Positions 1 through 35,672 of a stretch of DNA of 35,672 bases are shown here, piece by piece. The notes under the pieces are model-generated. The model ran no database searches, was not told where the DNA came from, and saw nothing but the letters and a program-made list of their open reading frames with translations. Numbering within the stretch: position 1 is the stretch's first letter; each line of letters begins with the position of its first letter. The position numbers and the translations under genes are program-made. This stretch comes from a virus. The stretch covers positions 1-35,672 of the IMG/VR virus record IMGVR_UViG_3300042922_001497; one strand, 5' to 3'.

Positions 1-744
1 ATGCTCGCAACGATCATGTCCGGGGCGGTCCTGGGAGTCGACGGGTACCGGGTGGACGTCGAGGTGGACGTCTCGGGAGGCCTGCCGGCGGTTGTCGTCG
101 TGGGGCTCGGAGATGCGGCCATCCAGGAGAGCCGGGATCGGGTCCGCGCCGCCCTGCGCAACGCCGGCCACGACTTTCCCTACGAGCGCGTGACCATCAA
201 CCTCGCTCCCGCCGACGTTCGCAAGGTCGGTCCCCTCTACGATCTGCCCATCGCCGTCGGCATCCTCGCCGCCAGCGCCCAGCTCTCGGCGACTCACCTG
301 GGGCGCTTCCTCATCGTGGGGGAGCTATCCCTCGATGGGCACGTCCGGCCCGTCAGCGGCGTCCTGCCCATCGCGCTGGAGGCTCAGCGTTCCGGGGTGG
401 AGGCCCTGATCCTGCCGCTGGCGAACGCGCCCGAGGCCTCTCTGGTGGAAGGGCTCACGGTCTACGGCGTGGAGTCCTTGCGCGAGGTCTGCGCGCTGTT
501 GACCGATCCGGCCTCGCGCGAGCCGTTTCGCGGGGACAGCAGGGGGTTCTTTGGCCCCGAGCCGCACAGTGCCGACTTCTCCGAGGTGAAGGGCCAGGAG
601 CAGGCCCGGCGGGCCCTGGAGGTCACGGCCGCCGGCGGCCACAACGTTCTGCTGGTCGGCGCGCCGGGCTCGGGCAAGACCATGCTCGCGAGGCGCTTGC
701 CGAGCATCTTGCCGCCCCTCAGCCGGGAGGAGTCATTGATATGA
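1..744 (+). pseudogene. comM: ComM/YifB Mg-chelatase-like ATPase, N-terminal half, disrupted by prophage
   Basis: Intact ComM is a hexameric AAA+ helicase of about 500 residues that drives branch migration during natural transformation. This reading frame has 247 codons. It shows the typical N-terminal domain (GLPAVVVVGL, RDRVRAALRNAG, INLAPADVRKVGPLYDLPIA, residues 28-85), the linker (SEVKGQEQARRALEVTAAGGHN, roughly 195-215) and the Walker A motif GAPGSGKT at 220-227. After LPSILPPLSREES the expected family sequence (EALEVT and the Walker B half) is replaced by a stop where phage DNA begins. The start at base 1 fits the family N terminus. The remnant lacks Walker B, sensors and arginine finger, so it should be inactive as an ATPase. 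Identification is confident; loss of function is inferred. Confidence 0.93.
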
Positions 745-750
745 AAGTCA
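729..750. other. attL junction (approximate crossover region)
   Basis: Homology of the host gene to ComM runs to about base 736 and the integrase stop codon (minus strand) is at 748-750. The crossover must therefore lie in these few bases. Serine integrases use a very short core, often 2 bp, so the exact point cannot be set without the right junction or the empty site, neither of which is in the window. Confidence 0.7.
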
Positions 751-2325
751 CAAAGAAAGCTCCACCCCGTTCACCAGCACCGCGTTCTTGAGTCTGACCC
801 AATCCACCGGCTTGGCTGACCATTCCCGCTTCACGTACTTCTTGCCGGTCCGGACCATCCGGATCTCCTGAAAGATGGAGCGCACCACGTCGCTCAGGCG
901 CGGGTCGTCGATGGTGAGGGTTTCGATCGCCTCAGCCACATCCGGCAAATCGAAGATAGGGCGAGGTGCCTTCCGGCGCAATGCTCGTACCTCTGCCTCC
1001 AGGGCGTCTCGCTTGGCCAGCAAGCCCTGGTTGTAGCGCTTGAACTGGTCCTCTCGGATCCCGCCGTCCTCAATAGGCTTCCTGAGCCTGGCAAGCAGAT
1101 CCATCTCCTCGGCTTCCAACTCATCGAGGCGGGCCTTCAAGTCGATCGCTCGCGCCTCGATGGGGCTCTCCTCGACGTGCTCGGCAACCGCCATCGGAGC
1201 CTGGGCGAGGATCTTCTTGATCCCGTTGATGACGGCCTGGTGAGCAACTTCCATGCGGAAGTTCTGAGGCGCGGGGCAATCCCCCAGGCGCTTTACCTTC
1301 TGAGCGCACCGGTAGTAGTGCCAGTAGACGTGCTCGCCCTTGGTGTTGACGTCATGAGTCTGGGCAGCGAGCATCGGCCCCCCGCAGGTCGCGCAGCGCA
1401 GGAGTCCGGACAGTGGACGCCGCCGCAGGTTGCTTAGCTTGGCGTGCTTGGGCTTGTTCTCCCTGATGGCCTGGCAGCGTTCCCAGAGCTCAATGGAGAT
1501 GATCGGCGGGTAGACCTTGGACGGCACGGTGAACGAGGGCAACTTCACCTTGTGCTGAGCCTTGGTGTAGGGACGGCGGCGCATGGAGAGACCCGCATAG
1601 CTCGGGTTGCGGATGATGCGGTGAATCGTGGTCCAGACGAAGGGCGCATCTTTCAAGGCCTTGTAGCCCCGGCGGTTCAACTCATCGGCGATCGTCGGGT
1701 AGCCCATCACCCCACCAGAGTACAGCTCGAAGGCCAGGCGCACGGCTTCAGCCTGGAACGGATCGATCTCGACCACCTTCTTGGGGCGATCGGAGCTGGT
1801 GGACTGGGGGTAGTAGGAGCGGTAGCCATAGGGCACCTGACCGCCCGTACTCCCACCGGCTTGCGCGTTGGCCTCTTGCCCGCGCACCGTTCGCCGCCGG
1901 ATCATCTGGCGCTCGCGCTTGGCGACCACGGCCTGAATGTCGGTCTGGAACTCCTGATCCTCGTCCTCGACGTCGTAGACCGTCCCGTTGATGACGATCT
2001 TGCACTCGGCGTCGCGCAGGATATCCTTGATCTCTTCCCACTCCCCGAGGCCCTTGCGGGTGGAACGGTCGAAGTCGAGGACGCAGAGGCGCTGGTAGCG
2101 GCCCCGCTTGATCTCGTCCAGAAGCAGCGTCAGCGTCGCGCGGTTCTCGCGCCCCTTCGCGCCTGAGATGACCTCGATGTATAGGTCCTCTTCCAGCGAC
2201 AGCCAGCCGTTGCGCTCGCAGATCTCGGTCAGGGCCTTGCGCTGGTAGGGAAGGGACGTGCGATCGTCCTTGGCCTGCTTTCCGGACGAGACGCGGATGA
2301 GGCGAGCGGCACGAATGACGGGCAT
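748..2325 (-). CDS. int: Large serine recombinase (phage integrase)
   Basis: This 525-residue protein catalyses site-specific integration and excision through a serine-DNA intermediate. The resolvase domain (residues 5-150) has RVSS with the nucleophile at S13, GRENR at 58-62 and the DRSTR motif at 86-90. The recombinase domain starts near GGQVPYGYR (161-169). A zinc ribbon follows with C311, C314, C340 and C350, then a coiled coil at about 385-452, as in the large serine integrase class. The ATG at 2325 has an AGGAG site upstream. The gene ends 3 bases from the comM remnant, the usual position of a serine integrase beside its attachment site. Directionality would need a recombination directionality factor; small genes to its right are candidates. 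Confidence 0.97.
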   Translation of the reverse strand: MPVIRAARLIRVSSGKQAKDDRTSLPYQRKALTEICERNGWLSLEEDLYIEVISGAKGRENRATLTLLLDEIKRGRYQRLCVLDFDRSTRKGLGEWEEIKDILRDAECKIVINGTVYDVEDEDQEFQTDIQAVVAKRERQMIRRRTVRGQEANAQAGGSTGGQVPYGYRSYYPQSTSSDRPKKVVEIDPFQAEAVRLAFELYSGGVMGYPTIADELNRRGYKALKDAPFVWTTIHRIIRNPSYAGLSMRRRPYTKAQHKVKLPSFTVPSKVYPPIISIELWERCQAIRENKPKHAKLSNLRRRPLSGLLRCATCGGPMLAAQTHDVNTKGEHVYWHYYRCAQKVKRLGDCPAPQNFRMEVAHQAVINGIKKILAQAPMAVAEHVEESPIEARAIDLKARLDELEAEEMDLLARLRKPIEDGGIREDQFKRYNQGLLAKRDALEAEVRALRRKAPRPIFDLPDVAEAIETLTIDDPRLSDVVRSIFQEIRMVRTGKKYVKREWSAKPVDWVRLKNAVLVNGVELSL

Positions 2326-2729
2326 GGGATAGGCTCCTGTTTGACAAGGGTTCCAGGGTTAGCCTACCCCCGGAAACCGTCGCAGGCAACCATGCGAACC
2401 ACGTCCCTTCCTAGAATTGCGCCAGCTTCTCACGTGCTTGGCAGCTTTCCACGCTACCGCCTGAGATATTTCTTTATGGTCCAAGATGCTGGACTTGACC
2501 CCCGCGTTTTCGGGGGGTTGAAGTCCAACCATTTGCGCTCCCATGCCTGAAACCAAGCAGGCAAGCCATCGCGGTTTTTTGGGGATCGGGTTTCTACTGA
2601 ATTGCTCCCTGGAATGGTGCCCCTTATAGTAGCAAGTGAAACGCTGAAACCCGCACCATGTCTTTGTTTGAGACTGAGCTGCCTTGGCTATGACACGCCA
2701 TTACTAGGTTTATAGGTGGCGGAAAATCT
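2326..2729. other. Intergenic region upstream of integrase, with inverted repeats
   Basis: No convincing gene is seen in these 404 bases. There is a strong inverted repeat at 2490-2527: TGGACTT pairs with AAGTCCA, and an inner ACCCCCG pairs with CGGGGGGT apart from one bulge, around a TTTT loop region. A smaller hairpin, GCCTG/CAGGC, lies at 2549-2566 and is followed by a short T run at 2575-2580. That second hairpin could be a weak rightward terminator. The sequence is less GC-rich than the lytic genes. It should hold the integrase promoter, but I see no clear -35/-10 pair. Confidence 0.5.
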
Positions 2730-2924
2730 ATGACCCTTGCAGCAAGCGAAGTTCAGCCTATGACTTGGGACGAGATCATGCGCCAGGATAGCCGGATTCT
2801 CGGGGTAGGAGCCGCCGTTGCCTTGCTCGATAGCTTGGTGCTAGACTCGGAGCAATCGATCGAACCTTTGTTCGATGCGAGGGACGCGACGAAGCAGGGC
2901 CGCACCGGCGTAAGCGGCCTATGA
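2730..2924 (+). CDS. Small hypothetical protein next to integrase
   Basis: A 64-residue protein, not recognised. It begins MTLAASEVQPMTWDEIM and has a helical, leucine-rich middle (GVGAAVALLDSLVLDSEQS). A weak GGTGG/GGCGG-type ribosome binding site precedes the ATG. It lies in the lysogeny module near int and is followed within 2 bases by another small frame that may be translationally coupled. By size and position it is a candidate excision factor, but recombination directionality factors of serine integrases share no common motif, so this is only a positional guess. Confidence 0.45.
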   Translation: MTLAASEVQPMTWDEIMRQDSRILGVGAAVALLDSLVLDSEQSIEPLFDARDATKQGRTGVSGL

Positions 2925-2925
2925 C

Positions 2926-3105
2926 GTGACAGAATTTGCAGCCGGGGAGTGGATTGTGAACGAACTAGAGAGGATTAAGGGGCTGATCTTGCGGATGACG
3001 GAAAGCCAGCGCGCCAAATTCATCAGCGAACTTGAGACTCAGATCCCTTTGAACTTGTCCCAGCCAGGAGACCAAGTATCGAGGCGACAATCGCACTCTG
3101 CGTAG
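2926..3105 (+). CDS. Small hypothetical protein (GTG start, possibly coupled)
   Basis: A 59-codon frame starting at a GTG one base after the stop of the previous frame, with an alternative GTG at 2956. The predicted protein is amphipathic and helical (NELERIKGLILRMTESQRAKF), which looks protein-like, and then becomes a basic, serine-rich tail. Its 3' end overlaps the end of the leftward gene at 3039-3347. No family was recognised. Confidence is low because the ribosome binding site is poor and the end is antisense to another gene. Confidence 0.35.
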   Translation: MTEFAAGEWIVNELERIKGLILRMTESQRAKFISELETQIPLNLSQPGDQVSRRQSHSA

Positions 3106-3347
3106 ATTGGCGGAGAGTTATACTTCTTGCCAGTTTCCGCGTCAATGAACGGCGTTCCCATTGGCTGCTTCTGGCCTGCGAGTCGCTTGCAGATTTCACT
3201 CCGTTCCGATCTACCGAGGCGCCAAACATGATGAAGCCTTAAAGATGGCATGGACCTAGATATAGAAAGGTCCTGTCCATATACCTCTTGAAGTTCAGGC
3301 TCAAGATTGACATACAGCTTCCCGGTGCGCGGTCGAAAAATAGACAC
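3039..3347 (-). CDS. Hypothetical protein downstream of the repressor
   Basis: A 102-residue protein starting at GTG (3345-3347), three bases after the repressor stop codon (TAGACCGTG), so the two are almost certainly co-transcribed and coupled. It has a short N-terminal segment, several arginines and serines in the middle, and a C-terminal part with CDCRLDTWSPGWD. There is no HEXXH motif, so it is not an obvious ImmA-type anti-repressor protease. Co-expression with a lysogenic repressor suggests a role in lysogeny or immunity. The function is unknown. Confidence 0.65.
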   Translation of the reverse strand: MSIFRPRTGKLYVNLEPELQEVYGQDLSISRSMPSLRLHHVWRLGRSERSEICKRLAGQKQPMGTPFIDAETGKKYNSPPIYAECDCRLDTWSPGWDKFKGI

Positions 3348-3350
3348 GGT

Positions 3351-3716
3351 CTATTTACTCAGCTCTTGACTTTGAGCCCATTTAGCAAAATTGAGAATCT
3401 CCTGCCGCCTCTCAGGTGATACCGAGAGAGCGACCTGGATTAGCTCCGCTACCTGAGAATCTGGCAGTCCTTCGGGCTCCTGTAATTCTGGCGCTAGCCC
3501 CCTAGCTAAGCGATCCAAAATCTCATATGGAACATTAAAGGCTTGCGCTAAGCCGGTCAGCGTCTCCTGAGATGGCATCTCGGTATATCCTCTCTCGATT
3601 TTCGAGATCTGAGAGAACGAGACACCAGACTTTTCTTCCAAGTCTCGCTGAGTCCAACTTCTGCGACTGCGCTCTGTTCTAACGAAATTGCCTAAAGGCG
3701 TCTGTCTATCTGCCAT
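3351..3716 (-). CDS. CI-like phage repressor, helix-turn-helix (HTH_3/Xre family)
   Basis: A 121-residue protein with an N-terminal Xre-type helix-turn-helix at about residues 9-63 (WTQRDLEEKSGVSFSQISKIERG). The C-terminal part (about 75-121) is helical, short and acidic, and has no LexA-type Ser-Lys protease domain. Induction would thus not be by simple RecA-stimulated self-cleavage. It reads leftward, divergent from the Cro-like gene, with two operator-like sites between them, the standard arrangement of a lysogeny switch. No Shine-Dalgarno sequence precedes the ATG; a TATGAT box ends 7 bases before it, which predicts a leaderless mRNA. Confidence 0.88.
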   Translation of the reverse strand: MADRQTPLGNFVRTERSRRSWTQRDLEEKSGVSFSQISKIERGYTEMPSQETLTGLAQAFNVPYEILDRLARGLAPELQEPEGLPDSQVAELIQVALSVSPERRQEILNFAKWAQSQELSK

Positions 3717-3723
3717 GTTTCAA

Positions 3724-3729
3724 ATCATA
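3724..3729 (-). promoter_or_regulatory. -10 box of the repressor promoter (predicted leaderless start)
   Basis: The minus strand reads TATGAT, 5 of 6 matches to TATAAT, and ends 7 bases before the repressor ATG at 3716. Transcription would start at or next to the A of the ATG. No good -35 hexamer is seen at 16-18 bp. Operator site 1 (3729-3749) adjoins this box. Confidence 0.5.
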
Positions 3730-3749
3730 CACAAGTTCTTGCTGTGTTA
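3729..3749. promoter_or_regulatory. Operator site 1
   Basis: ACACAAG-N7-TGTGTTA, with imperfect dyad symmetry (ACACA/TGTGT). The same 7+7+7 pattern recurs at 3777-3797. It lies at the repressor promoter, so binding would control that promoter. Confidence 0.65.
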
Positions 3750-3773
3750 CTTTGTAAACTTCTTGTTTCACTG

Positions 3774-3801
3774 TTGACACAAGCGTTAGTTGTGTTATTC
3801 T
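3774..3801 (+). promoter_or_regulatory. Rightward promoter for the Cro-like gene
   Basis: A consensus -35 TTGACA (3774-3779), a 16-base spacer and a -10 TATTCT (3796-3801). Operator site 2 fills the spacer and overlaps both boxes, so bound repressor would block RNA polymerase. This would be the main lytic (PR-like) promoter. Confidence 0.7.
3777..3797. promoter_or_regulatory. Operator site 2
   Basis: ACACAAG-N7-TGTGTTA, the same spacing as site 1, with a perfect ACACAA/TTGTGT dyad. It lies between the -35 and -10 boxes of the rightward promoter. Centre-to-centre distance from site 1 is 48 bp. Confidence 0.7.
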
Positions 3802-3835
3802 GGAAACAACAGCAGCCGAACGATAGGAGGCCAAG

Positions 3836-4057
3836 ATGTTTAACGGCAAGATGCTAAAGGCGCTCCGCGCCGCGAAAGGCTGGACCCAGCAGGAGCTTGC
3901 AACGCGGGCCAAGGTTCAGCGGCGCGATCTCTCGTTCTACGAGAACGGCAAGCAACTCCCAAACCTGGCAGCCGCCTACCGGCTCGCCATCGCGCTAGGA
4001 GTTACCCTCGACTCTTTTTTTTCTGACTCTGTGTTATTGGAAACACAAGCTAAGTAG
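3836..4057 (+). CDS. Cro-like helix-turn-helix regulator
   Basis: A 73-residue single-domain Xre-type DNA-binding protein. The helix-turn-helix is at about residues 6-60 (LRAAKGWTQQELATRAKVQRRDLSFYENG). A strong AGGAGG site at 3825-3830 fixes the ATG. It is the first gene of the rightward transcript and divergent from the repressor, the position of Cro. The lack of a C-terminal oligomerisation or cleavage domain supports a Cro rather than a CI role. Its 3' end contains another operator-like dyad (4030-4047). Confidence 0.85.
   Translation: MFNGKMLKALRAAKGWTQQELATRAKVQRRDLSFYENGKQLPNLAAAYRLAIALGVTLDSFFSDSVLLETQAK
4030..4047. promoter_or_regulatory. Operator-like dyad inside the 3' end of the cro-like gene
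   Basis: TGTGTT-ATTGGA-AACACA is a perfect 6-bp dyad with the same half-site as sites 1 and 2 but a shorter spacer. It could be a third, intragenic operator, or chance; the half-site match is exact. Confidence 0.4.
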
Positions 4058-4069
4058 GGAGCCCGCCCA

Positions 4070-4234
4070 ATGACCACCCAACCCAACCCCATCCGGCTTG
4101 ACCTCAACAACCCAGCCGACCGCGAGGCGCTTCACCAAATCCTCGCCAACGACCCGGCCTTCCACGGCTTCCGCAAGACGCTCCATAAGCTGCGCGTCGA
4201 CGCGGCGCAAGGCCAGCAGAACAAGACCGCCTAG
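4070..4234 (+). CDS. Small hypothetical early protein
   Basis: A 54-residue protein beginning MTTQPNPIRLDLNNPADREAL, followed by HQILANDPAFHGFRKTLHKLR and a polar C terminus. A TAGGGAG site sits about 9 bases upstream. It follows the Cro-like gene by 12 bases and probably shares its transcript. No family was recognised. The acidic N terminus and basic helical middle are protein-like. Confidence 0.6.
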   Translation: MTTQPNPIRLDLNNPADREALHQILANDPAFHGFRKTLHKLRVDAAQGQQNKTA

Positions 4235-4545
4235 CAGCCGTAGCCAAGCGGTCAGGGGCTTGCGAGAGCCCCGCTAGGATTCCCAACCTCTCGACCGAGT
4301 GACAGCGCGGGAGAGGCAGGACAAGCAGAACCTTGAAAATCGCATAGCCCCAGGCGCAGGTGGGTGAAAACAGCGCCACGGGGGATGCGGCGTGTGACAG
4401 CACAGAGCACGTCGGCAGAGGGCGGTAGGACGCCCTGGGCTTAAGTCCCCGTGCATCGAATCCAAGCAGCAGGCCTGTGTTTATGAGGCGCGGGCCTGCG
4501 CTGGATTCCCTTCCCCATCCCGAGGGGTGAGGAACGGAGTTCAGT
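4235..4545 (+). ncRNA. Candidate structured noncoding RNA
   Basis: No plausible gene on either strand, but dense potential structure. (1) The segment at 4231-4277 has outer CTAGC/GCTAG and inner GGGGCT/AGCCCC pairing, and contains a tRNA-like D-arm string GTAGCCAAGCGGTCAGGGGC. (2) A long stem at 4341-4389 stacks CGCAT/ATGCG, CCCC/GGGG and GGCGC/GCGCC. (3) AGGGCG/CGCCCT forms a hairpin at 4419-4436. (4) GAATCCA and GCAGGCC pair with GGCCTGC and TGGATTC at 4458-4508. (5) CCCC/GGGG pair at about 4512-4527. GAATCC at 4458 can also pair with GGATTC at about 4275, which suggests alternative folds. It lies between the switch genes and the early operon. No known RNA family was recognised. Confidence 0.5.
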
Positions 4546-4553
4546 CACCAACG

Positions 4554-4576
4554 TAACACAAGTTTACCAGTAATGT
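4554..4576. promoter_or_regulatory. Operator-like half-site before the early operon
   Basis: TAACACAAG (4554-4562) is the half-site seen in operators 1 and 2. The opposite half is degenerate (GTAATGT at 4570-4576). It precedes the gene at 4593 and may mark a second repressor-controlled promoter for the early operon. Weak evidence. Confidence 0.3.
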
Positions 4577-4592
4577 AAAGAGGTTCGTTACA

Positions 4593-4826
4593 ATGCAGCA
4601 ATTCACCTTGGTTTCGGAAGAGGAACGGTCCCGAGCTGGTCGCGCCCACCTCTACACCCAGATCGCACAGAACGCCGCACGGCCCCGCAAGCGGCAGGGC
4701 GGCTGGCTCACGGAGCAGGGCTGGGACGCCTTGCTGATCCTGGCCTTCGCGGGGGGCTTCGGCCTTTACCTGGGGGCCAACATCGTCAAGGGACTTGGCC
4801 CGGTGCTGAGGGCGCACGGGCTTTAG
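4593..4826 (+). CDS. Small predicted membrane protein
   Basis: A 77-residue protein with a polar, basic N-terminal half and one predicted membrane segment near residues 45-68 (ALLILAFAGGFGLYLGANIV). An AAAGAGG site lies 9 bases before the ATG. It is the first gene of the early operon and is followed after 14 bases by the next gene. Positive charges before the segment predict a cytoplasmic N terminus. Function unknown; host-membrane or exclusion roles are possible but unsupported. Confidence 0.6.
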   Translation: MQQFTLVSEEERSRAGRAHLYTQIAQNAARPRKRQGGWLTEQGWDALLILAFAGGFGLYLGANIVKGLGPVLRAHGL

Positions 4827-4840
4827 AGAGGAGAGAGAGG

Positions 4841-5452
4841 ATGACAGACGCAATCGACAAGCACTACTGGGTTATCAACCCTGGCACCGAAGCCCACCGG
4901 GTGATCGGTGGGGTCAAGACCGAACAACAGGCCATCATCGACATATGGTGCGCCGAGGCGAAGAGACTCCAGGCGATCCTCAACCTACCTGACTTCAACA
5001 ACTTCCGCTTCATCCACGCGAGCAAGAATCCGCCGCCCATGGGGCAGGCCTCGAAGATCAGCAATATCGTCTTTGCGGATGGCGGTAGCAAGCAGAAGGC
5101 CATCCGGCAGGCCCTCAGAGACATGGGCATTAAGACGGTCGAGGCGAGGGACGGCGTCAGAATCCACGGCCGCGACCCATTCCTCAAGCGCCTGCCCGAT
5201 CTACTGTCTCCCGTCCCCGATCTTCCTGACCTACGCCGCGCCATCCAGCATGCTCTCCGCGAGCTCTCGGAAGAAGCCAAGGCCTCGGACTACTTCGGCC
5301 AGCTGATGGACGGAGTCGGGATCAGGGAAATCGAAGACGCCTACGTAATCACCGGGAAGACCGAAGCATGGAAACCAATCTTGGAACCTGCCGGAGCGGT
5401 GAAGGTGAAGGCATCCGAGGCCATCCGGTTGATGGAAGAGGCTGCGGCCTAG
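4841..5452 (+). CDS. Hypothetical early protein
   Basis: A 203-residue soluble protein, not recognised. It starts at ATG after a purine-rich GAGAGAGAGG site. No catalytic motif, signal peptide or membrane segment was seen; there is one cysteine, in DIWCAEAKRL near residue 36. The C-terminal half is helical (DLPDLRRAIQHALRELSEEAK). It is in the same operon as its neighbours. A protein is likely because it has a good ribosome binding site and normal composition. Confidence 0.75.
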   Translation: MTDAIDKHYWVINPGTEAHRVIGGVKTEQQAIIDIWCAEAKRLQAILNLPDFNNFRFIHASKNPPPMGQASKISNIVFADGGSKQKAIRQALRDMGIKTVEARDGVRIHGRDPFLKRLPDLLSPVPDLPDLRRAIQHALRELSEEAKASDYFGQLMDGVGIREIEDAYVITGKTEAWKPILEPAGAVKVKASEAIRLMEEAAA

Positions 5453-5464
5453 AGAGGAGCGGTG

Positions 5465-5827
5465 ATGTTCCACACACTAAAGGAAGCCGGGGAGCTTCTA
5501 TCAGATTCCCTGCGAGCCGCCGAATCCGGGCGGCTTTTCTCTCGCCAGCAAGCCAACGCAATTGCCGACTCCCTGGCGCCCCTGATCGAGCGGCACGGGT
5601 GGGCGGTGTCGGTTGATACCAGCTTCCCCTTCCTCGTCCGCCTGATGGCCTCTGATCGGGCCTGGGTGACGGTCGGACCGGGACACGGACAACCGTTCTT
5701 CGAGGTGACGGTGAACGGGATGACGACGGACGCGGGGCGGGATTTGCCGATGCAGGCGGTTCCGCTCTACGCCGAGGCGCTGGCCCTCAGCATCGTGCGG
5801 GGCCTTGAAGAGAGGAGTGCGGCGTGA
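5465..5827 (+). CDS. Hypothetical early protein
   Basis: A 120-residue protein starting at the ATG (5465) behind a GAGAGGAG site; the GTG one codon upstream is less well spaced. It has an N-terminal helical part and a mixed beta-strand middle (WAVSVDTSFPFLVRLMASDRAWVTVG). No motif was recognised. Its stop overlaps the GTG of the next small gene (GTGA), implying coupled translation. Confidence 0.72.
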   Translation: MFHTLKEAGELLSDSLRAAESGRLFSRQQANAIADSLAPLIERHGWAVSVDTSFPFLVRLMASDRAWVTVGPGHGQPFFEVTVNGMTTDAGRDLPMQAVPLYAEALALSIVRGLEERSAA

Positions 5828-5934
5828 GCAAGCAAGAAAAAGCCGTCAGTCGTTGCCGGGAAGCGGGACTGACGGTGGAGAGCAGTAAGGACTGGCCTCT
5901 GTTCGTGAGTATAGCACAGCGAGAGGCGAGCTGA
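5824..5934 (+). CDS. Very small protein, translationally coupled on both sides
   Basis: A 36-codon frame starting at GTG that overlaps the previous stop (GTGA) and whose stop overlaps the next ATG (TGATG). This end-to-end linkage supports real translation. The product (VSKQEKAVSRCREAGLTVESSKDW and following) has no known motif. A perfect 9-bp inverted repeat, CCGTCAGTC/GACTGACGG (5843-5875), lies inside it, so the stretch could also be an RNA structure that controls coupling. Confidence 0.5.
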   Translation: MSKQEKAVSRCREAGLTVESSKDWPLFVSIAQREAS

Positions 5935-6188
5935 TGGAAGCGGAAACGAAATGCCTCGAGTGCCAAGACACCGGCATCCGTCCCATCTTCGGCGACTGCT
6001 GCGCGGGAGTCGAGAATGGCGCGGTCATCTGCGGCTGCTACGGCAGGCCGGTGATTGTCGGCGAGGAAGTCTGCGACTGCGAGGCCGGTAAGGCTATCCC
6101 CCTGGCAGATGACGCCTTCTACCAGGAGATGGCCAACCGGCACGCCGAGGAAGAGGCCGCGCGGATCGACTGCGGCGGGGGGTGGTGA
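5934..6188 (+). CDS. Cysteine-rich small protein, probable zinc binder
   Basis: An 84-residue protein with cysteines paired as C7/C10, C22/C23, C33/C35 and C47/C49 in the first 50 residues, followed by an acidic helical tail. The pattern suggests one or two small zinc sites. It overlaps the neighbours at both ends (TGATG upstream and an ATG at its stop). Function unknown. It is one of about ten small zinc-ribbon-like proteins of this phage. Confidence 0.7.
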   Translation: MEAETKCLECQDTGIRPIFGDCCAGVENGAVICGCYGRPVIVGEEVCDCEAGKAIPLADDAFYQEMANRHAEEEAARIDCGGGW

Positions 6189-6346
6189 TGGAGACGCCCT
6201 ACCGCTTCTGCCCCTACTGCGAGTGCGAGTACCGCGGTCACGCTTGCCCCTGCGGCGAGAAGCCTGACCGGAGCGAGCCTGACCCCTACGAGCTGGCGGA
6301 TCACTACCGCGAGCGTGAGAAGGAAAGGCGGCTGGATCGTGATTGA
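6188..6346 (+). CDS. Zinc-ribbon miniprotein
   Basis: A 52-residue protein with CPYC at 8-11, C13 and CPC at 20-22, followed by a charged tail (ADHYREREKERRLDRD). The ATG overlaps the stop of the preceding gene (TGATG). The knuckles suggest nucleic-acid or protein binding. Not recognised as a named family. Confidence 0.65.
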   Translation: METPYRFCPYCECEYRGHACPCGEKPDRSEPDPYELADHYREREKERRLDRD

Positions 6347-6560
6347 CCCCGCCGCCCTGGCTGCCACCCACTGGAACACCCGGAGCGCCCTGCACATTGC
6401 GCGGGGCGCTCCTTCCTTGGGGCGCTGGGACGATCGCAGCCCAGCAACCAAGGCTTACCTGACTGAGGCCATGAGGCTGACGCTCGAGGCCCACGGGTTG
6501 CTGCCCAAGGAGCCGAAGCAAGAGCCGCTAGAGGGGCAGTTGCCCTTGTTTGGAGAGTGA
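6339..6560 (+). CDS. Small early protein with C-terminal sliding-clamp-binding motif (QLPLF)
   Basis: A 73-residue protein with GTG start at 6339; an upstream in-frame GTG at 6315 would add 8 residues. The body (PAALAATHWNTRSALHIARG) is helical. The protein ends LEGQLPLFGE. QLPLF fits the bacterial beta-clamp-binding pentapeptide consensus (QLxLF), and such motifs usually lie at exposed termini. This suggests the protein docks on the host DNA polymerase clamp, either to recruit it or to interfere with it. The motif is seen directly; binding is inferred. Confidence 0.65.
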   Translation: MIDPAALAATHWNTRSALHIARGAPSLGRWDDRSPATKAYLTEAMRLTLEAHGLLPKEPKQEPLEGQLPLFGE

Positions 6561-6563
6561 ACG

Positions 6564-6827
6564 ATGACGAGAATCGAAGAGATTGAGGGGCGGCTGAGCG
6601 CTGCCATTGAGCTTACTGGCGAGCCTGTGTCGCGGCTGAGCATTGATCCCGCCGACCTGCACTACCTGCTCGACTTCGCCAAGGCTGCGAGGGAGGCGCT
6701 GGAGTTCTACGCTGACCGGCAGAGTTATCGGGTTGAGACTGACATCATCAACGAGAATTACCCGGTCATGGATGACGGCGGCAAGACGGCCCGCGAAGCC
6801 CTCGCCCTTCTGGAGCGCCCCCAATGA
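6564..6827 (+). CDS. Conserved phage protein of unknown function
   Basis: An 87-residue protein. Its C-terminal part (REALEFYADRQSYRV, then NYPVMDDGGKTAREALALL) resembles a common uncharacterised phage protein type with the pattern ALxFYAD...P...DxGxxAREAL. It starts 3 bases after the previous stop and overlaps the next gene by four bases (ATGA). No enzymatic motif. Function not established. Confidence 0.72.
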   Translation: MTRIEEIEGRLSAAIELTGEPVSRLSIDPADLHYLLDFAKAAREALEFYADRQSYRVETDIINENYPVMDDGGKTAREALALLERPQ

Positions 6828-7090
6828 TCGTCGACGGAATCCGCGCCCACTGTCACCACTGCGCCACCGACCCTGACCAAGTCATCCAGGACGACGAGGC
6901 CGGGAAGGTCACGTCCTGCGCCTGCGGGGCCTACAAGCTGCTCGACTTCCGGGACCGGAAAGAGGTCATCCGGGAGGCGCTGGAGCGGGCGCCGAGCAAC
7001 ACCTTCACCGACTCCCTGCGCCGCCAGTTCGAGGAGCGGGGGGATTTGAGCGTGAAGCAGTATGAGGCCCTGATGCGGGCTGTGAAGTAG
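6824..7090 (+). CDS. Small zinc-ribbon protein
   Basis: An 88-residue protein with CHHC at 10-13 and CAC at 32-34 enclosing a ribbon, then a helical C-terminal half (REALERAPSNTFTDSLRRQFEERG). It overlaps the preceding gene by 4 bases (ATGA). It is just upstream of the ERF recombinase gene, so a role in early DNA metabolism is possible but not shown. Confidence 0.68.
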   Translation: MIVDGIRAHCHHCATDPDQVIQDDEAGKVTSCACGAYKLLDFRDRKEVIREALERAPSNTFTDSLRRQFEERGDLSVKQYEALMRAVK

Positions 7091-7101
7091 AGGAGAGGAC
7101 C

Positions 7102-7776
7102 ATGAGCAACGAAACCGCCATCCAGGCAACCACCACCCACTCCCCCAGCTACGGCAAGCTCGCCCTGGCCCTCTCGAAGGCTCAGGGCGTGATGGCGGGG
7201 GCGAAGAAGGACGCCACCAACCCACACCTCAAGAACAAGTACGCCGACCTCGCGAGCGTCTGGGATGCCTGCCGCGAGCCCCTGAGCAAGAACGAGCTGG
7301 CCGTAGTCCAGATGCCCGAGGCTGACGGCAAGAAGGTCCGGCTCCGGTCGATGCTCATCCACTCGAGCGGTGAGTTCCTTGAGACCACGGCCGAGGCTGA
7401 GGCGAAGGACGCCAGCCCCCAATCCATCGGGTCAGTCCTCACCTACCTGCGGCGCTACACGCTGTCGGCAATGGTGGGAATCGCTCCTGAGGATGACGAC
7501 GGTGAAGCCGCTCAGCCCAACCGCCCTCAGCCCCATCAGAGCAACAAGCAATCGCAGCCCACCGCCCAAGGCCCCAAGCCCGCAGCGACGATCAAGCCTG
7601 ACGAAGCCGCCGAGCTTCGTAAGCACCTGGGCGACCTGATCAAGCGCGAGGGCTTCGACCCCGAGGCGATCAAGGCCTGGTGCGTGAACCGGGGCTACCC
7701 CGACTCGTCCGCCAAGCTCAACGCCGAGCAACTGACCGAACTGATCGAGTACCTGACCAAGAAGGAGAGCGCATAG
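7102..7776 (+). CDS. erf: ERF-family single-strand annealing protein
   Basis: A 224-residue protein of the ERF superfamily of phage recombinases, which anneal complementary single strands. The core at about residues 15-130 shows the family pattern (LSKAQGVMAGAKKDATNPHLKNKYADLASVW, GSVLTYLRRYTLSAMVGIAPEDDD). A Gln/Pro-rich linker follows and then a C-terminal helical domain (165-224). A strong GAGGAGAGG site precedes the ATG. The SSB gene starts 1 base after its stop, matching the usual pairing of annealing protein and SSB. Confidence 0.92.
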   Translation: MSNETAIQATTTHSPSYGKLALALSKAQGVMAGAKKDATNPHLKNKYADLASVWDACREPLSKNELAVVQMPEADGKKVRLRSMLIHSSGEFLETTAEAEAKDASPQSIGSVLTYLRRYTLSAMVGIAPEDDDGEAAQPNRPQPHQSNKQSQPTAQGPKPAATIKPDEAAELRKHLGDLIKREGFDPEAIKAWCVNRGYPDSSAKLNAEQLTELIEYLTKKESA

Positions 7777-7777
7777 C

Positions 7778-8152
7778 ATGCACGCACAAATCACCGGAAT
7801 CGGCCGCCTGATCGCGGACCCTGACTTCAAATCCGTAGGCAACAACGGCGCCACCAAGACCACTCTGCGGGTCGCCGTAGACCACCAAGGCCCCAAGCCT
7901 GACGGAGCGCAGTACAAGCCCTCTGATGTGTACTACGTCGAGATCTGGGGCAAGCGCGGGGAAGCTGCTACCAACAGCCTCTCGAAAGGCGAGCGGGTCT
8001 TTTTCACCGGGCGTCTGGAGACGAGCAAGGGCAAGGACGGCGGGGTATTCCTGAACGTCCGGAACGCCGAGTGGAGCTTCACGGGCGGCAAGGCCGAGAG
8101 CAAGCCGCAGGAGCAGGAAGGGGGCTACGATGCCGAGGCACTACCCTTCTAG
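7778..8152 (+). CDS. ssb: Single-stranded DNA-binding protein
   Basis: A 124-residue OB-fold protein (residues 1-105) with typical SSB strands (ITGIGRLIADPDFK, YYVEIWGKRGE, GERVFFTGRLETSK). A short acidic tail ends DAEALPF, matching the C-terminal tip that recruits repair and replication partners. It is shorter than most cellular SSBs, as is common in phages. It is directly downstream of erf in the same operon. Confidence 0.93.
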   Translation: MHAQITGIGRLIADPDFKSVGNNGATKTTLRVAVDHQGPKPDGAQYKPSDVYYVEIWGKRGEAATNSLSKGERVFFTGRLETSKGKDGGVFLNVRNAEWSFTGGKAESKPQEQEGGYDAEALPF

Positions 8153-8279
8153 CCCCTGCGCCCGCTGCAAAGATGGCGACGTGATGATCGTGGCCAACGG
8201 AGCGGTCTTTTACTTCACCTGCCCAGACTGTCGAGGAACCGGAAAAATCTACGACTTCGACGGAGCCGGAATCGCGTAA
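8130..8279 (+). CDS. Zinc-ribbon miniprotein
   Basis: A 49-residue protein whose ATG overlaps the end of ssb by 23 bases in another frame. It has CARC near residue 10 and CPDCRGTG near residue 34, a DnaJ-like CxxCxGxG knuckle pair. It is the last gene before a strong terminator (8288-8306). Function unknown; the paired knuckles are clear. Confidence 0.62.
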   Translation: MPRHYPSSPCARCKDGDVMIVANGAVFYFTCPDCRGTGKIYDFDGAGIA

Positions 8280-8287
8280 CACCCCCG

Positions 8288-8306
8288 AGCGCTTCGGCGC
8301 TTTTTT
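8288..8306 (+). terminator. Intrinsic terminator after ssb module
   Basis: AGCGC-TTCG-GCGCT stem with a UUCG tetraloop, followed by a run of T to 8306. It starts 9 bases after the stop of the 49-residue gene. Early transcription must read through it or restart to reach the replication genes. Confidence 0.85.
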
Positions 8307-8321
8307 GTTGAGGAGATGGAA

Positions 8322-8615
8322 ATGACCGAGACGCTTGATGAGGCGGCAGTCCTAAGCTACGAGCCGTTCTACGGTGACGAGACGGACGCAACGCCTCTCA
8401 AAGACAAGATGGTGACGGCCAGGAAGTCGGCCGAGTGTCATACCTGTGGCGAGACCATCCAGCCGGGGTGGCGCATCCGCTCCCTGACCGAGCGCAACAA
8501 CGAGGAGAAAACCCTCGTCACCTTCCGTTTCTGCTTCGAGTGCTGCAAGGCTATGGCGATCTCCGCTGAGGACGGCGAAGACGCCATCGAAGCGCGGATG
8601 GCAATGCGGAAGTAA
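8322..8615 (+). CDS. Zinc-ribbon protein
   Basis: A 97-residue protein; the ATG at 8322 is chosen over 8316 because AGGAG (8311-8315) is then correctly spaced. The acidic N terminus is followed by CHTC (about residues 38-41) and CFEC (about 69-72), a four-cysteine ribbon around RIRSLTERNNEEKT. It lies between a terminator and the replication initiator module. Function unknown. Confidence 0.7.
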   Translation: MTETLDEAAVLSYEPFYGDETDATPLKDKMVTARKSAECHTCGETIQPGWRIRSLTERNNEEKTLVTFRFCFECCKAMAISAEDGEDAIEARMAMRK

Positions 8616-8666
8616 CACCCCAACGGGCCGCCTTCGGGTGGCCCTCTCGCTTGAAAGGAGGAGGCC

Positions 8667-8829
8667 ATGGCATCCCCGCTAGATTCCCTGCTCGGGTCGC
8701 TACGGCTTGCCGTGGTGCTCCTGGAGTACATCAACACCGACACGGAACACGAAGCCACGGCGCGGTCGCTGCTACCGGACGCGCTGAGGCGAGCAAGGCA
8801 GGCCCTGGAGAGGTTTGAGGAGGCTCAGG

Positions 8830-8837
<8 letters not shown>
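8667..8837 (+). CDS. Small hypothetical protein upstream of the replication initiator
   Basis: A 56-residue helical protein (LLGSLRLAVVLLEYINTDTEHEA, then LLPDALRRARQALERFEEAQ) with a strong AAAGGAGGAGG site. A hairpin, GGGCCGCC-TTCG-GGTGGCCC, sits just upstream (8624-8643). Its end overlaps the start of the initiator by 8 bases, so the two are translationally linked. Not recognised. Confidence 0.65.
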
Positions 8838-9805
<968 letters not shown>

Positions 9806-9822
<17 letters not shown>

Positions 9823-11770
9823 CGCGGAGAGCTACCTCGACCGCAAGGGCATCCGCTACAAGCGGCACGAGAACGCCAAGGGCTTGCAGCTTGTGGTAGA
9901 CCGCTGCCCCATCTGCCAGGGCGGCGAGAGTGGGGACCGCGACACGTTCGCCGTTCACGCCGAGACGGGAGCGGCCAACTGCAAGCGCGGCAACTGCGGC
10001 TGGCAGGGATCGTTCACCGAGCTTCAACGCGAGCTCGGCGACGAACCCCAGGGCCGGGACTGGCGCAACAGCAAGCCCCGGCACTTCGTGAAGCCCGCCC
10101 AGGCCAAGCCCAAGGTCTACGCCAAGCCCAAGGACGAAACCGAGGCCAGGGCGCAGGCCCTCAAGGCGAGCGGCACGCATTGGCGCTACCTGACGGGGCT
10201 GACCAAGGCGACCGTCGCGGACGTGAGAGGCAAGCAGATCGAGGCCCAGGGGCGCGGCTTCACGCCAGAAATCATCGAGCGTTTCCGGCTGGGCCTCGCC
10301 GCCAAGAGCTTTTCCGGCCAGAAAGACACCTGGCACGACCGACAAGCGATCGCCATCCCGTATTTTCGAGGCGGCGAGCTGGTGCGGACCAAGTACCGGA
10401 CGGTCGCCAAGGACTTCGCCATCGACAAGGGCTCGGAGCCGTGCCTGTACAACCGGGACGCGGTGGCGGGCCGTGAGGTGGTGATCTGCGAGGGCGAGTT
10501 CGACGTGATCGCCCTGGCGCAATGCGGCGTCGTCAACGCCGTCTCGGTGCCGGACGGCTGCAAGGATCACGCCTGGATCGACCACGAGTGGGACTGGCTC
10601 TCGGAGATGGATACCGTCGTGATCGCCGTCGACACGGACGAGGGTGGCATCAGCCTGGAGCGCGAGATCGTCCGGCGACTGGGCCGGGAGCGCTGCGTGC
10701 GGGTCAACTGGCCCCACAAGGACGCAAACGGCTGCCTGCAGGCCGGAATGAGCCCCGAGGCGATTGCCGCCCTGGTCAAGTCCGCAGCCCCCTACCCGCT
10801 GGAAACCCTGCGATCGGCAATCGACCTCTGGGATGACGTCTGGGACCTCTACACCGGCAACCGGCCGCAAGGCTACTCCACCGGCTGGAAAGCGGTCGAC
10901 CGGATCCTCGGCGGCGTGCGAATGGGTGAGGTCACGGTTGTTACCGGCACGCCTTCGTCCGGTAAGTCCGAGTGGACGAACGCCCTCTTGATCAACCTTG
11001 CCAGGCAGGGGGTCAAGAGCGTGGTCGCCAGCCTCGAGAACCCCACGCCCAAGGTCATCCGCAACCAGGCCTCGCAAGTCACCGGCAAGTCCTTCCACGG
11101 GCCGGGCCGGATGAGCGAGGCGGAATTGTCCGAGGCGGTGGCGTGGCTGTCGGACCGCGTCAGCTACGTGGACCTACCTGACGACGGCCAATCCTGGCAG
11201 GCAGTCGAGGAACATATCCGCTATGCCGCTCGCCGCTACGGCGCTGAGGTGGCCATCGTGGACCCGCTGACGATGTTGCTGGCAAACAGCAGCCCGGATC
11301 GGGAGCGGCTCGACGTCGACAACATCATGCGGGCTTCGCGGCGGCTGGTGACGAGCCTCGGGATCCACCTGATCATCGTGGCCCATCCCCGCAAGCTGGC
11401 GAACGATAACGCCGTGGCCCAGCTCTACGACATCAACGGATCGGCAGGCGTGCGAAACCTGACCTGGAACGGCGTCTCGGTATGGCGCGACAAGGAAGGC
11501 GAAAAGGCGGGCCGCAACGCGGTGCAAGTCCACGTCCTCAAGAACCGGGAGTATGGAATGGAAGGGATGGCGGAACTGCTATTCCGGCCGAACTGCAAGC
11601 GCTACGAGGAGCCGTTGACCTGGCCGCTGGCTGATGACGAGCCAATCACCCCACAATCCGCCACCCCACCCCAACCCCCCGCCGAGCCGGGGGTTTTTGC
11701 TGCGGGCTGGGAGCCCAAGGGGGAGACGAGGACGGGAAGCGTGGTTGCGGAGTTCACGGACGAGGATTAG
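9806..11770 (+). CDS. Phage primase-helicase (T7 gp4/Twinkle type)
   Basis: A 654-residue bifunctional protein for the replication fork. The N-terminal zinc site has C34, C37, C59 and C64 (CPIC, then CKRGNC). The TOPRIM domain has CEGEFD (E229) and DTDEGG (D276, D278). The RecA-like hexameric helicase domain begins after a linker near 355, with Walker A GTPSSGKS (381-388), Walker B AIVDP (D486) and IIVAHPRK following. It resembles T7 gp4 in domain order. The ATG overlaps the initiator's end by 17 bases, so the two genes are coupled. Single-chain primase-helicase lets the phage replicate without host DnaB or DnaG. Confidence 0.93.
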
Positions 11771-11885
11771 GACGCACGCTGGAGCCAGTCAGGGACGCAG
11801 GAAGGCCGATTAACTGGCTTGCGGGTAGGCTGATAGGTTTTCGGATTTTAGGACGGCTTCTAGGGCCACAGAGAAGGAGAGAGGG

Positions 11886-12263
11886 ATGGCAAAGAAAAAG
11901 TGGACCGTCATGGCGCTGGTCGATGCGTCGTACATCATCGGCGAGTTCGAGGCGGAGACGGGGGAAGAGGCCGCTGAAAAGGCCTGGAATGAAGCGCATA
12001 GCCCTTCCCTCTGTCACCAATGCTCGGACGAGCTAGAGGCGGGCGACGTGTACGACCTTCGGGCCTGGACTGACGATGGCGACAGTTACGAGGGTGAGGT
12101 ATTCGCCAGGATGGCAGGACTTGAGGCCGAACGCGACGAAGCGCGGGCCGAGGCGATGCGGTTGCGTGAGGCGCTGGAACTTGCGCACCGAGAAGGCAAC
12201 ACCAGGGCGGCTCGGGAAGCCATCACAAAAGCCCTGAAAACCGAACAGAACGCCAGCCGGTAG
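11886..12263 (+). CDS. Hypothetical protein with CxxC and C-terminal coiled coil
   Basis: A 125-residue protein. The N-terminal part (KWTVMALVDASYIIGEFEAETGEEAAEKAW) looks like a small alpha-beta domain, followed by CHQC and an acidic stretch. The C-terminal 50 residues (ARMAGLEAERDEARAEAMRLREALELA) form a predicted coiled coil. GAAGGAGAGAGGG precedes the ATG. The 115 bases upstream hold no recognisable gene. Function unknown. Confidence 0.72.
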   Translation: MAKKKWTVMALVDASYIIGEFEAETGEEAAEKAWNEAHSPSLCHQCSDELEAGDVYDLRAWTDDGDSYEGEVFARMAGLEAERDEARAEAMRLREALELAHREGNTRAAREAITKALKTEQNASR

Positions 12264-12283
12264 GGATTCCCCGCCGGCTTTTT
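12255..12283 (+). terminator. Intrinsic terminator
   Basis: AGCCGG (12255-12260) pairs with CCGGCT (12274-12279), followed by a T run to 12283. The stem overlaps the stop codon of the preceding gene. It is a modest terminator within the early operon. Confidence 0.65.
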
Positions 12284-12298
12284 CACGGAGACGAGACG

Positions 12299-12463
12299 AT
12301 GAACGAGACGATCACGAGGCCCACCGCCTGGTGGGAGAGCCTGTGCCAGGAGCTTGAGGAGACGCTTCAGGCTGCCGGGGTCTACGACGCGACGATCCGG
12401 TTCAGCGCCGGATGCCTGGAGATCCTGCGGGCGAAGGATCCGCAGGGCCGGGAGATGGCGTAG
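12299..12463 (+). CDS. Small hypothetical protein
   Basis: A 54-residue protein (begins MNETITRPTAWWESLCQELEETL) with an acidic, helical N-terminal half and a strand-like ATIRFSAGCLEIL segment. It sits just after a terminator, with a GGAGACGAG-type site upstream. The next gene starts 2 bases after its stop. Not recognised. Confidence 0.6.
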   Translation: MNETITRPTAWWESLCQELEETLQAAGVYDATIRFSAGCLEILRAKDPQGREMA

Positions 12464-12465
12464 CG

Positions 12466-12669
12466 ATGCAGCGAGACGAGATCAAACGCGCCCTGGTGAG
12501 CTACGGCACCGTTCCCCGGAGCTACGGCCACGGGCGCCACCTGGACAAGGTTATCTGCACCGACTGCGGCAAGCCGGTCGGAGAGAAGGGGCGGGGATCC
12601 AAACAGTGCTGGGACTGCCTCATTGCCGAGATCGAGCGGGAGAAGGGCGGCGAGGGGGTGAAGGCGTGA
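12466..12669 (+). CDS. Zinc-ribbon protein
   Basis: A 67-residue protein; the ATG at 12466 follows the previous stop by 2 bases. A CTDCG knuckle near residue 28 and a CWDC knuckle near residue 48 form a ribbon between a basic N terminus and a charged C terminus. Its stop overlaps the GTG of the next gene (GTGA). Function unknown; DNA binding is plausible. Confidence 0.66.
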   Translation: MQRDEIKRALVSYGTVPRSYGHGRHLDKVICTDCGKPVGEKGRGSKQCWDCLIAEIEREKGGEGVKA

Positions 12670-13346
12670 GGAAGCGAAAGCAGACCGAGATCGACCGCCA
12701 AGCCCTCGTAGCCCCGAAGCGCAACTGGACCTTGCAAGAGGACGACGTGATCGAGCGCTACTACGGCGCGGAGAGGCTGGAGACGATCCAGAGGCGAATC
12801 CTCAAGGAGACCGGGAGCCCTCGCACCATGGCGGCGATCGTCATCCGGGCAACCCGTCACCTGGGCCTTGACCACCGGACGGCGCCGGGGGAGTTCACGG
12901 TCGCAGAAGCCGCCGAGGCTCTGGGTGTCAAGAAGTCACTCCTCTACCGCCGGATCGGCAAGGGCCTGATCAAGTCCACGGGGCGTGGGAAGTGCCTCTT
13001 CATCCCCGCCGAGGAGATGGAGCGCCTGGAGCAGGAGTTTCCCAAGCCGCCCGAGCGCAGCATGACCAAGCGCGAGGCTATGAGGGTGTTGGGCTACGGC
13101 GAGAGCCATATTACCCGCCTGCTGATTGCCGGGGCGATCCGGGGCGTGAAGCGTGGGGACCGCTGGTTCGTGGACGCGGATCACGTCGCGGAGTTGATCG
13201 CCGAGTTCAGGCGGACGGGAGCGACGCGGCGGGAGTGGGGAGACTTGCCCTACCTGGAAGAGCAGCGAGCCAAGGCGCGGGAGTATGCCCGGACGGTGCG
13301 AAACCCGAGGCGAGCCGCAGAGAACGCAGAGAGGAAGAGAGCATGA
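12666..13346 (+). CDS. DNA-binding protein with Myb/SANT-like and two helix-turn-helix domains
   Basis: A 226-residue protein with GTG start overlapping the preceding stop. Residues about 20-65 resemble a SANT/Myb-like fold (WTLQEDDVIERYYG, then RTMAAIVIRATRHLGL). Two excisionase/MerR-like winged helix-turn-helix units follow at about 78-125 (TVAEAAEALGVKKSLLYRRIGKG) and 140-178 (TKREAMRVLGYGESHITRLLIAG, GDRWFVD). The C-terminal 40 residues are basic and helical. Three DNA-binding modules in tandem suggest a site-specific regulator or architectural factor. The exact family was not recognised. Confidence 0.72.
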   Translation: MRKRKQTEIDRQALVAPKRNWTLQEDDVIERYYGAERLETIQRRILKETGSPRTMAAIVIRATRHLGLDHRTAPGEFTVAEAAEALGVKKSLLYRRIGKGLIKSTGRGKCLFIPAEEMERLEQEFPKPPERSMTKREAMRVLGYGESHITRLLIAGAIRGVKRGDRWFVDADHVAELIAEFRRTGATRREWGDLPYLEEQRAKAREYARTVRNPRRAAENAERKRA

Positions 13347-13900
13347 CCGAGAACGTGATGACGGCCCAGGAGCTGGCCGAGTTTCGCGCGTGGCTGAATC
13401 GGCGAGCGCCATACAGCCCTGACGACGAAGAGTTTCTTCCCGTGAGAGTGACTTCGCTTCACGCGCTCCTCGCCACCGTGGACGCCCTGACCCAGCGGGC
13501 CGAGCGGGCCGAGGGGGAGCTAGCCGAAAAGGAGCAGGCCCGGCAAGAGGCCATGAGGCGATTCGGGGAAGTCTGCGACGAGTGGGACAGGCTGAAACAG
13601 GATCTCGACGAAGCCCTCGCCGCCAAGGAGCGGGCTGAGGCTCGCGTGACGGAACTTGAGACGCTGCATAGCGAAGTCCGGGCGCTGATGATCAAGCACA
13701 AGGATGGGGAAGCAGCAGCCCTCGCCCTCGCTGATGCCAGGGGGCGGGCGCTGGAAGAGATTGCGGGAACAGACTTTCCCTGTGGGGGCGTTAAGCCTCT
13801 CCCCGGACCGAGGGCGCTAGCGATTGCCCGTGAGGCTCTGCAAATCACCGCCCCCGAGGCCCTACGCCAGCAGCAGGAGCGCGAGAAAGGAGGCCAGTGA
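13343..13900 (+). CDS. Coiled-coil protein of unknown function
   Basis: A 185-residue protein overlapping the previous gene by 4 bases (ATGA). After a 50-residue N-terminal region with ELAEFRAWLNRRAPYSPDDEEFLPVRV, a long coiled coil runs over about residues 45-115 (LTQRAERAEGELAEKEQARQEAMRRFGE and beyond). The C-terminal part contains GPRALAIAREAL. Its neighbours downstream have similar helical character. No family assigned. Confidence 0.72.
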   Translation: MTENVMTAQELAEFRAWLNRRAPYSPDDEEFLPVRVTSLHALLATVDALTQRAERAEGELAEKEQARQEAMRRFGEVCDEWDRLKQDLDEALAAKERAEARVTELETLHSEVRALMIKHKDGEAAALALADARGRALEEIAGTDFPCGGVKPLPGPRALAIAREALQITAPEALRQQQEREKGGQ

Positions 13901-14331
13901 TGCCGAGGGTTAATTGGGATGGTGCCGATGAGGCGTTGAACAGTCTAGCGGAATTAGCAGCAAAAGGCTCAAACTCCTACGCGCGACTGAAGGCTGAGCT
14001 GCTCGACGCACAAGAGCGCGAGGCGGGGAAGGATGCGCTGATTGAGGCGTTGAGGGACGGGATTGAAAAGTCCTACAGCCTGGCCGCCAATCCCCCGTAT
14101 CATCGGCAGTCCGTAGTTGACACCCTTGCCGAAACCCTCGCCCTCATCCCGCCCGCCGTGCTTGCCCAACAGCGGGAGTACGTGGGGGCGCTGGAGCGTG
14201 TTGTGGACGACCTACCCGAGATTGCCCGCTGCGTGGACTGCTACGGCACCGAAGGCGAGCGTATGGTGCTTGCCGAGATGCGGGCAACCCTTGCAGCCCT
14301 CGACACCACCAAGAAAGGAGCCCAACCATGA
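13900..14331 (+). CDS. Hypothetical helical protein
   Basis: A 143-residue protein; the ATG at 13900 is placed by AAAGGAGG at 13887-13893. Mostly helical with heptad-like segments (NSYARLKAELLDAQEREAGKDALIEALRDGIEKSY). A CVDC pair near residue 110 is isolated. It overlaps both neighbours by a few bases. Its architecture resembles the preceding coiled-coil gene and may reflect a shared role, but similarity is not strong. Confidence 0.68.
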   Translation: MPRVNWDGADEALNSLAELAAKGSNSYARLKAELLDAQEREAGKDALIEALRDGIEKSYSLAANPPYHRQSVVDTLAETLALIPPAVLAQQREYVGALERVVDDLPEIARCVDCYGTEGERMVLAEMRATLAALDTTKKGAQP

Positions 14332-14549
14332 CCAACCCCAACGCGGCCCAGGCCCTCAGCCTCGCCGCCGATATTCGCGCCCGCATCGAGACGGGCATCA
14401 TCCCCTACATCGCCAAGGATGCCGAGACGATCGCCGAGCTGCTTGAGGGCCTGGCGGGAGAGATCGAGGAGTTGCGGGGGGGGTGGAAGAGGAGCGGGCC
14501 GCTTACCGGCGACTTACGGAAGCGGCCTGCAGGGAGCTTGAGGGGGTGA
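14328..14549 (+). CDS. Small hypothetical protein
   Basis: A 73-residue protein overlapping the previous stop (ATGA). The first 50 residues are helical (AAQALSLAADIRARIETGIIPYIAKDAETIAELLEGLAGEIEELRGG). The basic C-terminal tail is less protein-like. The RusA gene follows after 4 bases. Not recognised. Confidence 0.6.
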   Translation: MTNPNAAQALSLAADIRARIETGIIPYIAKDAETIAELLEGLAGEIEELRGGWKRSGPLTGDLRKRPAGSLRG

Positions 14550-14553
14550 GGTG

Positions 14554-15030
14554 ATGGAATACACCATCCCGATCAAGCTCATGCCGAAAAAGCGGCCATC
14601 GTCGCACGGCAGGCAAGTCTTCATGCCACGCGAATACCAGCAATGGAAACAGACGGTCAGGGATGCCCTGGCCGTTTTTGCTCCCGTTCCCACCCTGACC
14701 CCGGTGAACATCGGGGTTGAGGTCCGGGGACCGTCGCGGAATCGCGGAGACGTGGACAACCTACTCGGCGGCCTGATGGATGCCATTCAGCCGCCATCGG
14801 CCCGGGGCGACGTGCGGGCGCAGAGGGTGCTCAAGCAGATGCTGACCATCGAGGAGCGCATGGCCATGGCTCCCGGCTGCCTGATCGGAGACGACGGCCA
14901 GGTCAAGGACATCCTGTACTTCCGATGGCGGAAAGCCAAGGAGTACAGCGTCACGATCCGGCTTGAGGAGTCGCCAGAGGCCGCGCCGAAGGCCCGCAGC
15001 AGCCCCAGAAGGGCGGTTGCCATTGAATGA
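14554..15030 (+). CDS. rusA: RusA-family Holliday junction resolvase
   Basis: A 158-residue endodeoxyribonuclease that cuts four-way DNA junctions in late recombination or packaging. The N terminus (YTIPIKLMPKKRPSS) is the conserved DNA-contact segment. RGDVDNLLGGLMDAI carries acidic residues D66, D68 and D76. GDDGQVKDI (about 112-120) carries D113/D114 and K118. A 25-residue insert (about 81-107) separates the two acidic blocks and is longer than in E. coli RusA (120 residues). ATG 14554 is preferred over the GTG one codon earlier. It fits the recombination set with ERF and SSB. Confidence 0.9.
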   Translation: MEYTIPIKLMPKKRPSSHGRQVFMPREYQQWKQTVRDALAVFAPVPTLTPVNIGVEVRGPSRNRGDVDNLLGGLMDAIQPPSARGDVRAQRVLKQMLTIEERMAMAPGCLIGDDGQVKDILYFRWRKAKEYSVTIRLEESPEAAPKARSSPRRAVAIE

Positions 15031-15145
15031 CGAGGAAACCCTTATCGAGCGGGCTGCACGTTGGTTGCAGGCCCGCTTGGCGTTAGGAGAGGACGATGCG
15101 AGCAAAGAGGCTGGAGACGCAGCGCAAGGAGATTTCCCTGGGTAA
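15023..15145 (+). CDS. Possible very small acidic protein (TTG start)
   Basis: A 40-codon frame starting at TTG 15023 with GAAGGG upstream. The product begins NDEETLIERAARWLQARLALGED, a plausible amphipathic helix, and ends in an acidic, glycine-rich tail. It overlaps rusA by 8 bases and the next gene by 50 bases. Similar short frames between overlapping phage genes are often real, but the rare start codon and the large overlap keep confidence low. Confidence 0.35.
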   Translation: MNDEETLIERAARWLQARLALGEDDASKEAGDAAQGDFPG

Positions 15146-15293
15146 TGCCGGGTGCCCTAAGTGCCGGACAATCCGACCCATCCGGGTCATCGACGCGGGC
15201 AGGGATATCGGGCAGACCGAGGGTTGGGTTGAGGTGGTTTGCGTTCGGTGCGAGAGCGAGTGGCGGATCGTGCCGGTGACGAGAGGAGCGTAG
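15096..15293 (+). CDS. Zinc-ribbon protein
   Basis: A 65-residue protein with CPKC at about 20-23 and CVRC at about 49-52, a compact two-knuckle ribbon with RTIRPIRVID and WVEVV strands between. TAGGAGAGG lies upstream of the ATG. It is followed by the MazG-like gene 2 bases after its stop. Function unknown. Confidence 0.68.
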   Translation: MRAKRLETQRKEISLGNAGCPKCRTIRPIRVIDAGRDIGQTEGWVEVVCVRCESEWRIVPVTRGA

Positions 15294-15295
15294 GC

Positions 15296-15607
15296 GTGAA
15301 AGAGACGCAGGAGAGTATCTATCGGTGGGCCCGGTCTACGTTCGGCCCGACCCCTTACAACATGACGATCGCCGTTCGAGCTCTTGAGGAAATGGCCGAG
15401 TTGATGGCCGCAATCGAAGCAGGAGAGACGCCTGCCGCAATTGTCGAAGAGGTTGCAGACGTCTGCATCGTCCTCTGCCAGATCCCGGAGATCTTCGGCC
15501 TGGACCTCGGGGAAGCCATCGACCGCAAGATGCAGATCAACCGGGCGCGGGAGTGGCGGACGAACGGGGACGGGACAGGGCAGCACGTTGAGGGGGTGAG
15601 GGGATGA
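15296..15607 (+). CDS. MazG-like nucleotide pyrophosphohydrolase
   Basis: A 103-residue protein with GTG start. The MazG/all-alpha NTP-PPase pattern is visible: EEMAELMAAIEAGE (about 30-43) followed by EEVADVCIVLCQI (about 51-63), giving the EExxE and EExxD metal-binding positions, then a final helix ending in INRAREW. Such enzymes convert (d)NTPs to monophosphates; in phages they tune nucleotide pools or alarmones. The substrate cannot be told from the sequence. Overlaps the next gene by four bases. Confidence 0.82.
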   Translation: MKETQESIYRWARSTFGPTPYNMTIAVRALEEMAELMAAIEAGETPAAIVEEVADVCIVLCQIPEIFGLDLGEAIDRKMQINRAREWRTNGDGTGQHVEGVRG

Positions 15608-15852
15608 GCGTGACCACGAAGCGGGTTCACATGAGCCTTAGCGTCGAAGGGGCGATGCATTGGCCCGCACGGCTACGGAAAGATCTGCTTCAAGATGAGG
15701 ATGGCCGAGCCTTGAGCGCAGCCGAGACACTGAAGACCCTGCGAGGGCTATTCGCTGAGGGCGTCCGATACCTTCCCATTGGCAACTGCGACAACTTCGA
15801 CGATCAGCAGGGCTGCTTGGGGCATCCTGCGGAAGAGGGGACGAGGGGATGA
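15604..15852 (+). CDS. Hypothetical protein
   Basis: An 82-residue protein starting with ATGA overlap. Mixed sequence (TTKRVHMSLSVEGAMHWPARL, TLKTLRGLFAEGVRYLPIGNCDNFD). It has two cysteines, CDNFDDQQGC, near the C terminus. No family recognised. It shares the operon with the MazG-like gene. Confidence 0.62.
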   Translation: MSVTTKRVHMSLSVEGAMHWPARLRKDLLQDEDGRALSAAETLKTLRGLFAEGVRYLPIGNCDNFDDQQGCLGHPAEEGTRG

Positions 15853-16172
15853 TTGACTTTTTTGATGGCCCCGCTTGGGAGCAACCTTACGTCGCGGAAG
15901 AGGGGTTATCGGGATGGATATGGAAGCCCGGACTCCGAAACGTGGAGTTCGTCACTGGCGTTGATAGGCTCAGCGACGGCTGCCTCGCATTGCCGCCGAA
16001 AGGTGACGACGAAGGCCCGATTTACACGAGGCGGCAACTGTTCGCGACCCAGGGAGACGCCATGCGAGCCCTACTGGATCGACACGACCGATCCATTGCG
16101 CGTCGGACTGCACTCCGAAACAGCCTTGCGAGGAAGCTTGAGGCTGCCGAGCCGAACGGCGGTGAAGCATGA
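15849..16172 (+). CDS. Hypothetical protein
   Basis: A 107-residue protein overlapping the previous stop (ATGA). The N-terminal half is rich in aromatic residues (FFDGPAWEQPYVAEEGLSGWIWKPGL), and the C-terminal half is helical and basic (RALLDRHDRSIARRTALRNSLARKLEA). Not recognised. Normal composition and start-stop overlap support a real gene. Confidence 0.65.
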   Translation: MIDFFDGPAWEQPYVAEEGLSGWIWKPGLRNVEFVTGVDRLSDGCLALPPKGDDEGPIYTRRQLFATQGDAMRALLDRHDRSIARRTALRNSLARKLEAAEPNGGEA

Positions 16173-16537
16173 CCCCCGCCACCAAGCAGCAACCAAACCC
16201 AACCCACGGCGGGGAGTCAGTCACTGACTGGCTCCTCTCTTTCATGGAGCGCGACCATCCGGCTTATCACGCCATCCTCGCGGACGATATCAAGGCCCGG
16301 CGGCAGCTCGGGATTGAGCGGTACGGCGTGGAGCTTGAGACGCACAACGGGCGCAGCGCCTTGACGGACGGCTTTCAAGAGGCGATCGACCTGATGAAGT
16401 ACGTCGCCCAAGCCCTGATGGAGCGCAAGCGGTGGCATGGCGGCCTGGTAATTCTGGGCCTGGCCGTGAGCTTGGCCTTCCTGATCAAGCAGGAGCTGAG
16501 TTTCGAGGAAGCGCAGAAAGCGAGGGGACTGGGATGA
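16169..16537 (+). CDS. Conserved phage protein with C-terminal membrane segment
   Basis: A 122-residue protein. The middle part (DDIKARRQLGIERYGVELETHNG, then DGFQEAIDLMKYVAQAL) resembles a common phage/actinophage protein motif, RxxLGxxRYGxxLxxxNGRxALxDxxQEAxDLxxY, of unknown function, often near nucleotide-metabolism genes. Unusually it ends in a hydrophobic segment (GLVILGLAVSLAFLIKQEL) that could span the membrane. Overlaps both neighbours by 4 bases. Function unknown. Confidence 0.7.
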   Translation: MTPATKQQPNPTHGGESVTDWLLSFMERDHPAYHAILADDIKARRQLGIERYGVELETHNGRSALTDGFQEAIDLMKYVAQALMERKRWHGGLVILGLAVSLAFLIKQELSFEEAQKARGLG

Positions 16538-16935
16538 GCTATCAGCACGGAACAGATCACGCCAGGCTCGCCCGTGAAGCCTGCGTTGAGCGCAAGGGCA
16601 AGTGTGGTCGGGACTGCCCTCAAGCCCTGGAGTCGATGGGGTGGAAGTGCATGATCCGCGAGATTCCAGAGGTGGCCATGCAGATTGGCGTGATGGCCTA
16701 CCGGGCACGCAAAGAGGCACGGCAGGAAGCCAGGAAAGCGCAGCAGGAGAGAAGCCCGGCCAAGCGAATCAGCCGGGAGACGGTCTGGGCCATCCTCGAT
16801 GCCCTGGCGGCAGGGAAGCAGGGGCGGCAGATTGCTCAGGACTTCGGTATCAACGAGTCAACCGTCTCGATGATCAAGAGCGGGGCGACGCGAGCTGATG
16901 CCATTCGGGAGTGGAAGGCGCGACAGGCGGGATAG
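16534..16935 (+). CDS. Cysteine-containing helix-turn-helix protein
   Basis: A 133-residue protein. Cysteines at about residues 14, 21, 25 and 35 (CVERKGKCGRDC, then WKC) may bind zinc. After a basic helical linker, residues about 88-130 form a homeodomain-like helix-turn-helix similar to the resolvase C-terminal type (SRETVWAILDALAAGKQGRQIAQDFGINESTVSMIKSG). It probably binds DNA. It directly precedes the candidate late regulator gene and may act with it. Confidence 0.72.
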   Translation: MSYQHGTDHARLAREACVERKGKCGRDCPQALESMGWKCMIREIPEVAMQIGVMAYRARKEARQEARKAQQERSPAKRISRETVWAILDALAAGKQGRQIAQDFGINESTVSMIKSGATRADAIREWKARQAG

Positions 16936-16943
16936 GAGACACC

Positions 16944-17441
16944 ATGGCCAACAATGCAGCAGACAAACGGTTCTGGACCTGGACCTTCGCTGAGCTCGAG
17001 GTTTACTTCGGCATCCGGCGCGGGGGTACGTCCCACTACCTCAAGCGCAAGGACTTTCACCCGGAGATCCTGGGCGTCGTGAACCCCAAGCAGCTCGTGG
17101 ACACGGCGACTCACGCGGGCTTCGTGCCGATCCGGATGGGCGAGGACGGCAAGCGGGTGATTAACCGCCAGGTGGAGAAGATGCTGGGGGGGATTCCTCA
17201 CGGGGTCATGGATAAGGCGGTTCACGCTCTGGAGCAATCTGACCGTCAGAACCTCACCGACTATCACAAGAGCTTCATGGCGGTGCAGCGGCGCTCCCCG
17301 CTCGACACGATGGCGACAGTTGCCGAGCGGCGAAACATCGACGTGAGGACGCTCTACCGGCACCTTCGGCACGCCCTGGACTACATCTCTTGGTATTTGG
17401 ACGCGGAGAGCGAGGGATGGAAGGAAGGGACGGCTGTTTAA
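16944..17441 (+). CDS. Candidate late-gene regulator (ArpU/Q-like position)
   Basis: A 165-residue protein with a GATAGGAG site. The N-terminal half (WTWTFAELEVYFGIRRGG) could hold one DNA-binding element. The C-terminal part (MATVAERRNIDVRTLYRHLRHALDYISWYL) is a clear helix-turn-helix resembling sigma region 4/ArpU-type modules. It is the last early gene, directly before a repeat pair, -10 box and terminator, then the late genes. Phage late activators or antiterminators usually occupy this place. No family match was recognised, so the role is inferred from position plus helix-turn-helix. Confidence 0.62.
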   Translation: MANNAADKRFWTWTFAELEVYFGIRRGGTSHYLKRKDFHPEILGVVNPKQLVDTATHAGFVPIRMGEDGKRVINRQVEKMLGGIPHGVMDKAVHALEQSDRQNLTDYHKSFMAVQRRSPLDTMATVAERRNIDVRTLYRHLRHALDYISWYLDAESEGWKEGTAV

Positions 17442-17444
17442 GCT

Positions 17445-17483
17445 GTCGCGTTACGTGTCGCATAAGGCGTCGCGCAACGTGTC
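17445..17483. promoter_or_regulatory. Direct repeat pair, possible activator-binding site
   Basis: GTCGCGTTACGTGTC (17445-17459) and GTCGCGCAACGTGTC (17469-17483) differ at 2 of 15 positions and are 24 bp apart. They end 12 bp before a TATTAT box, so the second copy overlaps the -35 position, as for an activator-dependent promoter. Confidence 0.55.
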
Positions 17484-17495
17484 ACGTCAATCGAT

Positions 17496-17501
17496 TATTA
17501 T
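17496..17501 (+). promoter_or_regulatory. Possible late promoter -10 box
   Basis: TATTAT (5 of 6 to consensus) with no recognisable -35 hexamer. The repeat copy at 17469-17483 occupies the -35 position. Transcription would start near 17508 and meet a terminator about 75 bases downstream. Confidence 0.45.
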
Positions 17502-17581
17502 GCAAGTGTGGTTGTTCGCTACGCGGCGGCGGCCACTGGTTCATCGACTCCATCTCCTTACGTGTGCCGAATCCGGCAGAG

Positions 17582-17605
17582 GCCATCCCTTCGGGGGTGG
17601 CTTTT
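17582..17605 (+). terminator. Intrinsic terminator in late leader
   Basis: GCCATCCC-TTCG-GGGGTGGC stem (8 bp including one G-U) followed by TTTT. It lies between the putative late promoter and the late genes, and also ends the early operon. Confidence 0.82.
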
Positions 17606-17625
17606 GTCGTTTCTCCGAGGTGCCT

Positions 17626-17736
17626 ATGCAGCCGATCACCTACGACAAGCCTTGCCCCGAGTGCAACGCCTCGCACCGTGTCTCTCGCCAGCTCTGCGTG
17701 CGGTGTAACGGGACGGGGAAGGTGAGGGCGGTATGA
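17626..17736 (+). CDS. Zinc-knuckle miniprotein (36 residues)
   Basis: Starts at ATG 17626 behind CCGAGG. It has CPEC near residue 10 and CVRCNGTGK near residue 25, a complete two-knuckle site of the DnaJ CxxCxGxG type. It is the first of three tiny genes linked by ATGA-type overlaps. Too small for routine gene calling, but the paired knuckles and overlaps support it. Confidence 0.6.
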   Translation: MQPITYDKPCPECNASHRVSRQLCVRCNGTGKVRAV

Positions 17737-17816
17737 GCATGCGTGATCGCGTGCTGTGGAGCATCGCTTTCGCAGTGATGTTCCTTTGGCCGCTGCTGCC
17801 GGGGGTAGTTCGATGA
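17733..17816 (+). CDS. 27-residue predicted membrane miniprotein
   Basis: ATG overlaps the previous stop (ATGA) and its stop overlaps the next ATG. MSMRDR is followed by a hydrophobic stretch (VLWSIAFAVMFLWPLLPGVV) long enough to cross the membrane. It resembles small phage membrane peptides, but no function can be assigned. Confidence 0.5.
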   Translation: MSMRDRVLWSIAFAVMFLWPLLPGVVR

Positions 17817-17920
17817 CCTGCGCTGGCTGCGGGCAGCCCGGCATCCTCTTGCCGCTGACCATCCGGCGAAAGGTGGTCCTGATGTGCCAGCCCTGCATCA
17901 CCAAGGGCGCCGAGATTTGA
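17813..17920 (+). CDS. 35-residue zinc-ribbon miniprotein
   Basis: ATG overlaps the preceding stop (GATGA). It has CAGC at residues 3-6 and CQPC near residue 25, with a strand-rich middle (GILLPLTIRRKVVLM). It is the last gene before the 800-base gene-free region. The four spaced cysteines support a real, folded product. Confidence 0.55.
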   Translation: MTCAGCGQPGILLPLTIRRKVVLMCQPCITKGAEI

Positions 17921-17926
17921 CACATT

Positions 17927-17988
17927 GCAGGGCGGATGGCCCGGCGCGCTAAACAACCGCGCTGTCCCGTTCGACCCGGGAGCCCTGC
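17927..17988 (+). ncRNA. tRNA-like element lacking a D-arm
   Basis: Acceptor GCAGGGC (17927-17933) pairs perfectly over 7 bp with GCCCTGC (17982-17988). Directly 5' of that is a perfect T-arm, TCCCG-TTCGACC-CGGGA (17965-17981), in exact tRNA geometry. A GCGCG/CGCGC stem (17944-17962) with a 9-base loop takes the anticodon-arm place. Only 10 bases lie where the D-arm should be, and CCA is not encoded. It may be a degenerate tRNA or a tRNA mimic. Confidence 0.5.
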
Positions 17989-17999
17989 CCGCCTCATAA

Positions 18000-18042
18000 A
18001 GCCCGCCAAGCCTCTGCCTCGGCACGCTCAAACTGGCGGGCT
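18000..18042 (+). repeat. Perfect 9-bp inverted repeat
   Basis: AGCCCGCCA (18000-18008) and TGGCGGGCT (18034-18042) enclose 25 bases. No T run follows, so it is not a typical terminator. It belongs to the structured RNA region. Confidence 0.55.
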
Positions 18043-18150
18043 ACTACTTTGCGCGGACAGGCCCGTGAACCTGACCGGCGGTTTTAACGGATGCCGACCT
18101 GAGCGGTTAAGCATCCCCGCAAACGTGCCGCCCTTCCGCGCAAACCCCTA

Positions 18151-18361
18151 GCCCTGGGAGTGCCAGGGTGATTCCTGCGAGGTGTCGAAAGCCCGCGGGA
18201 ATGCCGCCTCGAATAACCGGGCGCGGCGTTTGGTTGCTTCTTCGGGTGCAGCCGCAAGCCTGATCCCCTGGTGGCTCCTCGCCTCAGACGACAGGGGCAG
18301 GGATGGATGGCCTTGGATGGTCACGGGGAAACCCGGCGGGTTCGACTCCCGCGACAAGGCA
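18151..18361 (+). ncRNA. tRNA-like unit 1 (split tRNA-Ser-like halves)
   Basis: The 5' half has a tRNA-like layout with GGTGTCGAAAGCC at 18181-18193, which would place anticodon CGA after U33 and before AA. About 140 bases later comes a perfect T-arm GCGGG-TTCGACT-CCCGC (18336-18352), then CAAGGC and A. The 5' GCCCTG pairs with CAAGGC with one mismatch; alternatively GCCTTG at 18310 pairs perfectly with CAAGGC around a GAAA-capped CGGG/CCCG hairpin (18324-18335). Same design as unit 2. Confidence 0.4.
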
Positions 18362-18363
18362 TA

Positions 18364-18578
18364 GCCGGGCGAGCGCCTGGTGTACCGCTGCTGGTGTCGA
18401 AAGCCGGGCACGGGACCCTGCGGGCGTGTGGAAGCGCTCTGTGGGTTAAGCGACGGGGGCCGTTCCTGGGATCAGGGGAGCGGCTCTTTCTCTTTTGATT
18501 GTTTCCCTCTGGACGTGCAGGGGGAGCCCGGGCGAGGTCCAGAGGCGGAGGCGGGCGGGTTCGAGTCCCGCGCCCGGT
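18364..18578 (+). ncRNA. tRNA-like unit 2 (tRNA-Ser-like halves with long insert)
   Basis: Acceptor GCCGGGC (18364-18370) pairs with GCCCGGT (18572-18578), 7 bp with one G-U. A D-arm-like GCG/CGC stem with GG in the loop follows, then an anticodon-arm-like CTGGT-GTCGAAA-GCCGG (anticodon CGA, U33, A37, A38). The T-arm GCGGG-TTCGAGT-CCCGC (18555-18571) joins the acceptor directly. Between the halves is an insert of about 145 bases containing a perfect CCTCTGGAC/GTCCAGAGG stem and a T-rich segment (18487-18504). It is either a tRNA carrying an insertion or a larger RNA with tRNA-like ends. Confidence 0.45.
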
Positions 18579-18717
18579 TAGCTTTCGGTCAGCTCTCGGT
18601 AGAGCACCTTGATAAGAGCGAGTCGGCCGTGGCGGTGCGTAGGGGTTACGGACATTCCCCCGGGCCTCCATCCTAGGGTCACAGTCGAGCCGAAGATTCA
18701 GACGAGAGGGTGACGAG

Positions 18718-19338
18718 ATGGCAAAGAAACCGGCCCCTGACTGGGAAGCCATCGAACGCGAGTACCGCGCGGGGCAGCTCAGCATCCGCGAGATTGCACG
18801 CAACCACGGCACCACGGACGGCGCAATTCGCAAACGTGCGAAGAAGGATGGGTGGGAGCGAGACCTCTCACAGCAGGTTCGTGAGAAGGTACGCGCGGAG
18901 CTGGTACGCGGCGAGGTACGCACACCTAACGCGCATGCGAACCAGCGCGAGGCAATCGACACCGCGGCGGCCCGTGGCGTCGAGGTCATCCGTTCGCATC
19001 GCAAGGACATCTCGGATGGCCGGAGCCTGGTTCAACTGCTACTCGGTCAACTGAAGACGGCGGCAGAGAACCGCGAGGAGATCGAAGAGGAGATCCTCGA
19101 AGAGACCGCTGGCGACGATAGCCCCAAGCGTCGGGGCTTCATGCTTCAAGCGATCAGCCTTCCGAAGCACGCCACCGCACTGAAGGATCTGAGCACGGCC
19201 CTGAAGAACCTGATCCCGCTCGAGCGCCAAGCCTTCAACCTAGACGAGCCCGGGCAAGGCGACCCCGGCGGACACCTGACCCCGGAGCAGGCCCGGGCGA
19301 TGGCGCGGGAGGTACTTGCCGATGGGGACGAAAGCTAA
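18718..19338 (+). CDS. terS: Terminase small subunit
   Basis: A 206-residue DNA-recognition subunit of the packaging motor. The N-terminal 45 residues form a helix-turn-helix (WEAIEREYRAGQLSIREIARNHGTTDGAIRKRAKKDGW), typical of terminase small subunits of the Terminase_5/phiX-like group. A central helical region (about 95-165) would form the oligomerisation core. The acidic C terminus should contact TerL. It overlaps the start of the large subunit by 17 bases. GAGAGGGTGACG precedes the ATG. It is the first late structural gene after the RNA locus. Confidence 0.88.
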   Translation: MAKKPAPDWEAIEREYRAGQLSIREIARNHGTTDGAIRKRAKKDGWERDLSQQVREKVRAELVRGEVRTPNAHANQREAIDTAAARGVEVIRSHRKDISDGRSLVQLLLGQLKTAAENREEIEEEILEETAGDDSPKRRGFMLQAISLPKHATALKDLSTALKNLIPLERQAFNLDEPGQGDPGGHLTPEQARAMAREVLADGDES

Positions 19339-20686
19339 CCCGCTGGTATTCGCGCGGGAGTCGCTCGCAGCCTATGCGATCGCCCAACAAGCAGACTACC
19401 AGGTGGCGCCCCATCACCGGCGCATTGCCAAGGCCCTTGAGGCCGTCGAGCGCGGCGAGATCAAGCGCCTGATGATCTTCATGCCGCCCCGGCATGGGAA
19501 GAGTCGGCTGGCCTCAGAGTTCTTCCCGGCATGGTTTCTAGGTAGGAACCCGGACCGGCAGGTGATCGCCTGCACCTACGCCCAGGAGCTCGCGGACGAC
19601 TTCGGGCGCAAGGTGCGCAACCAGCTGCGGGATCCGCTTCATCAAGCAATCTTCCCAGCCTGCGGGCTGCGTGAGGACTCGAAGAGCGCGCGGCGCTTCC
19701 ACACGGCAGGCGGGGGCGTCTACATGGCGGTCGGTGCCGGCGGTCCCATCACGGGGCGCGGCGCTCACGTCCTGCTGATCGACGACCCGATCAAGGGCAG
19801 CAAGGAAGCTGACTCCGAGACGCATCGGCGGATGCTTCGGGACTGGTACTCCTCAGTCGCCTATACCCGCTTGATGCCGGGTGGCGCGGTCGTGGTCATT
19901 CAGACGCGCTGGCACGAGGACGATCTAGCGGGCTGGCTCCTTCGAGAACACGTGCATGAGGACTGGGAAGTCCTAAGTCTTCCGGCGCTCTCGGAAGAGG
20001 ATGTGCCGCTATGGCCCGAGGCGTTCCCCTTGGATCGCTTGCAGGCTATTAAACGAGCGGTAGGCTCCCGGGTCTGGGAGGCGCTTTACCAGCAACGCCC
20101 AAGCCCTGCGGACGGCGGCATTATCAAGCGTGGATGGTGGAAATACTACCGACAAGCGCCGGGGCCGTTCGATGAGGTTCTGATCTCATGGGACCTCACT
20201 TTCAAGGAGTCGAAGGCCTCGGACTTCGTCGTGGGTCAAGTCTGGGGACGGGTGGGCGCTGACAAGTACCTGCTCGACCAGGTTCGCGGCCGGATGGACT
20301 TCCCGGCGACGGTGCAGGCGGTGCGGAGCCTCGCGGCCAAGTGGCCTCAGGCGCGCGCCAAGTTGGTGGAAGACAAGGCCAACGGCCCGGCGGTGATCGC
20401 GACTCTCAAGCGCGAGATCCCCGGGCTGATCGCCGTCGAGCCCCAAGGGAGCAAGGAAGCCCGAGCATCGGCGGTGTCCCCGGACATCGAAGCCGGGAAC
20501 GTCTGGCTTCCTCAGGACGCTCCCTGGGTCCAGGACTTCATCGAGGAGTGCGCGGCATTCCCAAACGGTGCCCACGACGACCAGGTCGACGCGATGACCC
20601 AAGCCCTTTACAGGCTCTCGCAGAAACGACCGCTCGATCTCTCTGGCGCCCGGACTTCCGGGACTCGCTCTTCATTAGGGGGGTAG
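19322..20686 (+). CDS. terL: Terminase large subunit
   Basis: A 454-residue ATPase-nuclease that translocates and cuts phage DNA. ATPase domain: Walker A MPPRHGKS (54-61), Walker B LLIDDP (151-156), coupling region VVIQTRWHEDD (about 191-201). RNase H-like nuclease domain: D291 and D301 in ISWDLTFKESKASD, E350/D351 in VEDKANGP, and D419-D423 in HDDQVDAM. The ATG at 19322 is well spaced from GGGAGG; an upstream TTG at 19316 is less likely. Family resemblance is to the Terminase_6C/TIGR01630-type large subunits. The portal gene follows after 1 base. Confidence 0.96.
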   Translation: MGTKANPLVFARESLAAYAIAQQADYQVAPHHRRIAKALEAVERGEIKRLMIFMPPRHGKSRLASEFFPAWFLGRNPDRQVIACTYAQELADDFGRKVRNQLRDPLHQAIFPACGLREDSKSARRFHTAGGGVYMAVGAGGPITGRGAHVLLIDDPIKGSKEADSETHRRMLRDWYSSVAYTRLMPGGAVVVIQTRWHEDDLAGWLLREHVHEDWEVLSLPALSEEDVPLWPEAFPLDRLQAIKRAVGSRVWEALYQQRPSPADGGIIKRGWWKYYRQAPGPFDEVLISWDLTFKESKASDFVVGQVWGRVGADKYLLDQVRGRMDFPATVQAVRSLAAKWPQARAKLVEDKANGPAVIATLKREIPGLIAVEPQGSKEARASAVSPDIEAGNVWLPQDAPWVQDFIEECAAFPNGAHDDQVDAMTQALYRLSQKRPLDLSGARTSGTRSSLGG

Positions 20687-20687
20687 G

Positions 20688-22862
20688 ATGCTTCTCAACC
20701 ATCAAGGCAAGCCGATCCATTACGCGGCCAAGCCCCAGGAGCGCGAGCTCGCGAGCAATCGTGTGGTCAAGGCCCTCGCGGCCTACGACCCCGGGCGGCT
20801 GGACTACCACGACCGAGATCCGCTGGTGCGCCAGCGCGGGATGAAGGTCATCGAGCAGATGCTCGAGGATCCCCAGATCCAGGCGTGCATGCTCGTGCTC
20901 CGCTGGAGCGTCATCTCCCGCGGCTACTCCGTCCAGCCTGCCGATACCCCGGCGGGCCAGGAGCACGCGGACTTCATCAAGCACGCCTTCGAGGCGATCA
21001 CCGGCACCCTTGAGGATGCCCTCGGCCAGCTCACCAGCTGCACGGCCGTCGGCTACTCCCTCGCCGAGAAGGTCTACCGCCCTCTCTCTGCTGGCAAGTA
21101 CGCGGGCAAGTGGGGGCTTCGCGCCATCAAGAGCAAGAAGCCCGGCGCCTTCGACTTCGACCTGGACGAGTTCGACAACGTCCTGGGGATCCGGGCCCTT
21201 GGCATCACCACCGGGGAGACCCTGCTCCCGCTGGACAAGTTCGTCCGGTGGACGTGGCGGCCCGAGTACGGCAACCCCTACGGCACCTCGCAGCTCCGGG
21301 CGGCCTACGCGGCCTGGAAGCGCAAGCAGCTCTGCGAGAAGTTCGAGATGGTCGCGCTCGATCGCTTCGGCATGCCCACGGTGGTTGGCAAGTACCCCAA
21401 CGGCACCTCGCAGGCGGACCAAGACCTGCTCTTCGACGTGGTCAAGTCGCTCCAGTCGGACAACGCGGGGATCATCCCCGATGACCTGGTTGTCGAGCTG
21501 CTCGAAGCCAAGCGGCAGGGCACGGCGAATTTCCAGGGGGCGATCGCCCACTACAACACCGAGATCGCCCTGGCCATCCTCGGTCAGTCGCTGGCCACAA
21601 ACCAGAACGAGAAGACGGGAAGCCTGGCTCAAGCTCAGGTCCACGAGAACACGCTCAACCTCATCCTGAGCATCGTCAAGCGCGGGCTCGAGGAGGACGT
21701 CCTGGGCGAGCAGATCGTCCGGCCCCTCATCGACTTCAACTATGGGTCGCAGGAAGCGTACCCGCGGGTGGTGTTCGGCCCTCTGGACCCCGAGAACGAG
21801 AAGGAGATCGCCGAGACGGCCAAGACCCTGGTCGAGGCCCAGGTAGATCCCCGGATTGTCGTGGCCTGGCTCAAGGACCGAATCGACCTTCCCGAGGTCG
21901 ACGAGGAAGAGGAGCCCGCACAGGCGCCCGGCACCGAGCCGCCCTCTGATGAAGAAGTTGAAGAGGAGCGCGAGGCCCAAGGGTACAGCTTCCAGCCGTC
22001 CCGGGCCCTCAAGGACTACGAGGCAAAGGTCAACTTCGCCGCCGTGGTACGCGAGCTCGATGGCCTGGAAGGCGACGCCCTCAAGGCGACCACCGAGACG
22101 ATCCGCCGGATGCGCGCGGACCTGGTGCGCAAGGTGCAGTCCAAGGACCTCTTCGGCAAGAGGGGGAGCCTGGACGACATCCTCAAACTTCAGGTGCGCG
22201 GCGAGCTGACGGGGGACCTTCGGGACGCCCTGGAGGCGGCCACCAAGCGCGCGCTGCTGGCCGGGAAGGAGTCGGGAGCCCGTACGGTGTCCCTGCCCTA
22301 CACGGCGGGATACGCAGGCCTGAGCGGCTTCCTCATCGACTGGATCAAGGCCCAGGCCACCCTCAAGGCAGGCGACATCAAGGACTCCCTACTCGGGAAG
22401 GTCAAGCAACGGCTGATCCTCGCGGTCCAGCAGGACTTGAGCGAGACCCAGGCCATGGCCCTCGTGGGTGAGGTGTTCGACCCGTACCTCGAGGAAGAGG
22501 CGGAGGCTGAGGACATCGCCAAGGCCCCGCGGCTCCGCAACCTGGTCCGCACCACCATGACCGACGCCTACAACCAGGGCCTCCTCGACTTCTACGAGAA
22601 CGAGACGGATGGCTTTGTCCTGGCGGTCGCCTACTCGGCGGTGATGGACAGTCGCACCACCCCGCTCTGCCGGACGTGGGACGGCGTGATCCTCAAGGTC
22701 AACGACCCGATGGTGAAGCGGATGACCCCGCCCAACCACTACGGATGCCGCTCGCTCTGGGTGCCGTTGACCCGGAAGGACGCTTTCGTGCTGACCAAGG
22801 TGACGCCCAAGGAGATGCCGATGGAAGGCTTCGGCTTCCACGAAAGGAGGGCTCATGCCTAA
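20688..22862 (+). CDS. Portal protein (DUF935, Mu gp29-like) fused to MuF-like head morphogenesis domain
   Basis: A 724-residue protein. Residues about 1-400 match Mu gp29-type portals (KVIEQMLEDPQIQACMLVLRWSV, FVRWTWRPEYGNPYG, LGQSLATNQNEKTGSLAQAQVH). An acidic linker near 400-435 (EEEEPAQAPGTEPPSDEE) leads to a C-terminal domain like Mu gpF/SPP1 gp7. That domain ends in the typical block around residue 650-705 (VMDSRTTPLCRTWDG, then PPNHYGCRSLWVPL). In Mu these are two genes; here they are one chain. The portal forms the dodecameric DNA entry ring, and MuF domains assist head assembly or DNA ejection. It overlaps the next gene by 8 bases. Confidence 0.92.
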   Translation: MLLNHQGKPIHYAAKPQERELASNRVVKALAAYDPGRLDYHDRDPLVRQRGMKVIEQMLEDPQIQACMLVLRWSVISRGYSVQPADTPAGQEHADFIKHAFEAITGTLEDALGQLTSCTAVGYSLAEKVYRPLSAGKYAGKWGLRAIKSKKPGAFDFDLDEFDNVLGIRALGITTGETLLPLDKFVRWTWRPEYGNPYGTSQLRAAYAAWKRKQLCEKFEMVALDRFGMPTVVGKYPNGTSQADQDLLFDVVKSLQSDNAGIIPDDLVVELLEAKRQGTANFQGAIAHYNTEIALAILGQSLATNQNEKTGSLAQAQVHENTLNLILSIVKRGLEEDVLGEQIVRPLIDFNYGSQEAYPRVVFGPLDPENEKEIAETAKTLVEAQVDPRIVVAWLKDRIDLPEVDEEEEPAQAPGTEPPSDEEVEEEREAQGYSFQPSRALKDYEAKVNFAAVVRELDGLEGDALKATTETIRRMRADLVRKVQSKDLFGKRGSLDDILKLQVRGELTGDLRDALEAATKRALLAGKESGARTVSLPYTAGYAGLSGFLIDWIKAQATLKAGDIKDSLLGKVKQRLILAVQQDLSETQAMALVGEVFDPYLEEEAEAEDIAKAPRLRNLVRTTMTDAYNQGLLDFYENETDGFVLAVAYSAVMDSRTTPLCRTWDGVILKVNDPMVKRMTPPNHYGCRSLWVPLTRKDAFVLTKVTPKEMPMEGFGFHERRAHA

Positions 22863-23991
22863 GACCCTCAGGGGGGTAGAGATCTGGGCCGCCGAGGACG
22901 CCGTCGACGGCCGCAAGGTAACCGAGCAGGACATCCAGGACGTGGTCGACTCCTTCGCGGAGGTGGGCCACGTCCTGAAGCCTTTTATCAAGCTCGGTCA
23001 CGGTGAGAACCAGGCCATCCTTGAGAAAGAGCGCCAGACCGAGGGCCTCCCCGCCGGTGGCTGGGCCACCAAGGTCTACCGCGTAGGCCGGAAGATCCTC
23101 GCCGACTTCGAGAACGTGCCTGACAAGCTCTACCAGCTGGTCAAGGCGAAAGCTTACCGCCGCGTGAGTTCCGAGGTGTTCCACAACATCCGGCTCAACG
23201 GCAAGACCTACCGTCGCGCGCTGCGGGCGGTGGCATTCCTGGGCGCCGATACCCCAGCGATCGGTTCCCTCGACGACATCCTCGCCCTGGGCTATGCCTC
23301 GGACGCCGAGATGCAGACCTACGAGACCCCACTCACCTACGAGGAGGAAGACGTGAAAAAGTGCCCCAAGTGCGGCGCCGAGTATCAGGAAGGCGCCAAG
23401 GCCTGCCCCAAGTGCGGCGAGCAGTTCAGCGCCACCCCCGGCGGCGTGACCATCATCAATAACCCCGGCGGGCCCGACGAGGCCGCCATCGAGGCGCGCA
23501 TCCGTGCCGAGTACCAGGTCAAGCTCGATGCTGAGGCCAAGAAGGCTGCCGACGCCCAAGCCGAGGTTGCCAAGTTCCAGGCCGACAAAAAGGCCGCCGA
23601 GGAACAGGCGCGCATCGACGCCTTCACCGGCGAGCTGCAGACCCTCATCGACGGCGGCAAGATCGCCCCGGCCCTCAAGGACGAAGCGGTCGCCATCTTC
23701 AAGTCGCTGGACGCGGTCGCCGTCGTGACCTACTCCGCCGGCGGCCAGGAGCAGAAGGCCACCCCCGCCGAGATGTTCAGCGGCTTCCTCAAGAAGGCGT
23801 CCGACCTGGGCGTGTTCAAGGAGACTCTGCCGAACGGCAAGGAGACCACCGAGCCCGGCCAGGCGCCCGATGGCGTCGATCCCGACTCCTACGCCATCGA
23901 TCAGGAAACCCAAAAGTACGCCGCCGATCACAAGGTGGACTACGTGACGGCTCGCAAGGTCGTCCTCGCCAGCAAGAAGAAGGAGGCCTAA
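22855..23991 (+). CDS. Mu gpI-like head protease/scaffold with inserted zinc ribbon
   Basis: A 378-residue protein. The N-terminal 140 residues resemble Mu gpI-type maturation proteases (FIKLGHGENQ, GGWATKVYRVGRKILADFENVP, RRVSSEVF, GADTPAIGSL); H49 and S105/S106 are candidate catalytic residues. Next is a zinc ribbon with C170, C173, C184 and C187 (KKCPKCGAEYQ, ACPKCGEQF), unusual in this family. A coiled-coil scaffold region follows (about 205-260, AKKAADAQAEVAKFQADKKAAEEQ) and a C-terminal helical tail. It should guide capsid assembly and be degraded. AAAGGAGGG overlaps the portal end. Confidence 0.87.
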   Translation: MPKTLRGVEIWAAEDAVDGRKVTEQDIQDVVDSFAEVGHVLKPFIKLGHGENQAILEKERQTEGLPAGGWATKVYRVGRKILADFENVPDKLYQLVKAKAYRRVSSEVFHNIRLNGKTYRRALRAVAFLGADTPAIGSLDDILALGYASDAEMQTYETPLTYEEEDVKKCPKCGAEYQEGAKACPKCGEQFSATPGGVTIINNPGGPDEAAIEARIRAEYQVKLDAEAKKAADAQAEVAKFQADKKAAEEQARIDAFTGELQTLIDGGKIAPALKDEAVAIFKSLDAVAVVTYSAGGQEQKATPAEMFSGFLKKASDLGVFKETLPNGKETTEPGQAPDGVDPDSYAIDQETQKYAADHKVDYVTARKVVLASKKKEA

Positions 23992-23994
23992 GTC

Positions 23995-24393
23995 ATGGCG
24001 ATCAAGAACCTCACCGCCCCCAAGACCTTCGTCGCGGGTGGCACCATCACCGAGAACCAGCTCGTCAAGCTCCACAGCGTCGCCGGTCAGGTGGTCGCGG
24101 CTGGCGCTGGCGAGGCGGCCATCGGCGTCGCCCAGAACGCGGCCGCCGCTGGTGAAGAGGTCTCCATCGAGATGACCCCCGGCGCCATCGTCAAGGTCAA
24201 GGCCTCGGCGGCCATCTCCCTCGGCGCGCTGCTCGAGGCGGCTGCTGACGGCGAGGTCGTCACTGCCACCGCGGCGGCCACCACCCTGCCTACCGACGGC
24301 GCCCGCCAGAACATCCTCGGCCGGGCGCTCGAAGCGGCCACCGCCGACGGCGATGTCATCGCGGCCCTCTGGGCTCCCTACGAGCGCATCTAG
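23995..24393 (+). CDS. Capsid cement/decoration protein (DUF2190-like)
   Basis: A 132-residue, alanine- and glycine-rich beta protein (APKTFVAGGTITENQLVKLHSVAGQVVAAGAGEAAIGVAQNAAAAGEEV) with the strand pattern of DUF2190 proteins, which coat and stabilise capsids. It lies between scaffold and major capsid, where cement genes are found in Mu-like head modules. It starts 3 bases after the scaffold stop. Confidence 0.82.
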   Translation: MAIKNLTAPKTFVAGGTITENQLVKLHSVAGQVVAAGAGEAAIGVAQNAAAAGEEVSIEMTPGAIVKVKASAAISLGALLEAAADGEVVTATAAATTLPTDGARQNILGRALEAATADGDVIAALWAPYERI

Positions 24394-24423
24394 CGCGGCT
24401 CACGAAAGGAAGAGTGAAGCACC

Positions 24424-25341
24424 ATGCCCTCTCGCAACCAAGTCCACATCGATGCCGCGCTGACTAACCTCAGCATCGCGTATCGCAACCCGGAGTACAT
24501 CGCCCACGAGGTGCTCCCGGTCGTTCCCGTCACCAAGGACTCCGACAAGTACTTCGTGTACGGCAAGGAGAACTTCAACCTGGAGAACACCCGCCGCAAG
24601 GCTGACGCCAAGGCGAACCAGGCGAGCTACACCCTGTCGGACGAGGCCTACTCGACCGAGCGGCACGCCCTGCGCGACTTCGTCTCGGACGACGAGGTCC
24701 AGAACAGCGACCCCGCGCTCGATCCGTTCGGCGATCGCACGATGAACCTGACCGATCGGCTCTTGCTCCGTCGGGAGTACGATGCCGCTCAGGTGGCATT
24801 CAACACCACGGCGATGTCCGGCCACACCGCGGCGCTCTCGGGCACGGCGATGTGGGACGACGACGGATCCGACCCCGTCGAGGCGGTCGAGGCCAAGCGC
24901 TTGGAAATCGTCCGGCAGACCGGCGTCCGCCCCAACAAGCTGATCCTCGGCGCTGATGTGTACGCGGCCCTCACCGGCAACGCGGCCATCAAGGACCGGA
25001 TCAAGTACACCCAGCTCGGCGTGGTGGACGAGCAGCTCCTGGCCAAGCTCTTCAAGGTCGACAAGGTCGTGGTCGGCAATGCCGTCTACAACTCGGCCAA
25101 GGAAGGACAGGCCACGAGCCTCACGTCGATCTGGGGCAAGCTGGCGCTCTTGGCCTACGTCGCCCCCCGTCCCGGCCTCAAGACCGTATCCCTGGCCTAC
25201 ACCTTCCAGTCCAAGAACCTGGTGGTCAAGCGCTATCAGGAGTCGGGCCTCGAAGGTGACTGGGTCGAGGTCGAAGAGAAGCGCGACCAGAAGCTGATCG
25301 CCCCGGCGGCCGGCTTCCTCTGGTCGAACGCCGTGGCGTAG
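24424..25341 (+). CDS. Major capsid protein (HK97 fold)
   Basis: A 305-residue protein forming the icosahedral shell. The features fit HK97-fold capsids of the Mu-like/coliphage E-type group: an N-arm (NPEYIAHEVLPVVPVTKDSDKYFVYGKENF), an A-domain (VRPNKLILGADVYAALTGNAAIKDRIKYTQLG) and a C-terminal strand region (SLAYTFQSKNLVVKRYQESGLEGDWVEVEEKRDQKLIAPAAGFLW). It has a good AAAGGAAGAG site. No N-terminal delta domain is evident, in keeping with a separate scaffold gene. Confidence 0.92.
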   Translation: MPSRNQVHIDAALTNLSIAYRNPEYIAHEVLPVVPVTKDSDKYFVYGKENFNLENTRRKADAKANQASYTLSDEAYSTERHALRDFVSDDEVQNSDPALDPFGDRTMNLTDRLLLRREYDAAQVAFNTTAMSGHTAALSGTAMWDDDGSDPVEAVEAKRLEIVRQTGVRPNKLILGADVYAALTGNAAIKDRIKYTQLGVVDEQLLAKLFKVDKVVVGNAVYNSAKEGQATSLTSIWGKLALLAYVAPRPGLKTVSLAYTFQSKNLVVKRYQESGLEGDWVEVEEKRDQKLIAPAAGFLWSNAVA

Positions 25342-25351
25342 GGGGTGACGG

Positions 25352-25522
25352 ATGCCTAAGTTCGAAGTCATCTCCCCCATCTACGGCCTCCCCGACCCCT
25401 ACGAGGGCACCATCGGGGAAGAGGTCGAGCTCACCGAGAAGGTCGCCAAGCCGCTCGTCGGCGTGGGCGCCCTCAAGCCCATCGCGGCCAAGACCGCCAA
25501 GGAGAAGGCCGCCGACAAGTAG
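25352..25522 (+). CDS. Small head-associated protein
   Basis: A 56-residue protein (begins MPKFEVISPIYGLPDPYEGTIGEEVELTE) with a beta-rich start and a basic AKTAKEKAADK tail. It lies directly after the capsid gene behind GGGGGTGACGG. Small proteins at this position are often head decoration or SH3-like connector components. No specific family was recognised. Confidence 0.65.
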   Translation: MPKFEVISPIYGLPDPYEGTIGEEVELTEKVAKPLVGVGALKPIAAKTAKEKAADK

Positions 25523-25573
25523 GAGGTGATCCGCATCTCCCAGGCCCCGAGGGGAGAGGGGCATCGGTTCCGT

Positions 25574-25595
25574 GGGGCTGGCTTCGGCTGGCCCC
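25574..25595 (+). other. Stable intergenic hairpin
   Basis: GGGGCTGGC-TTCG-GCTGGCCCC forms a 9-bp stem (two G-U pairs) with a UUCG loop, followed by TTCCCCTT rather than a T run. It may attenuate or protect the capsid mRNA rather than terminate. Confidence 0.6.
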
Positions 25596-25614
25596 TTCCC
25601 CTTAGGAGGGCCTC

Positions 25615-26046
25615 ATGGCACGCTACACGACGGCCGATAGGGTCCGGGGCGAGATCCCCGACCCGCCGGCCTCTCTCACCGACACCCTGGTCAACCAGTA
25701 CATCGAGGACCATTCGGCGATCGTCCGGAACAAGCTCCGGAACCTGCCGGACTCGGTATTCTCCGACTACCCCAGCATCGACCCGCTGATCGAGCGGATA
25801 GTCCGCTTCTACGCCGCCTACGACGCGATGGTCTTCATCGAGCTCGAGCAACGCCGTTACGAGGACGGCGTCCCGGTCACGCTGATCGAGCGCGCGGATG
25901 CGATGCTCGCGGACATTGCCACGGGCGCCTACCAGATCGCCGACACCGCGCCCCGCCGGATCGCGATGGCCAAGAGCGCGGGCGATCGCCTGGTGACGCT
26001 CACCAATCAAGGTTACGAGGGCGGCTGCGATGATCCCGCCGATTGA
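25615..26046 (+). CDS. Head-tail connector/adaptor (DUF1320/gp6-like)
   Basis: A 143-residue helical protein (YTTADRVRGEI, then NQYIEDHSAIVRNKLRNLPDSVF and RIVRFYAAYDAMVFIELEQRRYEDG) typical of adaptor proteins that bind under the portal, as in Mu gp36/DUF1320 or HK97 gp6. TAGGAGGG precedes the ATG. It overlaps the next gene by 17 bases. The call rests on size, helicity and position. Confidence 0.75.
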   Translation: MARYTTADRVRGEIPDPPASLTDTLVNQYIEDHSAIVRNKLRNLPDSVFSDYPSIDPLIERIVRFYAAYDAMVFIELEQRRYEDGVPVTLIERADAMLADIATGAYQIADTAPRRIAMAKSAGDRLVTLTNQGYEGGCDDPAD

Positions 26047-26485
26047 GGTCAAGGTTGACGACTCGGGCGGCCGCGGCGTCATCAGCGTCATCACGACGGC
26101 GTCGGGGAACTTCCGACGCCCCCTCAAGCAGTTCCAGGCCTACCAGAACAACGTCACGATCAACCACTTCAACGCCCTGCGGCTTGGCGGCTCGCACCGC
26201 GGCGTCTACTGGCCCTACTTCGCCCCCAGCTCGTTCGGAAGAAAGCGCCCCAGCGGCAAGGTGATCAGGCCCGGCGACGCAATCGTTCAGGACACCCGCA
26301 CCTACCTTCGTTCGTTGACGATGAGCCCCGACGTCCAAGAGCTGACGCCCATGTCCATCACCTGGGGCAGCCGCCTGGACTACGCCGACGACCAGCACAA
26401 GCTGCGTCCCGTGATGTTCTACACCCAACGCGACAAAGAGGTTGCCGAGGAATTGCTCCTCGAGCACCTGATTGGAGGACCGTAG
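26030..26485 (+). CDS. Head-tail joining protein
   Basis: A 151-residue protein between adaptor and tail-terminator genes. It is beta-rich (VKVDDSGGRGVISVITTASGNF, VYWPYFAPSSFGRKRPSG) and may be a head completion or stopper protein, or a virion morphogenesis protein in the sense of Mu gpG. Specific family not certain. Translation is linked to the preceding gene by overlap and to the next by adjacency. Confidence 0.65.
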   Translation: MIPPIEVKVDDSGGRGVISVITTASGNFRRPLKQFQAYQNNVTINHFNALRLGGSHRGVYWPYFAPSSFGRKRPSGKVIRPGDAIVQDTRTYLRSLTMSPDVQELTPMSITWGSRLDYADDQHKLRPVMFYTQRDKEVAEELLLEHLIGGP

Positions 26486-26977
26486 ATGGCCGCCCCCGGA
26501 AACGATTGGATCAACCAGGCCATGGATGAGGTGGTCGCCGTCCTCGCCGCCTCGACCCTCTTCATGGACCCCTCGGTGCTGCAGGACGGGACGGGCATCA
26601 TCAAGAAGGTGGACCGCCGGGTATTCGAGCCCGGGCTCCTCTCCACCATGCGCGGCGATCACCTGCCCTATGCTGGCGTGGCCTACCTCGGCCACACGTC
26701 CCCCGATGAAGCCCTGGGGACCACCGACTACCAGATCGACGTCGGGGTCCAGATCGTCAACCGGAGCGCCGACTGGAATGCCCTCTGGGAAGGGTTGCAG
26801 CGGATGGGCGCGCTCATCCCCACGATCGCCAAGCAAGAAGAGCAGGGCGAGGGCTTCGGCGGTTTCGCCTACAAGGTGGACGCGCTCGACGGCCAACCGC
26901 TTCAAAACGTCCAGGACGGGACGTATACTGGAGTCATCCAGACGGGCTTTCGCCTCACCATCGAGCGATTTGACTAG
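26486..26977 (+). CDS. Probable tail terminator/minor tail protein
   Basis: A 163-residue protein beginning immediately after the preceding stop. It has an N-terminal helix (DWINQAMDEVVAVLAAS) followed by strands (YQIDVGVQIVNRSADWNALWEG, TYTGVIQTGFRLTIERF), the alternating layout of tail terminator proteins (lambda gpU-like). Gene order, one or two genes before the tail tube, agrees. Confidence 0.65.
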   Translation: MAAPGNDWINQAMDEVVAVLAASTLFMDPSVLQDGTGIIKKVDRRVFEPGLLSTMRGDHLPYAGVAYLGHTSPDEALGTTDYQIDVGVQIVNRSADWNALWEGLQRMGALIPTIAKQEEQGEGFGGFAYKVDALDGQPLQNVQDGTYTGVIQTGFRLTIERFD

Positions 26978-26985
26978 GAGCCAGC

Positions 26986-27273
26986 GTGCCGCGGGACGAC
27001 GAGAAGCGCATCACCGACCTGGTAAGGGAAATCTCCGAGATGACCGGAGGCCCCTACGACCGCTTGTGCGCCGAGATCCTGCGCTACATGAGCTCAAAGC
27101 ACCCGCTGTATGAGGCGCTCCTCGAAGGCGCCGCCGGGTTCTGCGTCATCCCCCCGGGCCGCGGCCAGCTCATCCTCGAGCCCCCGCAAGCCGAGATCAG
27201 CATGGACGGCATCAAGATCCGTCCCGAGACGATGAAGGTGACGATCGCCGACCCGCCCAACCCAACCAAGTAA
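26986..27273 (+). CDS. Small protein before the tail tube gene
   Basis: A 95-residue protein with GTG start behind AGGAGCC. Helical N-terminal half (DDEKRITDLVREISEM, DRLCAEILRYMSS) and a strand-rich C-terminal half (GQLILEPPQAEISMDGIKIRPETMKVTI). It is followed by a strong terminator. Not recognised. Confidence 0.65.
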   Translation: MPRDDEKRITDLVREISEMTGGPYDRLCAEILRYMSSKHPLYEALLEGAAGFCVIPPGRGQLILEPPQAEISMDGIKIRPETMKVTIADPPNPTK

Positions 27274-27285
27274 CATCACCCCTTG

Positions 27286-27308
27286 GCCCCGCTTCGGCGG
27301 GGCTTTTT
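27286..27308 (+). terminator. Strong intrinsic terminator
   Basis: GCCCCGC-TTCG-GCGGGGC, a perfect 7-bp stem with a UUCG loop, followed by TTTTT. It begins 12 bases after the stop of the 95-residue gene. The tail genes beyond need read-through, antitermination or their own promoter. Confidence 0.87.
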
Positions 27309-27325
27309 GCTGAGCAGGAGGCACC

Positions 27326-27598
27326 ATGGCTCGCAAGCAGACGGCCGTCCCGAAGGCGGTCAAGATGGATCCCCCTCGAGGGGACGAGTACTTCCCCGCA
27401 CGCGACCCCCGCGCTGGCTTCTACCAGGCGGGGGTCATCTACTTGGTGGGACGTGACGTCACCGAAGAGCAGGCGACAGCCCTCACCGATGGCTACGGCT
27501 ACGTCTGGACGACCACCGAAGAGGCGCAGGCGGCCTTGGATGCCGCGCAGGAACCCGAACCGGAAACCCCGGCGACTGAAGAGGAGGTCCAACCGTGA
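27326..27598 (+). CDS. Hypothetical protein upstream of tail tube
   Basis: A 90-residue protein. The N terminus is basic (ARKQTAVPKAVK), the middle has GFYQAGVIYLVGRDVTEEQATALTDGYGYVW and the C-terminal 25 residues are acidic (EPEPETPATEEEVQP). The GAGCAGGAGG site fits the ATG. Its stop overlaps the GTG of the tail tube gene (GTGA), so the two are coupled. Possibly a tail-assembly accessory; no family match. Confidence 0.65.
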   Translation: MARKQTAVPKAVKMDPPRGDEYFPARDPRAGFYQAGVIYLVGRDVTEEQATALTDGYGYVWTTTEEAQAALDAAQEPEPETPATEEEVQP

Positions 27599-28569
27599 CC
27601 GTCGGAACCAAGCAAATGGCAGGCTACGGGCTGGAGAGCACCTTCGGCACCGCACCCGCTGCCCCCACCAAGGCGTGGTCCTTCAAGGGTGACAAGCCCG
27701 TCCCCCGCGTTGAGTTCGCCACTGATGAGGAATCCCTCACCGGCGTCCAGGAGGAGGGATCCGAAGCGATCCCCACTCGCCGCTGGATCGAAGCCGAGCG
27801 TGAGTTCGATGCCCGCATGGACCCGCTCGCCTACTGGCTTCACCGGGCTCTCGGGAGCATCGCTACCACCGGCACCGGCCCTTACGTACACACCATCACG
27901 AACAACGGCGGCGAGAAGCCGAGCGTGACGGAGTTCTGGTACGACCCGCTTGTGGGCGCCAGCAAGCTTGAGACCTATCCTGGCCTCAAGGTCCAGCGCC
28001 TGACCCTGCGCAGCGTACAGGGCGGCGCGATGTCGCTCACCGTGAGCCTGATCGGTAAGGGCGCGGAGAACGATGCTGGCACCATCGAGGTGACGGCCAC
28101 CCTGCCGGCGCTCAACCGCGATCCGAAGCTGGGCCACTCGCACATCACCGCCCTGACCATCAACAGCTTGGATGTGAAGGCCATCAATCAGGAACTCGAG
28201 CTTGTCATCGAGCCGAAGTACAACATCCAGGAAGAGGGCGGCGCGGGTTCGCTGTACGTCCAGCAGATGGAGTGCGAGGGTCTCGCGATCTCGGTGCGCG
28301 TGAACTTCAACCACAACGCGAACACCAAGACCCTGATCTCCCAGGTACTGGCTCAGACGGGCGTGCCTGTGGCCTTCACCATCACCCGAGGCGCCCACAG
28401 CGCGGTATTCAACCTGTACAACGTGCTGCTCGACGACGGCGCTGTCACTGGCCAGAAAGCAAAACTCAAGAAGTCCTTCAACGGTAAGGCCTTCTACTCG
28501 GTCTCGGACACCAAGTCGATGCAGGCCGTCGTCACCAACGCCACGGCTGGAACCGCCTACACTGCCTAG
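27595..28569 (+). CDS. Major tail tube protein
   Basis: A 324-residue protein, GTG start overlapping the previous stop. The pattern fits phage tail tube proteins: an N-terminal segment (KQMAGYGLESTFGTAPAAPT), then beta sandwiches, including VQRLTLRSVQGGAMSLTVSLIGKG, and the repeated-sheet C-terminal half (ELELVIEPKYNIQEEGG, AISVRVNFNHNANTKTL). It polymerises into the non-contractile tube. The G/GT chaperone and tape measure genes follow, the standard siphophage order. Confidence 0.87.
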   Translation: MTVGTKQMAGYGLESTFGTAPAAPTKAWSFKGDKPVPRVEFATDEESLTGVQEEGSEAIPTRRWIEAEREFDARMDPLAYWLHRALGSIATTGTGPYVHTITNNGGEKPSVTEFWYDPLVGASKLETYPGLKVQRLTLRSVQGGAMSLTVSLIGKGAENDAGTIEVTATLPALNRDPKLGHSHITALTINSLDVKAINQELELVIEPKYNIQEEGGAGSLYVQQMECEGLAISVRVNFNHNANTKTLISQVLAQTGVPVAFTITRGAHSAVFNLYNVLLDDGAVTGQKAKLKKSFNGKAFYSVSDTKSMQAVVTNATAGTAYTA

Positions 28570-28664
28570 TCCCCCTGGGCCGGTTAGCCAGCGCAGGCGA
28601 AGAGGGATCCGCTCCTGTCCCCTTCCGGCCCACCCCTCAGGAGCTCCATGAAAAGGAGCCAAGC

Positions 28665-29069
28665 ATGTTCGTACTAACCACCCAGCGCGTGATCCACGAG
28701 GTCCCCTTCAAGAACGAGACCGGCATCGTCACGATCCGCTTCCGCAGCTTCGAGGGCGACGAGCGCGAGCGCTACGAGAAGAACTACTCCAAGATCGCCG
28801 GCACGAAGAGCTTTCCCGAGAAGAACCGGGAGCTGATGCGCCAGGTCGCGCAGACCCTGATCGTCGGCTGGGAAGGCGTCGTCGACGGGGACAAGAAGCC
28901 GATCCCCTTCAACGAGGAAAACCTCAAGGCCTTCCTGGCTCATCCGGAAGCCGAGCTCTACTGGTTCTCGGCCATCCGGCGCTACCTCAACCCGCTGATC
29001 CTTGGGCCTTCTGACGAGCTGCAGCCCGACGAGCTGGAGGCCGATCCGGATTTTTTGTCCGAGAAGTAG
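28665..29069 (+). CDS. Tail assembly chaperone G (zero-frame product)
   Basis: A 134-residue protein equivalent to lambda gpG. It starts FVLTTQRVIHEVPFKNETGIVTIRF and has helical, charged stretches and an acidic C terminus (DELQPDELEADPDFLSEK). It is sited between the tail tube and tape measure genes. A slippery T_TTT_TTG lies four codons before its stop, leading to a longer GT product. The 95 bases upstream contain a GGGCCGG/CCGGCCC pair but no gene. Confidence 0.85.
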   Translation: MFVLTTQRVIHEVPFKNETGIVTIRFRSFEGDERERYEKNYSKIAGTKSFPEKNRELMRQVAQTLIVGWEGVVDGDKKPIPFNEENLKAFLAHPEAELYWFSAIRRYLNPLILGPSDELQPDELEADPDFLSEK

Positions 29070-29413
29070 ACCGCTTCTACCGCAAGGAGAAGGCCATCCG
29101 TGAGGGTGGCCTCTTTTCTTGTAAGCGGTGCCCGTACAAGGAGCCCGGAAGACGTTGGGGGCCTCGGGCGATCCGGGAGTACTGCCACGGCGGCAAGCGG
29201 CCGGACAAGAAAGGCCCCGAGGACGGGTGCGCGCGAACGTGGCAGGTGTGGCACGGCGTGGAGATGTACCTCGAGGAGATGAACTTCATCAAGGAGGGGT
29301 TCCCGCCCCCTGCCCACTGGACGCAAGGGGACAAGCGGCTGGCCCTCCGTGTCTGGAACGAATACGAGCGGGTCAGGCGCGAATACCACGAGCAGGCGCG
29401 TGAGGAGGAATAG
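28665..29413 (+). CDS. Tail assembly chaperone GT, made by -1 ribosomal frameshift
   Basis: The frame at 29057-29413 (118 codons) is clearly protein-coding (FYRKEKAIREGGLFSCKRCPY, VWHGVEMYLEEMNFIKEGFPPP) but has no start codon near its beginning. It continues the G frame if ribosomes slip -1 on T_TTT_TTG (29051-29057): GAT TTT TTG TCC becomes TTT TTT GTC CGA GAA GTA GAC. The product would be 131 residues of G plus 118 of T, 249 in total. The T part contains CKRC and two later cysteines, a possible zinc site. As with lambda gpGT, it should chaperone tube assembly around the tape measure. Confidence 0.85.
29051..29057 (+). promoter_or_regulatory. Slippery sequence T_TTT_TTG for -1 frameshift
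   Basis: Heptamer TTTTTTG in the canonical X_XXY_YYZ register relative to the G frame. The zero-frame stop (29067-29069) is four codons beyond. The downstream -1 frame is open for 118 codons, to the tape-measure ribosome binding site. Confidence 0.87.
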
Positions 29414-29415
29414 CC

Positions 29416-32067
29416 ATGACGCAAGGCACCGTAACCATTACCGCTCAGGTGCGGGATGCCGCGAAGGTTCGACAAGAGATGCAGGCCACCGAGCGCTCCA
29501 TCTCCAGCGTCGGGACGACTTCCGTCCGGGCGAATCAGGATGTTGCCGTCTCCTCTCGGCTTGTCGCTGAAGAAACGATCCGGCTCAGGCGCCAGCAGAC
29601 GGAATATCGGACAGAGGTCGCCAGAACCTCTGGCGAGGTCGCCCGCCTGGCCGGCGAGTTCGTCGGCTGGACGTCGGTAGTCGCCGCCGCAACGAAGAAC
29701 TCGGGAGCCATGGTCACGGGCGTCCGCGTCCTTACTGCAGCCTTCGGCCCTCTCGGCGTCGCCGTCGCTGGAACCGTCGTCGCTCTCAAGGTTGCTGGCG
29801 ACACAATGGAGTACCTCGAGGAAAAGGCCATCCCAGCGGCTGGACGCTCTGAGGCCGCGATGAAGTCCCTCAGCATCGTGGCTGAGCGGACGGGACACTC
29901 CTTTTCGGAAGCCCAGAAGACCATCGGCCGGTTTGATGACGCCCTGACCACCAGGACCTCGTTGGCCGGAACGGTTCGCGTCTTCGACTCCATGAACGTC
30001 TCGATGGGGCGTCAGCAGCAGCTGATCTCGGCGATGCGCGACGGCCTCGTCGCCATGGGCAAGGACGCGGATGCCGAGTTGGGCACCATGGCCCTGGCCA
30101 TCAAGCGCCAGGAGGGCGAGCTCCTCGACAACATGGGCGTCGTGTCCACCGTCGAGCAGATGTACAAGAATTACGCAGCAACCCTCGGCACTACCGCCGA
30201 CAAGCTGAACCAGCAGCAGCGCGAAGAGGCGGTCATGCAAGGCGTCTTGCAGGAAACCTCCAAGTACGTGGGGTCGGCGACGGCAGCCCTGGAGACCTAC
30301 GAGGGCAAGGCTTCGGCGGCGGCAGTGGAGCAGCGGAAGTTCCATGAAGAGGTGGGGTCCACCTTCCTCCCCTTGGCCAAGCTGGTGAAGGACATCGAAC
30401 GGGGATCCTGGGCCCTGGCCCGGTGGAGCTGGGACAACGTCCTCGACATGAAGTTCGAGACCCCCGCCGAGCGCTTCGAGAACCTCATGGGCTCGGTTGG
30501 TGTCACCCTTCCCGCGGCCCTGAATCGTCAGCTCAAGGCGGACGAGGAAGAGAACGTCCAGCGCACCATCAAGAAGCTCCAGGACCACAACGCCAACCTC
30601 CGGAAACTTCGGGAAGGCGGGTATGGCCCCGCGCTACCTGGTGGAAAGGTTGGCCCGGATGAGGCGAAGTTCTACGAGAACCGAGCCAAGGAAACGGCGC
30701 GCGCCGACGAGGAGGCTAAGCGCAAGCGCGAGCAAGCAGCTGAGAAGGCCCGCCGTGAGCGCGAGCAAGAAGCCGAGCGGGTGGCGTCCGACCAGAAGCG
30801 CCTCCGAGAGCAGCTCAACAAGGATCTATCCCTCATCAACAAGGAGGGAGCGGAGCGCGAGCGCCAGGAGGCGATGAACGCCCACCAAGAGCGCCTGAAG
30901 CTCGCCCACGACAGCTACGAGCTGATGAAGCGCTCCCGGGTCCTCTACTACGCTGAGGTCGCCAAGATCGACAAGCAGGCCGCCGAGGAGTGGCAGCGTA
31001 ATCACCGCATGATGCGGGTCGATTCGATGGCCGAGGGCTTCAGCTCCTCGATCATCGACTTCCAGCGCAAGCGAGAGGACCGGGCGGCCGGTTTCGCGGC
31101 TTCGCTTGAACCCCTGGGCGACCTGAACACCCGCGAGCAAGTCGAGGGCGAGATCCAGCGCCTTGACACGCTCGCCAAGCAGACCAGCAGCATCAACGAG
31201 CAGGTTGCAGCGATGCAGCGGATCGAGAATCTGAATGGCCGGCTTGCCGAGATGGATGCCGATCGGGCCAAGTCCTGGGAAGCTATCGCCGCATCCGCGA
31301 TCACTGCTGCCGGGTCGCTCGCCTCGCAAGCCATTCGGGGTGACGGGGTTTCGGGCGGTGACGTTACGCGAGGTATCGGCAGTGTAGCCGCGACGGCAGC
31401 TAGCATGCTCCCGGTCGTTGGCTGGGCCGCTGGCGCCATCACGGCAGCAGCTTCGGATATGTTGGGCTCGTACTTCGATGGACAGGATGAAGCGGCGAGA
31501 GCCCAACAAGATGCCGCAGAGGAGCAGTTGCGAGCTGCTGAGATACAGAGAGAGGCCGCCAGAGATAAATGGGAGAAGGATTTCGGCAAGGCGTCTGACC
31601 GGACAGATCGATTTCGTGACGCAGTTGAGGAAACGATCTTCGAGCGAACAGGGCGGGACGTCAAAGGTGAACGCCTTCAGAATGAGGTTACTACGTCCGC
31701 AAACGGCCTCATGGAGGATATCACTTGGCATATGCCTGAAGCCAAAGGTTTCATCGCCGATGGCAACCTATCCATGGAAGATATCGAGGGGATCCTGAAG
31801 GCGCCCGATCAGTATCAAATCCAAAATGAAGGGATTGTCGCAGGGCTTCAGGAGCTCTACCTCAAAATGAAGGAACTGAACGACCATAAGGATCGAGTCT
31901 TGCCGAGTGGAACCCCGAATGATCCTGTCTGGATTAGGAGCAAGACGTTCGAGGAAATGTGGGGCTTCATGCAGAAGGAGGCATTCTTCAGGCCTCAAGG
32001 ACCGGGGACCAGGCGGGATGATAGCGGCCCCTCTGGGCGCGGAATAAATGTCGGAGGACGGCGCTAG
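29416..32067 (+). CDS. Tape measure protein
   Basis: An 883-residue protein that sets tail length and helps DNA ejection. It is mostly helical with heptad-like regions (about 400-520, KRKREQAAEKARREREQEAERVASDQKRL). Hydrophobic stretches occur near residues 100-130 (FGPLGVAVAGTVVALKVAG) and about 655-680 (ATAASMLPVVGWAAGAITAAAS). TGAGGAGGAA precedes the ATG. From about 31480 to its end the sequence becomes visibly less GC-rich, and its stop overlaps the stop of the convergent lipoprotein gene by the palindrome CTAG. That tail of the gene may have been acquired with the moron. At the tube diameter rule, 883 residues would give a tail on the order of 130 nm. Confidence 0.9.
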   Translation: MTQGTVTITAQVRDAAKVRQEMQATERSISSVGTTSVRANQDVAVSSRLVAEETIRLRRQQTEYRTEVARTSGEVARLAGEFVGWTSVVAAATKNSGAMVTGVRVLTAAFGPLGVAVAGTVVALKVAGDTMEYLEEKAIPAAGRSEAAMKSLSIVAERTGHSFSEAQKTIGRFDDALTTRTSLAGTVRVFDSMNVSMGRQQQLISAMRDGLVAMGKDADAELGTMALAIKRQEGELLDNMGVVSTVEQMYKNYAATLGTTADKLNQQQREEAVMQGVLQETSKYVGSATAALETYEGKASAAAVEQRKFHEEVGSTFLPLAKLVKDIERGSWALARWSWDNVLDMKFETPAERFENLMGSVGVTLPAALNRQLKADEEENVQRTIKKLQDHNANLRKLREGGYGPALPGGKVGPDEAKFYENRAKETARADEEAKRKREQAAEKARREREQEAERVASDQKRLREQLNKDLSLINKEGAERERQEAMNAHQERLKLAHDSYELMKRSRVLYYAEVAKIDKQAAEEWQRNHRMMRVDSMAEGFSSSIIDFQRKREDRAAGFAASLEPLGDLNTREQVEGEIQRLDTLAKQTSSINEQVAAMQRIENLNGRLAEMDADRAKSWEAIAASAITAAGSLASQAIRGDGVSGGDVTRGIGSVAATAASMLPVVGWAAGAITAAASDMLGSYFDGQDEAARAQQDAAEEQLRAAEIQREAARDKWEKDFGKASDRTDRFRDAVEETIFERTGRDVKGERLQNEVTTSANGLMEDITWHMPEAKGFIADGNLSMEDIEGILKAPDQYQIQNEGIVAGLQELYLKMKELNDHKDRVLPSGTPNDPVWIRSKTFEEMWGFMQKEAFFRPQGPGTRRDDSGPSGRGINVGGRR

Positions 32068-32315
32068 TGCTTGGGGCGCTTGTAAACAGCAAAGCCACTC
32101 TGGATCATGACAAGCTCATAGCCTTGATGGCCTTGCTTGTTTAATACAGCCTTGTAGTCGTCCACGTATCTCGGAAGTTCCTCCACCTCGTACTCCCACG
32201 TCGTGGACTGGGCAGGCGTCTCGGCGTTCGTCTCCTTCGCTGCGAATGGGTTGGGGACGCAGGCCCCCACAAGGATTCCACCAAGGACCAGGGCGACAGC
32301 AGTGTATTGACGCAT
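32064..32315 (-). CDS. Moron lipoprotein (DUF4177-like), possible superinfection exclusion factor
   Basis: An 83-residue protein with a lipoprotein signal: basic start (MRQ), hydrophobic core (YTAVALVLGGI) and lipobox LVGAC, with C19 as the acylated residue. The mature part has a Gln/Thr/Ala-rich linker and a compact C-terminal domain (WEYEVEELPRYVDDYKAVLNKQGHQGYELVM) resembling DUF4177. It is antisense to the late operon and convergent with the tape measure gene. A perfect 19-bp inverted repeat covers its AAAGGAGGG site and the first base of its ATG. Phage TP-J34 carries an exclusion lipoprotein (Ltp) that acts on a tape measure protein; a similar role here is a hypothesis. Confidence 0.8.
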   Translation of the reverse strand: MRQYTAVALVLGGILVGACVPNPFAAKETNAETPAQSTTWEYEVEELPRYVDDYKAVLNKQGHQGYELVMIQSGFAVYKRPKH

Positions 32316-32363
32316 AGAGAAACCCTCCTTTGCCCGTCAGTTTAGCAAAGGAGGGTTTCTCTA
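32315..32363 (-). promoter_or_regulatory. Perfect 19-bp hairpin sequestering the lipoprotein ribosome binding site
   Basis: TAGAGAAACCCTCCTTTGC (32315-32333, plus strand) is the exact reverse complement of 32345-32363, with an 11-base loop. On the lipoprotein mRNA the 3' arm contains AAAGGAGGG and ends at the A of the AUG; the 5' arm contains CCUCCUUU, identical to the anti-SD end of 16S rRNA. No T run follows on either strand, so it is not a simple terminator. It should block initiation unless opened. Confidence 0.85.
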
Positions 32364-32375
32364 TAAAGTCGGATG

Positions 32376-32684
32376 TTAGAGAGGAGCCCCGGTGTGCACA
32401 TCTTCCAGATGGATTCCACGCGACTTTAGAATCTCAACTACCTTCGGCTGAAGGAGCCCGCTATAAACGGCAAGCGAGCGGCTGATGACGGAAACGATGG
32501 CGATTTTCTCGGCATCCTTTTCGCTTTCACCGTTTTCGATGGCGTGTTGTTTTGAGGCATCGAAGAAACCGACAATGTCGCCTAGATTCTCGCGGAAATA
32601 GGCCTCAATTTCGTCAGGCAGCGGAACGTAGGAAAGTGGGTATTCCTTCGTGCCGGGAAACGGGGCGTTTTGTTGATTTGACAT
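32376..32684 (-). CDS. Moron gene, hypothetical cytoplasmic protein
   Basis: A 102-residue protein upstream of the lipoprotein gene on the minus strand. Pro-rich start (APFPGTKEYPLSYVPLP), then helical segments (DEIEAYFRENLGDIVGFFDASKQHAIENG, KIAIVSVISRSLAVYSGLL). AAAGGAGG precedes the ATG with good spacing. No signal peptide or membrane segment. Co-transcription with the lipoprotein suggests a joint role in lysogeny (for example exclusion or host fitness). Base composition is lower in GC than the flanking tail genes. Confidence 0.75.
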   Translation of the reverse strand: MSNQQNAPFPGTKEYPLSYVPLPDEIEAYFRENLGDIVGFFDASKQHAIENGESEKDAEKIAIVSVISRSLAVYSGLLQPKVVEILKSRGIHLEDVHTGAPL

Positions 32685-32712
32685 AGCTCAAACCTCCTTT
32701 TCTTGTCACTCT

Positions 32713-32718
32713 AGCATA
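32713..32718 (-). promoter_or_regulatory. Possible -10 box of the moron promoter
   Basis: The minus strand reads TATGCT 29 bases upstream of the ATG at 32684, at a sensible distance for a promoter. No strong -35 hexamer is seen at 16-18 bp. The short AT-richer gap fits an independent lysogenic promoter. Confidence 0.35.
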
Positions 32719-32760
32719 GTTACAGGCGTAAGGCATACGAACAAGCACTCACGCCACCAC

Positions 32761-32783
32761 CCCCCGGCTCCGGCCGGGGGTTT
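32761..32783 (+). terminator. Hairpin/terminator before the tail-tip gene
   Basis: CCCCCGGC-TCCG-GCCGGGGG, a perfect 8-bp stem followed by TTTCTCTTT. It can act as an intrinsic terminator for rightward transcription entering from the moron region. It lies just upstream of the ribosome binding site of the next gene. Confidence 0.65.
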
Positions 32784-32798
32784 CTCTTTGGAGGCCCC

Positions 32799-35267
32799 AT
32801 GCGCAACGTCGATTCAGCCTACCTACAAGAAATCGCCCGGGGCACCCTGCGGCCGCGCTGGGTCTTCCAGGTCGTCGACCAGGACGGCAATCGCCACACC
32901 ATCCCTGGTCGCGCGGTGCTGGACCGGCAGCGTTCGGGAGCGGTGGACGGCGCCACATGGAACCTGACCCTCTCGGTGCTCACGGCGATGCTACCTAGCG
33001 GCATCCGTCCCCAGCAGTACCACCGGATCGAGGTCTCCCGTATCGTTGCCGGCACGCCCTACCCCTACTTCGTCGGCATCATCGACAAGGAGGCGCTTGC
33101 GAGGCAGCTAGAGGCGGGCGCGGTCATCAAGCAGCTGCAGCTCGAGGCCTGCGGCATGCTGCAGCGGGCCAAGGGCTACCGGATGAACTCCCTGCGGATC
33201 GACCCGGTGACGCAGGACGGGATTCACCGGCTGCGAGGGCTTGGGAAGTGGAAGACCTGGACCCCAGGCACGGGATTGACCTTCGGGATGAGCGAGGAGA
33301 TCCCCTACGGCGGCCCTTCGACCGGTCAGGTCCAGATCTATACCGACGACACCCTGACCACCGCATACGTCGAGGGCAGTGATTACGACCTGACTCCCGG
33401 CCCTCCTCACCTCATCCAATGGACAACTGACCCCAGCATTGATCGGGTAGTCCGCTACGACACGGTGGAGCGCTTCGTCATCCTGAACAACACCTATTCC
33501 GGCGGCTCATTCCTGACGCTGCCAGAGGGCCGGGACTACGACGACCTTTTCCACACCTACGTCTTGGACTTCACGACGACAACCATCCACACGCCTTTCA
33601 CCATGGAAGTGGTAGACGCGATCAGGGTGGCCGACCCGGCGGGCTACGACGGCACGCTGAACATCGCGGCTGACGATTACGTCACCATCACCGGCCAGGA
33701 TGGCGTGGACCGTCAATGCATGATCGGCGTCGCCGGGTTGACCGATCCTGACGGATGGGTGCCGCTGGTAACGACCTTCGGATTCCACACTAACCCGAGC
33801 GAGGTCGCCGTCGGAGATGCCGTGCGCCTGCCGACCACCGAGGCGATCGCCGCGTGGGATGACGACCGGGTCTACCAGTTCTGGAACGGCTCGGGCGGCT
33901 CATCGGACCAGGAATGGAACCGGACCCTGCTCACGCCGCATCCCTCTCTCGGGCTCGCGATCCCCACGCCGCACGTGTGGAGCACCACCGATCAGGTCTG
34001 GATTGATTCGCTGTTCCCCGGCGGCGTGGGCTACATCCGCGAGGACGTGGACGCCAACCGCATTGAGGAGGCACTCAAGACCATCCTGACCACGGAGACG
34101 GGACTGTTCGACCCCTCGGAAGTCATCACCGAGCCCACGGGCGTCTACGTCAAGAACCGAACGTGGAGCGGGGTTGACCTCTCTGACGTGCTTGCGGAGG
34201 CCAAGGATCAGGCTATGTCCCCGAGCACGTTCATCCACGACACTCCGGATGGCAAGATCACGATCAAGCCATACCGCCAGAAGCTCGAGCCCGACTGGGA
34301 GCTGCGAGGCATCCAGAGCATCGAGGAGACGGAGGTGCCGGAGCCCATCACGGCCGTCACGGTGATCGCCGAGGCTCAAGAGCCGGTGAACCTCGCCGGG
34401 GAATGGCTCTACATGGTCGATGACGCGGACAACCCGCAGTACCTGACCGACACGATCAAGGGTGGGAGCGTCGCCACGACGGCCAGCGCGGGTCAAGATG
34501 GGTTCGGGGTCGTGTTCAAGATCCCGACGCCCGAGCCGTCCACGATTCACCCGCTGATCGACAGCATCCGGATCACGGGCACGGGCGTGGTGACGGCCTT
34601 TTTCTCTCCGACGCTAGACGCAGGGCCCATCTACGCGATCCCCGGATGCAACTTCGCGCCTATCGAGTCGGGGACGCTGGAGATCACGGCAGAGCAGATC
34701 GCACGGGTGGTGACGGCGGATGCCGGCTTCCTCTTCATCTGGATCTCGCGGATCACGTCGGGCAACCTCGAGTCCAGCACTGTCGTCACCGCGGCGACCT
34801 GCTCGGAGATCGAGATCCTGACCAAGAAGGCCGGCTACTGGCGAGCCGCCCTCACCGACGATACCAACCTCGCCCCGGCCAACAACGGCGCGGACGCTTT
34901 CGGGACCATCTGGCGGCAACCGGACTCCACCAAGCGCCAGAGCTACCGCTATGCCCCCACGTCCTACCTCAAGCGGGTGCAGGTGCTCTACCCGAGCGCC
35001 AAGGCCCGGGAGAAGGTCTTGAGCATGGCGGCGATCAGCCAGCAGGACACGCGCGATTACTCCGAGCGGCACCAGGACGAGTACCTGCGGGCCGGGAAGA
35101 GCTACAAAATCGTCGCCCTGTTCGATGACCGCGCCGAGCTCGGCGACACTGTCAGCGTGCCGATGATGGACGGGACCAAGCGCAACCTCCTGCTGTGGGG
35201 GATGAGCGACGGCGGCGGGCCCGGAGACGTGCTCTGCAATTACGACTTTATCGACTACGGACTCTAG
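32799..35267 (+). CDS. Tail-tip/baseplate protein (distal tail or Tal-like)
   Basis: An 822-residue protein, first after the tape measure in the rightward order. The N-terminal part (RNVDSAYLQEIARGTLRPRWVFQVVD, VLTAMLPSGIRPQQYHRIEVSRIV) resembles phage tail proteins that form the hub at the tail tip. The middle holds many Thr/Gly-rich beta segments, and the last 120 residues (YLKRVQVLYPSAKAREKVLSMAAI, GDTVSVPMMDGTKRNLLLWGMSDGG) resemble the closing beta domain of siphophage tail-associated proteins. TTTGGAGG precedes the ATG. Exact role (distal tail, Tal or receptor binding) not resolved. Confidence 0.75.
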   Translation: MRNVDSAYLQEIARGTLRPRWVFQVVDQDGNRHTIPGRAVLDRQRSGAVDGATWNLTLSVLTAMLPSGIRPQQYHRIEVSRIVAGTPYPYFVGIIDKEALARQLEAGAVIKQLQLEACGMLQRAKGYRMNSLRIDPVTQDGIHRLRGLGKWKTWTPGTGLTFGMSEEIPYGGPSTGQVQIYTDDTLTTAYVEGSDYDLTPGPPHLIQWTTDPSIDRVVRYDTVERFVILNNTYSGGSFLTLPEGRDYDDLFHTYVLDFTTTTIHTPFTMEVVDAIRVADPAGYDGTLNIAADDYVTITGQDGVDRQCMIGVAGLTDPDGWVPLVTTFGFHTNPSEVAVGDAVRLPTTEAIAAWDDDRVYQFWNGSGGSSDQEWNRTLLTPHPSLGLAIPTPHVWSTTDQVWIDSLFPGGVGYIREDVDANRIEEALKTILTTETGLFDPSEVITEPTGVYVKNRTWSGVDLSDVLAEAKDQAMSPSTFIHDTPDGKITIKPYRQKLEPDWELRGIQSIEETEVPEPITAVTVIAEAQEPVNLAGEWLYMVDDADNPQYLTDTIKGGSVATTASAGQDGFGVVFKIPTPEPSTIHPLIDSIRITGTGVVTAFFSPTLDAGPIYAIPGCNFAPIESGTLEITAEQIARVVTADAGFLFIWISRITSGNLESSTVVTAATCSEIEILTKKAGYWRAALTDDTNLAPANNGADAFGTIWRQPDSTKRQSYRYAPTSYLKRVQVLYPSAKAREKVLSMAAISQQDTRDYSERHQDEYLRAGKSYKIVALFDDRAELGDTVSVPMMDGTKRNLLLWGMSDGGGPGDVLCNYDFIDYGL

Positions 35268-35290
35268 CCCCTGGCCCAGCGCCAGGGGCT
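35266..35290 (+). other. Perfect 9-bp intergenic hairpin
   Basis: AGCCCCTGG (35266-35274) pairs with CCAGGGGCT (35282-35290) around 7 bases. It overlaps the stop codon of the preceding gene. Only CAATCTT follows, so termination is doubtful; it may stabilise or process mRNA between tail genes. Confidence 0.6.
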
Positions 35291-35306
35291 CAATCTTGGA
35301 GGCCAC

Positions 35307-35672
35307 ATGGCAGACATCATCGTGGGGAGCACCTCGCTCGACGAGGATCCCTACCGAATCAACTGGCGCCAAACGGACTGGGGGGTGGCGACCCCGTACC
35401 TCCCCAACGTCTTCGAGACCTACGAGGGCCCCGTGACGGTCGCTCCCCAGCGGATCGCCTACGAGGCCCGCCGGGGGAAGCTGGCTGGCCGCATCCGGGG
35501 CATGCACAGCTACTGGGACAAGCAGCGGCAGCTGACCGAGCTTGCCCAGACCCTCACGCGAGGCCCTGACGGGACGGTGAAGCTCTACCACGGCCCCAAG
35601 CACTTGCCGGAGGTCTGGTTCTCATCGCCCAAGGCGGTCGATGACGTGTTCAAGCGCCTGCACACGGTTCTG
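35307..35672 (+). CDS. Tail protein, partial (runs off the window)
   Basis: The first 122 codons of a gene that continues past the right edge. TTGGAGG lies upstream of the ATG. It begins MADIIVGSTSLDEDPYRINW and continues with YEGPVTVAPQRIAYEARRGKLAGRIRGMHSYWDKQRQLTELAQTL, then GPKHLPEVWFSSPKAVDDVFKRLHTVL. Location after the tail-tip gene suggests a minor tail or fibre component. No family recognised from the visible part. Confidence 0.72.
   Translation, partial: MADIIVGSTSLDEDPYRINWRQTDWGVATPYLPNVFETYEGPVTVAPQRIAYEARRGKLAGRIRGMHSYWDKQRQLTELAQTLTRGPDGTVKLYHGPKHLPEVWFSSPKAVDDVFKRLHTVL

Follow-up and report, generated by a model that had tools for sequence, protein, structure and literature searches.

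What does a phage keep in 797 gene-free nucleotides directly ahead of its terminase genes? The window analyzed here is the whole of an IMG/VR virus record, 35,672 bases in length, with the gene order serine recombinase, Erf, primase-helicase and RusA, followed by terminase, portal with head-morphogenesis domain, protease and others; nearly all genes called by a hexamer gene finder lie on the + strand. The stretch in question and the gene that follows it are:

17921–18717, + strand: gene-free RNA island of 797 nt, flanked by three short ORFs on one side and the terminase small subunit gene on the other
18718–19338, + strand: terminase small subunit gene, next after the island (given for context)

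The gene finder left 17442–18717 uncalled, the second largest such stretch of the window. Because 17626–17920 reads as three short overlapping ORFs (17626–17736, 17733–17816 and 17813–17920, two of them with CxxC motifs), the true gap starts at 17921, and from there to 18717 the claim of a first-pass annotation that no credible gene is present was borne out by both ORF reading and the gene finder. A scan of 17300–18800 revealed no sigma-70 promoter, and the whole island showed no DNA similarity to named phages. Further upstream, a TCGCGTTACGTGT-like repeat of 13 nt occurs three times at 17446–17565, in a 184-nt gap right after the gene ending at 17441; the copies could constitute an operator array for late transcription. 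The largest uncalled stretch of the window (2326–3835, 1510 nt) adjoins the serine recombinase gene and could contain short genes, or attP together with regulatory sites.

The size of the region, its gene-free state, its prophage-type context and its repeats and hairpins would suit one large ornate RNA that fills the gap and acts as a single folded particle, GOLLD- or ROOL-like and possibly of a new class, as the first-pass annotation had proposed. We consider this very improbable. Rfam covariance models detected no GOLLD, ROOL, OLE or tmRNA in the island, the first three not even at an E value of 5. The dense structure ascribed to the region is not a global property, as its overall folding energy is no better than that of shuffled sequence (whole-region MFE z = −1.09) and the mean z of 120-nt windows is −0.28 in the island versus −0.37 elsewhere in the record. 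In the closest relative (L217, syntenic, TerL 76%), the pre-terminase gap shares only one hairpin with the island, described below, for which homologues provided compensatory changes; the rest of that gap does not align, which argues against a single new class of large RNA. A portal-based search for closer relatives returned none. The island is modular rather than a single giant ornate RNA, and its only identifiable RNA, contrary to the earlier impression that nothing recognizable was present, is a member of a small known family found here without its toxin gene. A weak YrlA match at 18555–18605 (17.3 bits, E 1.9), which would have indicated a Y-RNA-like module, was judged to be due to chance.

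The identified RNA is the following:

18001–18041, + strand: orphan abiF RNA (Rfam RF03085), hairpin GCCCGCCAAGCCTCTGCCTCGGCACGCTCAAACTGGCGGGC, found by Rfam match

Rfam places the match at 18002–18041 and scores it at 37.5 bits, above the RF03085 gathering threshold of 37. A second model, built on an alignment of viral copies that contains the window sequence itself, gave E 1e-10, with 53.4 bits on the + strand and 19.8 on the other. The conserved core A-AGC-CUCU...GCU-CAAA is present with its two helices, this exact core never occurred in shuffled sequence, and the hairpin folds at z −3.8. The base after CUCAAA, U in most copies, is C in the window copy; C is also found in 10 of 45 viral and, among the matches listed, 6 of 123 bacterial copies. 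The bacterial abiF hairpin is an antitoxin: it binds the toxin AbiF (Abi_2), a HEPN RNase, and blocks it. AbiF is related to Cas13 and regarded as its likely ancestor. The Clostridioides difficile abiF RNA acts in trans by binding AbiF (PMC12373285), and AbiFr is likewise the RNA antitoxin of AbiF (PMC12737573).

A type III toxin-antitoxin system would place the abiF RNA directly upstream of a same-strand Abi_2 gene. No Abi_2 gene (PF07751) was found anywhere in the window record, which instead presents what is expected of an antitoxin mimic, an antitoxin RNA in a phage without the toxin gene. This orphan state is general among viruses. The exact core pattern was found in 45 viral and at least 119 bacterial contigs, and at sites with at least 1 kb of downstream sequence an AbiF gene lay directly downstream on the same strand in 67 of 100 bacterial cases, among the matches listed, versus 1 of 40 viral ones (Fisher p 1.4e-13), leaving 33 and 39 orphans, respectively. 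Profile searches detected Abi_2 in 35 of 39 motif-bearing bacterial genomes (again among the matches listed) versus 1 of 45 viral records, and a looser pattern yielded 96 viral sites whose outer stem was good; at two of them, an AbiF-like ORF lay in the DNA examined. The RNA occurs in isolated phages, including Acj61, S-CREM1, S-SZBM1, many mycobacteriophages, Aeromonas T7-like phages, CRP-143, Mimi and CGphi29. Fragment length is not the reason for the orphan state, since none of nine complete named genomes with the RNA (T4-like, T7-like, cyano-, myco-, Arthrobacter and Salicola phages) encodes Abi_2. Given that the phage has an antitoxin RNA without a toxin, we propose that the RNA is probably an antitoxin mimic that neutralizes host AbiF in trans during infection. 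As a third of the bacterial sites among the matches listed are orphans too, abiF RNA may also have uses beyond opposing AbiF. A region of lactococcal phage sk1 reportedly, by the title of a paper by Rince from 2000, protects phage 712 from AbiF; the abiF model found nothing significant in sk1 (L336), so that the protection may come from another kind of mimic or from a protein.

Copies of the hairpin in other phages show signs of selection. L217 keeps the abiF RNA in the same pre-terminase gap (34.9 bits, just below the Rfam cut-off of 37) and has no Abi_2, and CGphi29 carries it in an 807-nt gap before the terminase genes. A further pre-terminase case was observed in L037 (2517–3432, − strand), where some 0.6 kb separates an orphan abiF RNA from a downstream gene similar to the small terminase gene of CGphi29. 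Two related phage contigs have another RNA, int-alpA (RF02996), upstream of terS (L004, 2810–2875; L008, 2575–2643). Across viral copies the core is constant while the stem varies with compensation: an inner A-U pair of the window is C-G in L217 and U-A in CGphi29 and the Aeromonas phages, and the stem of Acj61 is CCAGCC/GGCTGG. The closing pair was paired in 84 of 98 cases versus 42.5 by shuffling (largest shuffle 60), a count confined to the outer pairs left free, because the core and one block of stem pairs are set in advance by the looser pattern.

The hairpins might instead serve the phage itself, for example as transcription terminators, transcript-end stabilizers or late-gene leaders unrelated to AbiF. 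Many copies are indeed followed by a T run, and the hairpin lies between structural genes in T7-like phages and before terminase in the window and CGphi29. However, the unpaired core AAGCCUCU...GCUCAAA is conserved and not the stem alone, the same core accompanies AbiF in bacteria, and the window copy is without a T run (GGCGGGCTACTACTTTG), making such a role unlikely in our judgment.

The abiF RNA does not stand alone in the island. The T-arm-like hairpins described in the first-pass annotation proved to include three canonical T-arms with an acceptor-like stem, all on the + strand:

17927–17988, + strand: tRNA-like element 1, a 62-nt mini-cloverleaf that ends 12 nt before the abiF RNA
18310–18360, + strand: tRNA-like element 2, a three-way junction with a 6-bp acceptor-like stem, a CGGG-GAAA-CCCG hairpin and T-arm GCGGGTTCGACTCCCGC
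18527–18578, + strand: tRNA-like element 3, with a 6-bp acceptor-like stem and T-arm GCGGGTTCGAGTCCCGC

Element 1 folds unaided as a mini-cloverleaf, with a 7-bp acceptor (GCAGGGC/GCCCTGC), a 2-bp D-like arm, a 7-bp anticodon-like arm with a 9-nt loop and a 5-bp T-arm with the loop UUCGACC. The acceptor stems of elements 1 and 2 are fully closed in the MFE fold; for element 3, a competing hairpin is favored when a longer piece is folded to its MFE. The number of these elements is well above chance, as 2000 dinucleotide shuffles of the island produced a T-arm with acceptor stem in 0.2% of cases and two in none. These observations support the earlier view of non-coding RNA with a tRNA flavor on the late strand. 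A functional tRNA or tmRNA was also considered and rejected: ARAGORN called no genes at default settings and only inconsistent low-score ones when relaxed, Rfam gave only low-score tRNA-Sec-like matches, and no full cloverleaf was recognized as a tRNA. Further downstream, 18583–18700 resembles the 5' half of a tRNA, with a D-arm-like AGCTC-TCGGTA-GAGC and, after it, a hairpin of 4 bp whose 7-nt loop reads ATAAGAG; the overall fold of this segment is no better than that of shuffles.

Elements 2 and 3 belong to a diverged tandem duplication, and the repeats noted earlier were confirmed (19 nt at 18335/18554 and 13 nt at 18181/18393):

18150–18362, + strand: unit 1 of the ~215-nt tandem duplication
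18363–18582, + strand: unit 2 of the ~215-nt tandem duplication
18181–18193, + strand: 13-nt repeat GGTGTCGAAAGCC, copy 1, forming the apex of a hairpin of the 9-bp class in unit 1 (z −3.4)
18393–18405, + strand: 13-nt repeat GGTGTCGAAAGCC, copy 2

A pattern scan for the 13-mer plus T-arm unit returned no matches, and the 13-mer with a short flank returned 16, all of them lying in open frames 104 codons long or more and taken as chance. The tRNA-like elements were sought in L217 and CGphi29 and were not found there. Since relatives of neither were found, the roles of the tRNA-like folds and of the duplicated units are read from form alone.

Other phages provide a parallel for the position of element 1. 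A tRNA on the same strand is found no more than 150 nt away at 25 of 96 viral abiF sites, typically at a spacing of 8–16 nt, versus 7.6 sites expected from random positions in the same loci; because some contigs are near relatives of each other, these sites represent fewer independent events. In S-CREM1 the abiF RNA lies between tRNA-Asn and tRNA-Gly, in an array that also holds wcaG and manA RNAs, and in Mimi it directly follows tRNA-Tyr; the mini-cloverleaf of the window occupies the place of the tRNA in those phages. This arrangement suggests that the abiF RNA may be excised by way of tRNA-type ends. In two related viral contigs (L032, 1755–2150, − strand; L057, 4100–4320, + strand), an orphan abiF RNA likewise lies downstream of another tRNA-like element, one that has T-arm GCGGGTGCGAGTCCCGC and is closed by an acceptor-like stem.

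Could the island instead be a relic, a decayed tRNA array with the remains of a lost AbiF toxin-antitoxin system and no present function? T-arms are often the best-kept part of decaying tRNAs, and complete AbiF systems are present in a few viral contigs (L064, L267) and in C. difficile prophages (PMC12373285). Relics, however, would not remain intact across many unrelated lineages of phages while acquiring compensatory changes, nor would they keep a short constant spacing to tRNAs, and elements 1 and 2 still close their acceptor stems fully. We therefore regard decay as quite unlikely, somewhat more so than a service to the phage itself.

Taken as an antitoxin mimic, the abiF RNA of the window leads to a model in which the island would be a cargo site for small RNAs expressed on the late, packaging strand. 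During infection the abiF RNA would be supplied as a trans-acting mimic and would hold host AbiF in an inactive complex once the cell's own stock of antitoxin is disturbed by the infection. The tRNA-like folds would probably be punctuation for RNase P and RNase Z, as the true tRNAs flanking abiF RNA would be elsewhere. As toxin-less copies recur in unrelated phages, often in tRNA clusters, abiF RNA may be a common RNA trick to disarm AbiF defense. If many unrelated lineages do carry the antitoxin RNA alone, this would amount to a widespread RNA-only counter-defense, testable at once with isolated phages. It would also supply a further reason for phage tRNA arrays, which may double as anti-defense RNA arrays; phage tRNAs have been shown to act in counter-defense (PMC11555353).

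More speculatively, and with considerable doubt, phages might keep dedicated anti-defense RNA islands, tRNA arrays in large phages and a gene-free pre-terminase leader in small ones, in which orphan antitoxin RNAs are combined with degenerate tRNA-like folds that act as processing sites and as decoys for tRNA-cleaving defenses; the ~215-nt units would then be further, undescribed mimics of defense RNAs.

Among known systems, GOLLD and ROOL resemble the island as long gene-free phage stretches with a tRNA flavor; the island differs in having neither a family match nor a global folding excess. An abiF sRNA has been reported in S-CREM1, with three phage members in Rfam (PMC9964418). S-CREM1 is also a phage without Abi_2, and its copy lies in a tRNA array, whereas the window has only tRNA-like folds and no functional tRNA. 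The accessible part of that report contained no proposal of an anti-AbiF role, nor did we find a statement of such a role for phage abiF RNA in the open literature searched. Compared with the antitoxins of AbiF systems (abiF RNA, AbiFr, RCd22), the window RNA is the same hairpin with the same conserved core, but it occurs once, in a gene-free island that also has tRNA-like folds, and the record contains no AbiF gene. rAcrVIA1, a phage RNA inhibitor of Cas13a (described in PMC13288109), is likewise a small phage-borne RNA that uses mimicry to fill the RNA site of a HEPN RNase; compared here by description, it differs in imitating crRNA structure for Cas13a. The pseudo-ToxI of phage phiTE was experimentally shown to imitate a type III antitoxin (PMC3475682) and is, as proposed for the window abiF RNA, a phage-borne antitoxin-like RNA without a toxin; its target is ToxN, it is a repeat-array RNA expanded by escape mutants, and the effect demonstrated there by experiment is, for the abiF RNA, a prediction.
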